Part shown: piece by piece, positions 1 to 34,477 of the stretch
How positions within the stretch are numbered: position 1 is the stretch's first letter
Layout: each line of letters opens with the position of its first letter
Virus record (IMG/VR): IMGVR_UViG_3300037493_000564
Span: 1-34,477 of that record
Reading direction: 5' to 3' (one strand)
Length of the DNA: 34,477 nucleotides
Origin: a virus
Notes under the pieces: model-generated
Seen by the model: only the letters and a program-made list of their open reading frames with translations
Databases searched by the model: none
Told to the model about the DNA's origin: nothing
Program-made: the position numbers and the translations under genes

Positions 1-127
1 TCAGATCGGTCTGATGGCGCAAGAGGTGCTAGGCGTCTATCCTGACGCTGTGGGCCAGTCCGGTGGCTACCTCACCGTGGACTACAGCAAGGTATAAGGA
101 GCCACAAATGGTCCAACCAATCAACTA
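1..127. repeat. Terminal direct repeat, left copy (circular assembly overlap)
   Basis: Bases 1-127 are identical to bases 34351-34477. An exact 127-base end overlap is what a de Bruijn assembler with k = 127 leaves on a circular contig, so it most likely marks a circular or circularly permuted genome rather than a biological terminal repeat. It contains the 3' end of the ejection-protein gene that begins at 33512 and the start of the next gene at 108. Confidence 0.95.
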
Positions 128-1577
128 CTCACTCAACGTCCAGAGTCCTTTTGAGGCTGCTCTGGGCGGCTTCAAGATCGGCGCATCGATTGCCGACATC
201 AGTGCTCAGCGTCAAATGCAGGAGCAGGAGCTAATGCGCAAGCAGAACTTGCAAACGCAGGTCAATGCGCTGATTCAAAACCCCAACCCGACTGCGCGAG
301 ACTTCACCAACGTGGCCATGCTACTGCCTGAAAAAGAAGCAGCCAGCATGCGCGCCAACTTTGAGACGCTCTCCAAAGATCAGCAGCAAAACCAGTTACG
401 CTTTGGTGGCCAAGTCATCTCGGCATTCAGCGCCAACCAACCCCAGATCGGCATCCAGCTTTTGAAGGACCGTGCCACGGCTGAACGCAACTCAGGCCGA
501 GAGAGCGAAGCCAAAGCCTACGAGGTTGCAGCGCAACTTGCAGAAAATGATCCAACTTCAGCACTGAAAATTGCTGGCATCAATATAGCTGGACTGCCTG
601 GTGGTGACAAGGTGCTGGAGTCCTCAATCAAGGCACTGAAGGCACCAGGGGAGATTCGCACAGCCGAGGCTGGTGCAACCAAGGAAGATCTGATCACGGC
701 CAATACGCCAACCCGCCTGGCACTGGAGAACACGAACACGGCTGCCAACATCCGCAACCTGGACAACCAGATCGTGGAGCGCTCCAACAGGCTGGTGCTC
801 GACAAAGATCGCCTGAAGCTGGACCGAGACAAGTTGCAATCTGACGTTGAACTGAAACTCTTTGAGCTGAACCAAAAAGGCACAACGCTTGATGCCCCAG
901 CAGCCAAGATCGTTAACGATGCAGCAATAGCTGCCGTCGGCTCTGAGCAGGCTGCAGGCCGCATGCTCGATCTGGCCAGCCGCATGGAGTCGGCTGGCGG
1001 CGGTAGGGGCGCAGGGACATCGTTCTCTGAGAAGGTGAAAACCCTCACCGGCAACCAGGACGGCTTTACTCAATTGCGAAACGAGTACACCCGGCTGCGC
1101 AACACGCAGGCCATCAAGTCGCTGCCACCAGGCGTAGCCACAGACAAGGACATCGAGCTGGCGCTTAAGGGTTTGCCCCCAGAGACGGCTGATGCAGCCG
1201 TGCTTGCATCATTCCTGCGCGGCATGGCCAAGATGTCGCAGTACGAGGCGGTGGCCGAAGGTGCCAAATCTGAGTGGGTGAACTCAAACGGCACCCTTGG
1301 CCGTGCCAACAAAGACATCGACATCGGCGGCATCCAAGTTCCCAAAGGCACAACCTACATGGACTTTGCACGCCAGTTCTTAGACCAACGTGCGCAAGAC
1401 TTGGCCGCAGCTCAAGCTGGCCGTGCGGTGTCTGGCCGCGGCTACATGCGCTTTGCCAACCCTGAGACAGGCGCTGTGCCTGGTCAGAATTTATCGCCAC
1501 TGCCCATGACGCCAGCAAACCCACCGGAGTTTGGAGGCGGTGTCACTGTGCCCACTCCGTTTACAGGCGTACCATAA
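108..1577 (+). CDS. Ejection (DNA injection) protein, P22 gp20-like position
   Basis: 489 residues. The ATG at 108 has a perfect AAGGAG at 96-101, which overlaps the stop codon of the previous ejection gene. The protein is rich in Ala, Gln, Asn and Glu, has no membrane segment or catalytic motif I recognise, and is predicted mostly helical. A heptad-like charged stretch (about residues 205-260) suggests a coiled coil. It sits between a gp7-like protein and a large protein with a transglycosylase domain, the order gp7-gp20-gp16 of P22-type phages, whose products are expelled from the head to form a conduit for DNA. The role rests on gene order and composition. It could also be a minor internal virion protein. 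Confidence 0.65.
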   Translation: MVQPINYSLNVQSPFEAALGGFKIGASIADISAQRQMQEQELMRKQNLQTQVNALIQNPNPTARDFTNVAMLLPEKEAASMRANFETLSKDQQQNQLRFGGQVISAFSANQPQIGIQLLKDRATAERNSGRESEAKAYEVAAQLAENDPTSALKIAGINIAGLPGGDKVLESSIKALKAPGEIRTAEAGATKEDLITANTPTRLALENTNTAANIRNLDNQIVERSNRLVLDKDRLKLDRDKLQSDVELKLFELNQKGTTLDAPAAKIVNDAAIAAVGSEQAAGRMLDLASRMESAGGGRGAGTSFSEKVKTLTGNQDGFTQLRNEYTRLRNTQAIKSLPPGVATDKDIELALKGLPPETADAAVLASFLRGMAKMSQYEAVAEGAKSEWVNSNGTLGRANKDIDIGGIQVPKGTTYMDFARQFLDQRAQDLAAAQAGRAVSGRGYMRFANPETGAVPGQNLSPLPMTPANPPEFGGGVTVPTPFTGVP

Positions 1578-1578
1578 G

Positions 1579-4500
1579 ATGGCAACGCAAAAAACCCCCA
1601 CCAGCTACAAAGACCCGTTTTGGTCCGACCTGGCCGCTGGCACCGAGCAAAAGCTCGGACTTCCGCAGGGCTTGCTGGTCTCGGTGCTCACACAAGGCGA
1701 GCGCAGCAATGCCGACCAGGTGTCTGAGGCAGGCGCAAAAACCCCGTTTCAGATCATCCCAGCCACCCGCCAGGCGGTGCTCAAGAAGTACGGCGTGGAC
1801 GCCTATCTCAGCCCAGAGAACTCGGCCGAGGCCGCTGGCCTGCTGCTCAAGGAGTCGCTGGACCGCAATAAGGGCGACATCAAGCTGGCGGCTGCCGAGT
1901 ACCACGGCGGCACCAACCCGGCCAACTGGGGACCACGCACCAGGGCATACATCGACCGCGTCTCGCAAGGCGTGCGCGACCTCAGCCCACAGCGTGCCCC
2001 TGTGCAGGCGCCAACCATTGCGGAGGGCGGCACGACCAGCACGTTTCAGCGTGCTCTGGGTGCCAGCAGCATGGCTGCTGTACCGCCGGATGCGATTGCG
2101 AGGGTCTTCCAAGCCTACAGTTCCGGACAAATGACGCCCCAAGAGTCGGCAGAGTTTGAGGCCGACGTTCGCGGCGGAACCCTTATGCTGCCCCGCGGCG
2201 CGGCCTTGCGTGGCGAGCAGCCCCAAGGTGCCAAGACAACCACGCCAGAGCTGCCTGCGGCTGTGCTGGAGGCCTATAGCACCGGACGCATGACACGCGA
2301 CGAAATGATGGAGCTGGAGCGCGACGTCTCCAACGGCATGGCCAAGGTGCCCACCGGCTTTGCGATTCAAAAGACCGAGCCGATGGGCATTGTGGGCGGC
2401 ATCCGTGAGGCTATCACTGGCACCGAGCGCGCCACGCCAACCACCCAAGCACTGCCGGACTATGCGGCCATGCCCGAGCTGAACACCTTCAGCATGGCCA
2501 GCTTCAAGTCTGCCCTGGGCACGATGATCAGCAGCCCTGAAGAGACGATCCAGATCATCAAGTCCAACTATCCCGGAGTGCAAGTCACCCAGGACGAGAA
2601 GGGCAACTACGTGATGCAGTCGTCTATCGATGGACAGTTCTACTCGATCAAGCCTGGCTTCCAAGTCAGCGACATTCCACGCGCTGCTGGCGCTGTGGCT
2701 GCCTTCACGCCTGCCGGCCGTGCTGTCACCATCCCCGGCGCAATTGCTGCTGGCGCTGGCACCCAGGCGGTGATCGAGGCAACCCAAGCAGGCACTGGCG
2801 GCAGATTCAACACTGGCGAGGTGGCGCTGGCCGGAGCGCTTGGCGGCGCTGGTCAGGTGATCACCCGCATCCCGCAGGCCGTGCGCGACATTCGCGCTGG
2901 CCGAGTGCCACCGACTGCCCCACCGGCAGCGCCAGCAGGAGTGCCTGGTGCGGGCCCCGTGGCCCCTGTGGCACCTGCCGCACCCGTGGCACCTGTCACG
3001 CCTACCGCACCCGCTGGTGCGCCTATGGGCACGGCAATGGCCCCAGCGGTTCCTCCTGCGGCCCCGGCAGCCCCCGCAGTGGCCATGACAGCTGAGGAAC
3101 TGACAGCCACCACCCGCAGGGCGGCAGAGGGTGGCTTTGGCGCAGGCCGAGCCACCGAGATTCTGGCCACACAGGCAGCGCCTGACCCCAAGGTGCTGGA
3201 GGCTGCGCGTCGGCTCAAAATCGAGGGCTACCTGCAGCCGGATCACCTGACTTCAAACCAAGCCTACCGCGAGCTGGCGCAGGCCGTGAAGTCAATCCCC
3301 GGCAGCCAGGCGCGCGCGGCAGAGATCGCAGGCTTGGAGCAGGTCGGCAAGCAGGCCGACGACTTGATCACCCAGATCGGCGGCATGACGGATCTGAGCC
3401 GCATGAACCAAGCGGTGCGCACGCAGCTCGACCAGACCGTGACAAACCTGTCAAATCAGGCAGACGACGCCTACAAGGCGCTGCGCACAGCAATCCCTGC
3501 GCAAACCCGTGGCCCTGCTGACAACGTGATCAACTTCGTGCAGCAGCGTGCTGACGACTTGGATGGCGCACAGAACCTGTCCGGTTTGGAAAAGTCAGTC
3601 CGGCGCAAGCTGACACCCAAAGAGATCAAGGACGATGCTGGCAATGTAATCGGCATGCGCAATCCGACCTATGCCTTAATCGACGATGTGCGGCGCGACA
3701 TTGGCGCGGCAGCGCGCCAGCAAGGACCATTTGCAGATGCAGACACCGGTCTCGCCAAGCGCCTGTATGCCCTGATCGATGACGACCAGTTCAATCTGGC
3801 CGAAACCGTCGGCCGTGGCGAGCAGTACCGCCTGGCCAAAAGCCTGGTGCAAATGCGCAAGGGCTTTGAGGATGACATGGTGTCGCTGTTCGGCAAGCAG
3901 CTCGATCAAAGCCTGGTCACCAAGCTGTCAACGGCCACCACCTCGCTGTCCAAAGGCGACGGCGAGAAGCTGGTCAACATCCTGACCGCCATCCCCAAGG
4001 ACATGCGCCAGATGGTGGCAGCCTCGGCCCTGAACACAGCCTTCGGCAAGGCCACCCAAAACGGCACGCTGAACTTCAACACCTATGCCAACTGGTACAA
4101 AGGCCTGCTGGAGAACAAGCAAGCCTACGCTGCGCTGATGAACAACCTGCCGCAGCCAGCCAGGAAGTCGCTGTCGGATCTGTACCGGGTTGCTGACAAC
4201 GTGCGCAAGGCCAGCCGCGAGCGCATCACCACAGGCCGCATCCAGGCCTTCCAGCAGGAGTTGCAAGGCGCAGACTCGCTGCTGGGCAGCGTCTACATGG
4301 TGGCCAAGCGTGCAGCCATTGGACTGCCCATCGAAGCCGCCACGACTGCCGTCGGCCTGCCAGGCGCTGGCATTGCGTCCGGCCTGACAGCAGCTCTGAG
4401 CAAGGGCGTCAAGCCGCAGGTGATCAAGGCAGCCGACGAGCTGATTGCCTCGCCTGACTTTCAGCGCCTGGCCATCGAAGGCGCAAACAAAACACCAAGC

Positions 4501-4650
4501 CAAGCTACAGTAAGAGCTGTGGCACGATCAGCCGCATTTCAGCGCTTCGCTGAGGCTGCCAAAATGCCACGCGAGATGAGCTGGCGCGAAAGGTGGCTTG
4601 TGCAATCCATGCAAACTGGCAGACAATTTACACAGGAGAATGAAAAATGA
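1579..4650 (+). CDS. Large ejection protein with lytic transglycosylase domain (P22 gp16 / T7 gp16-like role)
   Basis: 1023 residues. The ATG at 1579 follows the upstream stop (1575-1577) by one base with no good Shine-Dalgarno, suggesting translational coupling. Residues about 10-130 form an SLT-type lytic transglycosylase domain: a Gly-Glu-Arg with the likely catalytic Glu, then TPFQIIPATR and AAEYHGG motifs. Two related segments of about 38 residues follow (nt 2085-2205 and 2257-2370, each with AYSxGxMTxxExxExExDV). After them come a hydrophobic Gly/Ala-rich stretch, an Ala/Pro linker (nt 2917-3081) and a long helical C-terminal half. A virion protein that locally cuts peptidoglycan and then forms part of the trans-envelope tube fits well. 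The gene overlaps the tailspike start by ATGA. Confidence 0.85.
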   Translation: MATQKTPTSYKDPFWSDLAAGTEQKLGLPQGLLVSVLTQGERSNADQVSEAGAKTPFQIIPATRQAVLKKYGVDAYLSPENSAEAAGLLLKESLDRNKGDIKLAAAEYHGGTNPANWGPRTRAYIDRVSQGVRDLSPQRAPVQAPTIAEGGTTSTFQRALGASSMAAVPPDAIARVFQAYSSGQMTPQESAEFEADVRGGTLMLPRGAALRGEQPQGAKTTTPELPAAVLEAYSTGRMTRDEMMELERDVSNGMAKVPTGFAIQKTEPMGIVGGIREAITGTERATPTTQALPDYAAMPELNTFSMASFKSALGTMISSPEETIQIIKSNYPGVQVTQDEKGNYVMQSSIDGQFYSIKPGFQVSDIPRAAGAVAAFTPAGRAVTIPGAIAAGAGTQAVIEATQAGTGGRFNTGEVALAGALGGAGQVITRIPQAVRDIRAGRVPPTAPPAAPAGVPGAGPVAPVAPAAPVAPVTPTAPAGAPMGTAMAPAVPPAAPAAPAVAMTAEELTATTRRAAEGGFGAGRATEILATQAAPDPKVLEAARRLKIEGYLQPDHLTSNQAYRELAQAVKSIPGSQARAAEIAGLEQVGKQADDLITQIGGMTDLSRMNQAVRTQLDQTVTNLSNQADDAYKALRTAIPAQTRGPADNVINFVQQRADDLDGAQNLSGLEKSVRRKLTPKEIKDDAGNVIGMRNPTYALIDDVRRDIGAAARQQGPFADADTGLAKRLYALIDDDQFNLAETVGRGEQYRLAKSLVQMRKGFEDDMVSLFGKQLDQSLVTKLSTATTSLSKGDGEKLVNILTAIPKDMRQMVAASALNTAFGKATQNGTLNFNTYANWYKGLLENKQAYAALMNNLPQPARKSLSDLYRVADNVRKASRERITTGRIQAFQQELQGADSLLGSVYMVAKRAAIGLPIEAATTAVGLPGAGIASGLTAALSKGVKPQVIKAADELIASPDFQRLAIEGANKTPSQATVRAVARSAAFQRFAEAAKMPREMSWRERWLVQSMQTGRQFTQENEK

Positions 4651-6233
4651 CCGCACTATCAATCCAACCCACATTTCCAATCTTCACGGATATTGATGGG
4701 CAGCCCCTTGAGGACGGCTACATCTTTATTGGTGTTGCAAATCTTGCACCAATAGGCAATCCCATCTCGGTCTACTGGGATGCGGCGCTGACAATCGCTG
4801 CGGCGCAGCCGATCCGCACTCGCGGCGGCTACCCGATAAACAGCGGCACGCCGGCTCGGCTGTACGTGAACAGCGACTACAGCATCCTGGTGCAGAACCG
4901 CAACGGCAGCGTGGTGTATTCGGCGCCTGCGGCGACGGAGCGGCTGTCTGATGTGATTATCGGCGGCATTGACTCCACCGACGTCTCATTCCTCCAATCC
5001 GGCTCCGGCGCAGTCACTCGCACGGTGCAGGCCAAGCTGCGTGAGTCTGTAAGCGTCAAGGACTTTGGTGCAACAGGGGATGGCGTAACAGATGACACAG
5101 CGGCCATTGTTCTTGCGTTAGCGGCATCCAAGAGTGTTTATTTCCCCGCCGGAACATATCTTTGCAGCTCCATCGTATTCAATGTTTCTGGTAAATCTGG
5201 TCGAAATATTCAAGGCGCATCCACTACTGAAACTATTTTCAAGGCAACCGTATCAGCCACAAATTTCTTTCAAATCACTGGAAACTACAACCAGTTCAAC
5301 ACGTTTGAGAATTTCAGCATTGATATGTCCTTGATGACAAATGCCGGAACATCACGAGGGTTGTATCTCAAGCAGACTTTTGGCAACAGTTTCCGAAACG
5401 TCAATGTAATAAATAGTGGCAATTTGATGCGCACGCTTTATTGCGATGTTGGAACCTACACTACAGTATTTGACAATTGCGATTTTGGAAGCACTACCGG
5501 AATTATTCAATTACAGGGTATATCATTGTCTGACGCTGTTACTACGGTAACACTTATTGGGTGTTCTTTTGGGCAATGTATTGCCGATCAAGTTGTGGCT
5601 GCCACATTTTTGCAGCCCGTTGTTCAAGGAGCTCTTAACAAGTTTGTCTTGTCTAATGTAAGTGGTTTGTCAATCGTTGGAGGTGACATTGAAGGAACCG
5701 GAACTTATCTTGTAATAGGTTCTGCGGTGGGTCATCTGTGCAGTTCTAACAATGAGCTTTCAGGATTTTCAGGCACCTATTCAACAGGCACTTTTGTCGA
5801 TGGCTACCTTATGGATATTTACGGAAGTATCTCGTTTAGTTTTAAGCCAAACAATGGGTCTGTTCACAAAGGTGTAATTACCGAACAAAGCAGCGCGGCA
5901 GCTCTATTACGCAAGATACTTCAAAACACGAATGCAATAGCGCAGCAAGTTGATATTCAGTTTGAAAATATTGTTGGTAGTTTGTACGCTGGCTTGAAGG
6001 CAGATGGTTCAACCGTCATCAATGGAATTGGATCTAAACCTATTATATTACAGCAATCTGGTGTTGATCGTTTTGGTATTGACACAGCAAGCCGATTAAT
6101 AATTGGCACTCTTACTCAGATAACCGTTGGAACCGCTGGTACTGCATCTGCATTGCCAGCGCTTCCAAGTGGCTTTGCCCGTATCGTGATTGGTGGCACT
6201 GATTACGTTATCCCTTATTACAAACAAATATGA
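4647..6233 (+). CDS. Tailspike / receptor-binding protein with P22-like head-binding domain and beta-helix
   Basis: 528 residues. AGGAGA precedes the ATG, which overlaps the previous stop (ATGA). Residues 1 to about 110 resemble the P22 tailspike head-binding domain (the IFTDIDGQPLEDGYIFIG and RTRGGYPIN segments). Residues about 136-155 carry the SVKDFGATGDGVTDD motif that opens pectate-lyase-type beta-helices. The distal part (nt about 5130-6200) is Ser/Thr/Asn/Gly-rich and visibly richer in AT than its neighbours, as expected for an exchangeable receptor-binding module. It probably trimerises, docks on the tail hub and binds or degrades a surface polysaccharide. Catalytic residues cannot be assigned. 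It is shorter than the P22 protein (about 667 residues). Confidence 0.85.
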   Translation: MTALSIQPTFPIFTDIDGQPLEDGYIFIGVANLAPIGNPISVYWDAALTIAAAQPIRTRGGYPINSGTPARLYVNSDYSILVQNRNGSVVYSAPAATERLSDVIIGGIDSTDVSFLQSGSGAVTRTVQAKLRESVSVKDFGATGDGVTDDTAAIVLALAASKSVYFPAGTYLCSSIVFNVSGKSGRNIQGASTTETIFKATVSATNFFQITGNYNQFNTFENFSIDMSLMTNAGTSRGLYLKQTFGNSFRNVNVINSGNLMRTLYCDVGTYTTVFDNCDFGSTTGIIQLQGISLSDAVTTVTLIGCSFGQCIADQVVAATFLQPVVQGALNKFVLSNVSGLSIVGGDIEGTGTYLVIGSAVGHLCSSNNELSGFSGTYSTGTFVDGYLMDIYGSISFSFKPNNGSVHKGVITEQSSAAALLRKILQNTNAIAQQVDIQFENIVGSLYAGLKADGSTVINGIGSKPIILQQSGVDRFGIDTASRLIIGTLTQITVGTAGTASALPALPSGFARIVIGGTDYVIPYYKQI

Positions 6234-6499
6234 CCAGCACCGCCTCCGGCCTGATCCTCTGGTACATGCAAGCCTGCAACTTCCAAGGCTGGACGAGCCT
6301 CTGGAACGTCATCTACCTCGCCCCCGGCTACGAGCAAGACCAGCGCCTGCTGCGCCACGAACGCCAACACCTGGCGCAAATGCAGCGCGACGGCAAGGTT
6401 GTCTACATGCTCAAGTACACATGGTGGCTGCTGCGCCACGGCTACCGCAACAACCCATACGAGATTGAAGCCCGACGAGCTGAAATATTAACTAACTGA
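6230..6499 (+). CDS. Small zincin-like protein with HExxH motif
   Basis: 89 residues, starting on the ATGA shared with the tailspike stop. His43-Glu-Arg-Gln-His47 is a canonical HExxH zinc motif. A later NNPYEIEAR segment (residues 74-82) offers a glutamate as third ligand, the spacing seen in gluzincin-like families. The segments around residues 10-30 and 57-68 are hydrophobic and aromatic. Its place between tailspike and holin genes suggests a role in lysis, envelope processing or virion assembly, but no substrate can be inferred. The fold assignment rests on the motif alone. Confidence 0.7.
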   Translation: MTSTASGLILWYMQACNFQGWTSLWNVIYLAPGYEQDQRLLRHERQHLAQMQRDGKVVYMLKYTWWLLRHGYRNNPYEIEARRAEILTN

Positions 6500-6510
6500 A
6501 TGGAGTACTC

Positions 6511-6867
6511 ATGTCAACAAATTCACAAATTGCATTTGCCCCGCTTGGCAACACCGTTGTCATCCCTGCTGCTGCCGTTGCCCCCACAGGCGTACAGGCG
6601 CTCGTCGACGGACGCTTTGATGCCCAAGCCGTAGGCCAGTACCGCATCATTAACGCAAGCACCACTGTCACGGTGTTTCTTGGTGTGGGCGGCACAGCAG
6701 CAGAGGCAACAGCTAATGCGGTCGCACCTGTTGCAGGGACACCTTCACCCGCGATCGTCCTACTGCCAGGGGCTGTGGTGATCCTGCGCTTTGGTCGTGA
6801 GTCGTTTTTCAGCGGGCTGGGTTCAGCAGCTGCTACGGTCTACATCGTGCAGGGCGAGGGCATGTAA
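6511..6867 (+). CDS. Hypothetical beta-rich phage protein
   Basis: 118 residues. GGAG precedes the ATG by five bases. The protein is dominated by short Val/Ile/Ala/Thr strands and Gly/Pro turns with no charged helical region, which suggests a small beta-sandwich virion component such as a decoration or fibre-tip protein. The stop and the next start share TAATG. No family is recognised. Confidence 0.65.
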   Translation: MSTNSQIAFAPLGNTVVIPAAAVAPTGVQALVDGRFDAQAVGQYRIINASTTVTVFLGVGGTAAEATANAVAPVAGTPSPAIVLLPGAVVILRFGRESFFSGLGSAAATVYIVQGEGM

Positions 6868-7070
6868 TGAACCAGGTCGATGCAACCGATGCGCGACTTC
6901 AGACGCACGAAGAAATCTGTTCAATGCGCTACGAGTCCATTCAAAAGTCGTTTGAGTCTGGCAGCAAGCGCATGAGCCGCATCGAGTACATCCTCTATGC
7001 GCTGATCGCGGTCACGCTGCTCGGCCCAGGCTTTGCTGCGGAGATGTTAAAAAAGATGCTGGGGGGCTGA
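6867..7070 (+). CDS. Small membrane protein with coiled-coil N-terminus, holin-accessory-like
   Basis: 67 residues. The start overlaps the previous stop (TAATG). Residues 1-38 are polar and helical, followed by one strong transmembrane segment (about 41-58) and a short basic tail. This architecture resembles XhlA-like and other small holin or antiholin proteins. It lies directly before a holin-family gene and an endolysin, which supports a role in lysis timing. The family assignment is inference. Confidence 0.65.
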   Translation: MNQVDATDARLQTHEEICSMRYESIQKSFESGSKRMSRIEYILYALIAVTLLGPGFAAEMLKKMLGG

Positions 7071-7071
7071 T

Positions 7072-7461
7072 ATGGCTGCGGATCCACTGACAGCGGCGCT
7101 CAACCTTGGTGGCCAACTGATCGACCGGTTCTTCCCAGATCCGGCGCAGAAAGCCCAGGCCAACTTGGCGCTGCTTGAGATGGCGCAAAAGGGCGAGCTT
7201 GCCGAGCTGACAGGCAGGATGGAGATCGTCAAGACGGAGGCCGCCAGCGAGCATTGGCTGGCCGCCAACTGGCGACCGCTGCTTATGCTTACCTTCGGAG
7301 GCCTCATCGTGGCCAGATGGTTTGGCTGGGCTGCTCCCAATCTTTCTGAGGCTGAGTACCTCAAGTTGTGGTCGATTGTCGAACTCGGCATCGGCGGCTA
7401 CGTCATCGGCCGGTCGGCCGAGAAGGTGCTGCCCACCATTGCGCAGGTGCTCAAGAAATGA
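7072..7461 (+). CDS. Holin, 3TM-type family
   Basis: 129 residues. Residues 1-60 form an amphipathic region with the conserved opening AALNLGGQLIDRFFPDP. Hydrophobic segments lie at about 70-86 (following NWRPLLML) and 99-114, ending in a basic tail. This pattern matches the phage holin family often found upstream of M15 endolysins (GTA-type 3TM holin). It would form inner-membrane lesions that release the endolysin. The stop overlaps the endolysin start (ATGA). Confidence 0.8.
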   Translation: MAADPLTAALNLGGQLIDRFFPDPAQKAQANLALLEMAQKGELAELTGRMEIVKTEAASEHWLAANWRPLLMLTFGGLIVARWFGWAAPNLSEAEYLKLWSIVELGIGGYVIGRSAEKVLPTIAQVLKK

Positions 7462-7895
7462 ACCTGACCCGACACTTCACCCTGGAAGAGCTGACGGCCT
7501 CAGAGACCGCTGAGCGCTGCGGCTGGGACAACAGCCCCAACGACACCGAGCTGGCCAACCTAACCCGCCTGGCTGACTTCTTGGAGCAGGTGAAGGTAGT
7601 GCTGGGCGGCAAGCCCATCATGATCAGCTCAGGCCTGCGCACCAAGCAGGTCAATGACGCAGTGGGCAGCAAAGACACCAGCCAGCATCGGCTCGGCTGC
7701 GCTGCTGACTTCCGTGTTCCAGGCATGAGTCCAGACAAAGTGGTGCGCAAGATCGTGGCCAGCGGAATTGGCTACGACCAGGTGATTCGTGAGTTTGATC
7801 GCTGGACGCACATCAGCGTGCCCAACAGCGTGGACACCAGCCCCCGCAAGCAGGCGCTGATCATCGACAAGGCAGGCACCAGGCCGTTTGCCTAA
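7458..7895 (+). CDS. Endolysin, peptidase M15 family
   Basis: 145 residues, with the start overlapping the holin stop. It contains the M15 zinc motif SQHRLGCAAD, with His77 and Asp84 as ligands, and a third histidine at about 118 (WTHISV). This is the D-Ala-D-Ala carboxypeptidase-like fold used by many phages to cut peptidoglycan cross-links. No signal peptide is visible, so it depends on the holin. The stop codon overlaps the stop of the convergent minus-strand gene, sharing the bases CTAA at 7892-7895. No spanin gene is evident nearby. Confidence 0.88.
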   Translation: MNLTRHFTLEELTASETAERCGWDNSPNDTELANLTRLADFLEQVKVVLGGKPIMISSGLRTKQVNDAVGSKDTSQHRLGCAADFRVPGMSPDKVVRKIVASGIGYDQVIREFDRWTHISVPNSVDTSPRKQALIIDKAGTRPFA

Positions 7896-8089
7896 GAAGG
7901 CTGGCGCTCGCCTGTCTCGAAGGCTTCCCGGCCATCCATTGAGTGGTGCAGCCACACGCCATCGTCTAGCGTCGGCTTGCAAAAGCAACTGCCGTTTTCT
8001 TGGTGCTTGCGCAGATCGTTCAGCGGCACAATGTGCCAGCCGGCGCAATTGCAGTCCCGGCCCTGGCGACAGTTATGGTTGCAGGTCAT
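7892..8089 (-). CDS. Conserved small Cys/His-rich phage protein
   Basis: 65 residues, the last gene of the leftward operon. The ATG at 8089 overlaps the upstream stop (ATGA). A GTG at 8095 would add two residues. Six cysteines, partly in CNHNC and CFCK groups, and several histidines suggest metal binding. The ending GVWLHHSMDGREAFE is a pattern I associate with small proteins in proteobacterial phages. No function is known to me. Confidence 0.65.
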   Translation of the reverse strand: MTCNHNCRQGRDCNCAGWHIVPLNDLRKHQENGSCFCKPTLDDGVWLHHSMDGREAFETGERQPS

Positions 8090-8277
8090 CTGCACATTCT
8101 CTCACCGTTGTAGGCTGGCCACCCCGACTGGCCCTTGGTCTGCTTCCACAGCTTGACCATGTCGCAGTACTCGGCCTGCTGGCGCTCGGCCTCCTCCAGG
8201 TCGGACTGGCCGACGATGCCCATTGCAACGATCAGGCCGATGACGGCCAGCAGCACTTGGTATCGTTTAAGCTGCAT
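8086..8277 (-). CDS. Small membrane protein of the early operon
   Basis: 63 residues. GGAGG lies just upstream of the ATG at 8277. Residues about 8-24 form one transmembrane segment after a short basic start. The polar C-terminal part (EYCDMVKLWKQTKGQSGWPAY) resembles small membrane proteins at the distal end of early operons in related phages. Function unknown. The stop overlaps the next start. Confidence 0.65.
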   Translation of the reverse strand: MQLKRYQVLLAVIGLIVAMGIVGQSDLEEAERQQAEYCDMVKLWKQTKGQSGWPAYNGERMCR

Positions 8278-8287
8278 GGCGCCCTCC

Positions 8288-8437
8288 TCAGATTTTGAAC
8301 TCGTTGGCCTTCAAGAAGGCGATCTCTTCAGGCGTGGCCAAGCAGGCAGCCATCATGTGCTTTTGCAGGTAAGTCTGCAGCTTGGCCCTGTTGGAGGGCG
8401 TCGGGCACTTGCGGTAGATTTCGATCAGTTTGCTCAC
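8288..8437 (-). CDS. Very small conserved phage protein, GTG start
   Basis: 49 residues read from a GTG at 8435-8437, with a perfect AAGGAG six bases upstream. The product begins with SKLIEIYRK after the initiator and ends TPEEIAFLKANEFKI. It is helical and moderately basic, with no recognised domain. Its stop lies within the ribosome-binding region of the next gene. The start and coding bias are convincing although the frame is short. Confidence 0.6.
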   Translation of the reverse strand: MSKLIEIYRKCPTPSNRAKLQTYLQKHMMAACLATPEEIAFLKANEFKI

Positions 8438-8472
8438 GGTCAGCTCCTTGCTGGTTGGTTGTTAATAACTGC

Positions 8473-8520
8473 ATCTTACCACGATTTCCCACAATCTCAC
8501 ACTTATATGATAGGGACAAA
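8473..8520 (-). promoter_or_regulatory. Candidate leftward promoter before the last three early genes
   Basis: The 85-base gap between 8437 and 8523 is AT-rich. On the minus strand it contains TATAAG (a -10-like hexamer) and TGGTAAGAT, an extended -10-like sequence. The latter includes the 11-mer AATCGTGGTAA that also occurs in the main leftward promoter region near 16542. No strong -35 hexamer stands at the right distance, so this could instead be an operator. Confidence 0.35.
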
Positions 8521-8522
8521 CC

Positions 8523-8681
8523 CTAATCTTTGGGTTCTTTTGCAATGATGATCTTGACCACCGTTTCGAGCGTCGTGAAGCGGTGCATGTTGGCGCATTC
8601 ATAGCGTCGGTACTTGGCATTGTCTGGACGCTGGCGAGTCTCCTTCACCACCGTCCAGGTGCCGCAGACAGGGCACTTCAT
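8523..8681 (-). CDS. Small zinc-ribbon protein (NrdR-like finger)
   Basis: 52 residues. GGAGGT lies seven bases before the ATG at 8681, and the start overlaps the upstream stop (ATGA). The sequence MKCPVCGTWT followed by YRRYECANMHRFTTLET is close to the N-terminal zinc ribbon of NrdR repressors (CPxCG, then a second knuckle and an FTTxE ending). Here the second knuckle shows one Cys (29) and a His (33) in place of a normal CxxC. It has no ATP-cone domain, so it is at most a stand-alone DNA- or RNA-binding finger. Confidence 0.65.
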   Translation of the reverse strand: MKCPVCGTWTVVKETRQRPDNAKYRRYECANMHRFTTLETVVKIIIAKEPKD

Positions 8682-8812
8682 CCGTACGACCTCCAGACCT
8701 CGATCTCGACCAGCCACAGGTGCAGCTTGAACTCGCCAAGATCAAAACCGATGCCGAAGTAGGGCAGCTTGCGTGGCAGCCACTGGACATTCATGCGCAG
8801 GCGTTTTCTCAT
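8678..8812 (-). CDS. Small hypothetical protein of the early operon
   Basis: 44 residues from an ATG at 8810-8812 that overlaps the upstream stop (ATGA). The product is basic at its start (MRKRLRMN) and then rich in aromatic and hydrophobic residues with alternating charges, suggesting a small beta-sheet. No domain is recognised. The overlap at both ends with well-formed neighbours supports it as a real gene. Confidence 0.5.
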   Translation of the reverse strand: MRKRLRMNVQWLPRKLPYFGIGFDLGEFKLHLWLVEIEVWRSYG

Positions 8813-8976
8813 GCAACCACCTTCTTGCCCTCGTCGGCCAGCCCCTGCTTGATGTAGTGCAGCACCTGAGCCGCCAAGGTGCGCGTGTCGGCCTCGGCAC
8901 GCCGGCGCAGCGCCAGCTCGACGTCCGGTGGGATGCGGATCGTCATCCAGCGGTCTTTGGTCTTTTCGGTGGCCAT
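8809..8976 (-). CDS. Ribbon-helix-helix (Arc-like) DNA-binding protein
   Basis: 55 residues from the ATG at 8974-8976, overlapping the previous stop (TGATG). The strand WMTIRIPPDVELALRRRAEA is followed by a helix-turn-helix segment ending VLHYIKQGLADEG. This is the Arc/MetJ-type pattern of one beta strand and two helices that dimerises and inserts the strand in the major groove. It may be an autoregulator or early-to-late switch of this operon. Its target is unknown. Confidence 0.65.
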   Translation of the reverse strand: MATEKTKDRWMTIRIPPDVELALRRRAEADTRTLAAQVLHYIKQGLADEGKKVVA

Positions 8977-9215
8977 CAGTCGGTGCCTCCGGCGTTGTTG
9001 ATCGCGTCCTCCAACGTATCGGCAGTGGCACCAGCACCGGCCAGCTCGATGGGGATGCCGTTGGTCAGCAGGCTTACCAGATCATCCTGGCCAGCCACCT
9101 CGATGTCGAACCGAGTCTGGGCGGCGTACTTGATTGCCTGCGCCTGGTTGGCAGCGCGGATCAGGCGGTGGCGGTTGGTCTCGGTGTCGGTGACAACGTA
9201 AATGCGAGTGCTCAT
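8976..9215 (-). CDS. Conserved hypothetical early protein
   Basis: 79 residues. The ATG at 9215 overlaps the stop of the nuclease gene (ATGA). The N-terminal TRIYVVTDTETNRHRLIRAANQAQAIKYAA suggests a beta-hairpin followed by a helix, as in small beta-alpha-beta proteins. The C-terminal half is acidic. I do not recognise a family. Confidence 0.6.
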   Translation of the reverse strand: MSTRIYVVTDTETNRHRLIRAANQAQAIKYAAQTRFDIEVAGQDDLVSLLTNGIPIELAGAGATADTLEDAINNAGGTD

Positions 9216-9571
9216 GGTGTGTTCTTTCGGTGGTTAAAAAAGGCACTGATCTGCCCCTTGGCATTATCAGCACCTTTTCCCACTATACAACAGAATCCCA
9301 CACTTTCCAGATATGAAATCCAGTCTTTTTGCTCAGCGCTCAGGCTGCCGCCTTTGGTGCGCTTCATCTCCACCCACAGCCCCCAGGCAGGCACAAACAT
9401 GTCAGGCACGCCAGAGGCCACGCCTTCGGCCTTGAGACGGCCAGCGGTGGCAGGACTGCGAGCACCACCATTTGGAATGGCAAAAATGCGCACGCCTGGC
9501 CAAGTCTGGCGAAACCAGCGCACCAGCTCGCGCTGCTCAAAATGTTCTGAGGGTATGCGGTCGGCGGTCAA
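9212..9571 (-). CDS. VRR-NUC domain nuclease
   Basis: 119 residues, with a proposed TTG start at 9571 because GGGAGA stands seven bases upstream, the start overlaps the previous stop, and no ATG occurs before the domain. The motifs FAIPNGGAR, SGVPDMFV (Asp57), WVEMKR (Glu68, Lys70) and a following Gln are the PD-(D/E)XK active site of the VRR-NUC family. Stand-alone phage members are thought to act on branched or recombination DNA, like Holliday-junction resolvases. That suits a phage that packages concatemers and carries other recombination genes in this operon. Confidence 0.82.
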   Translation of the reverse strand: MTADRIPSEHFEQRELVRWFRQTWPGVRIFAIPNGGARSPATAGRLKAEGVASGVPDMFVPAWGLWVEMKRTKGGSLSAEQKDWISYLESVGFCCIVGKGADNAKGQISAFFNHRKNTP

Positions 9572-9765
9572 AAGGGCATCTCCCGTTCCCACTTGTCGCA
9601 GGCATTGATGCTGGCCGCAAAGTCCTCGGGCGGCGTCATGAAGAACTCGACGCACAGGCCATCGTTGCCGTAATGCTCACAAGTAAAACAGCACTTAGGT
9701 GGCCCGGCCTTGTCCCACTCACGGTAGTCAATCAAGAATTGCGGCTCTGGCGGTCGGGTTGTCAT
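9568..9765 (-). CDS. Small Cys-containing conserved phage protein
   Basis: 65 residues. The ATG at 9765 overlaps the upstream stop, with AAGGAT six bases before it. Cysteines in CCFTCEHYGNDGLC and a later ACDKW form a likely four-cysteine metal site. It is encoded immediately before the VRR-NUC nuclease and may work with it, but no activity can be assigned. Confidence 0.6.
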   Translation of the reverse strand: MTTRPPEPQFLIDYREWDKAGPPKCCFTCEHYGNDGLCVEFFMTPPEDFAASINACDKWEREMPF

Positions 9766-10445
9766 TTTGAATCCTTCACTTTGTAATCTTTAAAAATGAC
9801 GCCTTTACTGGCGTCGCCTACTTTGCAGGACTTTACCCACACTGGCCTGCCCGATGGATGCTTTCGCCAGTGTCCTCGGCGATCGTGCTGGCGTGGGCTT
9901 GCGTGATGGCCTCCAAGCGCAGCGCCTTTGGATTCTGCTGGCTGCAAGATAACCGTATGCCAGTCAAACATTGACGGAAATTTGCCTTTGGCTTTTCGCT
10001 TGTCATTGATGAGGCTACGCTTTGACCTTGGCTGGTGAGCCTCTACTGCCTTCTGACCGAGAAGGTCGAGGAAATGCTTGATGGTGCAAAGGACGGAGTA
10101 GCATTGCTCGCGCTGTGGCGGTGCGTCACCTTCGGTTGCTGGCAGCAAGCGCAAGCCTTCTGGGGTGTCCATGTAGGCAAAGGCGTTGACCATTCTGTAA
10201 GAGGTTGGAGACAAAACAAAACCAGCCGCTGCGACCGACCCGTTGCTACCAATCAAGGTCAGCATGCATTTGTCACCATCCGAGTCGATGCAGCAGACAA
10301 TCACTTTGTGAAAAGGGATGTGCGTCAATACTTCGCCATCAACCAAAAACCGCACTTCTTCAGTCGGCAGCTTGCCAAGGTCGAACCACATGAAGGTTTC
10401 TGCCTCCGGTGTATAGCCGACCATTTCGCGTATGAGAGGCGTCAT
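9762..10445 (-). CDS. Conserved hypothetical early protein with basic C-terminus
   Basis: 227 residues, with AAGGAG six bases before the ATG and the start overlapping the helicase stop. The N-terminal 150 residues look like a mixed alpha/beta domain. The C-terminus (from about 178) is rich in His, Arg and Lys (RQHDRRGHWRKHPSGRPVWV) and ends with GVIFKDYKV, a conserved tail pattern in phage proteins next to DEAD-box helicases. The basic tail suggests nucleic-acid binding. Function unknown. Confidence 0.6.
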   Translation of the reverse strand: MTPLIREMVGYTPEAETFMWFDLGKLPTEEVRFLVDGEVLTHIPFHKVIVCCIDSDGDKCMLTLIGSNGSVAAAGFVLSPTSYRMVNAFAYMDTPEGLRLLPATEGDAPPQREQCYSVLCTIKHFLDLLGQKAVEAHQPRSKRSLINDKRKAKGKFPSMFDWHTVILQPAESKGAALGGHHASPRQHDRRGHWRKHPSGRPVWVKSCKVGDASKGVIFKDYKVKDSK

Positions 10446-12859
10446 GCCCAGCTCCTTTTCATCACTCTGAAAAACTTGCCATCGCGCTTGAACTCAATGC
10501 TGGCCGGTGGCTGCGTTTGATTCATGTTGGCCACCATCTCCTCCAGCGACTGCACGTTCAGGCCACCAGGCACGATCTGGCTGCGCTCGGCCATGTTGGC
10601 CAGCTTTTGCATGGCCATCTGCCCCGCATACCCTTCGTGCAAGATCGGCAGGTACTCGGTGATGGCCGGATCGCTCAGGCCACCGTAGTAGGTCACGGCG
10701 ATCATCTCCTTGCCACTGGCCTTGCTGACATGCTTGCGCCAGGACCAGGCTGTCACGTCCAGGTCGCTTCCCTCTAGCCCCATGATGTCGTCGTTGCGCA
10801 GCTCCAGCTTCTTGCGCTCCGGCTCGGGGAATGGATGACCGCAGGCAGGGCAGGCAGACACCGAGATGGCGCACAGCTCCCCGCAGTTGTCGCAGACCTT
10901 GACCGGTGCCTCACCGTTGCCATCGCCTCCCTTCTTGGGCGGCTGCACAGCGGTGATCGGACCATGAGTGGCCACCACCCCGGCAAAGTCCAGCACCAGG
11001 CAGTGATCGATGTGCGACTTCACCCGCATGCCCCGGCCTGCCATCTGCACGTACAGGCTCGCGCTCATGGTGGGGCGCAGCATGGCGATCAGATCGATGT
11101 CCGGGTAATCGAAGCCGGTGGTCAGCACGTTGGCGTTGGTGAGGGCTTGCAGCCGGCCGGCCTTGAAGTCGGCCAGCATGCGCTCGCGCTCCTTCTTTGG
11201 CGTCTCGCCCGTCACGCACTCAGCAGCCACCCCATGCTGGCGCAGGACAGCGGCGATGTGCTCAGCGTGCTTGACACCTGTGCAAAACACCAGCCACGCC
11301 TTGCGCTCGCCTGCCAGCTCGACGATCTCGCGCACCACGCGCTCGTTGTTGTCCTTGGTATCCACAACGGCCTGCAGCTCGGCCTCAATGAACTCCCCGC
11401 CACGCTTGTGCACGCCTGTGGTGTCCAGCTTGGCCTTGGTGACCTTGCTGCGCAGCGTGGCCAGATACTTCTTGAAGATCAGCTCCTCGATGGTCACCGG
11501 CTCGATTAAGGCATCGAACAGCGCAGGCTTGTCGGTGATCAGTCCATGCCCCAGGCGGTAGGGCGTTGCCGTCAGGCCGATCACGCGCAGGTTCTGGTTA
11601 ATGACCCGCAGGTCAGTAAGCAATGTCCGGTAGCCGCCCTCGTCCTTATGGGCCACAAGATGGCAATTATGTGCAGCTATTCCATTAGCGAAGTAAGAAG
11701 GATGTCCACTGACTTGAAGGTTGAATACAAGTACAGGGCTTTCTCGTTTGATACGCGATACACGCGCCACCCGAGGCCCGCAAGATATTGGTCTTTCTTC
11801 CTGTCCTGCATTTTCCTCTCGTCGCTGCCATGACTCCCCCCATCCAATTCGATGCAAATCATCTTTTCCGGATAACAAATGTCCACCTTGTAAGCATTCG
11901 GATATGTCCCGTTCAAATGCCCCGCTTTGGTCTTGATTGCATATTCCGCTATCCATCCTTCCCCCAACGCATGAAGCAGTGCTAACTGTGGCAAAGGCAG
12001 CAATTGCCCGTTTCCTCCACGCTGAATAGGTTGATGCCTGATTCTTTTTAGAGTTTCCCGCATTCGTTTGCGTGCTTCTGCATTCAGAACCGTCGGGTGT
12101 GATTTCTTTGCACACTTCACGGAGCAATAATTCTGCTTTTCCCAAAATGGTTCCGACATTGCTGAAATTACTTTTCCGCTGTCGTCCTTTTTGATCCAAG
12201 GTCGGAACTCTGCTCCACAAGCAGGACATATCTTCAATGCGGAAAAGAGGCGCTCCGATCTCCAATTTTTCTGCTTTTTGCCATCCATCGTCGGTAAAGA
12301 TTGGGTGATTTCCGGTGCATTCAAATTTGGTTCCATCATCAAGCTCCACAAGTAAGGTTTCGGCGGCTTGTCGGCAACTAACAGCTTCAACAACACCAAC
12401 TCCGCGTGTATTAAATACTAAGTCACCGCACCTCACTTTGTCAATGTCTATTTGTCCTTTTGGTGTTAAAATCTTCGTTCCAGCAACAAAGCATTCGTCA
12501 ATAATAACTAGGTCAACATGGCCGATCTGCTTTGCTTTGGTTCGCACCGATTGAATGCCTGCAAAGGTGATGGGCTCGCCTAAGTCCTTGCGGTTTAGAC
12601 CGGCAGAGTAAATGCCAAGCGGGCAGTTAGGCCAGTGCTGGCGCATCTTTTCAGCATTCTGCGCAATAAGCTCCTTCACATGGGTGAGCATGAGAATGCG
12701 AGTCTCAGGCCACGATTGCAGCGCATCCTTGCATAGTGCCGCAATGATGTGAGACTTGCCTGAGCCCGTGGGCAGCACCAAGCAAGGGTTACCTGTGTTG
12801 CCAGCTTCAAACCAAGCGTAAAGCTGGTCGATGGTGCGGGTTTGGTAGTCTCTCAGCAT
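10442..12859 (-). CDS. DECH-box superfamily 2 helicase interrupted by an intein
   Basis: 805 residues as translated, about 529 after removal of a 276-residue intein. The ATG at 12859 has GGAG nine bases upstream. A GTG at 12874 would add five residues. Walker A is LPTGSGKS (Lys35), motif II is DE-[intein]-CH, motif III is in GLTATPYR, and motif VI is QMAGRGMR. A zinc ribbon (VCDNCGELC...CPACGHPF) follows the helicase core. This is the phage SSL2/RadD-like ATP-dependent helicase type, probably acting in replication or recombination. The enzyme cannot hydrolyse ATP until the intein splices, because motif II is split. Upstream and downstream genes overlap its ends. Confidence 0.9.
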   Translation of the reverse strand: MLRDYQTRTIDQLYAWFEAGNTGNPCLVLPTGSGKSHIIAALCKDALQSWPETRILMLTHVKELIAQNAEKMRQHWPNCPLGIYSAGLNRKDLGEPITFAGIQSVRTKAKQIGHVDLVIIDECFVAGTKILTPKGQIDIDKVRCGDLVFNTRGVGVVEAVSCRQAAETLLVELDDGTKFECTGNHPIFTDDGWQKAEKLEIGAPLFRIEDMSCLWSRVPTLDQKGRQRKSNFSNVGTILGKAELLLREVCKEITPDGSECRSTQTNAGNSKKNQASTYSAWRKRAIAAFATVSTASCVGGRMDSGICNQDQSGAFERDISECLQGGHLLSGKDDLHRIGWGESWQRREENAGQEERPISCGPRVARVSRIKRESPVLVFNLQVSGHPSYFANGIAAHNCHLVAHKDEGGYRTLLTDLRVINQNLRVIGLTATPYRLGHGLITDKPALFDALIEPVTIEELIFKKYLATLRSKVTKAKLDTTGVHKRGGEFIEAELQAVVDTKDNNERVVREIVELAGERKAWLVFCTGVKHAEHIAAVLRQHGVAAECVTGETPKKERERMLADFKAGRLQALTNANVLTTGFDYPDIDLIAMLRPTMSASLYVQMAGRGMRVKSHIDHCLVLDFAGVVATHGPITAVQPPKKGGDGNGEAPVKVCDNCGELCAISVSACPACGHPFPEPERKKLELRNDDIMGLEGSDLDVTAWSWRKHVSKASGKEMIAVTYYGGLSDPAITEYLPILHEGYAGQMAMQKLANMAERSQIVPGGLNVQSLEEMVANMNQTQPPASIEFKRDGKFFRVMKRSWA
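11666..12493 (-). mobile_element. Intein inserted in helicase motif II
   Basis: 276 residues between DE and CH of the helicase. Block A is CFVAGTKILT with Cys1. Block B is FECTGNHPIF with the TxxH pattern. Block F/G is VFNLQVSGHPSYFANGIAAHN ending in His-Asn, and the +1 extein residue is Cys, so all class 1 splicing residues are present. The middle (intein residues about 85-250) resembles no in-frame homing endonuclease (no LAGLIDADG or HNH). It is the alternate-frame image of an endonuclease gene. The element is richer in AT than the helicase around it, consistent with acquisition. Confidence 0.93.
11677..12336 (-). CDS. EDxHD/Vsr-like homing endonuclease encoded out of frame inside the intein
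   Basis: About 219 residues, read one base downstream of the helicase register. The best start is the ATG at 12336, with GGAG seven bases upstream. The frame stays open to 12399, and the ATG at 12288 is an alternative. It has a zinc-finger-like set (CPAC at about 37-40, CSVKC at 71-75) and a basic helical stretch with RGGNGQLLPLPQ. The nuclease domain contains Glu131, Asp152 (YKVDI), His169 (DGGSH) and Asp178/182 (QDRKKD). This fits the EDxHD family related to Vsr and DUF559. The stop is 11 bases from the end of the intein, so the gene overlaps splicing blocks B, F and G. Confidence 0.85.
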   Translation of the reverse strand: MEPNLNAPEITQSLPTMDGKKQKNWRSERLFSALKICPACGAEFRPWIKKDDSGKVISAMSEPFWEKQNYCSVKCAKKSHPTVLNAEARKRMRETLKRIRHQPIQRGGNGQLLPLPQLALLHALGEGWIAEYAIKTKAGHLNGTYPNAYKVDICYPEKMICIELDGGSHGSDERKMQDRKKDQYLAGLGWRVYRVSNEKALYLYSTFKSVDILLTSLME

Positions 12860-13422
12860 AAATTGCCACTCCACTGTTTAGCCATTGCATCAGCAATTCC
12901 TTGATAGGTAGTGCTGCGCAGTTTCCAACGGTCTGCGCTTGGCGGCATCTTATGAATACGGTCATCGCGGCCTGCAACAATGTTGGTTGGCGTTAGCAGC
13001 GGTAAACCTTTTAGCCACAGGCAGGTTGCTTTGGTTTCTCCGTGCCCGTATTGCCAAGGCTGAATTACTTGATCAGGCTTTCGCCATAAACTTGACATGA
13101 TGCACACCGGGTTTTCGGTTGCAGTTTTGGGAATGTGAGTTGAAGCGCGTTGCAAGCGCATGAAAAACGCAACGCTGGCGGCCTGCCTACCATCCAGCCA
13201 TTTTGCAGCAAAATGACGAGCGCCTGATGTTGCCAAATCCGTGCAAGGCGGATGAAAAATGGCAATGTCCCAAGGGTAGTCGATGACATCAAAAATGTTG
13301 CCTTGGTAATGCGGGCCAAGCGCATCGGTAGGAAGTAAATCGCAACTCATGGCGTCATGGCCGAGCGCTCGAAACGCATCGCGCACTGCACCGGAATATT
13401 CGCAGCCAATCAAAACTTTCAC
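12853..13422 (-). CDS. DNA cytosine methyltransferase-like protein
   Basis: 189 residues. A GTG start at 13422 is supported by GGGAGG eight bases upstream and by overlap with the previous stop (GTGA). The opening VKVLIGCEYSG resembles an AdoMet-binding loop, and IFHPPCTDLATSGARHF resembles the catalytic PPC motif of C5-cytosine methyltransferases. It is much shorter than canonical enzymes and lacks an obvious target-recognition domain. It may modify phage DNA against restriction or act in base hypermodification. The gene appears somewhat richer in AT than the rest of the operon. Confidence 0.7.
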   Translation of the reverse strand: MKVLIGCEYSGAVRDAFRALGHDAMSCDLLPTDALGPHYQGNIFDVIDYPWDIAIFHPPCTDLATSGARHFAAKWLDGRQAASVAFFMRLQRASTHIPKTATENPVCIMSSLWRKPDQVIQPWQYGHGETKATCLWLKGLPLLTPTNIVAGRDDRIHKMPPSADRWKLRSTTYQGIADAMAKQWSGNLC

Positions 13423-13793
13423 CCCACTACCCTCCCATCCCATTCCTTGAAGCCAACCATGATGCTGGGCGGCATCGGCAGCGACACGCCAATCGGCCGC
13501 CACAAGTGCAAGCAGTTTGGGTGGTTGTTGACGTACTCGCTGCGCGGTGGGTGGTACTGGATCACGCTGTCATCCTCCCCCCAGAACATCGCCTTGATCT
13601 GGCACATCTCGTCCCAGGTCGGACAGCGGTCGCGTCGGCTCACGCTGACGTGCTCCCAGCCGAGACCATCGCTGGCGATGATGCGCAGCTTCTGCTGGTG
13701 CTTCAGCGGCACGATGAAGCAGCCATTGCGCTCGTCGCCTGCAGGGTATCCAGGCAGCTGCACACGATACTTGTCAGGGCACTTGAATGTCAT
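13419..13793 (-). CDS. Conserved phage protein (DUF7694-like), function unknown
   Basis: 124 residues. The ATG at 13793 overlaps the upstream stop (ATGA), with GAGG eight bases before it. The segments ASDGLGWEHVSVS, RCPTWDEMCQIKAMFW and SEYVNNHPNCLHLWRP are a well-conserved signature of a protein common in early regions of proteobacterial phages. I associate it with the DUF7694 name. No catalytic role is known to me. Confidence 0.7.
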   Translation of the reverse strand: MTFKCPDKYRVQLPGYPAGDERNGCFIVPLKHQQKLRIIASDGLGWEHVSVSRRDRCPTWDEMCQIKAMFWGEDDSVIQYHPPRSEYVNNHPNCLHLWRPIGVSLPMPPSIMVGFKEWDGRVVG

Positions 13794-14815
13794 TCCACAA
13801 TCCTCGCGTCAAAGGTTTCGCGCAGCTCCTCGACGTAATCGTCGCCCAGGCTGCACATCTTGGGGTTGGCCAGAATCTCCTTGCTGGTGTAGACGTGCGC
13901 ATCGCCTTCACCGTTGGCCACATCGCGGCCTTCGATGACGTAGACGGCCGTCCAGTCGTCCAGGCCGTCCTTGCGCCGCCAAGGCACCAGGTCAGGGTGC
14001 AGCACATGGCACTCGCAGCCGGTGTGCTGGGTCTCCAGCGGCACCACAGCATCCCAGCGCACACAGTGCCACTCGCTGGCCTTGGTGGCCGTGCTGTGCG
14101 CGCAGGTGCGGCAGTTCACGTGCTTGGTGGTCTTGGTCTTATGGCAGAACTCGTGCGCGTCGCAAAACTTGCACTGGTACCAGCTCGGATCTGTGCTAAT
14201 CGGTGGCGGCATGTGATCGTCCAGCGACAGCCGGTGCCCACGCTCAATGGCCTTCATGGCCACAGCCTTATCGTAGGCCACGCGCTCGGTATAAATGCGG
14301 TCGTCGTCTTTGCAGACAGCCAAGTACAGGGCGCGGTCGATCTCGGTGCCGTGCATGTAGAGCTGCATCTGCACGAAGTGCTCGGGCTTGGACTTCTCGA
14401 CCCCGTGCTTGTCCAGGTCATCAAACGACTTTTTGCTGTGCGTCTTGAATTCGGCGATGTGGCGCTTCTTGGGTGCCTCCGGCACGCCAGACTCGACGAT
14501 GGCGTCCAGGCTGCCGGACACGTGGCAGCCAAAATCAACTCGGGTCTGCTTGCCCGAGGTGCCGCGAATGTCCATGCCGATGGCTCTGAGGTCTGACACG
14601 ATGGTGGCCTCCTCCATCTGGCCCCTGCGGAAAAGACGGAGAATCCGTCCTGGGAACTTGGGCTGCACAGCCCAGCGAAACGACAGCCACAGCCATCGGT
14701 CGCAAGGGTGGCCAAGTTGGCTGCAGCCCATGTGCCCCCTGGGCTGCTCGGCCTTTGCCTCGTGTGCCTTGTCAATCAAGGCCTGAATGGTATGCTCTGA
14801 ATCGGGAATCTTCAC
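13790..14815 (-). CDS. RecB/Cas4-like PD-(D/E)XK exonuclease
   Basis: 341 residues from a GTG at 14815 with a perfect AAGGAG six bases upstream. An ATG at 14830 would add five residues but has no Shine-Dalgarno. Nuclease motifs are SGSLDAI (Asp near 104), AEFKTHS (Glu122-x-Lys124) and QMQLYM (motif of the QxxxY type). A GCSQLGHPCDRWLW segment near the start and a Cys/His cluster (CKFCDAHEFC...CRTC) later could bind a metal or Fe-S centre as in Cas4/AddB-like nucleases. With the Sak4-like ATPase and DUF669 protein it probably forms the phage recombination set. Confidence 0.78.
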   Translation of the reverse strand: MKIPDSEHTIQALIDKAHEAKAEQPRGHMGCSQLGHPCDRWLWLSFRWAVQPKFPGRILRLFRRGQMEEATIVSDLRAIGMDIRGTSGKQTRVDFGCHVSGSLDAIVESGVPEAPKKRHIAEFKTHSKKSFDDLDKHGVEKSKPEHFVQMQLYMHGTEIDRALYLAVCKDDDRIYTERVAYDKAVAMKAIERGHRLSLDDHMPPPISTDPSWYQCKFCDAHEFCHKTKTTKHVNCRTCAHSTATKASEWHCVRWDAVVPLETQHTGCECHVLHPDLVPWRRKDGLDDWTAVYVIEGRDVANGEGDAHVYTSKEILANPKMCSLGDDYVEELRETFDARIVE

Positions 14816-14844
14816 TGGGTTCTCCTTCATGTAGTTGCCATTTG

Positions 14845-14879
14845 CCCCAACCTCCGCAACAGGTTGGGGATTTTTTTTT
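14845..14879 (+). terminator. Rho-independent terminator reading rightward, antisense to the early operon
   Basis: A perfect 9-bp stem (CCCCAACCT, 7-base loop, AGGTTGGGG) is followed by A and nine T residues on the plus strand. It lies in the 66-base gap between two minus-strand genes. On the minus strand the T-run would be upstream of the stem, so it should not stop early transcription. It is therefore oriented to stop rightward antisense transcripts. Confidence 0.8.
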
Positions 14880-14881
14880 GC

Positions 14882-15415
14882 TTACTTCTTGACCCAAGGC
14901 GGCGAGGCCCTGGCAGGCTTGGCCGGTGTGGCCTCAGCAGTCTGGCCGGCAGCCGCAGGTGCTGCAGACAATGCGCCTTTGAAGGCAGGCGCAGCGCCAC
15001 CGTTGATAGCGCGGTAGACCTTGACCTCGTTGCTGGCCTCATACGTCTTGCCGGTCTTCTCATCCAGGCGCGAGGCTCGGATGGACAGCTTGATGTTGAG
15101 GCTGCCGCCAATGAGCTGGTCGGTGTCGGTCACCTTGGCCAAGCCAATGGCGCGCATGATGTCGCCAAGCTGCTGGCGTCCAATCTCCTCGGCCTTGGCG
15201 CTCGCGTTTTTGATGTTGATGTTTGAGAACACCACCCGGCCCTGGTGCGTTGGACCAGTGATGTCCAGGCGCATCTTGATGTACTGGCCAGTGCCGTCAG
15301 CGGTGGGTTTCAGCTCGGCCTGCGTGATGGTGGCGTTGTAGGCGCCTTCAGGCACTGGCGTGCTGGTGCCTTGGGGCAGGTCGGCTGCGTCAAATGTTTG
15401 TCCAAGAAAAGCCAT
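14882..15415 (-). CDS. DUF669 family protein, probable ssDNA-binding protein
   Basis: 177 residues, with AAGGAG six bases before the ATG at 15415. The N-terminal part VPEGAYNATITQAELKPTADGTGQYIKMRLDITG and the GRVVFSNINIKN segment match the DUF669 pattern, an OB-like beta domain that commonly sits beside Sak4-type ATPases. The C-terminal 45 residues are an Ala/Pro-rich flexible tail ending PPWVKK, reminiscent of SSB tails though basic rather than acidic. It would coat ssDNA during replication or recombination. Confidence 0.8.
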   Translation of the reverse strand: MAFLGQTFDAADLPQGTSTPVPEGAYNATITQAELKPTADGTGQYIKMRLDITGPTHQGRVVFSNINIKNASAKAEEIGRQQLGDIMRAIGLAKVTDTDQLIGGSLNIKLSIRASRLDEKTGKTYEASNEVKVYRAINGGAAPAFKGALSAAPAAAGQTAEATPAKPARASPPWVKK

Positions 15416-15418
15416 GAG

Positions 15419-15805
15419 TTACTCCTTGATGGTGATTTTGAAAGATGGGCGGCCAGGCTTGGCCGTGATAGCACCGGCCAGCGGCTTGGTGATTGACTCG
15501 TCTGCAGCCTTCCACAGCGCCATGCTGATCTCAGGCTTCCAGCGAAACAGGCGGCTCAGGTGCTCGGTCAGGCCGTGCTCAGCGGCCAGCTCCTGCAGCT
15601 TGTCGCTGTCGACCTTGCGGTCGATGCGGCCGGCAATCTTGACCACAAAGCCTTGAGGCTCAGCGGTCTCGGTGGTCTCGAAAGACTCGGGCAGCGCCAG
15701 CAGCTTGACGATCTGGTCCTCGATCTTGCGACGCTCGGTCACCGCCTTCTCCTCGTCGGTCTTGTGGCGCAGCCAGTCTGCGCTGAGTGTTTTAAGGTCG
15801 CTCAT
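15419..15805 (-). CDS. Conserved phage protein (DUF7173-like), function unknown
   Basis: 128 residues. The ATG at 15805 overlaps the stop of the ATPase gene (ATGA). A helical N-terminus (LSADWLRHKTDEEKAVTERRKIEDQIVKLL) is followed by a small beta domain containing VVKIAGRIDRKVDSDKLQEL and LFRWKPEISMALWK. This pattern is common between recombination genes in phages and is one I associate with DUF7173. No biochemical role is known to me. Confidence 0.68.
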   Translation of the reverse strand: MSDLKTLSADWLRHKTDEEKAVTERRKIEDQIVKLLALPESFETTETAEPQGFVVKIAGRIDRKVDSDKLQELAAEHGLTEHLSRLFRWKPEISMALWKAADESITKPLAGAITAKPGRPSFKITIKE

Positions 15806-16479
15806 GCTCGTGCTCCAATCTTGGCGATGATGGCGCCGAGGTCCGGTGCCTCCCAGGCGTCCAGTTTGCCGCTGCGATCCTTGGCCAGCCAAAGGCCATC
15901 GCTGTCGCACATCAGTGCTCGCTGCGTGGCACCCTCGCCATCCTTCTCGACACGCAGGGCCAGAACCTCGTCGAAAAAGTAAGGCAGCGCCTGGCCGGTC
16001 TTGTTGCCAGGCATCGAGGGCGCATACAGCACCCGGCCCATCTCGTCCTGCGTCTTCTCCAACTTGGCGCTCATGTATACATGCCGTCCAGGCAGATCGC
16101 GGAAGGCACGGATGATGTCGGCCATCTGCTCCTGCATCGCACCGTAGGCCTGGCGTGGGTCTTTGGTCGCCTTCTTCTCGGTGTTCAGGCAGACCTCGGC
16201 GATCTCGCTGATGCTGTCCAGTGCCACCGATTTGTAGGACTTGGCCTCGTCGCTGCTGGTCAGCCAGGTGTAAGCCTCCTGCAGCTCAGTCATCGAGGTG
16301 ATCTCGATGAAGGGCAGGTTTGCGTCTTGGATGGACAGCAGGCCGCCTTCAGCCGACAGCACAATGGGGCTGGGGAGGGTTTTGATCAGGCTGGTCTTGC
16401 CAGCACCGGCCTGGCCATAAACCAGGACTTTGACACCGTTGGCAGCCAAGCTGCCGGTGGTCTTCACGTTGATTGCCAT
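15802..16479 (-). CDS. Sak4-like RecA-fold ATPase (AAA_24), single-strand annealing/recombination
   Basis: 225 residues, the first gene of the leftward operon, with AAGGAG eight bases before the ATG at 16479. Walker A is GQAGAGKTS (Lys28), and a likely Walker B is in KSVALDSISEI. The family is a minimal RecA-like ATPase used by phages with a DUF669 or SSB partner for homologous recombination. Being first in the operon and next to the DUF669 gene supports this role. The region upstream holds the divergent promoters. Confidence 0.82.
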   Translation of the reverse strand: MAINVKTTGSLAANGVKVLVYGQAGAGKTSLIKTLPSPIVLSAEGGLLSIQDANLPFIEITSMTELQEAYTWLTSSDEAKSYKSVALDSISEIAEVCLNTEKKATKDPRQAYGAMQEQMADIIRAFRDLPGRHVYMSAKLEKTQDEMGRVLYAPSMPGNKTGQALPYFFDEVLALRVEKDGEGATQRALMCDSDGLWLAKDRSGKLDAWEAPDLGAIIAKIGARA

Positions 16480-16535
16480 GAGTGGCTCTCCTTCTTGGGT
16501 TGCACCTCCGTCGGGGAATCCGTTTGAGGTGTGAC

Positions 16536-16564
16536 TGGACTTTACCACGATTACAAACTATCAT
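16536..16564 (+). promoter_or_regulatory. Rightward early promoter before cro (candidate)
   Basis: TGGACT (4 of 6 matches to -35) is followed after exactly 17 bases by TATCAT (5 of 6 matches to -10), and the cro-like ATG begins 33 bases downstream. The sites interleave with the leftward promoter, the usual arrangement for a Cro-controlled switch. Confidence 0.55.
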
Positions 16565-16569
16565 GTCAA
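16539..16569 (-). promoter_or_regulatory. Main leftward early promoter (candidate)
   Basis: On the minus strand a perfect TTGACA (16569-16564) stands 19 bases before TAAAGT (16544-16539). The latter is preceded by TGG, making an extended -10. It lies about 60 bases upstream of the ATPase start. It overlaps the rightward promoter, so occupancy of one should affect the other. The 11-mer AATCGTGGTAA within it recurs at 8476-8486. Confidence 0.55.
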
Positions 16570-16596
16570 CATATTTTTTCAACAAAGGTGGAAAAC

Positions 16597-16776
16597 ATGA
16601 AGACGCAAGAAGCAATCAACTACTACGGCAGCCTTCGCAAGCTGGCCGAAGCCCTGGACGTTTGGCCGCAGGTGATCTATCAATGGGGCGACACTCCCCC
16701 GATGGGGCGACAGTACGAGCTTGAGGTTAAGACTGAGGGAGTGCTGAAGGCAGATCGGGAGCCAGTAAATGGCTGA
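16597..16776 (+). CDS. cro: Cro-like transcriptional regulator (P22 Cro family)
   Basis: 59 residues. AAGGTGG lies just upstream of the ATG. The sequence DAxxYYG-like opening (TQEAINYYGS), the helix-turn-helix LRKLAEALDVWPQVIYQWG and the RQYELEVKTEG ending match the small P22 Cro family. It would bind operators in the adjacent divergent promoter region and damp early transcription. No CI-type partner repressor is seen in the genome. The next gene starts inside its last codons. Confidence 0.8.
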   Translation: MKTQEAINYYGSLRKLAEALDVWPQVIYQWGDTPPMGRQYELEVKTEGVLKADREPVNG

Positions 16777-17623
16777 TCCATTCAAGATCGACAGCCAAAC
16801 ATGCATCAGCTTTAGTGGCGGCAGAACCAGTGCCTATATGCTGTGGCGGGTGCTCCAGTCAAACAGTGGATTGCCAGACGAGTGCATTGTGATGTTTGCC
16901 AACACCGGCAAGGAGGATGAGGCTACGCTGCAATTTGTGCGCGACTGTGGAGAGCATTGGGGCGTGCCGATCACATGGCTGGAGTGGCAGGACGCTGAAG
17001 AGCCACGCGACCGTGTGCGAGTAGTTGACATTGCTAGTGCGGCAAGAAATGGCGAGCCATTTGAGGCTTTGATCAGGAAGAAAAATTACCTGCCGAATCC
17101 AGTGACCAGGTTTTGCACAGTCGATCTGAAGATCAAGCCATTTGCCAACTATTGCAGGCACCACATAGGGTGGGATGACTGGGACAACATGCTCGGTATC
17201 CGAGCCGATGAGCCTAGGAGGGTGGCTAAGATCAGAGCAAACCCGTCAGACGGAATGAAGGGTATTCACCGACTTATGCCTCTTGCTGATGACAATGTGA
17301 CACGGCAGGATGTCGCACAGTTTTGGGCCAAACAATCATTTGATCTTGGATTACCAAACATCGGCGGCGTGACTTATCACGGCAACTGCGATCTATGTTT
17401 CCTCAAAGGCGCATCGCAGATTTTGTCGTTGATTGCAGAGAAGCCAGAGCGTGCAATTTGGTGGGCGAGCCAAGAAGGATCAATTACAAATCCTGGAATC
17501 ACGGGGGGGGGGTACTTCAGGAAAGACCGACCCAACTACTCTTCAATGCTTAAATTCAGCCAAGATCAACGCGACATGTTTGACCCTAACGAGGAAGCCA
17601 TTTCGTGCTTCTGTGGAGACTAA
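16769..17623 (+). CDS. PAPS-reductase family PP-loop enzyme
   Basis: 284 residues, overlapping cro by eight bases. The N-terminal SFSGGRTSAYML is the PP-loop nucleotide-binding signature of the PAPS reductase/ATP pyrophosphatase group. It is followed by MFANTGKEDEATLQFV and a conserved RFCTVDLKIKP. Cysteine pairs occur in GNCDLCFLK and in the terminal SCFCGD. Phage members are usually annotated PAPS reductase, but DndC-like sulfur transfer or nucleotide modification is equally possible. Its place between cro and the primase suggests an early DNA- or nucleotide-related job. A run of ten G residues near 17503-17512 lies in the reading frame. Confidence 0.78.
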   Translation: MADPFKIDSQTCISFSGGRTSAYMLWRVLQSNSGLPDECIVMFANTGKEDEATLQFVRDCGEHWGVPITWLEWQDAEEPRDRVRVVDIASAARNGEPFEALIRKKNYLPNPVTRFCTVDLKIKPFANYCRHHIGWDDWDNMLGIRADEPRRVAKIRANPSDGMKGIHRLMPLADDNVTRQDVAQFWAKQSFDLGLPNIGGVTYHGNCDLCFLKGASQILSLIAEKPERAIWWASQEGSITNPGITGGGYFRKDRPNYSSMLKFSQDQRDMFDPNEEAISCFCGD

Positions 17624-17625
17624 AA

Positions 17626-19677
17626 ATGGCTGACCTCTCCAACGTCCTCGGCGGTCCTTGGTCGCCACCACCAGAAAAAAGAGTTGCACCGCCTGAAGAG
17701 CAGCTCATCGATGCAATCAAAGCAGCAGGGCTTGAGCCACCCGATCACATCGAGATGGACGGCAAGATTCACCGATTCAAGTCAGGCACCAAGGGCACAC
17801 CAGGCATCGACAAACCAGGCTGGTATCTGGTGTTCGGTGATGGCATCCCAGCAGGTCGGTTTGGATGCTGGCGCATGGGCATGGAGGTGACTTGGCGTGC
17901 AGATGTAGGGCGCAAGCTCACTGACTTTGAGGAGATGGCCCACGCAAGGCGCATCAACGAATCCAAGGTCTTGCGCGAAGCTGCCCAAGAGCGCCAGCAT
18001 CAAGTGGCCAGCGAGACGGTCGAGAAAATCTGGCTCAGTGGTGTCGCAGCCCACCCCGACCACCCTTACCTGAAGCGCAAAGGCATCCAGACCCACGGCG
18101 TGCGCACCACAGGCGATGGGCGGCTGATGGTCCCCCTCTACGATCAAGACGGCACCCTGAGCACCCTTCAATACATCGATGAGGACGGTGGCAAGCTGTA
18201 CCACCCAGGCGGCAAGTCGGGCGGCAAGTTTTGGATGATAGGCTCACTAGATGAGCCTGGACCGCTATATGTGGCCGAGGGATTTGCCACCGCAGCCACC
18301 ATCTATGAAACCACCAGCCGACCCTGCGTTGTTGCTTACAGCGCCAGCAGTCTGGTGCCGGTCACAGCAAGCCTGCGCGAGATGTACGGCGCAACTCAGG
18401 ACATCGTTATCGTGGCAGACCATGACAAACACGGCGTGGGCCAGCGCTACGCAGATCAGGCCAGCGCAAAGTTTGGAGCCAGGGTGATCATCCCACCCAT
18501 CGAGGGCATGGACGCCAACGACTACGTGCAAGCAGGACACAATCTCTCAGCCCTTTTGATCCAGCAAACCGGCACAGCCGTGATGGACAAGCTGCAGGTT
18601 GTGTTTGGTGACCAGCTCGGCAGCGACTACGAGGCACCAGACGAGCTGGTCGAAGGCCTCATGACCATCGGCAGCTCAGTGGTGGTCTACGGCGACAGCA
18701 ACTCAGGCAAGACATTCTGGGCACTCTCAGTGGCCACGGCCATCGCCACCGGCTCGGACTGCTACGGACGCAAGACCGACCCCGGCCTGGTAGTGTATCT
18801 GGCCAGCGAAGCCCCGGCCAGCATCCGGTCTCGCATGCAGGCCATCAAGAAGTTCCACGGCTGCAGCCTGGAGAACTTGGCAATGGTGCCGGTGCCGATG
18901 AACTTCTATTCAGGTGCCCAAGACGCACACGACGTGATCGAGATGGTCAGGGCCATCGAGAAGATCAAGGGCAAGCCGGTGCGCCTGATCATCGGCGACA
19001 CGCTGGCCAGGATGAGCGCAGGAGCCAACGAAAACAGCGGCGAGGACATGGGTCCAGTCATGGCCAGATTCGACCAGGTGGCCACCGCCACGGGCGCGGC
19101 CATGATGATCATCCACCACAACGGCAAAGACGCTGCCCGAGGCGCTCGGGGATGGTCAGGAATCCGTGCCCACATCGACACCGAGATCGAGGTCACAGAA
19201 AAAGAAGGCACCCGGTCGGTCTCCGTCACCAAGCAGCGAGAACTGCCCAGCAAAGGTGAGACGATTTACTTTCGGCTGGAGGTCGTCGAGATGGGCACAT
19301 CCAAGTTTGGCGGCGCAGCCACCACCTGCGTGGCCATCCCAGATGATGATGCAAATGCCACGAAACCCCACAAAAAACCTACAAAGCACGACGAGAACGT
19401 GCGCACAGTCGAGCGTGCCTGGTGGGCATCAGGTGCCGAAGAGCGTGAGGGTTTCCCCTACGTCAGCAGGTCGGCACTGCGTGAGCTGCTGGTCAAAGAT
19501 GGCGCGACCGAGCGCACCGCCAAGAACAAAACCGAGGCATCCAGACCGGATGGAATCATCTCGCAAATGCTCAACTCGGGCGCTTTGCAATCGACTGAAC
19601 ACGGCTGGATTTTCATCAACAAGGCGCAGGCAAGTGCCATGCTGATGCAAAAAAATGGGGGACAAAATCGCCCCTAA
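17626..19677 (+). CDS. Primase-helicase: TOPRIM domain plus RepA-like AAA ATPase
   Basis: 683 residues, with GGAG seven bases before the ATG. The N-terminal 200 residues contain a primase-associated domain. TOPRIM motifs are YVAEGFATA (about 214-222) and VIVADHDKHG (Asp265, Asp267). The ATPase has GDSNSGKTF (Lys362), a Walker B-like LIIGDTLARM and a conserved MMIIHHNGKDAARGARG segment of the RepA/RadA-like (AAA_25) hexameric helicases. The C-terminus is probably a winged-helix or linker region. It would open and prime the origin that lies directly downstream. No polymerase gene is present, so the host enzyme is likely recruited. Confidence 0.88.
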   Translation: MADLSNVLGGPWSPPPEKRVAPPEEQLIDAIKAAGLEPPDHIEMDGKIHRFKSGTKGTPGIDKPGWYLVFGDGIPAGRFGCWRMGMEVTWRADVGRKLTDFEEMAHARRINESKVLREAAQERQHQVASETVEKIWLSGVAAHPDHPYLKRKGIQTHGVRTTGDGRLMVPLYDQDGTLSTLQYIDEDGGKLYHPGGKSGGKFWMIGSLDEPGPLYVAEGFATAATIYETTSRPCVVAYSASSLVPVTASLREMYGATQDIVIVADHDKHGVGQRYADQASAKFGARVIIPPIEGMDANDYVQAGHNLSALLIQQTGTAVMDKLQVVFGDQLGSDYEAPDELVEGLMTIGSSVVVYGDSNSGKTFWALSVATAIATGSDCYGRKTDPGLVVYLASEAPASIRSRMQAIKKFHGCSLENLAMVPVPMNFYSGAQDAHDVIEMVRAIEKIKGKPVRLIIGDTLARMSAGANENSGEDMGPVMARFDQVATATGAAMMIIHHNGKDAARGARGWSGIRAHIDTEIEVTEKEGTRSVSVTKQRELPSKGETIYFRLEVVEMGTSKFGGAATTCVAIPDDDANATKPHKKPTKHDENVRTVERAWWASGAEEREGFPYVSRSALRELLVKDGATERTAKNKTEASRPDGIISQMLNSGALQSTEHGWIFINKAQASAMLMQKNGGQNRP

Positions 19678-19779
19678 ACGCCCCTGAGTGCCCCTAGGGG
19701 TTTTTAGGGGTTAGGGGCAAAAGCCCGTTAAATCGCCCCTCCCCGCCCCTAAAACGTATACGTTAGGGGCGGTAGGGGC
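19670..19779. repeat. GCCCCT iteron array, candidate replication origin
   Basis: GCCCCT starts at 19670, 19680, 19690, 19735 and 19745. Inverted AGGGGC/AGGGGT copies start at 19696, 19706, 19713, 19765 and 19774. Most intervals are 9-10 bases, about one helical turn. A 12-base palindrome AACGTATACGTT (19753-19764) lies between opposing copies. The first copy overlaps the end of the primase-helicase gene. This iteron pattern beside a replication gene and a DnaA box is typical of an origin. Binding sites for a regulator are the alternative. Confidence 0.7.
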
Positions 19780-19807
19780 AACGGGATGCGGAAAATCAGG
19801 GACAAAG

Positions 19808-19816
19808 TTATCCACA
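19808..19816 (+). other. Perfect DnaA box
   Basis: TTATCCACA matches the consensus DnaA-binding site exactly. It lies 29 bases after the iteron array and 22 bases before the next gene, supporting a host-DnaA-assisted origin in this 160-base non-coding stretch. Confidence 0.7.
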
Positions 19817-19837
19817 GAAAAGTGAGCAAGTACTAAC

Positions 19838-20020
19838 ATGAAGCAACACCGAGAGACCCCAGACTTCAAAACCTGGCAGCTCGACACCCTTGCCAAGTTT
19901 GCGACCGAGGTCTACCTCCGGCTGCAGGACGAGCAGGCCGCAAACGAGCAGCTCAGGCTTGATCTCAAAGATGCCATGAAACTGGCGCGAATCCAAAACA
20001 TGAAGGAAAATGCAGCATGA
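19838..20020 (+). CDS. Small helical hypothetical protein
   Basis: 60 residues, almost entirely helical and charged (LRLQDEQAANEQLRLDLKDAMKLARI), with heptad character that suggests a coiled-coil dimer. It is encoded between the origin region and the methyltransferase, and its stop overlaps the next start (ATGA). No good Shine-Dalgarno is seen. Function unknown. Confidence 0.55.
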   Translation: MKQHRETPDFKTWQLDTLAKFATEVYLRLQDEQAANEQLRLDLKDAMKLARIQNMKENAA

Positions 20021-21279
20021 CCACAAAAACCCACGATTTAAAAGCATCTATCGAGTACATCTCGGTCGACAAGCTCGTTCCCTACGCACGCAACAGCAGA
20101 ACCCACAGCGACGCACAAGTGGCCCAGATCGCTGCATCTATCAAGGAATTCGGCTTCACCAACCCGGTGCTGATTGATGGGGGTGGGGGGATCATTGCAG
20201 GACACGGCCGAGTCATGGCGGCACGCAGCATGAAAATTGATACAGTCCCGTGCATCCGACTTGGCCACCTGACCGATGCACAGAAAAAGGCCTACGTGAT
20301 TGCCGACAACAAGCTGGCGCTGAATGCTGGGTGGGATAACGAGTTGCTGGCCATCGAGCTGGGCGAGCTGGGTGATCTCGGTTTTGATCTTGAGCTGACA
20401 GGCTTCACCGATGATGAGATCGCAGCACTCATGCCGGTGCAAGGCACTGACGGACTGACCGACCCGGACGACGCGCCACTCGTTCAGGAAACAGCAACCA
20501 CGGTGCCAGGCGACATCTGGGTGATGGGAAAACACCGGCTGCTCTGCGGAGACTCGACCAGCATCGATGACCTGACCAAACTCACTGGCGGTCAGTTGGT
20601 GGACATCTGGCTGACAGATCCACCCTACAACGTGGCGTACGAAGGCGGCACAAAGGAGAAGCTGACCATCAAGAACGACGAGATGGGCGACGATCAGTTT
20701 CGACAGTTCTTGCGCGACTCTTACACCGCAGCAGATACGGTCATGAAGCCGGGCGCTGTGTTCTACATTTGGCACGCAGATTTAGAGGGCTACAACTTCC
20801 GAGGCGCTGCTCAAGATGCGGGCTGGAAAGTTCGCCAGTGTTTGATCTGGCAAAAGTCATCGCTCGTCATGGGTTGGCAAGATTATCATGCGAAGCACGA
20901 ACCATGCCTTTACGGGTGGAAGGATGGCGCCGCTCATCTTTGGGCAGCCGACCGAAAGCAGACCACCATCCTCGAGTTCGACAAGCCAACCCGCAACGGT
21001 GAGCACCCAACTATGAAGCCGGTGGCGTTGTTTGAGTACCAGCTCCTGAACAACACAAAGGGAGGCGACGTGGTGCTCGACAGTTTTGGCGGCAGCGGCA
21101 CCACCTTAATCACAGCCGAGAAGAACGGTCGAGTCGCAATGCTGATGGAACTTGATCCACGTTATTGCGACGTCATCGTGAAACGCTGGCAGCAATTCAC
21201 AGGCAAAATAGCAATTCACGCAGAAACTGGACAACCTTTCGCGGAGGTTAAAAATGGCAACCAAGAAACAAAAACTTGA
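20017..21279 (+). CDS. ParB-like nuclease domain fused to DNA N6/N4 methyltransferase
   Basis: 420 residues. Residues 1 to about 100 are a ParB/Srx-like domain (VPYARNSRTHS, then FTNPVLIDGGGGIIAGHGRVMAA with the GHGR motif). The C-terminal half is a beta-class amino-methyltransferase with motif IV DPPY (in IWLTDPPYNVAYEG) and AdoMet motif I DSFGGSGTT near the end. Such fusions are common in phages and methylate adenine or cytosine amino groups in phage DNA, protecting it or marking it for packaging. It lies between origin and terminase and overlaps the small terminase gene by 26 bases. Confidence 0.88.
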   Translation: MTTKTHDLKASIEYISVDKLVPYARNSRTHSDAQVAQIAASIKEFGFTNPVLIDGGGGIIAGHGRVMAARSMKIDTVPCIRLGHLTDAQKKAYVIADNKLALNAGWDNELLAIELGELGDLGFDLELTGFTDDEIAALMPVQGTDGLTDPDDAPLVQETATTVPGDIWVMGKHRLLCGDSTSIDDLTKLTGGQLVDIWLTDPPYNVAYEGGTKEKLTIKNDEMGDDQFRQFLRDSYTAADTVMKPGAVFYIWHADLEGYNFRGAAQDAGWKVRQCLIWQKSSLVMGWQDYHAKHEPCLYGWKDGAAHLWAADRKQTTILEFDKPTRNGEHPTMKPVALFEYQLLNNTKGGDVVLDSFGGSGTTLITAEKNGRVAMLMELDPRYCDVIVKRWQQFTGKIAIHAETGQPFAEVKNGNQETKT

Positions 21280-21694
21280 AAAACCGGTTCTAAAAAACAC
21301 AAAGTCCCACGGAGGCGCACGTGAAAACGCTGGCCGGATGGCTTTTGAACCGACTGAGCAGGAGCGCAAACAGGTCGAAGCCTTCTCCGGCTATGGCTTG
21401 CCGCTGGAGCAGATCGCTGTCCTGGTGCGAGAAGGCATCTCAGTAGAAACCCTTACCAAGCACTTTGAGCGTGAGCTGGTGTCGGGCAAGGCCAAAGCCA
21501 ACACCGGCGTTGGCCGCACGCTGCATCAAAAGGCGATGGCAGGCGACACGACCGCTGCCATCTGGTGGTCCAAGACCCAGATGCGCTGGGCCGAAACCCA
21601 GAAGCACGAGCTGACCGGCGCAAATGGTGTGCCGCTGGAGTTTGCAAAGATTGAGCGAGTGGTCATCCGTGGCAAAGCAAACGCTCAAGATTGA
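21254..21694 (+). CDS. Small terminase subunit
   Basis: 146 residues, with GGAGG just before the ATG. A basic N-terminal tail (KSHGGARENAGR) leads into a helix-turn-helix-like segment (LPLEQIAVLVREGISVETLTKHF) and a helical oligomerisation region (NTGVGRTLHQKAMAGDTTAAIWWSKTQMRW). This matches small terminase proteins that recognise packaging sites. It directly precedes and overlaps the large subunit gene. Confidence 0.82.
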   Translation: MATKKQKLEKPVLKNTKSHGGARENAGRMAFEPTEQERKQVEAFSGYGLPLEQIAVLVREGISVETLTKHFERELVSGKAKANTGVGRTLHQKAMAGDTTAAIWWSKTQMRWAETQKHELTGANGVPLEFAKIERVVIRGKANAQD

Positions 21695-22901
21695 GACCCC
21701 AGAGTGGGCGCTGCCCATGCTGGAGCCTGCGCGCTACAAGGGCGCTCACGGCGGCCGTGGCTCGGGCAAGTCCCACGCCTTTGCCGAGATGATGATCGAG
21801 GCCCACATCCTCGACCAGACCAGCCGCAGCGTCTGCGTGCGCGAAGTCCAGAAATCACTGGCCCAGTCCGTCAAGCGCCTGCTTGAACTCAAGATCGAGC
21901 AGATGAATGCCGGTGCTTACTTCGAGGTGCAAGAAGCCGTCATCAAGTCCAAGAAGGGCGACGGCCTGATCATCTTCCAAGGCATGCAGAACCACACAGC
22001 CGACTCGATCAAGTCGCTGGAGGGATACGACCGTGCCTGGTGCGAGGAGGCACAGAGCCTGTCGCAGCGCAGCCTGGACTTGCTTCGGCCAACCATCCGC
22101 AAGCCCGGCTCCGAGCTGTGGTTCACGTGGAACCCCAGCCAAGCCAGCGACCCGGTCGACTTCCTGCTGCGCGGTGACCAGCCGCCACCCGACGCTGTGG
22201 TGGTCGAGGTCAACTACAGCAACAACCCCTGGTTTCCCGACGTGCTGCGCTTCGAGATGGAGTACGACCTGTCCCGAGACCCGGACAAGTACGCTCACGT
22301 CTGGCGCGGTGCCTACCTGCAGAACAGCAGCGCTCGCGTCTTCCGCAACTGGCGCGTCGAGGAGTTCGAGACGCCACGGGACGCCATCCACCGGCTCGGT
22401 GCCGACTGGGGCTTCGCGTCCGACCCGACTGTGCTGGTGCGCTGCCACATCATTGGCCGCACGCTCTACATCGATGAAGAGGCCTACATGGTCGGCTGCG
22501 AGATCATCAACACGCCCGAGCTGTTCATGACCGTGCCCGAGGCCGAGAAGTGGCCCATCGTGGCCGACAGCTCCCGGCCCGAGACGATCAGCCACATGCG
22601 CAAGCACGGCTTCCCCAAGATCATGGGCGCGGTCAAAGGTGCAAAGTCGGTCGAGGAGGGCGTCGAGTGGCTCAAGTCCTACGACATCGTGGTTCACCCA
22701 CGCTGCACGCATACTGTCGACGAGCTGATGTTCTACAGCTACAAGACCGATCCGCTGACCGGCAAGGTGCTGCCAGTGCTCCAGGACAAAAAGAATCACG
22801 TCATCGATGCGCTGCGATATGCTTGCGAGGGCGTGCGCAGGGCGGTACTCGTTACACGGTCCATAAACTTCACGCCATTGCCAGTGACCAGTAAATGGTG
22901 A
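21669..22901 (+). CDS. Large terminase subunit (ATPase/nuclease)
   Basis: 410 residues from a GTG at 21669, overlapping the small subunit. An ATG at 21624 would add 15 unlikely residues. Walker A is GGRGSGKS (Lys34), the acidic ATPase motif lies in DRAWCEEAQSLS, and a coupling motif is in WFTWNPSQ. The RNase H-like nuclease starts at LGADWGFASDPT with further acidic residues in VADSSRPE and HVIDALRY. It cuts concatemeric DNA and drives it into the prohead. Given the P22-like portal, headful packaging is likely. Confidence 0.92.
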   Translation: MAKQTLKIETPEWALPMLEPARYKGAHGGRGSGKSHAFAEMMIEAHILDQTSRSVCVREVQKSLAQSVKRLLELKIEQMNAGAYFEVQEAVIKSKKGDGLIIFQGMQNHTADSIKSLEGYDRAWCEEAQSLSQRSLDLLRPTIRKPGSELWFTWNPSQASDPVDFLLRGDQPPPDAVVVEVNYSNNPWFPDVLRFEMEYDLSRDPDKYAHVWRGAYLQNSSARVFRNWRVEEFETPRDAIHRLGADWGFASDPTVLVRCHIIGRTLYIDEEAYMVGCEIINTPELFMTVPEAEKWPIVADSSRPETISHMRKHGFPKIMGAVKGAKSVEEGVEWLKSYDIVVHPRCTHTVDELMFYSYKTDPLTGKVLPVLQDKKNHVIDALRYACEGVRRAVLVTRSINFTPLPVTSKW

Positions 22902-22928
22902 GAAAATACTTGAAACGAAGGCGAAAAT

Positions 22929-24989
22929 ATGGCACGCATTTCAAAAGAGCAATTTCTAAGCACCCTGCACGATGATGCGCTAAAGCAATTTAACGACATC
23001 CAGTCTGCCCTGCGCGACGAGCGCCTGCAGTGCCTGGAAGACCGGCGCTTCTACTCGCTGGCAGGCAGCCAGTGGGAAGGACCACTCTGGGACCAGTACG
23101 CAAACAAGCCAAAGTTCGAGGTCAACAAGATCATGTTGTCGGTGATTCGGATCGTCAACGAGTACCGCAACAACCGCATCACGGTGGACTACGTCAGCAA
23201 GGACGGCGAGAACGACAAGCTGGCCGACACCTGCGACGGCCTGTACCGTGCAGACGAGCAGGACAGCGTGGCCGACGAGGCCTATGACAACGCCTTCGAG
23301 GAGGCAGTGGGCGGCGGCTTTGGTGCCTGGCGCCTGCGCACTGTCTACGAGGATGAAGAGGACGAGGACAACGAGTATCAGCGGATCCGCATGGAGCCGA
23401 TCTTCGATGCCGACAGCTCGGTGTTCTTTGACCTCAACAGCAAGCGCCAGGACAAGTCGGACGCCAAGTTCTGCTTCGTGGTCACCTCGATGACCAGGGA
23501 CAGCTACAAAGAGGAATGGGGCGACGACCCGACCGACTGGCCCAAGATCATCCACCAATACGAGTTCGACTGGTCCACGCCTGACGTGGTGTTCATCGCC
23601 GAGTATTACAAGGTCGAAGAGGTCAACGAAACCATCCGCATCTTCCGAGCCATCGACGGCACTGAAGAGCGCTACCGAAAAATCGACTTCGACAAGGACG
23701 AGAACCTTGAGGAAACCCTGAACGCCATCGGCAGCCGCGAGGTCCGGCAGCGCAAGATCAAGCGCAAGCGCGTGCACAAGTACATCATGTCCGGAGGCAA
23801 GGTGCTCGAGGACGCAGGCTACATCGCAGGCAACTGCATCCCCATCGTGCCGGTCTACGGCAAGCGCTGGTTCGTGGACAACATCGAGCGCTGCATGGGT
23901 CACGTGCGCCTGGCCAAGGATGCGCAGCGTCTCAAAAACATGCAACTCAGCAAGCTGGGCGAGATCAGCGCGCTGTCCAGCGTCGAGAAGCCCATCCTCA
24001 CGCCTGAGCAGGTGACCGGCCACCAGCTCATGTGGGCAGACGACAACCTGCGCAACTACCCGTACCTGCTGGTGAACCCGATCACGGCACCTGATGGCAG
24101 CCAGACCGTTAGCGGCCCAGTGGCCTACACCCGCAGCGCACAGATCCCGCCAGCGATGGCAGCCCTGCTGCAGATCACCGAGCAGGACATGCAGGACATC
24201 CTGGGCAGCTCGCAGCAGGCCGACAAGATGGTGAGCAACATCTCCGGCAAGGCCGTCGAGATGATCCAGACCCGCATCGACATGCAGACCTACATCTACA
24301 TGAGCAACTTTGCCAAGGGCATGAAGCGCTGCGGCGAGATCTGGCTCAGCATGGCCAAGGACATCTACGTCGAAGAGGGCAGGCGCATGAAGGTAATCGG
24401 CAGGACCGAGGACGTGGAAACGGTCGAGCTGATGCAGCCAATGGTCAGCGAGACCGGCGAGGTGGTCATGCAGAACGATCTGAGTGGTGCCAAGTTCGAC
24501 GTGATCGTCGATGTCGGCCCGTCCAGCTCCAGCAAGCGCGCATCTACCGTTCGGGCACTGACTGGCATGATGGCCATCACCGACGATGCGCAGACCAAGC
24601 AGGTGCTGCAGGCGATGGCCATGATGAACATGGAAGGCGAGGGCATCGGCGACGTGCGCGACTTCTTCCGCAAGCAGCTCCTGCGCATGGGCGTGGTCAA
24701 GCCGACCGAGCAAGAGGCCGAGCAGTTGATGGCCGAGCAGCAGGCCCAGGGCCAGCAGCAAGATCCGAACGCCATCTTCCTGCAGGCCGCAGCCGAGGAG
24801 GCCGTGGCCAAGGCTGCCCAGGCACGCGCCAGCACAATCAAGACCGTGGCCGACGCTGGCCTGTCCAGGGCCAAGACAGCCGAGACCCTGGCCAAGACCG
24901 GCGTGCAAGAACAGAATATGGTGCTGACCGAAATCGAGGCAGCCCAGCAGGCCGTCATGGGCCAAGAGGTCCAGCCTGTTGTCAGATGA
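22929..24989 (+). CDS. Portal protein, P22 gp1-like
   Basis: 686 residues, compared with 725 in P22. The N-terminal region (FYSLAGSQWEGPLWDQYANKP and NEYRNNRITVDYVSK), the acidic middle and the long helical C-terminus (Gln/Ala-rich, a barrel-like tail) match the P22-type portal family. Twelve copies would form the channel at the head vertex that binds terminase and later gp4/gp10-like factors. It lies between large terminase and scaffold, as in P22. Confidence 0.9.
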   Translation: MARISKEQFLSTLHDDALKQFNDIQSALRDERLQCLEDRRFYSLAGSQWEGPLWDQYANKPKFEVNKIMLSVIRIVNEYRNNRITVDYVSKDGENDKLADTCDGLYRADEQDSVADEAYDNAFEEAVGGGFGAWRLRTVYEDEEDEDNEYQRIRMEPIFDADSSVFFDLNSKRQDKSDAKFCFVVTSMTRDSYKEEWGDDPTDWPKIIHQYEFDWSTPDVVFIAEYYKVEEVNETIRIFRAIDGTEERYRKIDFDKDENLEETLNAIGSREVRQRKIKRKRVHKYIMSGGKVLEDAGYIAGNCIPIVPVYGKRWFVDNIERCMGHVRLAKDAQRLKNMQLSKLGEISALSSVEKPILTPEQVTGHQLMWADDNLRNYPYLLVNPITAPDGSQTVSGPVAYTRSAQIPPAMAALLQITEQDMQDILGSSQQADKMVSNISGKAVEMIQTRIDMQTYIYMSNFAKGMKRCGEIWLSMAKDIYVEEGRRMKVIGRTEDVETVELMQPMVSETGEVVMQNDLSGAKFDVIVDVGPSSSSKRASTVRALTGMMAITDDAQTKQVLQAMAMMNMEGEGIGDVRDFFRKQLLRMGVVKPTEQEAEQLMAEQQAQGQQQDPNAIFLQAAAEEAVAKAAQARASTIKTVADAGLSRAKTAETLAKTGVQEQNMVLTEIEAAQQAVMGQEVQPVVR

Positions 24990-25062
24990 CAAAAAGTAAG
25001 TGAAAATGTGAGAAACGGCATCCACCCAGCTGTACCAATGGGTGAGTTTGATGGGGTCAAAG

Positions 25063-25896
25063 ATGAATCAAAAGGCAGTAATTGCAGACGAAGAGATTGT
25101 GATTGAGGACGAGGTCATTGAGGAAATCGACGTTGTCGATGACTTAGACCAGTCCGATGACGAGGTCGTTGTCAGCATTGGTGAGGAAGCGCCACCCACC
25201 GAAGAGGATGTTCGTGCGCCTGAATGGGTGCGTGAGTTGCGGAAAACGAACAGGGAAAAAGAGCGACGCATTCGTGAACTCGAAGCCAAGCTGACGGCCG
25301 CCACGACTGAGAATAAGCCGGTTGTGACAATGGGTCCGAAGCCAAAGCTGGAGGACCACGACTACGATGCGGATAGGTACGAGCAAGCATTGGACGCATG
25401 GCATGAGCGCAAGCGCCAGCACGACTTGGAGACCGAGACGGTCAATAAGTCCGAGCTGCAGCAGCATCAAGCCTGGCAAGCCAAACTGGACTCCTACGGC
25501 AAGGCCAAGGCCGAGCTGAAGGTGCGTGACTACGAGGATGCTGAGGAAACCGTCCAGCAGCTCTTGAACATCACCCAGCAAGGCGTCGTCTTGCAAGGCG
25601 CGGACAATCCAGCCCTGGTTATTTATGCACTCGGCAAGAACCCAAAGAAGGCCAAGGAAATCGCTGAAATCACAGACCCCGTGAAGTTTGCCTTTGCGGT
25701 AGCAAAACTGGAGAAAGAATTGAAAGTTACAAACCGCAGGGCAGCACCCGCACCAGAACGCATCGTCTCGGGAACTGGACGATCATCTGGCGCGGTGGAC
25801 TCAACCCTTGATCGGCTGAGAGAAGAAGCAGCCAGGACTGGAAACATGACGAAAGTCATCCAGTACAAAGCGCAGAAACGATCAGCTTCCAAATAA
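25063..25896 (+). CDS. Scaffolding protein
   Basis: About 277 residues. The exact start is uncertain: ATG at 25063, ATG at 25051 and GTG at 25042 are all possible and none has a strong Shine-Dalgarno. The N-terminus is extremely acidic (EEIVIEDEVIEEIDVVDD), the middle is coiled-coil-like, and the C-terminus is basic, as expected for coat-binding in P22 gp8-like scaffolds (303 residues). It lies between portal and coat. Confidence 0.82.
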   Translation: MNQKAVIADEEIVIEDEVIEEIDVVDDLDQSDDEVVVSIGEEAPPTEEDVRAPEWVRELRKTNREKERRIRELEAKLTAATTENKPVVTMGPKPKLEDHDYDADRYEQALDAWHERKRQHDLETETVNKSELQQHQAWQAKLDSYGKAKAELKVRDYEDAEETVQQLLNITQQGVVLQGADNPALVIYALGKNPKKAKEIAEITDPVKFAFAVAKLEKELKVTNRRAAPAPERIVSGTGRSSGAVDSTLDRLREEAARTGNMTKVIQYKAQKRSASK

Positions 25897-25918
25897 TATT
25901 TTTGAATAGGAACACAAA

Positions 25919-27205
25919 ATGTCTAATGCATTTTCCAAAGAAGAGCGCGTCGCGTTCGAGGACATCCTCGAAGGCTTCAACGACGCGCTGGTACTGTCCC
26001 GCAACGTGTCCGTCTACAACACCGACGGCTCGATGATGGAACGCACCAACAACGTGATATACCGTCCCCAGCCCTACATCGCACAGTCGTACGATGGCAT
26101 GGACCAGACCGGCAACTTCACGGCTTACACCCAGCTCTCCGTCCCTGCAACGCTCGGCTTCCAAAAGTCCGTGCCGTTCATCTTGGACGCGCTCGAGTTG
26201 CGTGATGCCCTGCAAGAAGGTCGCCTGGGCGAAGCTGCAAAGCAAAAGCTGGCCTCCGACATCAACATCGCCATCATGAACGTGGCCGCAGCCCAAGGCT
26301 CGCTGGTCGTGACCGTGAACACCGCTGCTGGTGACTACGACGACATCGCACTGTGCGACTCGATCATGAACGAGCAGGGCGTCCAAGCCTTTGATCGTTA
26401 CCTGGCCCTGTCCTCACGCGACTACAACGGCATCGCTGGCAACATCGCTGGTGGTACTGCTTTGTCAGGAACTGCATCCCGCAGCTTTGCAGGCAGCAAG
26501 TCGAACAACGCTTTCGAGCGCTCGTTTGTCGGCATGGTTGCAGGCTTTGACACCTACAAGCTGGACTACGCAAACCGTATCACGGCTCGCACTGGTGCAG
26601 ACCCGACGATGAGCACCTTGGCTGCTGCTGGCAACTTCTATGTGCCACAAGCAACCCATACGGCTGCCACCGGCGAGACCCAGAACGTGGACAACCGCTT
26701 CCAGACCATCACGGTCTCCAGCACCACCGACCTGCCAGCAGGAACGCCAATTCAGATTCAAGGCGTTGAGGCTGTGCATCACATCACCAAACAGGGCACT
26801 GGTTTTTCTAAGACCTTCCGTGTGGTGCAAGTGATCAATGCCACGACCTGCGTTATCACCCCTCCGATCATCTCGGCCCAGGGTGGCACTGACGCTGAGT
26901 TGCAGTATCAGAACGTGATCGTGACTGCAGCCGCTGGCCGCACCATCACACGCCTGAACGTCAACGCTGCACCCATCAACTGCTTCTGGCAGAAAGATGC
27001 GCTGGAGATCCTGCCAGGCCGTTACGTAGTGCCTTCGGACGCTGGTGTCGCAGTGATGCGCGCAAGCACCGATCAGGGCATCGAGCTGGTGATGCAAAAG
27101 CAGTACGATGTGAACACGATGAAGACCAAGTATCGTCTCGATACCTTGTTCGGCGTGGTCAATAAGCAGCCAGAAATGTCTGGCATTTTGCTGTTCGGTC
27201 AATAA
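25919..27205 (+). CDS. Major capsid (coat) protein, P22 gp5-like
   Basis: 428 residues, against 430 in P22, with AGGA before the ATG. The N-terminal NDALVLSRNVSVYNTDGS and the IYRPQPYIAQSYDGMDQTGNF segment fit the P22 coat family. The central Gly/Thr-rich part may be the inserted I-domain. It forms the T=7-like shell with an HK97-type fold. Context between scaffold and a decoration-like protein agrees. Confidence 0.92.
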   Translation: MSNAFSKEERVAFEDILEGFNDALVLSRNVSVYNTDGSMMERTNNVIYRPQPYIAQSYDGMDQTGNFTAYTQLSVPATLGFQKSVPFILDALELRDALQEGRLGEAAKQKLASDINIAIMNVAAAQGSLVVTVNTAAGDYDDIALCDSIMNEQGVQAFDRYLALSSRDYNGIAGNIAGGTALSGTASRSFAGSKSNNAFERSFVGMVAGFDTYKLDYANRITARTGADPTMSTLAAAGNFYVPQATHTAATGETQNVDNRFQTITVSSTTDLPAGTPIQIQGVEAVHHITKQGTGFSKTFRVVQVINATTCVITPPIISAQGGTDAELQYQNVIVTAAAGRTITRLNVNAAPINCFWQKDALEILPGRYVVPSDAGVAVMRASTDQGIELVMQKQYDVNTMKTKYRLDTLFGVVNKQPEMSGILLFGQ

Positions 27206-27217
27206 GGAGTCACCGTC

Positions 27218-27817
27218 ATGAGCTACAACATTGTTTTTTCTCAAGGCACCGCAACGGTCACCGTTGCCGCAGCCGAGTCGATCGCAGTTCAATCCTACTC
27301 ACCCACTAGCGTGTTTCGGGAAGTTGGTTTCCCCAACTTTCCCGAAACGCAGGAATTGCAGGGCGTGGTTGAAGGAACAACCACTGTGTTCGGCCCGTAT
27401 GCTGGTGGCGCAACCATCGTCATCCAGGCTGGCGCATCTGGCGCTGCTTACGCAACTGGCACTTCCCCTGTCATCTCAGACAGCGGTAAATACCAAGATC
27501 AAGGCGCACCTGGCGTGTTGAATGCTACAGGCACTCTGACTGCTGCAATGATCCTTTCGGGTATCGTGACATCAACATCAGCTGGCGCAGTGGTAGCAAC
27601 ATTGGATACTGGCACGATTTTGGACTTAGCAAGCGAGTTTGCCATTGGCAATTCGTTTGACTGGTCTGTTATCAACACAGGTCCAAGCACGTTCACTGTG
27701 ACTGCCTCAGCGGGTCACTCAATTGTGGGTGTCGGTGCTGTATTGACGTTGATCTCGGCTGTGTGGCGCACTCGCAAGACTGCTGCTAACACTTTCGTGA
27801 CTTTCCGTTTGTCTTAA
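27218..27817 (+). CDS. Putative head decoration protein
   Basis: 199 residues, with AAGGAG eight bases before the ATG. It is a beta-rich Ser/Thr/Gly/Ala sequence without helices or catalytic motifs, immediately after coat, which suits a decoration or head-fibre protein. A strong hairpin (27311-27350) lies in the coding sequence. A terminator-like hairpin follows the gene. Confidence 0.6.
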   Translation: MSYNIVFSQGTATVTVAAAESIAVQSYSPTSVFREVGFPNFPETQELQGVVEGTTTVFGPYAGGATIVIQAGASGAAYATGTSPVISDSGKYQDQGAPGVLNATGTLTAAMILSGIVTSTSAGAVVATLDTGTILDLASEFAIGNSFDWSVINTGPSTFTVTASAGHSIVGVGAVLTLISAVWRTRKTAANTFVTFRLS

Positions 27818-27822
27818 ACCAA

Positions 27823-27855
27823 GCAGGCCAGCAGAGATGTTGGCCTGCATCTTTT
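27823..27855 (+). terminator. Candidate rho-independent terminator after the coat block
   Basis: GCAGGCCA and TGGCCTGC form a perfect 8-bp stem around a 10-base loop, followed by ATCTTTT. The T-run is short and merges into the next ribosome-binding site, so termination may be partial, lowering expression of tail genes relative to coat. Confidence 0.6.
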
Positions 27856-27865
27856 GGAGGGCATC

Positions 27866-28036
27866 ATGCCAATGACCAAAGGTTATTCAAAGAAGACCAT
27901 CGGCAAAAATATTGCAATGGAGATGAAGTCAGGCAAGCCACAAAAGCAAGCTGTGGCAATGTCTTTGAACGTGGCAAGCAAGGCAGCGAAAGCCGCAGGC
28001 AAGCCCAGCAAAGCACCGATGAAGAAGATGAAATGA
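27866..28036 (+). CDS. Small basic phage protein
   Basis: 56 residues, with GGAGG six bases before the ATG. The sequence is Lys- and Ala-rich (GYSKKTIGKNIAMEMKSGKPQKQAVAMSLNVASKAAKAAGK). The KSGKPQKQAVAMSLN part is a recurring signature of tiny phage structural-region proteins. It may bind DNA in the head. Its stop overlaps the next start (ATGA). Confidence 0.65.
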   Translation: MPMTKGYSKKTIGKNIAMEMKSGKPQKQAVAMSLNVASKAAKAAGKPSKAPMKKMK

Positions 28037-28332
28037 TCAAGTCAGCCGCTATCATAAAAGACAAGACTCTTGCCCCGTGGAAAGAGTTGCGGCTGCAAAA
28101 ACGAAGATTTAAAAAGCAGCAAACCATTGAGCGCAAGGCCAACAAGGTTTACTTTCCATCGCGCATCGATGCCACGATCATTGAGGTGCAAAATGCACCA
28201 CAGGACGATGCACCACTGACACGCGACGAGCTGCAGGCCAAGGCCACCGATCTGGGCATCCCGTTCAACGGTCGCACCACAGACAAAAAGCTAAGTGGAT
28301 TGATCTCCACAGCACTGGCACAAGGAGCCTAG
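28033..28332 (+). CDS. Hypothetical protein with C-terminal HeH/LEM-like segment
   Basis: 99 residues. A basic N-terminal half is followed by LTRDELQAKATDLGIPFNGRTTDKKLSGLISTAL, a helix-extended-helix pattern seen at the ends of phage head proteins, where it may touch DNA. It starts on the ATGA of the previous gene and ends next to the gp4-like gene. The assignment is tentative. Confidence 0.6.
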   Translation: MIKSAAIIKDKTLAPWKELRLQKRRFKKQQTIERKANKVYFPSRIDATIIEVQNAPQDDAPLTRDELQAKATDLGIPFNGRTTDKKLSGLISTALAQGA

Positions 28333-28333
28333 C

Positions 28334-28816
28334 ATGGGTTACAGCAAGCGCCAATTTATCAGCGCAGCGTTCGAAGAGATCGGCCTTGCGTCCTATGCCT
28401 TTGATCTTCAGCCTGAGCAGCTTGAGACTGCCAGGCGCAGGCTCGATGCCATGATGGCCGACTGGAACGGCAAAGGCATCCGGCTGGGCTATCCGATCCC
28501 ATCCAGCCCCCAGGACGGCGGCATCGATGAGGAAACCAACGTCCCCGACTCGGCCTATGAGGCCATCATCTGCAACTTGGCTGTGCGCCTGGCGCCAAGC
28601 TACGGCAAGGTGGTGATGCCCGAGACCAAGGCCACCGGCAAGCAAGGCTACGACACCCTGCTGCAGCGCGCCACGTTCCCGCTGGAGCAGCAACTGCCAG
28701 GCACCATGCCAGCCGGCGCCGGCAACAAGCCCTGGCGCGTCTACGACAACCCGTTCATCAGACCGCCTTACAACCCAGTGGACGCTGGTCCTGATGGGCC
28801 ACTGACATACAACTAG
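28334..28816 (+). CDS. Head completion / tail accessory factor, P22 gp4-like
   Basis: 160 residues, against 166 in P22, with AAGGAG six bases before the ATG. The opening YSKRQFISAAFEEIGLASYAF, then RRRLDAMMADWNGKGIRLGYP, is characteristic of the gp4 family that binds the portal after packaging and carries the hub. Position after coat and before the gp10-like gene agrees with P22 gene order. Confidence 0.88.
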   Translation: MGYSKRQFISAAFEEIGLASYAFDLQPEQLETARRRLDAMMADWNGKGIRLGYPIPSSPQDGGIDEETNVPDSAYEAIICNLAVRLAPSYGKVVMPETKATGKQGYDTLLQRATFPLEQQLPGTMPAGAGNKPWRVYDNPFIRPPYNPVDAGPDGPLTYN

Positions 28817-28823
28817 GATCATC

Positions 28824-29279
28824 ATGCCATCCATCAATCAACTACCCGTCATCGGCCAGGTATCATCTGGCGATCAGATTCCCGTCTACAGCCCAAACAA
28901 CGGCGACGCTCGGCGCATGTCGATCAATGCGCTGCTGCAGTATTTCCAGCAGACCTTTGCCAGCCCCACGCTGGCCACCAACCTGTTCACGCCTGGCACC
29001 GGCTTCAACATCGCAGTGCCCACGCCCGTGGCCCAGCAGCAGTGGATGCTGATCCAGCCGGCCGCCACGCTGGCGCTGGGCACCGTGACCCTGCCACTCA
29101 ACACCCAGACGCCTGACGGAACCGAGGTGCTGGTGACCACGACTCAGCAGATCACCGGCTTCACACTTGCGCTCAACGGTGCGACACAGCTTTACGGCGT
29201 GCCCACCACCTTGGCAGCGCAGGACAATTTCCGCGTGCGCTTTTACCAAGCCACTAACTCCTGGTACCGGATCGCCTGA
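28824..29279 (+). CDS. Putative virion protein, beta-rich
   Basis: 151 residues, with AGGA five to six bases before the ATG. The N-terminal SINQLPVIGQVSSGDQIPVYSPNNGDARRMSINALLQYF is a common opening of phage fibre-associated proteins in this genomic slot, and the rest is beta-rich. It may be a minor tail or fibre component. No enzyme motif is seen. Confidence 0.6.
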   Translation: MPSINQLPVIGQVSSGDQIPVYSPNNGDARRMSINALLQYFQQTFASPTLATNLFTPGTGFNIAVPTPVAQQQWMLIQPAATLALGTVTLPLNTQTPDGTEVLVTTTQQITGFTLALNGATQLYGVPTTLAAQDNFRVRFYQATNSWYRIA

Positions 29280-29281
29280 TC

Positions 29282-29377
29282 ATGGCCACCAAGGCCAAGC
29301 GCGAGGGCACCAAGGCAGGCAAGCAGTTCGTCAAGCAGCCCAAGAAGGTGGCTGCCAAGGTTGCGAGGTTCCGATGA
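29282..29377 (+). CDS. 31-residue lysine-rich micro-protein
   Basis: ATG at 29282, three bases after the previous stop, and a TGA that overlaps the next start (ATGA). It contains about ten Lys residues with Ala and Gly (MATKAKREGTKAG... ending KVARFR), similar in character to the 56-residue protein at 27866. The overlaps suggest a translated gene, perhaps a DNA-binding head peptide. It is short enough to be only a coupling leader. Confidence 0.45.
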   Translation: MATKAKREGTKAGKQFVKQPKKVAAKVARFR

Positions 29378-29670
29378 AAACACCGGCATGGCAGCGCAAG
29401 GAAGGGCAAAACCCCAAGGGCGGCTTGAACGCTGCTGGGCGCGCCAGCCTGAAGGCTGCAGGCCAGAACATCAAGCCGCCTGTCAAGTCCGGCGACAACC
29501 CACGCAGGGCGTCGTTCTTGGCACGCATGGGAAACAACCCCGGACCTGAGTACAAAGACGGCGAGCCGACCAGGCTGCTGCTCAGTCTGAAAGCCTGGGG
29601 CGCGTCAAGCAAAGCTGACGCACAGGCCAAGGCCAAGAAAATCTCGGCCCGAAACAAGGCTAAGAAGTAA
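29374..29670 (+). CDS. Conserved basic phage protein (DUF6321-like)
   Basis: 98 residues from the ATG at 29374. The motifs PAWQRKEGQNPKGGLNAAGRASL, PPVKSGDNPRRASFLARMGN and RLLLSLKAWGASSKADA are a strongly conserved signature of a small protein in phage structural regions that I associate with DUF6321. It is rich in Lys, Arg and Gly. Its function is unknown, and a DNA-associated head role is plausible. Confidence 0.72.
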   Translation: MKTPAWQRKEGQNPKGGLNAAGRASLKAAGQNIKPPVKSGDNPRRASFLARMGNNPGPEYKDGEPTRLLLSLKAWGASSKADAQAKAKKISARNKAKK

Positions 29671-29672
29671 CC

Positions 29673-31076
29673 ATGCAAATCTCAATTCTCAACGGCATTT
29701 ACACGGACAACGGCCCGGACTTTCGCACGTCTTATCCGGTCAACATGGTGCCGGTGCCCAAGAACAGCGGCATCAGCACCGGCTACCTGCGGCCAGGTGA
29801 TGGCCTCGTGGCCAACGGCAGCGGCCCAGGCGTGGACCGTGGCGGAATCAACTGGAATGGCACCTGCTACAGGGTCATGGGCACCAAGCTGGTGATCGTG
29901 GCCAGTACCGGCGTTGTAACCGTGCTGGGCGACGTTGGCGGCCCAACCAACACGCTGGTGACCTTTGACTACAGCTTTGACCGCTTGGCCATCGCGTCTG
30001 GTTGTCGCCTGTACTACTGGAATGGCGCACTCACGCAAGTGACAGATCCAGACCTTGGCTTGGTGCTGGACGTGGTGTGGGTGGACGGTTACTTTATGAC
30101 CACCGACGGCGAGTTCCTGATCGTCACCGAGCTGTCCAACCCGCTGGATGTCAACCCGCTGAAGTACGGCACCTCGGAGGTCGATCCCGACCCCGTGGTG
30201 GCGCTGCTCAAGCTGCGCAATGAAATCTATGCGCTGAACCGCAACACCGTCGAGGTGTTCGACAACATCGGTGGCGACCTGTTCCCATTTCAACGCATCG
30301 ATGGCGCTCAACTTCAAAAGGGCGTGGTCGGCACCTTTGCCTGCTGCGTCTACATCGACCGCATCGCCTTCTTGGGCAGCGGCCGCAACGAGTCCCCGAG
30401 CATCTACGTGGGCGCAGCAGCCACCACCCAAAAGATCAGCACCCAAGAGATCGACGATCTGCTGCTGACCTACACCGAGGCGCAACTGTCGCTGGTCAAG
30501 CTGGAGGCACGCAATGACAAGTCGCACCAGCACCTCTACGTGCACCTGCCAGACCGCACCATCGTCTACGATGCAGCCGCATCCGAGGCCCTGGGCGATC
30601 AGGTGTGGTTTACCCTGACCACCACGGTGCTGGGCTTTGCACAGTACCGAGCACGCAACCTCGTCTGGGCCTACGACAAGTGGCTGGTAGGCGACCCGCA
30701 GTCCAGCACCATCGGCTATCTGGTTGACGACATCGGAAGCCACTGGGGGCAGCAGGTGCGCTGGGAGTTTGGCACCATCATTGCCTACAACGAGGGCAAG
30801 GGCGCGCTGTTCCAAAAGATGGAGCTGGTAAGCCTGACCGGACAAGTGGCGCTGGGCACCAACCCACAAATCAGCACCAGTTACTCGCTGGACGGCCTGT
30901 CCTACAGCCAGGACCGCTACATCTACGTGGGCACCATCGGCAACACCGCCAAGCGCCTGGCATGGTTTCAGCAGGGCCACATGCGCAACTGGCGCATCCA
31001 GCGTTTCCGTGGTGACAGCGATTCACATATTGCATTTGCACGACTTGAGATGCAGATCGAAGGGTTGCTGTACTGA
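29673..31076 (+). CDS. Tail accessory / packaged DNA stabilisation protein, P22 gp10-like
   Basis: 467 residues, against 472 in P22. The opening SILNGIYTDNGPDFRTSYPVNMVPVPKNSGISTGYLRPGDGL and repeated beta-propeller-like segments (TTDGEFLIVTEL, RIAFLGSGRNESPSIYVG) match the gp10 hub protein that joins gp4 to the tail needle and tailspikes. The stop overlaps the next start (TGATG). Confidence 0.88.
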   Translation: MQISILNGIYTDNGPDFRTSYPVNMVPVPKNSGISTGYLRPGDGLVANGSGPGVDRGGINWNGTCYRVMGTKLVIVASTGVVTVLGDVGGPTNTLVTFDYSFDRLAIASGCRLYYWNGALTQVTDPDLGLVLDVVWVDGYFMTTDGEFLIVTELSNPLDVNPLKYGTSEVDPDPVVALLKLRNEIYALNRNTVEVFDNIGGDLFPFQRIDGAQLQKGVVGTFACCVYIDRIAFLGSGRNESPSIYVGAAATTQKISTQEIDDLLLTYTEAQLSLVKLEARNDKSHQHLYVHLPDRTIVYDAAASEALGDQVWFTLTTTVLGFAQYRARNLVWAYDKWLVGDPQSSTIGYLVDDIGSHWGQQVRWEFGTIIAYNEGKGALFQKMELVSLTGQVALGTNPQISTSYSLDGLSYSQDRYIYVGTIGNTAKRLAWFQQGHMRNWRIQRFRGDSDSHIAFARLEMQIEGLLY

Positions 31077-32236
31077 TGGCCAACTTGTCGCGACTGAACC
31101 TCACGCGAGACCAATTCGCGTCGTTTCTGCAAGATCATGAGCAGATCAAGCAGTTCGAGCGTCTTTTTGAACTCGTCAATGAACTAATTCCAACCACGAT
31201 TGCCGACCTCATCATCAACACCGGAAACGCCGACCAGAAAGCTGTTCAGGCGCTGGATGCGCTGAAGCGGATTGCGGATGCACTGGAGCTGCTGGCGACA
31301 GCCCCGACGGCCACACCGCAACGCATCGCACAGGATGATCTGACGCCGCCAGCAGAGCGCCGCAACTCCATTGACTACCTGGACTTCAACCCGCTGGCGC
31401 CAGCGCCTGCCAATGTGATTGGTAGAGTCCACTGGACTGGGGGAACCACTCTTGGCGTTCAGATGACCGCCAACGTGCTGCAGCGCGTAGGTGAATCTGA
31501 GTTCGTATACGTCAAAGCATCGTCGGCAATCACCAAGGGTCAACTTTGCTACCATACCGGAGCGGTGGGAGCGTCGGGCGTGATCACGGCGGCACCGTCG
31601 CCATTGGCGCTGGTTGACTCAAACCAGATTGTCGGCGTTGCGGCTGAAACGATTGCGCTGAACGCTTTTGGTCTGATCCAAATCAGCGGCACACTGCGCG
31701 GTTTCAACACCACCGGATCATCCGTAGGAGAGGCGTGGGCAGATGGCGATCCGCTGTACTACAACCCAGCATTCGTCGGATCAATGACCAAGTGGAAGCC
31801 CTCAGCGCCAAATCAAAAGTCGTTCATTGGCGAAGTCATCAACGCCGGATCAGGCGCTTCTGGCTCGATGAGCATCCGCATCACGCCTGGCAGCACATTG
31901 GGCGGAACTGATAGCAACGTCCAGATCACTGGTGCATCAAACGACGACGTGCTGGTCTACGACTCGGTAGCTGGACGCTGGGAAAACTACTCTCCGTTCT
32001 TTGCGCGTGACGCATTGGGGCTCGGTACTGGAACCCCGTCAAATGGCCAGATGCTGATTGGCAACGGCACGGACTTCACTACTGCAGGGCTCACAGCAGG
32101 CACAGGTATCGCAATCACTACCGGCGCTGGCTCTGTGACAATTGCCACCACGGGCGCAACTGGCTCGTTCCTGTCAGCCAACACGCCTGCCCTGACCGTC
32201 ACGGTCAGCAACGGCATCATCACCAGCATCGTTTAA
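31076..32236 (+). CDS. Putative tail needle or fibre protein
   Basis: 386 residues. Residues 1-80 are helical with coiled-coil character (FERLFELVNELIPTTIADL, ALDALKRIADALELL). The rest is beta-rich and ends with repeated Gly/Thr/Ser fibre-like sequence (SNGQMLIGNGTDFTTAGLTAGTGIAITTG). Its slot directly after the gp10-like hub is where P22 encodes its needle (gp26), but it is longer than gp26 (233 residues). A trimeric fibre or needle is likely. Homology to gp26 is not visible. Confidence 0.6.
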   Translation: MANLSRLNLTRDQFASFLQDHEQIKQFERLFELVNELIPTTIADLIINTGNADQKAVQALDALKRIADALELLATAPTATPQRIAQDDLTPPAERRNSIDYLDFNPLAPAPANVIGRVHWTGGTTLGVQMTANVLQRVGESEFVYVKASSAITKGQLCYHTGAVGASGVITAAPSPLALVDSNQIVGVAAETIALNAFGLIQISGTLRGFNTTGSSVGEAWADGDPLYYNPAFVGSMTKWKPSAPNQKSFIGEVINAGSGASGSMSIRITPGSTLGGTDSNVQITGASNDDVLVYDSVAGRWENYSPFFARDALGLGTGTPSNGQMLIGNGTDFTTAGLTAGTGIAITTGAGSVTIATTGATGSFLSANTPALTVTVSNGIITSIV

Positions 32237-32245
32237 GGATCCACC

Positions 32246-32581
32246 ATGACCGTCACCGTCAAAGCCCTGATTCCGGCCAAGCAGGCCGAGAACGCGCAGA
32301 CCACGCAGTACACCGCCGTGAACTGCAAGGCTATCATCGACAAGTTCACAGCCACCAACACGACGGCGGCCAACGTCACAATCTCGGTGAACCTCGTCAC
32401 CTCTGGCGGCACCGCTGGCACGACAAACCTGATTGTGGACACTCGGGCCATTGCGCCTGACGAGACCTACACGTTCCCCGAGTTGGTGGGCCAAGTGCTC
32501 GACAGCGGAGGGTTTATCTCAACCATCGCCGGCACAGCGACGGCACTGACGATTCGCGCAAGCGGCAGGGAGATTACCTAA
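32246..32581 (+). CDS. Hypothetical beta-sandwich virion protein
   Basis: 111 residues, with AAGGAT before the ATG. A strand-rich sequence with TATNTTAANVTISVNLV and a Gly/Thr loop suggests an immunoglobulin-like or small beta-sandwich domain, common in fibre-associated proteins. The stop and the next start share TAATG. No family is recognised with certainty. Confidence 0.6.
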   Translation: MTVTVKALIPAKQAENAQTTQYTAVNCKAIIDKFTATNTTAANVTISVNLVTSGGTAGTTNLIVDTRAIAPDETYTFPELVGQVLDSGGFISTIAGTATALTIRASGREIT

Positions 32582-32988
32582 TGGACTACGCAAAAATGCC
32601 AAAAATGATGCTTGCCGGATTCGGCGGCATACCTATGGACGAGCCGCTGCTGACCAACGCAGAGAACAAAAAGAACTACGTCATCGCGGTGCAGGACTGG
32701 AACTACGGCCCCGAGGTGCCCACCAACGAACCAGGCGCAAACAAGGAGTTCTACGCAGGGCTGGCCGAGGCCATGCAGTGCGACGAGAAGGACGCACGGC
32801 GCAAGCACTGCTCCAACTGCGGCTACTACGACAACAGCCTGATGGCACAGGTGCGCATCGAGCGCATTCCGATGGCAGCCTACGACAAGGGCGCAGGCTT
32901 TCGTGGCCACTGCGAGAAACTGAACTTCATCTGCAACGACATGCGCGTCTGCCAATCCTGGGAAGACCGGGAAGAAGACGAGGATTGA
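32581..32988 (+). CDS. Conserved Cys-containing phage protein
   Basis: 135 residues, with GGGAGA before the ATG. A cysteine cluster (CSNCGYYDN..., GHCEKLNFICNDMRVCQSW) resembles small metal- or Fe-S-binding folds such as high-potential iron-sulfur-like domains, though only about five cysteines are grouped. Acidic tail. Its place among tail genes of P22-like phages suggests a minor virion or assembly protein. Confidence 0.6.
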   Translation: MDYAKMPKMMLAGFGGIPMDEPLLTNAENKKNYVIAVQDWNYGPEVPTNEPGANKEFYAGLAEAMQCDEKDARRKHCSNCGYYDNSLMAQVRIERIPMAAYDKGAGFRGHCEKLNFICNDMRVCQSWEDREEDED

Positions 32989-33015
32989 CCAAATGTCGAA
33001 TTGTGAGAAAATGCA

Positions 33016-33519
33016 ATGGCTGAGCTTATCGAGCCGCCAGCAGCTCATCCGACCATTGAAAGGTTGCGCATGACTGGTGCCGATTGGCTGAGACTGAACC
33101 TGCAAAGGGTTCTCGCGCTACCTGCGCCAGCCATCGAGTGGCTGCTCATGCTCTACGGAGCAATTCAGGTCTTTGATGACGTGGCCGACGGTGATGTCGT
33201 CAAACGTGATGACTTGAATGCTGTGATCTGGAACACGCTGGTCGGCATGAACCAGAACACATTCTGGATTGCAAACTCGCAAACCCTGACGCCTCTCGTG
33301 GCGGCGGGAATTTTAAAGTGGCAAGCGTCCGACCAAGCTGAGCGCAATGGCAAGGCAGACGCACGCTCGTTTGTCTGGCGTGCAGGCTACTATGATGTGG
33401 TGCTGATGACGGTGGCGCTGTGCCACGGCACTCAGCGCGCCACTGAAACGGCGCAACAAGTCATGCAGCTGTACGGCGAGACGCTTGAAGATTACATGAA
33501 GGAGTTTGGCAATGCCTGA
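33016..33519 (+). CDS. Conserved phage protein before the ejection genes (gp14-like slot)
   Basis: 167 residues from the ATG at 33016. An ATG at 33070 with AAAGG upstream is an alternative start. The segments WLLMLYGAIQVFDDVADGDVV and AAGILKWQASDQAERNGKADARSFVWRAGYYDVVLMTVALCHG are conserved-looking, helical and moderately hydrophobic. It sits in the slot of P22 gp14, which is needed for ejection-protein assembly. Similarity to gp14 is not evident, so the role is positional inference. Confidence 0.6.
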   Translation: MAELIEPPAAHPTIERLRMTGADWLRLNLQRVLALPAPAIEWLLMLYGAIQVFDDVADGDVVKRDDLNAVIWNTLVGMNQNTFWIANSQTLTPLVAAGILKWQASDQAERNGKADARSFVWRAGYYDVVLMTVALCHGTQRATETAQQVMQLYGETLEDYMKEFGNA

Positions 33520-34447
33520 TCCCATAACGGCCCTAGTTGTCGGAGGCACCCAAGTTGTCGGCGGCATGGTGCAAAGCAATGCAGCCAGCAAGGCTGCCGG
33601 TGCACAAACGCAAGCCGCCCAGGCTGGCATTGATGAGCAGCGTCGCCAGTTTGAGGCAATGCAAGAAATTCTCAAGCTCTACGTCAGCGCAGGCACTACT
33701 GCCATCGGTGGCCTGAAGCCTTACGCTGAAGCCGGAGCGCCTGCACTAGAGCAGCAGCAGGCATTGCTTGGCCTGCGCGGCCAAGAGGCCCAGCAAGCAG
33801 CCATTGCAGGAATTGAGCAGGGCGCAGGCTTTCAGGCTCAAGTCCGGCAGGGTGAGGAAGCGCTGCTGCAGCGTGCATCGGCAACTGGTGGCCTTCGCGG
33901 TGGCAACATCCAAGCCGCACTGGCACAGTTCAGGCCGCAAATGCTGCAGCAGGAAATCGCAACCCAGTACGGCCGCCTTGGCGGTCTGACATCACTGGGC
34001 CAGATGACCAGCCAGAACTTGGCACAAATGGGCCAAGCGTCGGCTGCTGGCATTGGCGCGGCTGGCCTGCGAACTGGTGCAGACATTGCAGGGCTGATGG
34101 GGCAGCAAGGCGCTGCAAGCGCCGGTGCAAATCTGGCGCAGGGCCAAGCCTTTGCCAACGTCCTGAACCTGCCTGCTCAGTTCTTGGGCGCGCAGTACGG
34201 TGCAACCGCAGGCAGGACTGGCACAGCAATGACGCCAGGCTTGGGCAACATCTTCAGCGACATCCGACTGAAAAAGAACATCCAACGCATCGGCACCCGG
34301 CCAGATGGCCTGGGCGTCTACGAGTTTGAATACACCTGGGGCGGCGGTCGTCAGATCGGTCTGATGGCGCAAGAGGTGCTAGGCGTCTATCCTGACGCTG
34401 TGGGCCAGTCCGGTGGCTACCTCACCGTGGACTACAGCAAGGTATAA
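33512..34447 (+). CDS. Ejection protein (P22 gp7-like slot) with C-terminal S74-like chaperone remnant
   Basis: 311 residues from the ATG at 33512, which has AAGGAG seven bases upstream. A TTG at 33506 is less likely. Residues 1-45 are Ala/Gln/Gly-rich helix (DPITALVVGGTQVVGG), followed by a long Ala/Gln/Gly body, as in DNA-transfer proteins. Residues about 249-311 (SDIRLKKNIQRIG... GLMAQEVLGVYPDAV) match the conserved core of the peptidase S74 intramolecular chaperone, including the Ser249/Lys254 pair with the five-residue spacing of the catalytic dyad. The contig junction lies in this gene, and the stop overlaps the next Shine-Dalgarno. Confidence 0.78.
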   Translation: MPDPITALVVGGTQVVGGMVQSNAASKAAGAQTQAAQAGIDEQRRQFEAMQEILKLYVSAGTTAIGGLKPYAEAGAPALEQQQALLGLRGQEAQQAAIAGIEQGAGFQAQVRQGEEALLQRASATGGLRGGNIQAALAQFRPQMLQQEIATQYGRLGGLTSLGQMTSQNLAQMGQASAAGIGAAGLRTGADIAGLMGQQGAASAGANLAQGQAFANVLNLPAQFLGAQYGATAGRTGTAMTPGLGNIFSDIRLKKNIQRIGTRPDGLGVYEFEYTWGGGRQIGLMAQEVLGVYPDAVGQSGGYLTVDYSKV

Positions 34448-34477
34448 GGAGCCACAAATGGTCCAACCAATCAACTA
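34351..34477. repeat. Terminal direct repeat, right copy
   Basis: Identical to bases 1-127. See the left copy. After joining, position 34351 is position 1, and the ejection operon runs uninterrupted from 33512 through 4650. Confidence 0.95.

Follow-up and report, generated by a model that had tools for sequence, protein, structure and literature searches.

Predicted EDxHD homing endonuclease genes nested out of frame within class 1 inteins of phage helicases and other proteins

A helicase intein and an endonuclease gene in overlapping frames

The DNA analyzed here, referred to as the window, is the whole stretch of 34,477 nucleotides at positions 1 to 34,477 of IMG/VR record IMGVR_UViG_3300037493_000564, and it encodes a scaffold protein, a portal, a large terminase, a transglycosylase-bearing internal protein, and a tail-spike-like protein. 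The tail-spike protein carries a pectate-lyase-like domain (4647-6233, plus strand), and its gene occupies the stretch where the GC content of the window is lowest (43.6% at 5001-6000); a phosphoadenosine phosphosulfate reductase-like auxiliary metabolic gene is present at 16769-17623 (plus strand). An SF2 helicase gene on the minus strand contains an intein, within which an endonuclease (EN) gene is read one base out of register, with the following layout.

10442-12874, minus strand: SF2 helicase open reading frame (ORF), open through 810 codons
12494-12874, minus strand: N-extein of the SF2 helicase (ResIII/DEAD), ending in VIIDE (ORF; Pfam ResIII, 1.4e-16)
11666-12493, minus strand: class 1 intein of 276 aa, with Cys1, Thr60-xx-His63, and His275-Asn276 (Pfam Hint/Intein_splicing; AlphaFold; Foldseek; conservation)
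10442-11665, minus strand: C-extein of the helicase, beginning with Cys+1 (CHLVAH) (ORF; Helicase_C, 1.6e-17)
11677-12339, minus strand: EN gene in helicase frame +1, 220 aa from ATG (Pfam DUF559, 2e-7; conserved residues; Foldseek)
11803-11850, minus strand: EDxHD catalytic segment of EN (E164, 11848-11850; D166, 11842-11844; H170, 11830-11832; D179, 11803-11805)
12344-12347, minus strand: Shine-Dalgarno (SD)-like GGAG inside intein codons, 4 nt upstream of ATG 12339 and 7 nt upstream of ATG 12336

An earlier reading made from the sequence alone had the helicase running continuously through a class 1 intein at 11666-12493, and these coordinates and the class 1 residues were verified. The intein is inserted in helicase motif II (VIIDE/CH, the slash marking the junction) and possesses Cys1, the block B motif TGNH, the terminal His-Asn, and Cys+1. 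Residues C1, T6, H63, H275, and N276 are invariant in 64 homologues; Cys1 is found in 118 of 119 loci, the sole exception being a truncated contig, and the +1 residue is Cys or Ser in all 116 loci scored. With input alignments free of rows from annotated phage records, AlphaFold modeled intein residues 1-90 and 241-276 with a pLDDT of about 97, a helix pair at residues 86-128, and residues 135-234 as disordered (pLDDT below 50). The top Foldseek matches of this model are inteins and intein-like domains, which supports a Hint fold. No group I or group II intron, and hence no ribozyme core, was matched in Rfam at E values up to 0.5.

The same early reading had placed, on the same strand and shifted by one base, an endonuclease combining a zinc finger with an EDxHD nuclease, its stop 11 nt before the intein end, and this was confirmed. 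The EN frame is open for 246 codons and closes at 11677-11679; it encodes a zinc finger (C38xxC41/C72xxxC76), an RGGNG motif, and an EDxHD nuclease (E164-x-D166-xxx-H170 ... D179). Among 78 homologues, D166, H170, and D179 are invariant and E164 is present in 90% or more. The structure model of EN is of moderate quality (pLDDT 81, pTM 0.52), and its top Foldseek match is the catalytic domain of I-Bth0305I (probability 1.00, TM of about 0.63 on the target, E = 7e-3); a profile match to 3r3p was also obtained (E = 0.013). A Vsr-like core with the E, D, H, and D catalytic residues thus assigns EN to the EDxHD family. The gene had been outlined as 11677-12336 with a frame open to 12399; the open frame holds, and ATG 12339 or 12336 is the preferred start, TTG 12399 being unlikely given that a stop separates the TTG from the ATG in several close relatives. 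A plasmid search with the endonuclease gave no match.

Recurrence of the arrangement and selection in each frame

Protein searches of isolated phages returned Vibrio, Pseudomonas, and Corynebacterium phages, each matching within its helicase gene, and in every isolated phage examined, as well as in eight IMG/VR contigs, EN lies in frame f+1 relative to helicase frame f. Scanning viral and bacterial assemblies with profiles raised the number to at least 119 distinct loci, which form 78 clusters at 70% EN identity. Loci were classified with no filter on frame or span, and among the matches listed, every locus with an intein call has EN at exactly the +1 offset with the intein ORF spanning it; an in-frame, +2, or broken arrangement was found in 0 of these 119 EDxHD loci, none of which therefore has the canonical endonuclease fused in frame within the intein. 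These frequencies are not population estimates, as each scan contributed at most 80 loci and the inteins sampled are those resembling the queries; weak DUF559-type genome matches lacking an intein call (L112-L153) were excluded from the counts.

Given each EN sequence and the helicase's own codon usage, about 791 stops would be expected in the intein frame across the 78 clusters, and none was observed (log10 P of about -431), all 78 clusters being open; the third frame contains 1,080 stops versus 778 expected. The proposal that both frames are open beyond chance is thereby borne out, with one correction: the figure of about 11 chance stops per overlap in the window falls to about 7 once the real EN sequence and local codon usage are used. 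Because P(open) for the window alone is only 4e-4 under these same settings, the claim rests on the comparison and not on the single window.

Related inteins having been collected from assemblies as the sequence-only reading had proposed, synonymous sites were compared per frame in three segments of the overlap.

12233-12336, minus strand: 5' overlap, block B and following codons over the EN N terminus (intein-frame dN/dS, 0.43; rate ratio, 0.49)
11798-12232, minus strand: middle overlap (intein nt 262-696), effectively EN-only coding (EN position 3 substitutions; dN/dS)
11680-11797, minus strand: 3' dual-coding segment, intein blocks F/G over the EN C terminus (substitution counts; EN-synonymous rate)

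In six close relatives, compared as 15 pairs whose counts are not phylogenetically independent, 782 of 1,126 differences in the upstream extein and 149 of 241 in the non-overlapping N-part of the intein fall at helicase codon position 3, while in the middle overlap 246 of 343 fall at helicase position 1, which is EN position 3; only 41 substitutions were counted in the 117 nt of the 3' overlap. By site-class counting, dN/dS in the middle is about 1.0-1.3 (1.06-1.28) in the intein frame and 0.25-0.30 in the EN frame, and the 5' overlap gives the intein-frame value listed above. Changes silent in EN and altering the intein occur at a rate of 0.67 in the middle overlap, compared to 0.33 in the 5' overlap, 0.30 in the 3' overlap, and 0.09 in blocks F/G; relative to the middle, this EN-synonymous/intein-nonsynonymous rate is 0.45-fold at the 3' end, 0.49 at the 5' end, and 0.14 in blocks F/G (CI, 0-0.32). 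Dual constraint at the 3' end rests on this EN-synonymous-site test and not on the simple intein-frame NN/SN ratio, which is 0.83 (CI, 0.43-1.62).

Because of these per-region codon-position patterns, dN/dS values, and EN-silent rates, we read the middle overlap as coding for EN only, its intein reading drifting neutrally and merely kept open, and the 3' end, where blocks F/G face the EN C terminus, as constrained in both frames; the 5' end appears more weakly so. The disorder predicted at residues 135-234 agrees with this picture. The suggestion that dual coding is selected accordingly stands for the 3' end and, less strongly, the 5' end, and fails for the middle (nt 262-696), where only EN is under purifying selection.

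Several other explanations bear on these data. A single metagenomic contig would by itself permit a compensating pair of indels, from assembly or sequencing, that masks an ordinary in-frame intein endonuclease; since 119 distinct loci share exactly this +1 offset, among them the isolates CP-T1, MR14, phi673, and several Vibrio phages from different laboratories, the two-indel explanation has a negligible probability, and we regard assembly error as excluded as the source of the offset. The out-of-frame EN could also be a non-functional remnant that is open by happenstance, considering the modest P(open) of the window taken alone and an EN activity predicted from sequence. The EN-frame dN/dS of 0.25-0.30 in the middle overlap, the catalytic residues conserved in 78 homologues, the sporadic distribution, and the co-conversion-like flanks described below make this very improbable. 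Homologues with just one of the two frames open, which would have counted against the sequence-only reading, were not found among the loci collected: neither frame is broken in any homologue with an intein and an EDxHD EN. A further reading, in which the in-frame middle of the intein is a second functional domain and dual coding is selected throughout, could draw on the predicted helix pair at residues 86-128 and on a few conserved intein-frame positions (L123 and Q202). We consider it quite unlikely given the neutral intein-frame dN/dS of the middle and the low pLDDT at residues 135-234, and conservation at these few positions may simply follow from that of the EN codons.

Predicted expression and mobility of the nested endonuclease

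The best SD-plus-start candidate in each frame was scored in the same way for the 78 clusters. The EN frame has a mean of -5.05 kcal/mol, compared to -2.25 for frame +2 (P = 2e-9) and -3.26 for the helicase frame (P = 2e-5). In the Vibrio and Pseudomonas phages, GAGGT lies 5-8 nt before the EN ATG; weaker sites occur in two loci, L005 (GGAA) and L007 (GGAT). The EN frame often has a stop 0-21 nt before the EN start. The SD enrichment and the nearby upstream stop therefore favor internal initiation at the EN ATG over frameshifting as the probable route. Programmed +1 ribosomal frameshifting within the intein, yielding a fusion of N-extein, intein N-part, and EN, is formally possible, given a host frame that stays open to either side and an offset that is constant at +1. 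We judge it unlikely, as SD-like sites with an ATG are enriched at the EN start, the upstream stops leave little room for a shift in many loci, an HNH class with a +2 offset (see below) would require another shift, and the fusion product would waste precursor.

Regarding mobility, there are at least 80 intein-free helicase relatives (79-92% identical), each with an empty site. Between the window and its closest empty-site relatives, DNA identity is about 0.92-0.98 beyond roughly +180 to +300 nt and drops to 0.65-0.80 from about -360 to +120 nt. Such a dip around the insertion site is the pattern expected if flanks were co-converted, and it could in principle reflect ordinary recombination. Of two Corynebacterium phages, phi673 has the intein and phi674 lacks it (PMC6132909). 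Their flanks are 99.2% identical, with extra differences clustered in the first 120 nt past the insertion site, which reads DE/VH in phi674 (empty) and DE/CH in phi673 (intein). Because of this residue difference and the clustering after the site, the Cys+1 codon needed for splicing probably arrived together with the element. In the six relatives, position-3 divergence is 0.49 in the extein versus 0.19 in the intein N-part, and the two are uncorrelated. Homing is supported, at the level of sequence comparison, by the empty-site relatives, the identity dip, the phi673/phi674 pair, and the differing extein and intein divergence.

Altogether, we interpret the element, with a probability of roughly 0.85, as a mobile (homing) intein that carries its homing endonuclease gene nested in another frame and not as an in-frame fusion. 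In the homing-intein model, translation from the helicase start would yield a precursor from which the Hint domain, made up of intein residues 1 to about 95 together with 241-276, would splice itself out; the middle, at least 100 residues of EN DNA read in the wrong frame, would be a disordered loop needing only the absence of stops. Ribosomes initiating internally at the ATG after GGAG would produce a separate 25-kDa zinc-finger/EDxHD endonuclease, which would cut intein-free helicase alleles at the Walker B (DE/C) codons, and recombinational repair would then copy the entire cassette with flanking DNA, which could also bring the Cys+1 codon.

Range of hosts, other endonuclease classes, and known systems

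The EDxHD element is inserted after the Walker B/motif II Asp-Glu in almost all loci, and its hosts include SF2 helicases, Snf2-like proteins, a terminase-like protein, and, in bacterial assemblies, DnaX clamp loaders. DnaX-like clamp loader genes with the element at Walker B (DE/C...HN/CHML and similar) were seen in the bacterial assemblies L103, L110, and L115 and in the viral contig L187; the element thus extends beyond phage helicases. In 11 loci (L035, L037, L040, L045, L048, L050, L067, L090, L162, L164, and L170), the EN stop lies past the intein end, with the EN frame overlapping C-extein codons.

The intein scan also revealed inteins without EDxHD that carry an out-of-frame HNH_3 endonuclease. 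A dedicated HNH_3 scan found 69 spanning cases in +2, a further 2 in which the host frame is closed, 1 in +1, and 0 in frame. This +2 class, an HNH_3 plus zinc-finger endonuclease (L188, L190, L193, L197, L201, L206-L217, L220-L222, L224, L225, L228, and L231; L317-L396), amounts in the dedicated scan to at least 71 loci in 58 clusters, and its hosts, where identified, are mostly terminase large subunits. In L385 and L396, the host frame does not stay open through the HNH region; these may be decaying copies, indels, or misassembly. A candidate third kind, a different HNH in frame +1, occurs in inteins at the terminase Walker B site (TGEGGN/C...HN/CIIIDD) in L192, L202, L203, L204, and L205. 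In L218, at about 3500-4500, an HNH ORF is in frame with the C-terminal intein block and out of frame with the N-terminal block, which could be an ordinary intein with an in-frame HNH that has acquired an indel, or a more unusual arrangement. A DNA-level search of isolated phages with the HNH-type terminase intein gave no match; a protein search found relatives. Pseudomonas phage PAE1 was rejected as an annotated case of overlap, its HNH gene being free-standing between terL and portal.

From these classes it seems likely that out-of-frame nesting is a major, old, and repeatedly evolved phage intein architecture, in which at least two unrelated EN families (EDxHD in +1, inserted at Walker B in helicases, Snf2-like proteins, DnaX, and terminases, and HNH_3 in +2, mostly in terminases), perhaps three, made mini-inteins mobile by means of elongated endonucleases, unfoldable into the Hint loop, as independently initiated overlapping genes.

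The sequence-only reading named no described example of such an element. No out-of-frame endonuclease inside an intein was described in the literature searched, outside which lies a preprint by Gosselin et al. with non-canonical intein architecture in its title (bioRxiv 2025.01.02.630785). The closest published arrangement found is the ShiLan domain, which with the Pacc40 insertion represents an out-of-frame HNH in a phage methylase insert without a splicing domain (Arsenault, Gosselin and Gogarten 2025, PMC11855218). Like the window element, the ShiLan domain is an insert in a phage gene, open in the host frame, with a homing-type EN out of frame, and it spreads like a mobile element. However, the ShiLan EN is an HNH enzyme with a GTG start lacking a detectable SD and occurs in phage methylases, and its insert has neither intein splicing motifs or fold nor an intron and remains in the host protein, whereas the window has an EDxHD enzyme and a complete Hint domain.

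Canonical homing inteins, such as PI-SceI and the HNH_3 intein in the dCTP deaminase of cyanophage CL131 (PMC6293099), share the class 1 Hint domain, insertion in an active-site motif, and presumed homing, but their endonuclease is part of the spliced-out protein, whereas the EN of the window would be a separate product of the overlapping frame. With I-Bth0305I and other EDxHD homing endonucleases, the window EN has in common the catalytic core fold and the E-D-H-D residues; the known enzymes are described as intron-encoded or free-standing, unlike an EN nested in, and overlapping, the intein it would mobilize. EDxHD homing endonucleases are partners of split inteins and are known in association with fractured genes. 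Overlap between ribozyme and endonuclease ORF is also known from group I introns; these are likewise selfish, with a splicing function and an EN coded in overlap, but splicing in the window would occur at the protein level. The window element would work like a homing intein, with parts from known families and without the canonical in-frame EN.

Phage enzymes of the EDxHD and HNH types are elongated and built of several domains (PMC3943268). A separate frame is a plausible design because a Hint loop would not easily accommodate such proteins, and the overlapping frame may plausibly remove the limit that the loop sets on EN size. The arrangement would represent a third linkage of a splicing protein with a homing endonuclease, beside in-frame fusion and split or free-standing partners. 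It may also explain the many phage inteins that resemble mini-inteins without an endonuclease, and annotation of one frame per locus misses such elements. The phi673 intein was reported without its endonuclease (PMC6132909). The same-strand overlapping genes, of about 220 codons in dozens of independent lineages, offer a natural data set for dual-coding evolution, part of their length being neutral in one frame and another part under constraint in both, and they are a source of EDxHD and HNH endonucleases tied to conserved Walker B or terminase motifs. The nested out-of-frame EN looks like a widespread and overlooked build of these selfish elements.

Follow-up and report, generated by a model that had tools for sequence, protein, structure and literature searches.

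The cluster of short repeats that directly follows the primase-helicase gene in the analysed window (the whole viral contig of 34,477 nucleotides) is very probably a replication origin that combines iterons with hairpins and would be bound by the phage's own primase-helicase. An earlier note had read the site as an iteron/DnaA origin, and this reading is well supported by the clusters found at the same place in relatives, by the concentration of DnaA boxes beside them and by a repeat word that tracks the C-terminal winged helix of the protein. The co-variation of that winged helix and the covarying hairpin go beyond the earlier note.

The primase-helicase gene and its surroundings

The relevant gene encodes a protein with Pfam matches to PF13362 (Toprim_3) and PF13481 (AAA_25), for which AlphaFold2 gave a model with a mean pLDDT of 83. 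Its translation contains the Toprim-type motif EG(Y/F)ATA (as AEGFATAATI), and its helicase part is RecA-like (AAA_25), with no SF3 helicase domain found in the protein. Translation likely starts at ATG 17626, directly after the end of the upstream gene at 17623, and not at GTG 17605.

17626..19677, + strand: primase-helicase coding sequence, likely initiator (Toprim_3, RecA-like AAA_25 and predicted C-terminal winged helix)
19384..19659, + strand: predicted C-terminal winged-helix domain, residues ~587-678 (from the AlphaFold2 C-terminal model)

The upstream gene (16769-17623) is PAPS-reductase-like, whereas cultured relatives carry a small Cro-like regulator in this position; such a regulator was considered as the iteron binder and set aside, as its place in the window is taken by the PAPS-reductase-like gene. 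Products of the ORFs scanned comprise a Sak4-like annealing protein, a Cas4-type exonuclease, a ssDNA-binding-like protein and a second helicase, along with methyltransferases, terminase, portal and head proteins. The earlier note's description of a phage lacking its own polymerase holds for these ORFs, none of which encodes a DNA polymerase, and extends no further than this virus contig, which may be a fragment. Elsewhere in the window, GC content falls to ~0.44-0.46 at 5000-6500, near the end of a tail-spike-like gene, compared with ~0.6 in the remainder.

Ten short repeats from the end of the gene onwards

Ten repeats (eight exact GCCCCT/AGGGGC copies and two AGGGGT copies) lie within the 110 bp from 19670 to 19779. 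All but the first fall in the non-coding stretch that separates the stop of the primase-helicase gene (19677) from the following ORF (19838).

19670, 19680, 19690, 19735 and 19745, + strand: exact GCCCCT
19713, 19765 and 19774: exact AGGGGC
19696 and 19706: AGGGGT
19753-19764: apical palindrome AACGTATACGTT with a TATA loop, framed by repeats
19808-19816, + strand: DnaA box TTATCCACA, with no second exact copy in the window (0.11 expected)

Number, position and two orientations of the repeats are as the earlier note had described them, as is their arrangement around AACGTATACGTT with TTATCCACA following. Copies on the same strand lie 10/10 and 10 bases apart on one side and 9 on the other, in line with the 9-10 bases noted before. 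The proposed overlap of the first copies with the gene's last codons applies to the very first one (19670-19675) and not to later copies. When the entire window was dinucleotide-shuffled 30 times, the densest 6-mer of any kind reached only 3-4 copies per 110 bp, compared with the 8 non-overlapping copies observed. Short, regularly spaced repeats beyond chance and an adjacent DnaA box, both features of iteron-type origins, are thus present, although the box is not universal in relatives.

GC skew does not discriminate here, because it follows gene orientation: in the window it tracks the direction of the genes and is uninformative on the origin. In three cultured relatives, the cumulative GC-skew minimum falls at a distance of ~1-3 kb from the element, counted circularly for one of them; two of these minima are close to points where gene direction switches, and the skew is therefore not decisive. 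A BLASTN search of the 186 bp element against phages and plasmids gave no meaningful match, because the repeat word diverges quickly. TIGR arrays, which have been reported in Salicola phage CGphi29 (PMC12045711), were also considered and rejected, since the element is unlike their 8-12 nt edge/loop repeats alternating with 9-nt spacers beside a Tas gene.

Repeat clusters and DnaA boxes in relatives

We compared ~150 relatives and assigned repeat words for 155 loci. In nearly all of the 80 viral contigs whose primase-helicase is 67-89% identical to ours, the gene is followed by an element of the GCCCCT type or of a closely similar one such as CCCCCT. More distant relatives, which comprise viral contigs, MAGs of several phyla and cultured phages, have a cluster in the same place with another word. 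Overall, a clade-specific repeated 6-mer is found within 330 nt after the gene in relatives ~37-90% identical, mostly at a spacing of 10 or 9; the words include AGGGGC, GGGGGC, GGGTCA, GGGACA, GGTACA, GGTTCA, GGTAAC, CGGAAC, CGGTAT, CGGACC, CGTAAC and GCATCA, among others. In the cultured Alteromonas phage PB15, Salicola phage CGphi29 and Idiomarinaceae phage 1N2-2, no repeated 6-mer anywhere in the genome is clustered more densely than the one that lies exactly at the post-primase site. Four apparent exceptions keep the cluster further downstream, behind an insertion of 239-1000 nt (~240 nt in L079 and L080, ~300 nt in L188 and ~1000 nt in L200), and two remote relatives, L087 and L099, have no clear repeat cluster after the gene. 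With the exception of these two, the comparison in relatives that the earlier note had called for shows that the repeats after the primase are kept. The gene downstream varies between relatives that have the same element.

The GGGACA word also turns up in MAG contigs (L090, L091, L093 and L095) whose bins belong to Alphaproteobacteria, Synergistales, Armatimonadota and Clostridiales, which reflects either a wide host range, repeated origin of the word or misbinned phage contigs.

Exact DnaA boxes occur at 2.65 per kb within 400 nt downstream of the gene and at 0.049 per kb elsewhere in the same loci, a ~55-fold difference, and 150 of 161 copies lie on the + strand; as the loci are related, these counts are not independent events. 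Every CGGAAC and GGTAAC locus counted has at least one box (mean >2), as do 39 of the 64 AGGGGC loci, and none was found in the GGGACA, GGTACA and GGTTCA groups. Since the box is missing from some groups, DnaA may be a helper that is dispensable for some members.

The C-terminal winged helix probably reads the repeat word

The AlphaFold2 model of the C-terminal region (mean pLDDT 82.8) has the order helix-helix-helix-wing. Its structural matches are mostly winged-helix proteins (Z ~7) and support this fold class for the model and no particular family; the origin-binding domain of P4 alpha is missing from the match list, an absence that carries no weight, and the domain's sequence gave no meaningful match against the PDB. 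In a blind scan, a 15-residue segment was slid over the protein and pairs of loci with the same word were compared with pairs of different words. The best separation fell at residues 622-645, within the predicted winged helix.

19489..19563, + strand: putative specificity segment, residues ~622-646 (from the blind scan and natural switches such as V634Q)

Among pairs with 80-90% core identity (core being residues 1-560), segment 626-650 is 0.81 identical in same-word pairs and 0.34 in different-word pairs, whereas the primase and helicase parts hardly differ between the two kinds of pair. A dereplicated set of 79 proteins gave 0.78 versus 0.38, a contrast matched in 0 of 2000 permutations; because the permutation ignores relatedness, the contrast within the protein is the stronger argument. 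By nearest neighbour, the segment assigned the repeat word correctly for 141 of 143 loci and the core for 115 of 143. With 13 words, the most parsimonious history has 34 changes of word if the core tree is used and 17 if the tree of the winged helix is used. From these comparisons we infer that the winged helix of the primase-helicase reads the repeat word.

Residue 634 is glutamine in all 20 GGTAAC loci and in the CGTAAC locus L089, valine in 19 of 20 CGGAAC loci, and asparagine in every AGGGGC, GGGGGC and GGGTCA locus. The GGGACA word is paired with differing helices, and there is therefore no simple one-to-one code.

The word and the domain also change together between close relatives. The proteins of L191 (GGTAAC) and L209 (GGGGGC) are identical throughout residues 1-560; nucleotide identity between the two loci is 100% up to -300 from the stop, low from about -250 to +250 and 99-100% thereafter. 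The swapped unit is thus a ~500 bp cassette of winged helix and candidate origin, the sole difference between these near-identical phages, and L174 and L206 show a like pattern on a background of 92-98% identity. Simple assembly chimeras are unlikely, because two breakpoints flank the winged helix and the origin in several pairs. At a finer scale, L216 (CGGAAC) and L220 (GGTAAC) differ by only three residues in 601-683, namely V634Q, A640S and T641P. As the winged helix and the repeats are adjacent, linkage alone gives part of the correlation; point-change switches such as that between L216 and L220, and the fact that the large groups show no mixed combinations, go beyond it. Word changes in step with the winged-helix domain, and the pair would therefore behave as a swappable lock and key.

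The repeats form the arms of two predicted hairpins

The repeats are arranged as two potential hairpins bordered by conserved motifs, a layout that the earlier note had missed.

19670..19718, + strand: hairpin A, GCCCCT (19670, 19680, 19690) against AGGGGT, AGGGGT and AGGGGC (19696, 19706, 19713), the first GCCCCT copy overlapping the stop codon
19714..19723, + strand: 5' flanking motif GGGGCAAAAG, near-invariant in alignment A3
19724..19785, + strand: hairpin B, with CCCGTT/AACGGG as its outer stem, then two GCCCCT copies (19735, 19745), the tip and two AGGGGC copies (19765, 19774)
19785..19791, + strand: 3' flanking motif GATGCGG, near-invariant in alignment A3

The 5' flanking motif is kept in most groups regardless of the word, and a GG(G/C)GCAAA-type sequence is present in 122 of 152 loci. 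Predicted folding of the 181-nt stretch is strong, with z -5.8 as RNA (+ strand) and z -4.3 as DNA. Across 26 distinct GCCCCT-type sequences, 11 of the 24 pairs of hairpin B changed on both sides, with a covariation score of 0.231 compared with 0.063 for shuffled and at most 0.035 for slid alignments; the covarying pairs include the outer stem and the tip, both of which lie outside the iterons. A covariance model built on the GCCCCT-type sequences recovers the full-length element from groups that use a different word (GGGGGC, GGGTCA, CGGACC, CGGAAC, GGGACA and GCATCA; E ~3e-10 to 0.02), lying on the + strand where it would be expected. Hairpin B spans 62 nt in the window and up to ~85 nt in relatives. 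Its tip is usually CC-TWTA-GG, often CC-TATA-GG or CC-TTTA-GG; since TTTA is not self-complementary and TAAA occurs once, the fold appears to be strand-specific. Counts of G-T versus A-C in the stem (6 versus 4 outside one unpaired column) do not tell the folding strand or molecule apart.

Five relatives (L032, L033, L036, L037 and L060) have a longer hairpin in place of hairpin B, with a T-run after it. In several of them TTGCCA-N-TATGAT, which resembles a promoter, lies near CCTATAGG repeats. These features may be a terminator and a promoter beside the origin.

The strong predicted + strand RNA folding, the stem covariation, the position inside the rightward operon and the T-run of the L032-type relatives would all fit a structured RNA, or a terminator or leader between operon segments, whose hairpins act in the transcript and whose repeats are merely arms. 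We consider this very unlikely: no + strand terminator match was found in the window, and an Rfam search returned no family above threshold (best 16.8 bits, with a gathering score of 76). Moreover, an RNA role would neither tie the word to a DNA-reading winged helix nor concentrate DnaA boxes at the site, and the element is kept behind inserted DNA.

A candidate origin and its proposed mode of action

Co-variation of word and winged helix, as well as cassette exchange, would equally be predicted if the repeats served the primase-helicase as a site for copy-number control, incompatibility or autoregulation, with replication starting elsewhere. This is less likely still, given that the sites lie downstream of the gene and outside its promoter, that DnaA boxes and a hairpin share the spot, and that the three cultured phages have no denser short-word cluster elsewhere in their genomes. 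A packaging (cos/pac) or partition site, suggested by a gene for a ParB_N domain fused to an N6/N4 DNA methyltransferase (20017-21279) just after the candidate origin and by terminase genes from 21254, is most improbable, as the word co-varies with the primase-helicase, swap pairs keep the replication-gene core while winged helix and site change, and the downstream gene differs among relatives with the same element.

If the site is an origin, copies of the primase-helicase would bind the GCCCCT iterons through their own C-terminal winged helix, as the co-variation suggests, and host DnaA at TTATCCACA, where the box is present, would help to open the DNA. The RecA-like helicase would then load, and the strand with the TWTA-tipped hairpin B might, more speculatively, be exposed or extruded and offer the Toprim primase a structured start place. 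The host polymerase would carry out the remaining synthesis. The reading domain of the initiator and the origin, side by side, would move together from phage to phage by exchange of a single cassette of ~500 bp.

A broader proposal, which we put forward tentatively and hold to be possible, is that this is a widespread module in which the winged helix and the hairpin-forming iteron origin constitute one exchangeable, often-switching specificity cassette, perhaps escaping incompatibility, satellites or origin-targeting nucleases, and in which the TWTA-tipped hairpin, specific to one strand, provides this protein with an inbuilt site for priming.

Comparison with known replication systems

The phage module fits none of the systems that we compared exactly. 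Similar to the protein described here, the alpha protein of satellite phage P4 unites a Toprim-type primase, a helicase and a C-terminal winged helix in one chain (PMC4234260). The P4 alpha helicase belongs to the SF3 class, whereas the present one is RecA-like (AAA_25). The repeat word and layout also differ, and here the site lies directly after the gene, forms a covarying hairpin and is accompanied by DnaA boxes in many relatives. The winged helix of P4 alpha binds short origin repeats (as summarised in PMC4234260).

The Sulfolobus plasmid pRN1, which encodes ORF904, has a ~100 bp stem-loop just 3' of its replication gene that is essential for replication; its type of replication protein has a C-terminal winged helix, and in the modules of pRN1 and Bordetella phage BIP-1 the fold of the stem-loop is conserved and its sequence poorly so (PMC4234260). 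The authors of that work point to phages with similar arrangements (PMC4234260). A conserved stem-loop of this kind after the replication gene, with the fold kept over the sequence, is likewise present in our element. However, the archaeo-eukaryotic primase and SF3 helicase of pRN1 are absent from our protein, which has Toprim_3 and AAA_25 instead, and the pRN1 origin lacks iterons, whereas here the iterons are the hairpin arms.

In plasmid RSF1010, the tasks that a single fused protein would perform here are split over three proteins, RepA (a RecA-like helicase), RepB' and RepC. Its oriV with ssiA/ssiB comprises initiator iterons, the helicase RepA and primase-recognised stem-loops (PMC4234260).

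As in phage lambda, the iterons lie in or next to the gene of the initiator. Those of lambda are 19 bp long and inside the O gene, and O is neither a primase nor a helicase. The iterons that lambda O recognises are found within or beside the O gene, and this pairing sets specificity (PMC4488673).

In the PLE satellites of Vibrio cholerae, the origin and the initiator's DNA-binding domain co-vary and have been swapped together as a module; experiments showed cognate pairing, and the swap escapes an origin-targeting nuclease (PMC8263062). Sequence comparison suggests that the initiator's DNA-binding domain and the origin form such an exchangeable module here as well, whereas PLE differ in their RepA_N domain, their ~30 bp semi-palindromic iterons and their lack of a primase-helicase fusion. 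We found no published description of an origin for this primase-helicase family in open-licence full texts.

Implications

Our analysis provides a candidate origin and initiator for a large group of phages, most of which are uncultured. It raises the question of what drives the swapping; swaps of this kind in PLE satellites evade a nuclease that targets the origin (PMC8263062). The relatives also constitute a natural data set on protein-DNA specificity, with at least 12 words, more than 30 changes of word inferred from the core tree, full cassette swaps between phages of identical core, and a three-residue switch (V634Q, A640S, T641P) that accompanies CGGAAC to GGTAAC. These natural variants would allow a direct test of the rule by which an origin-binding winged helix recognises its DNA.
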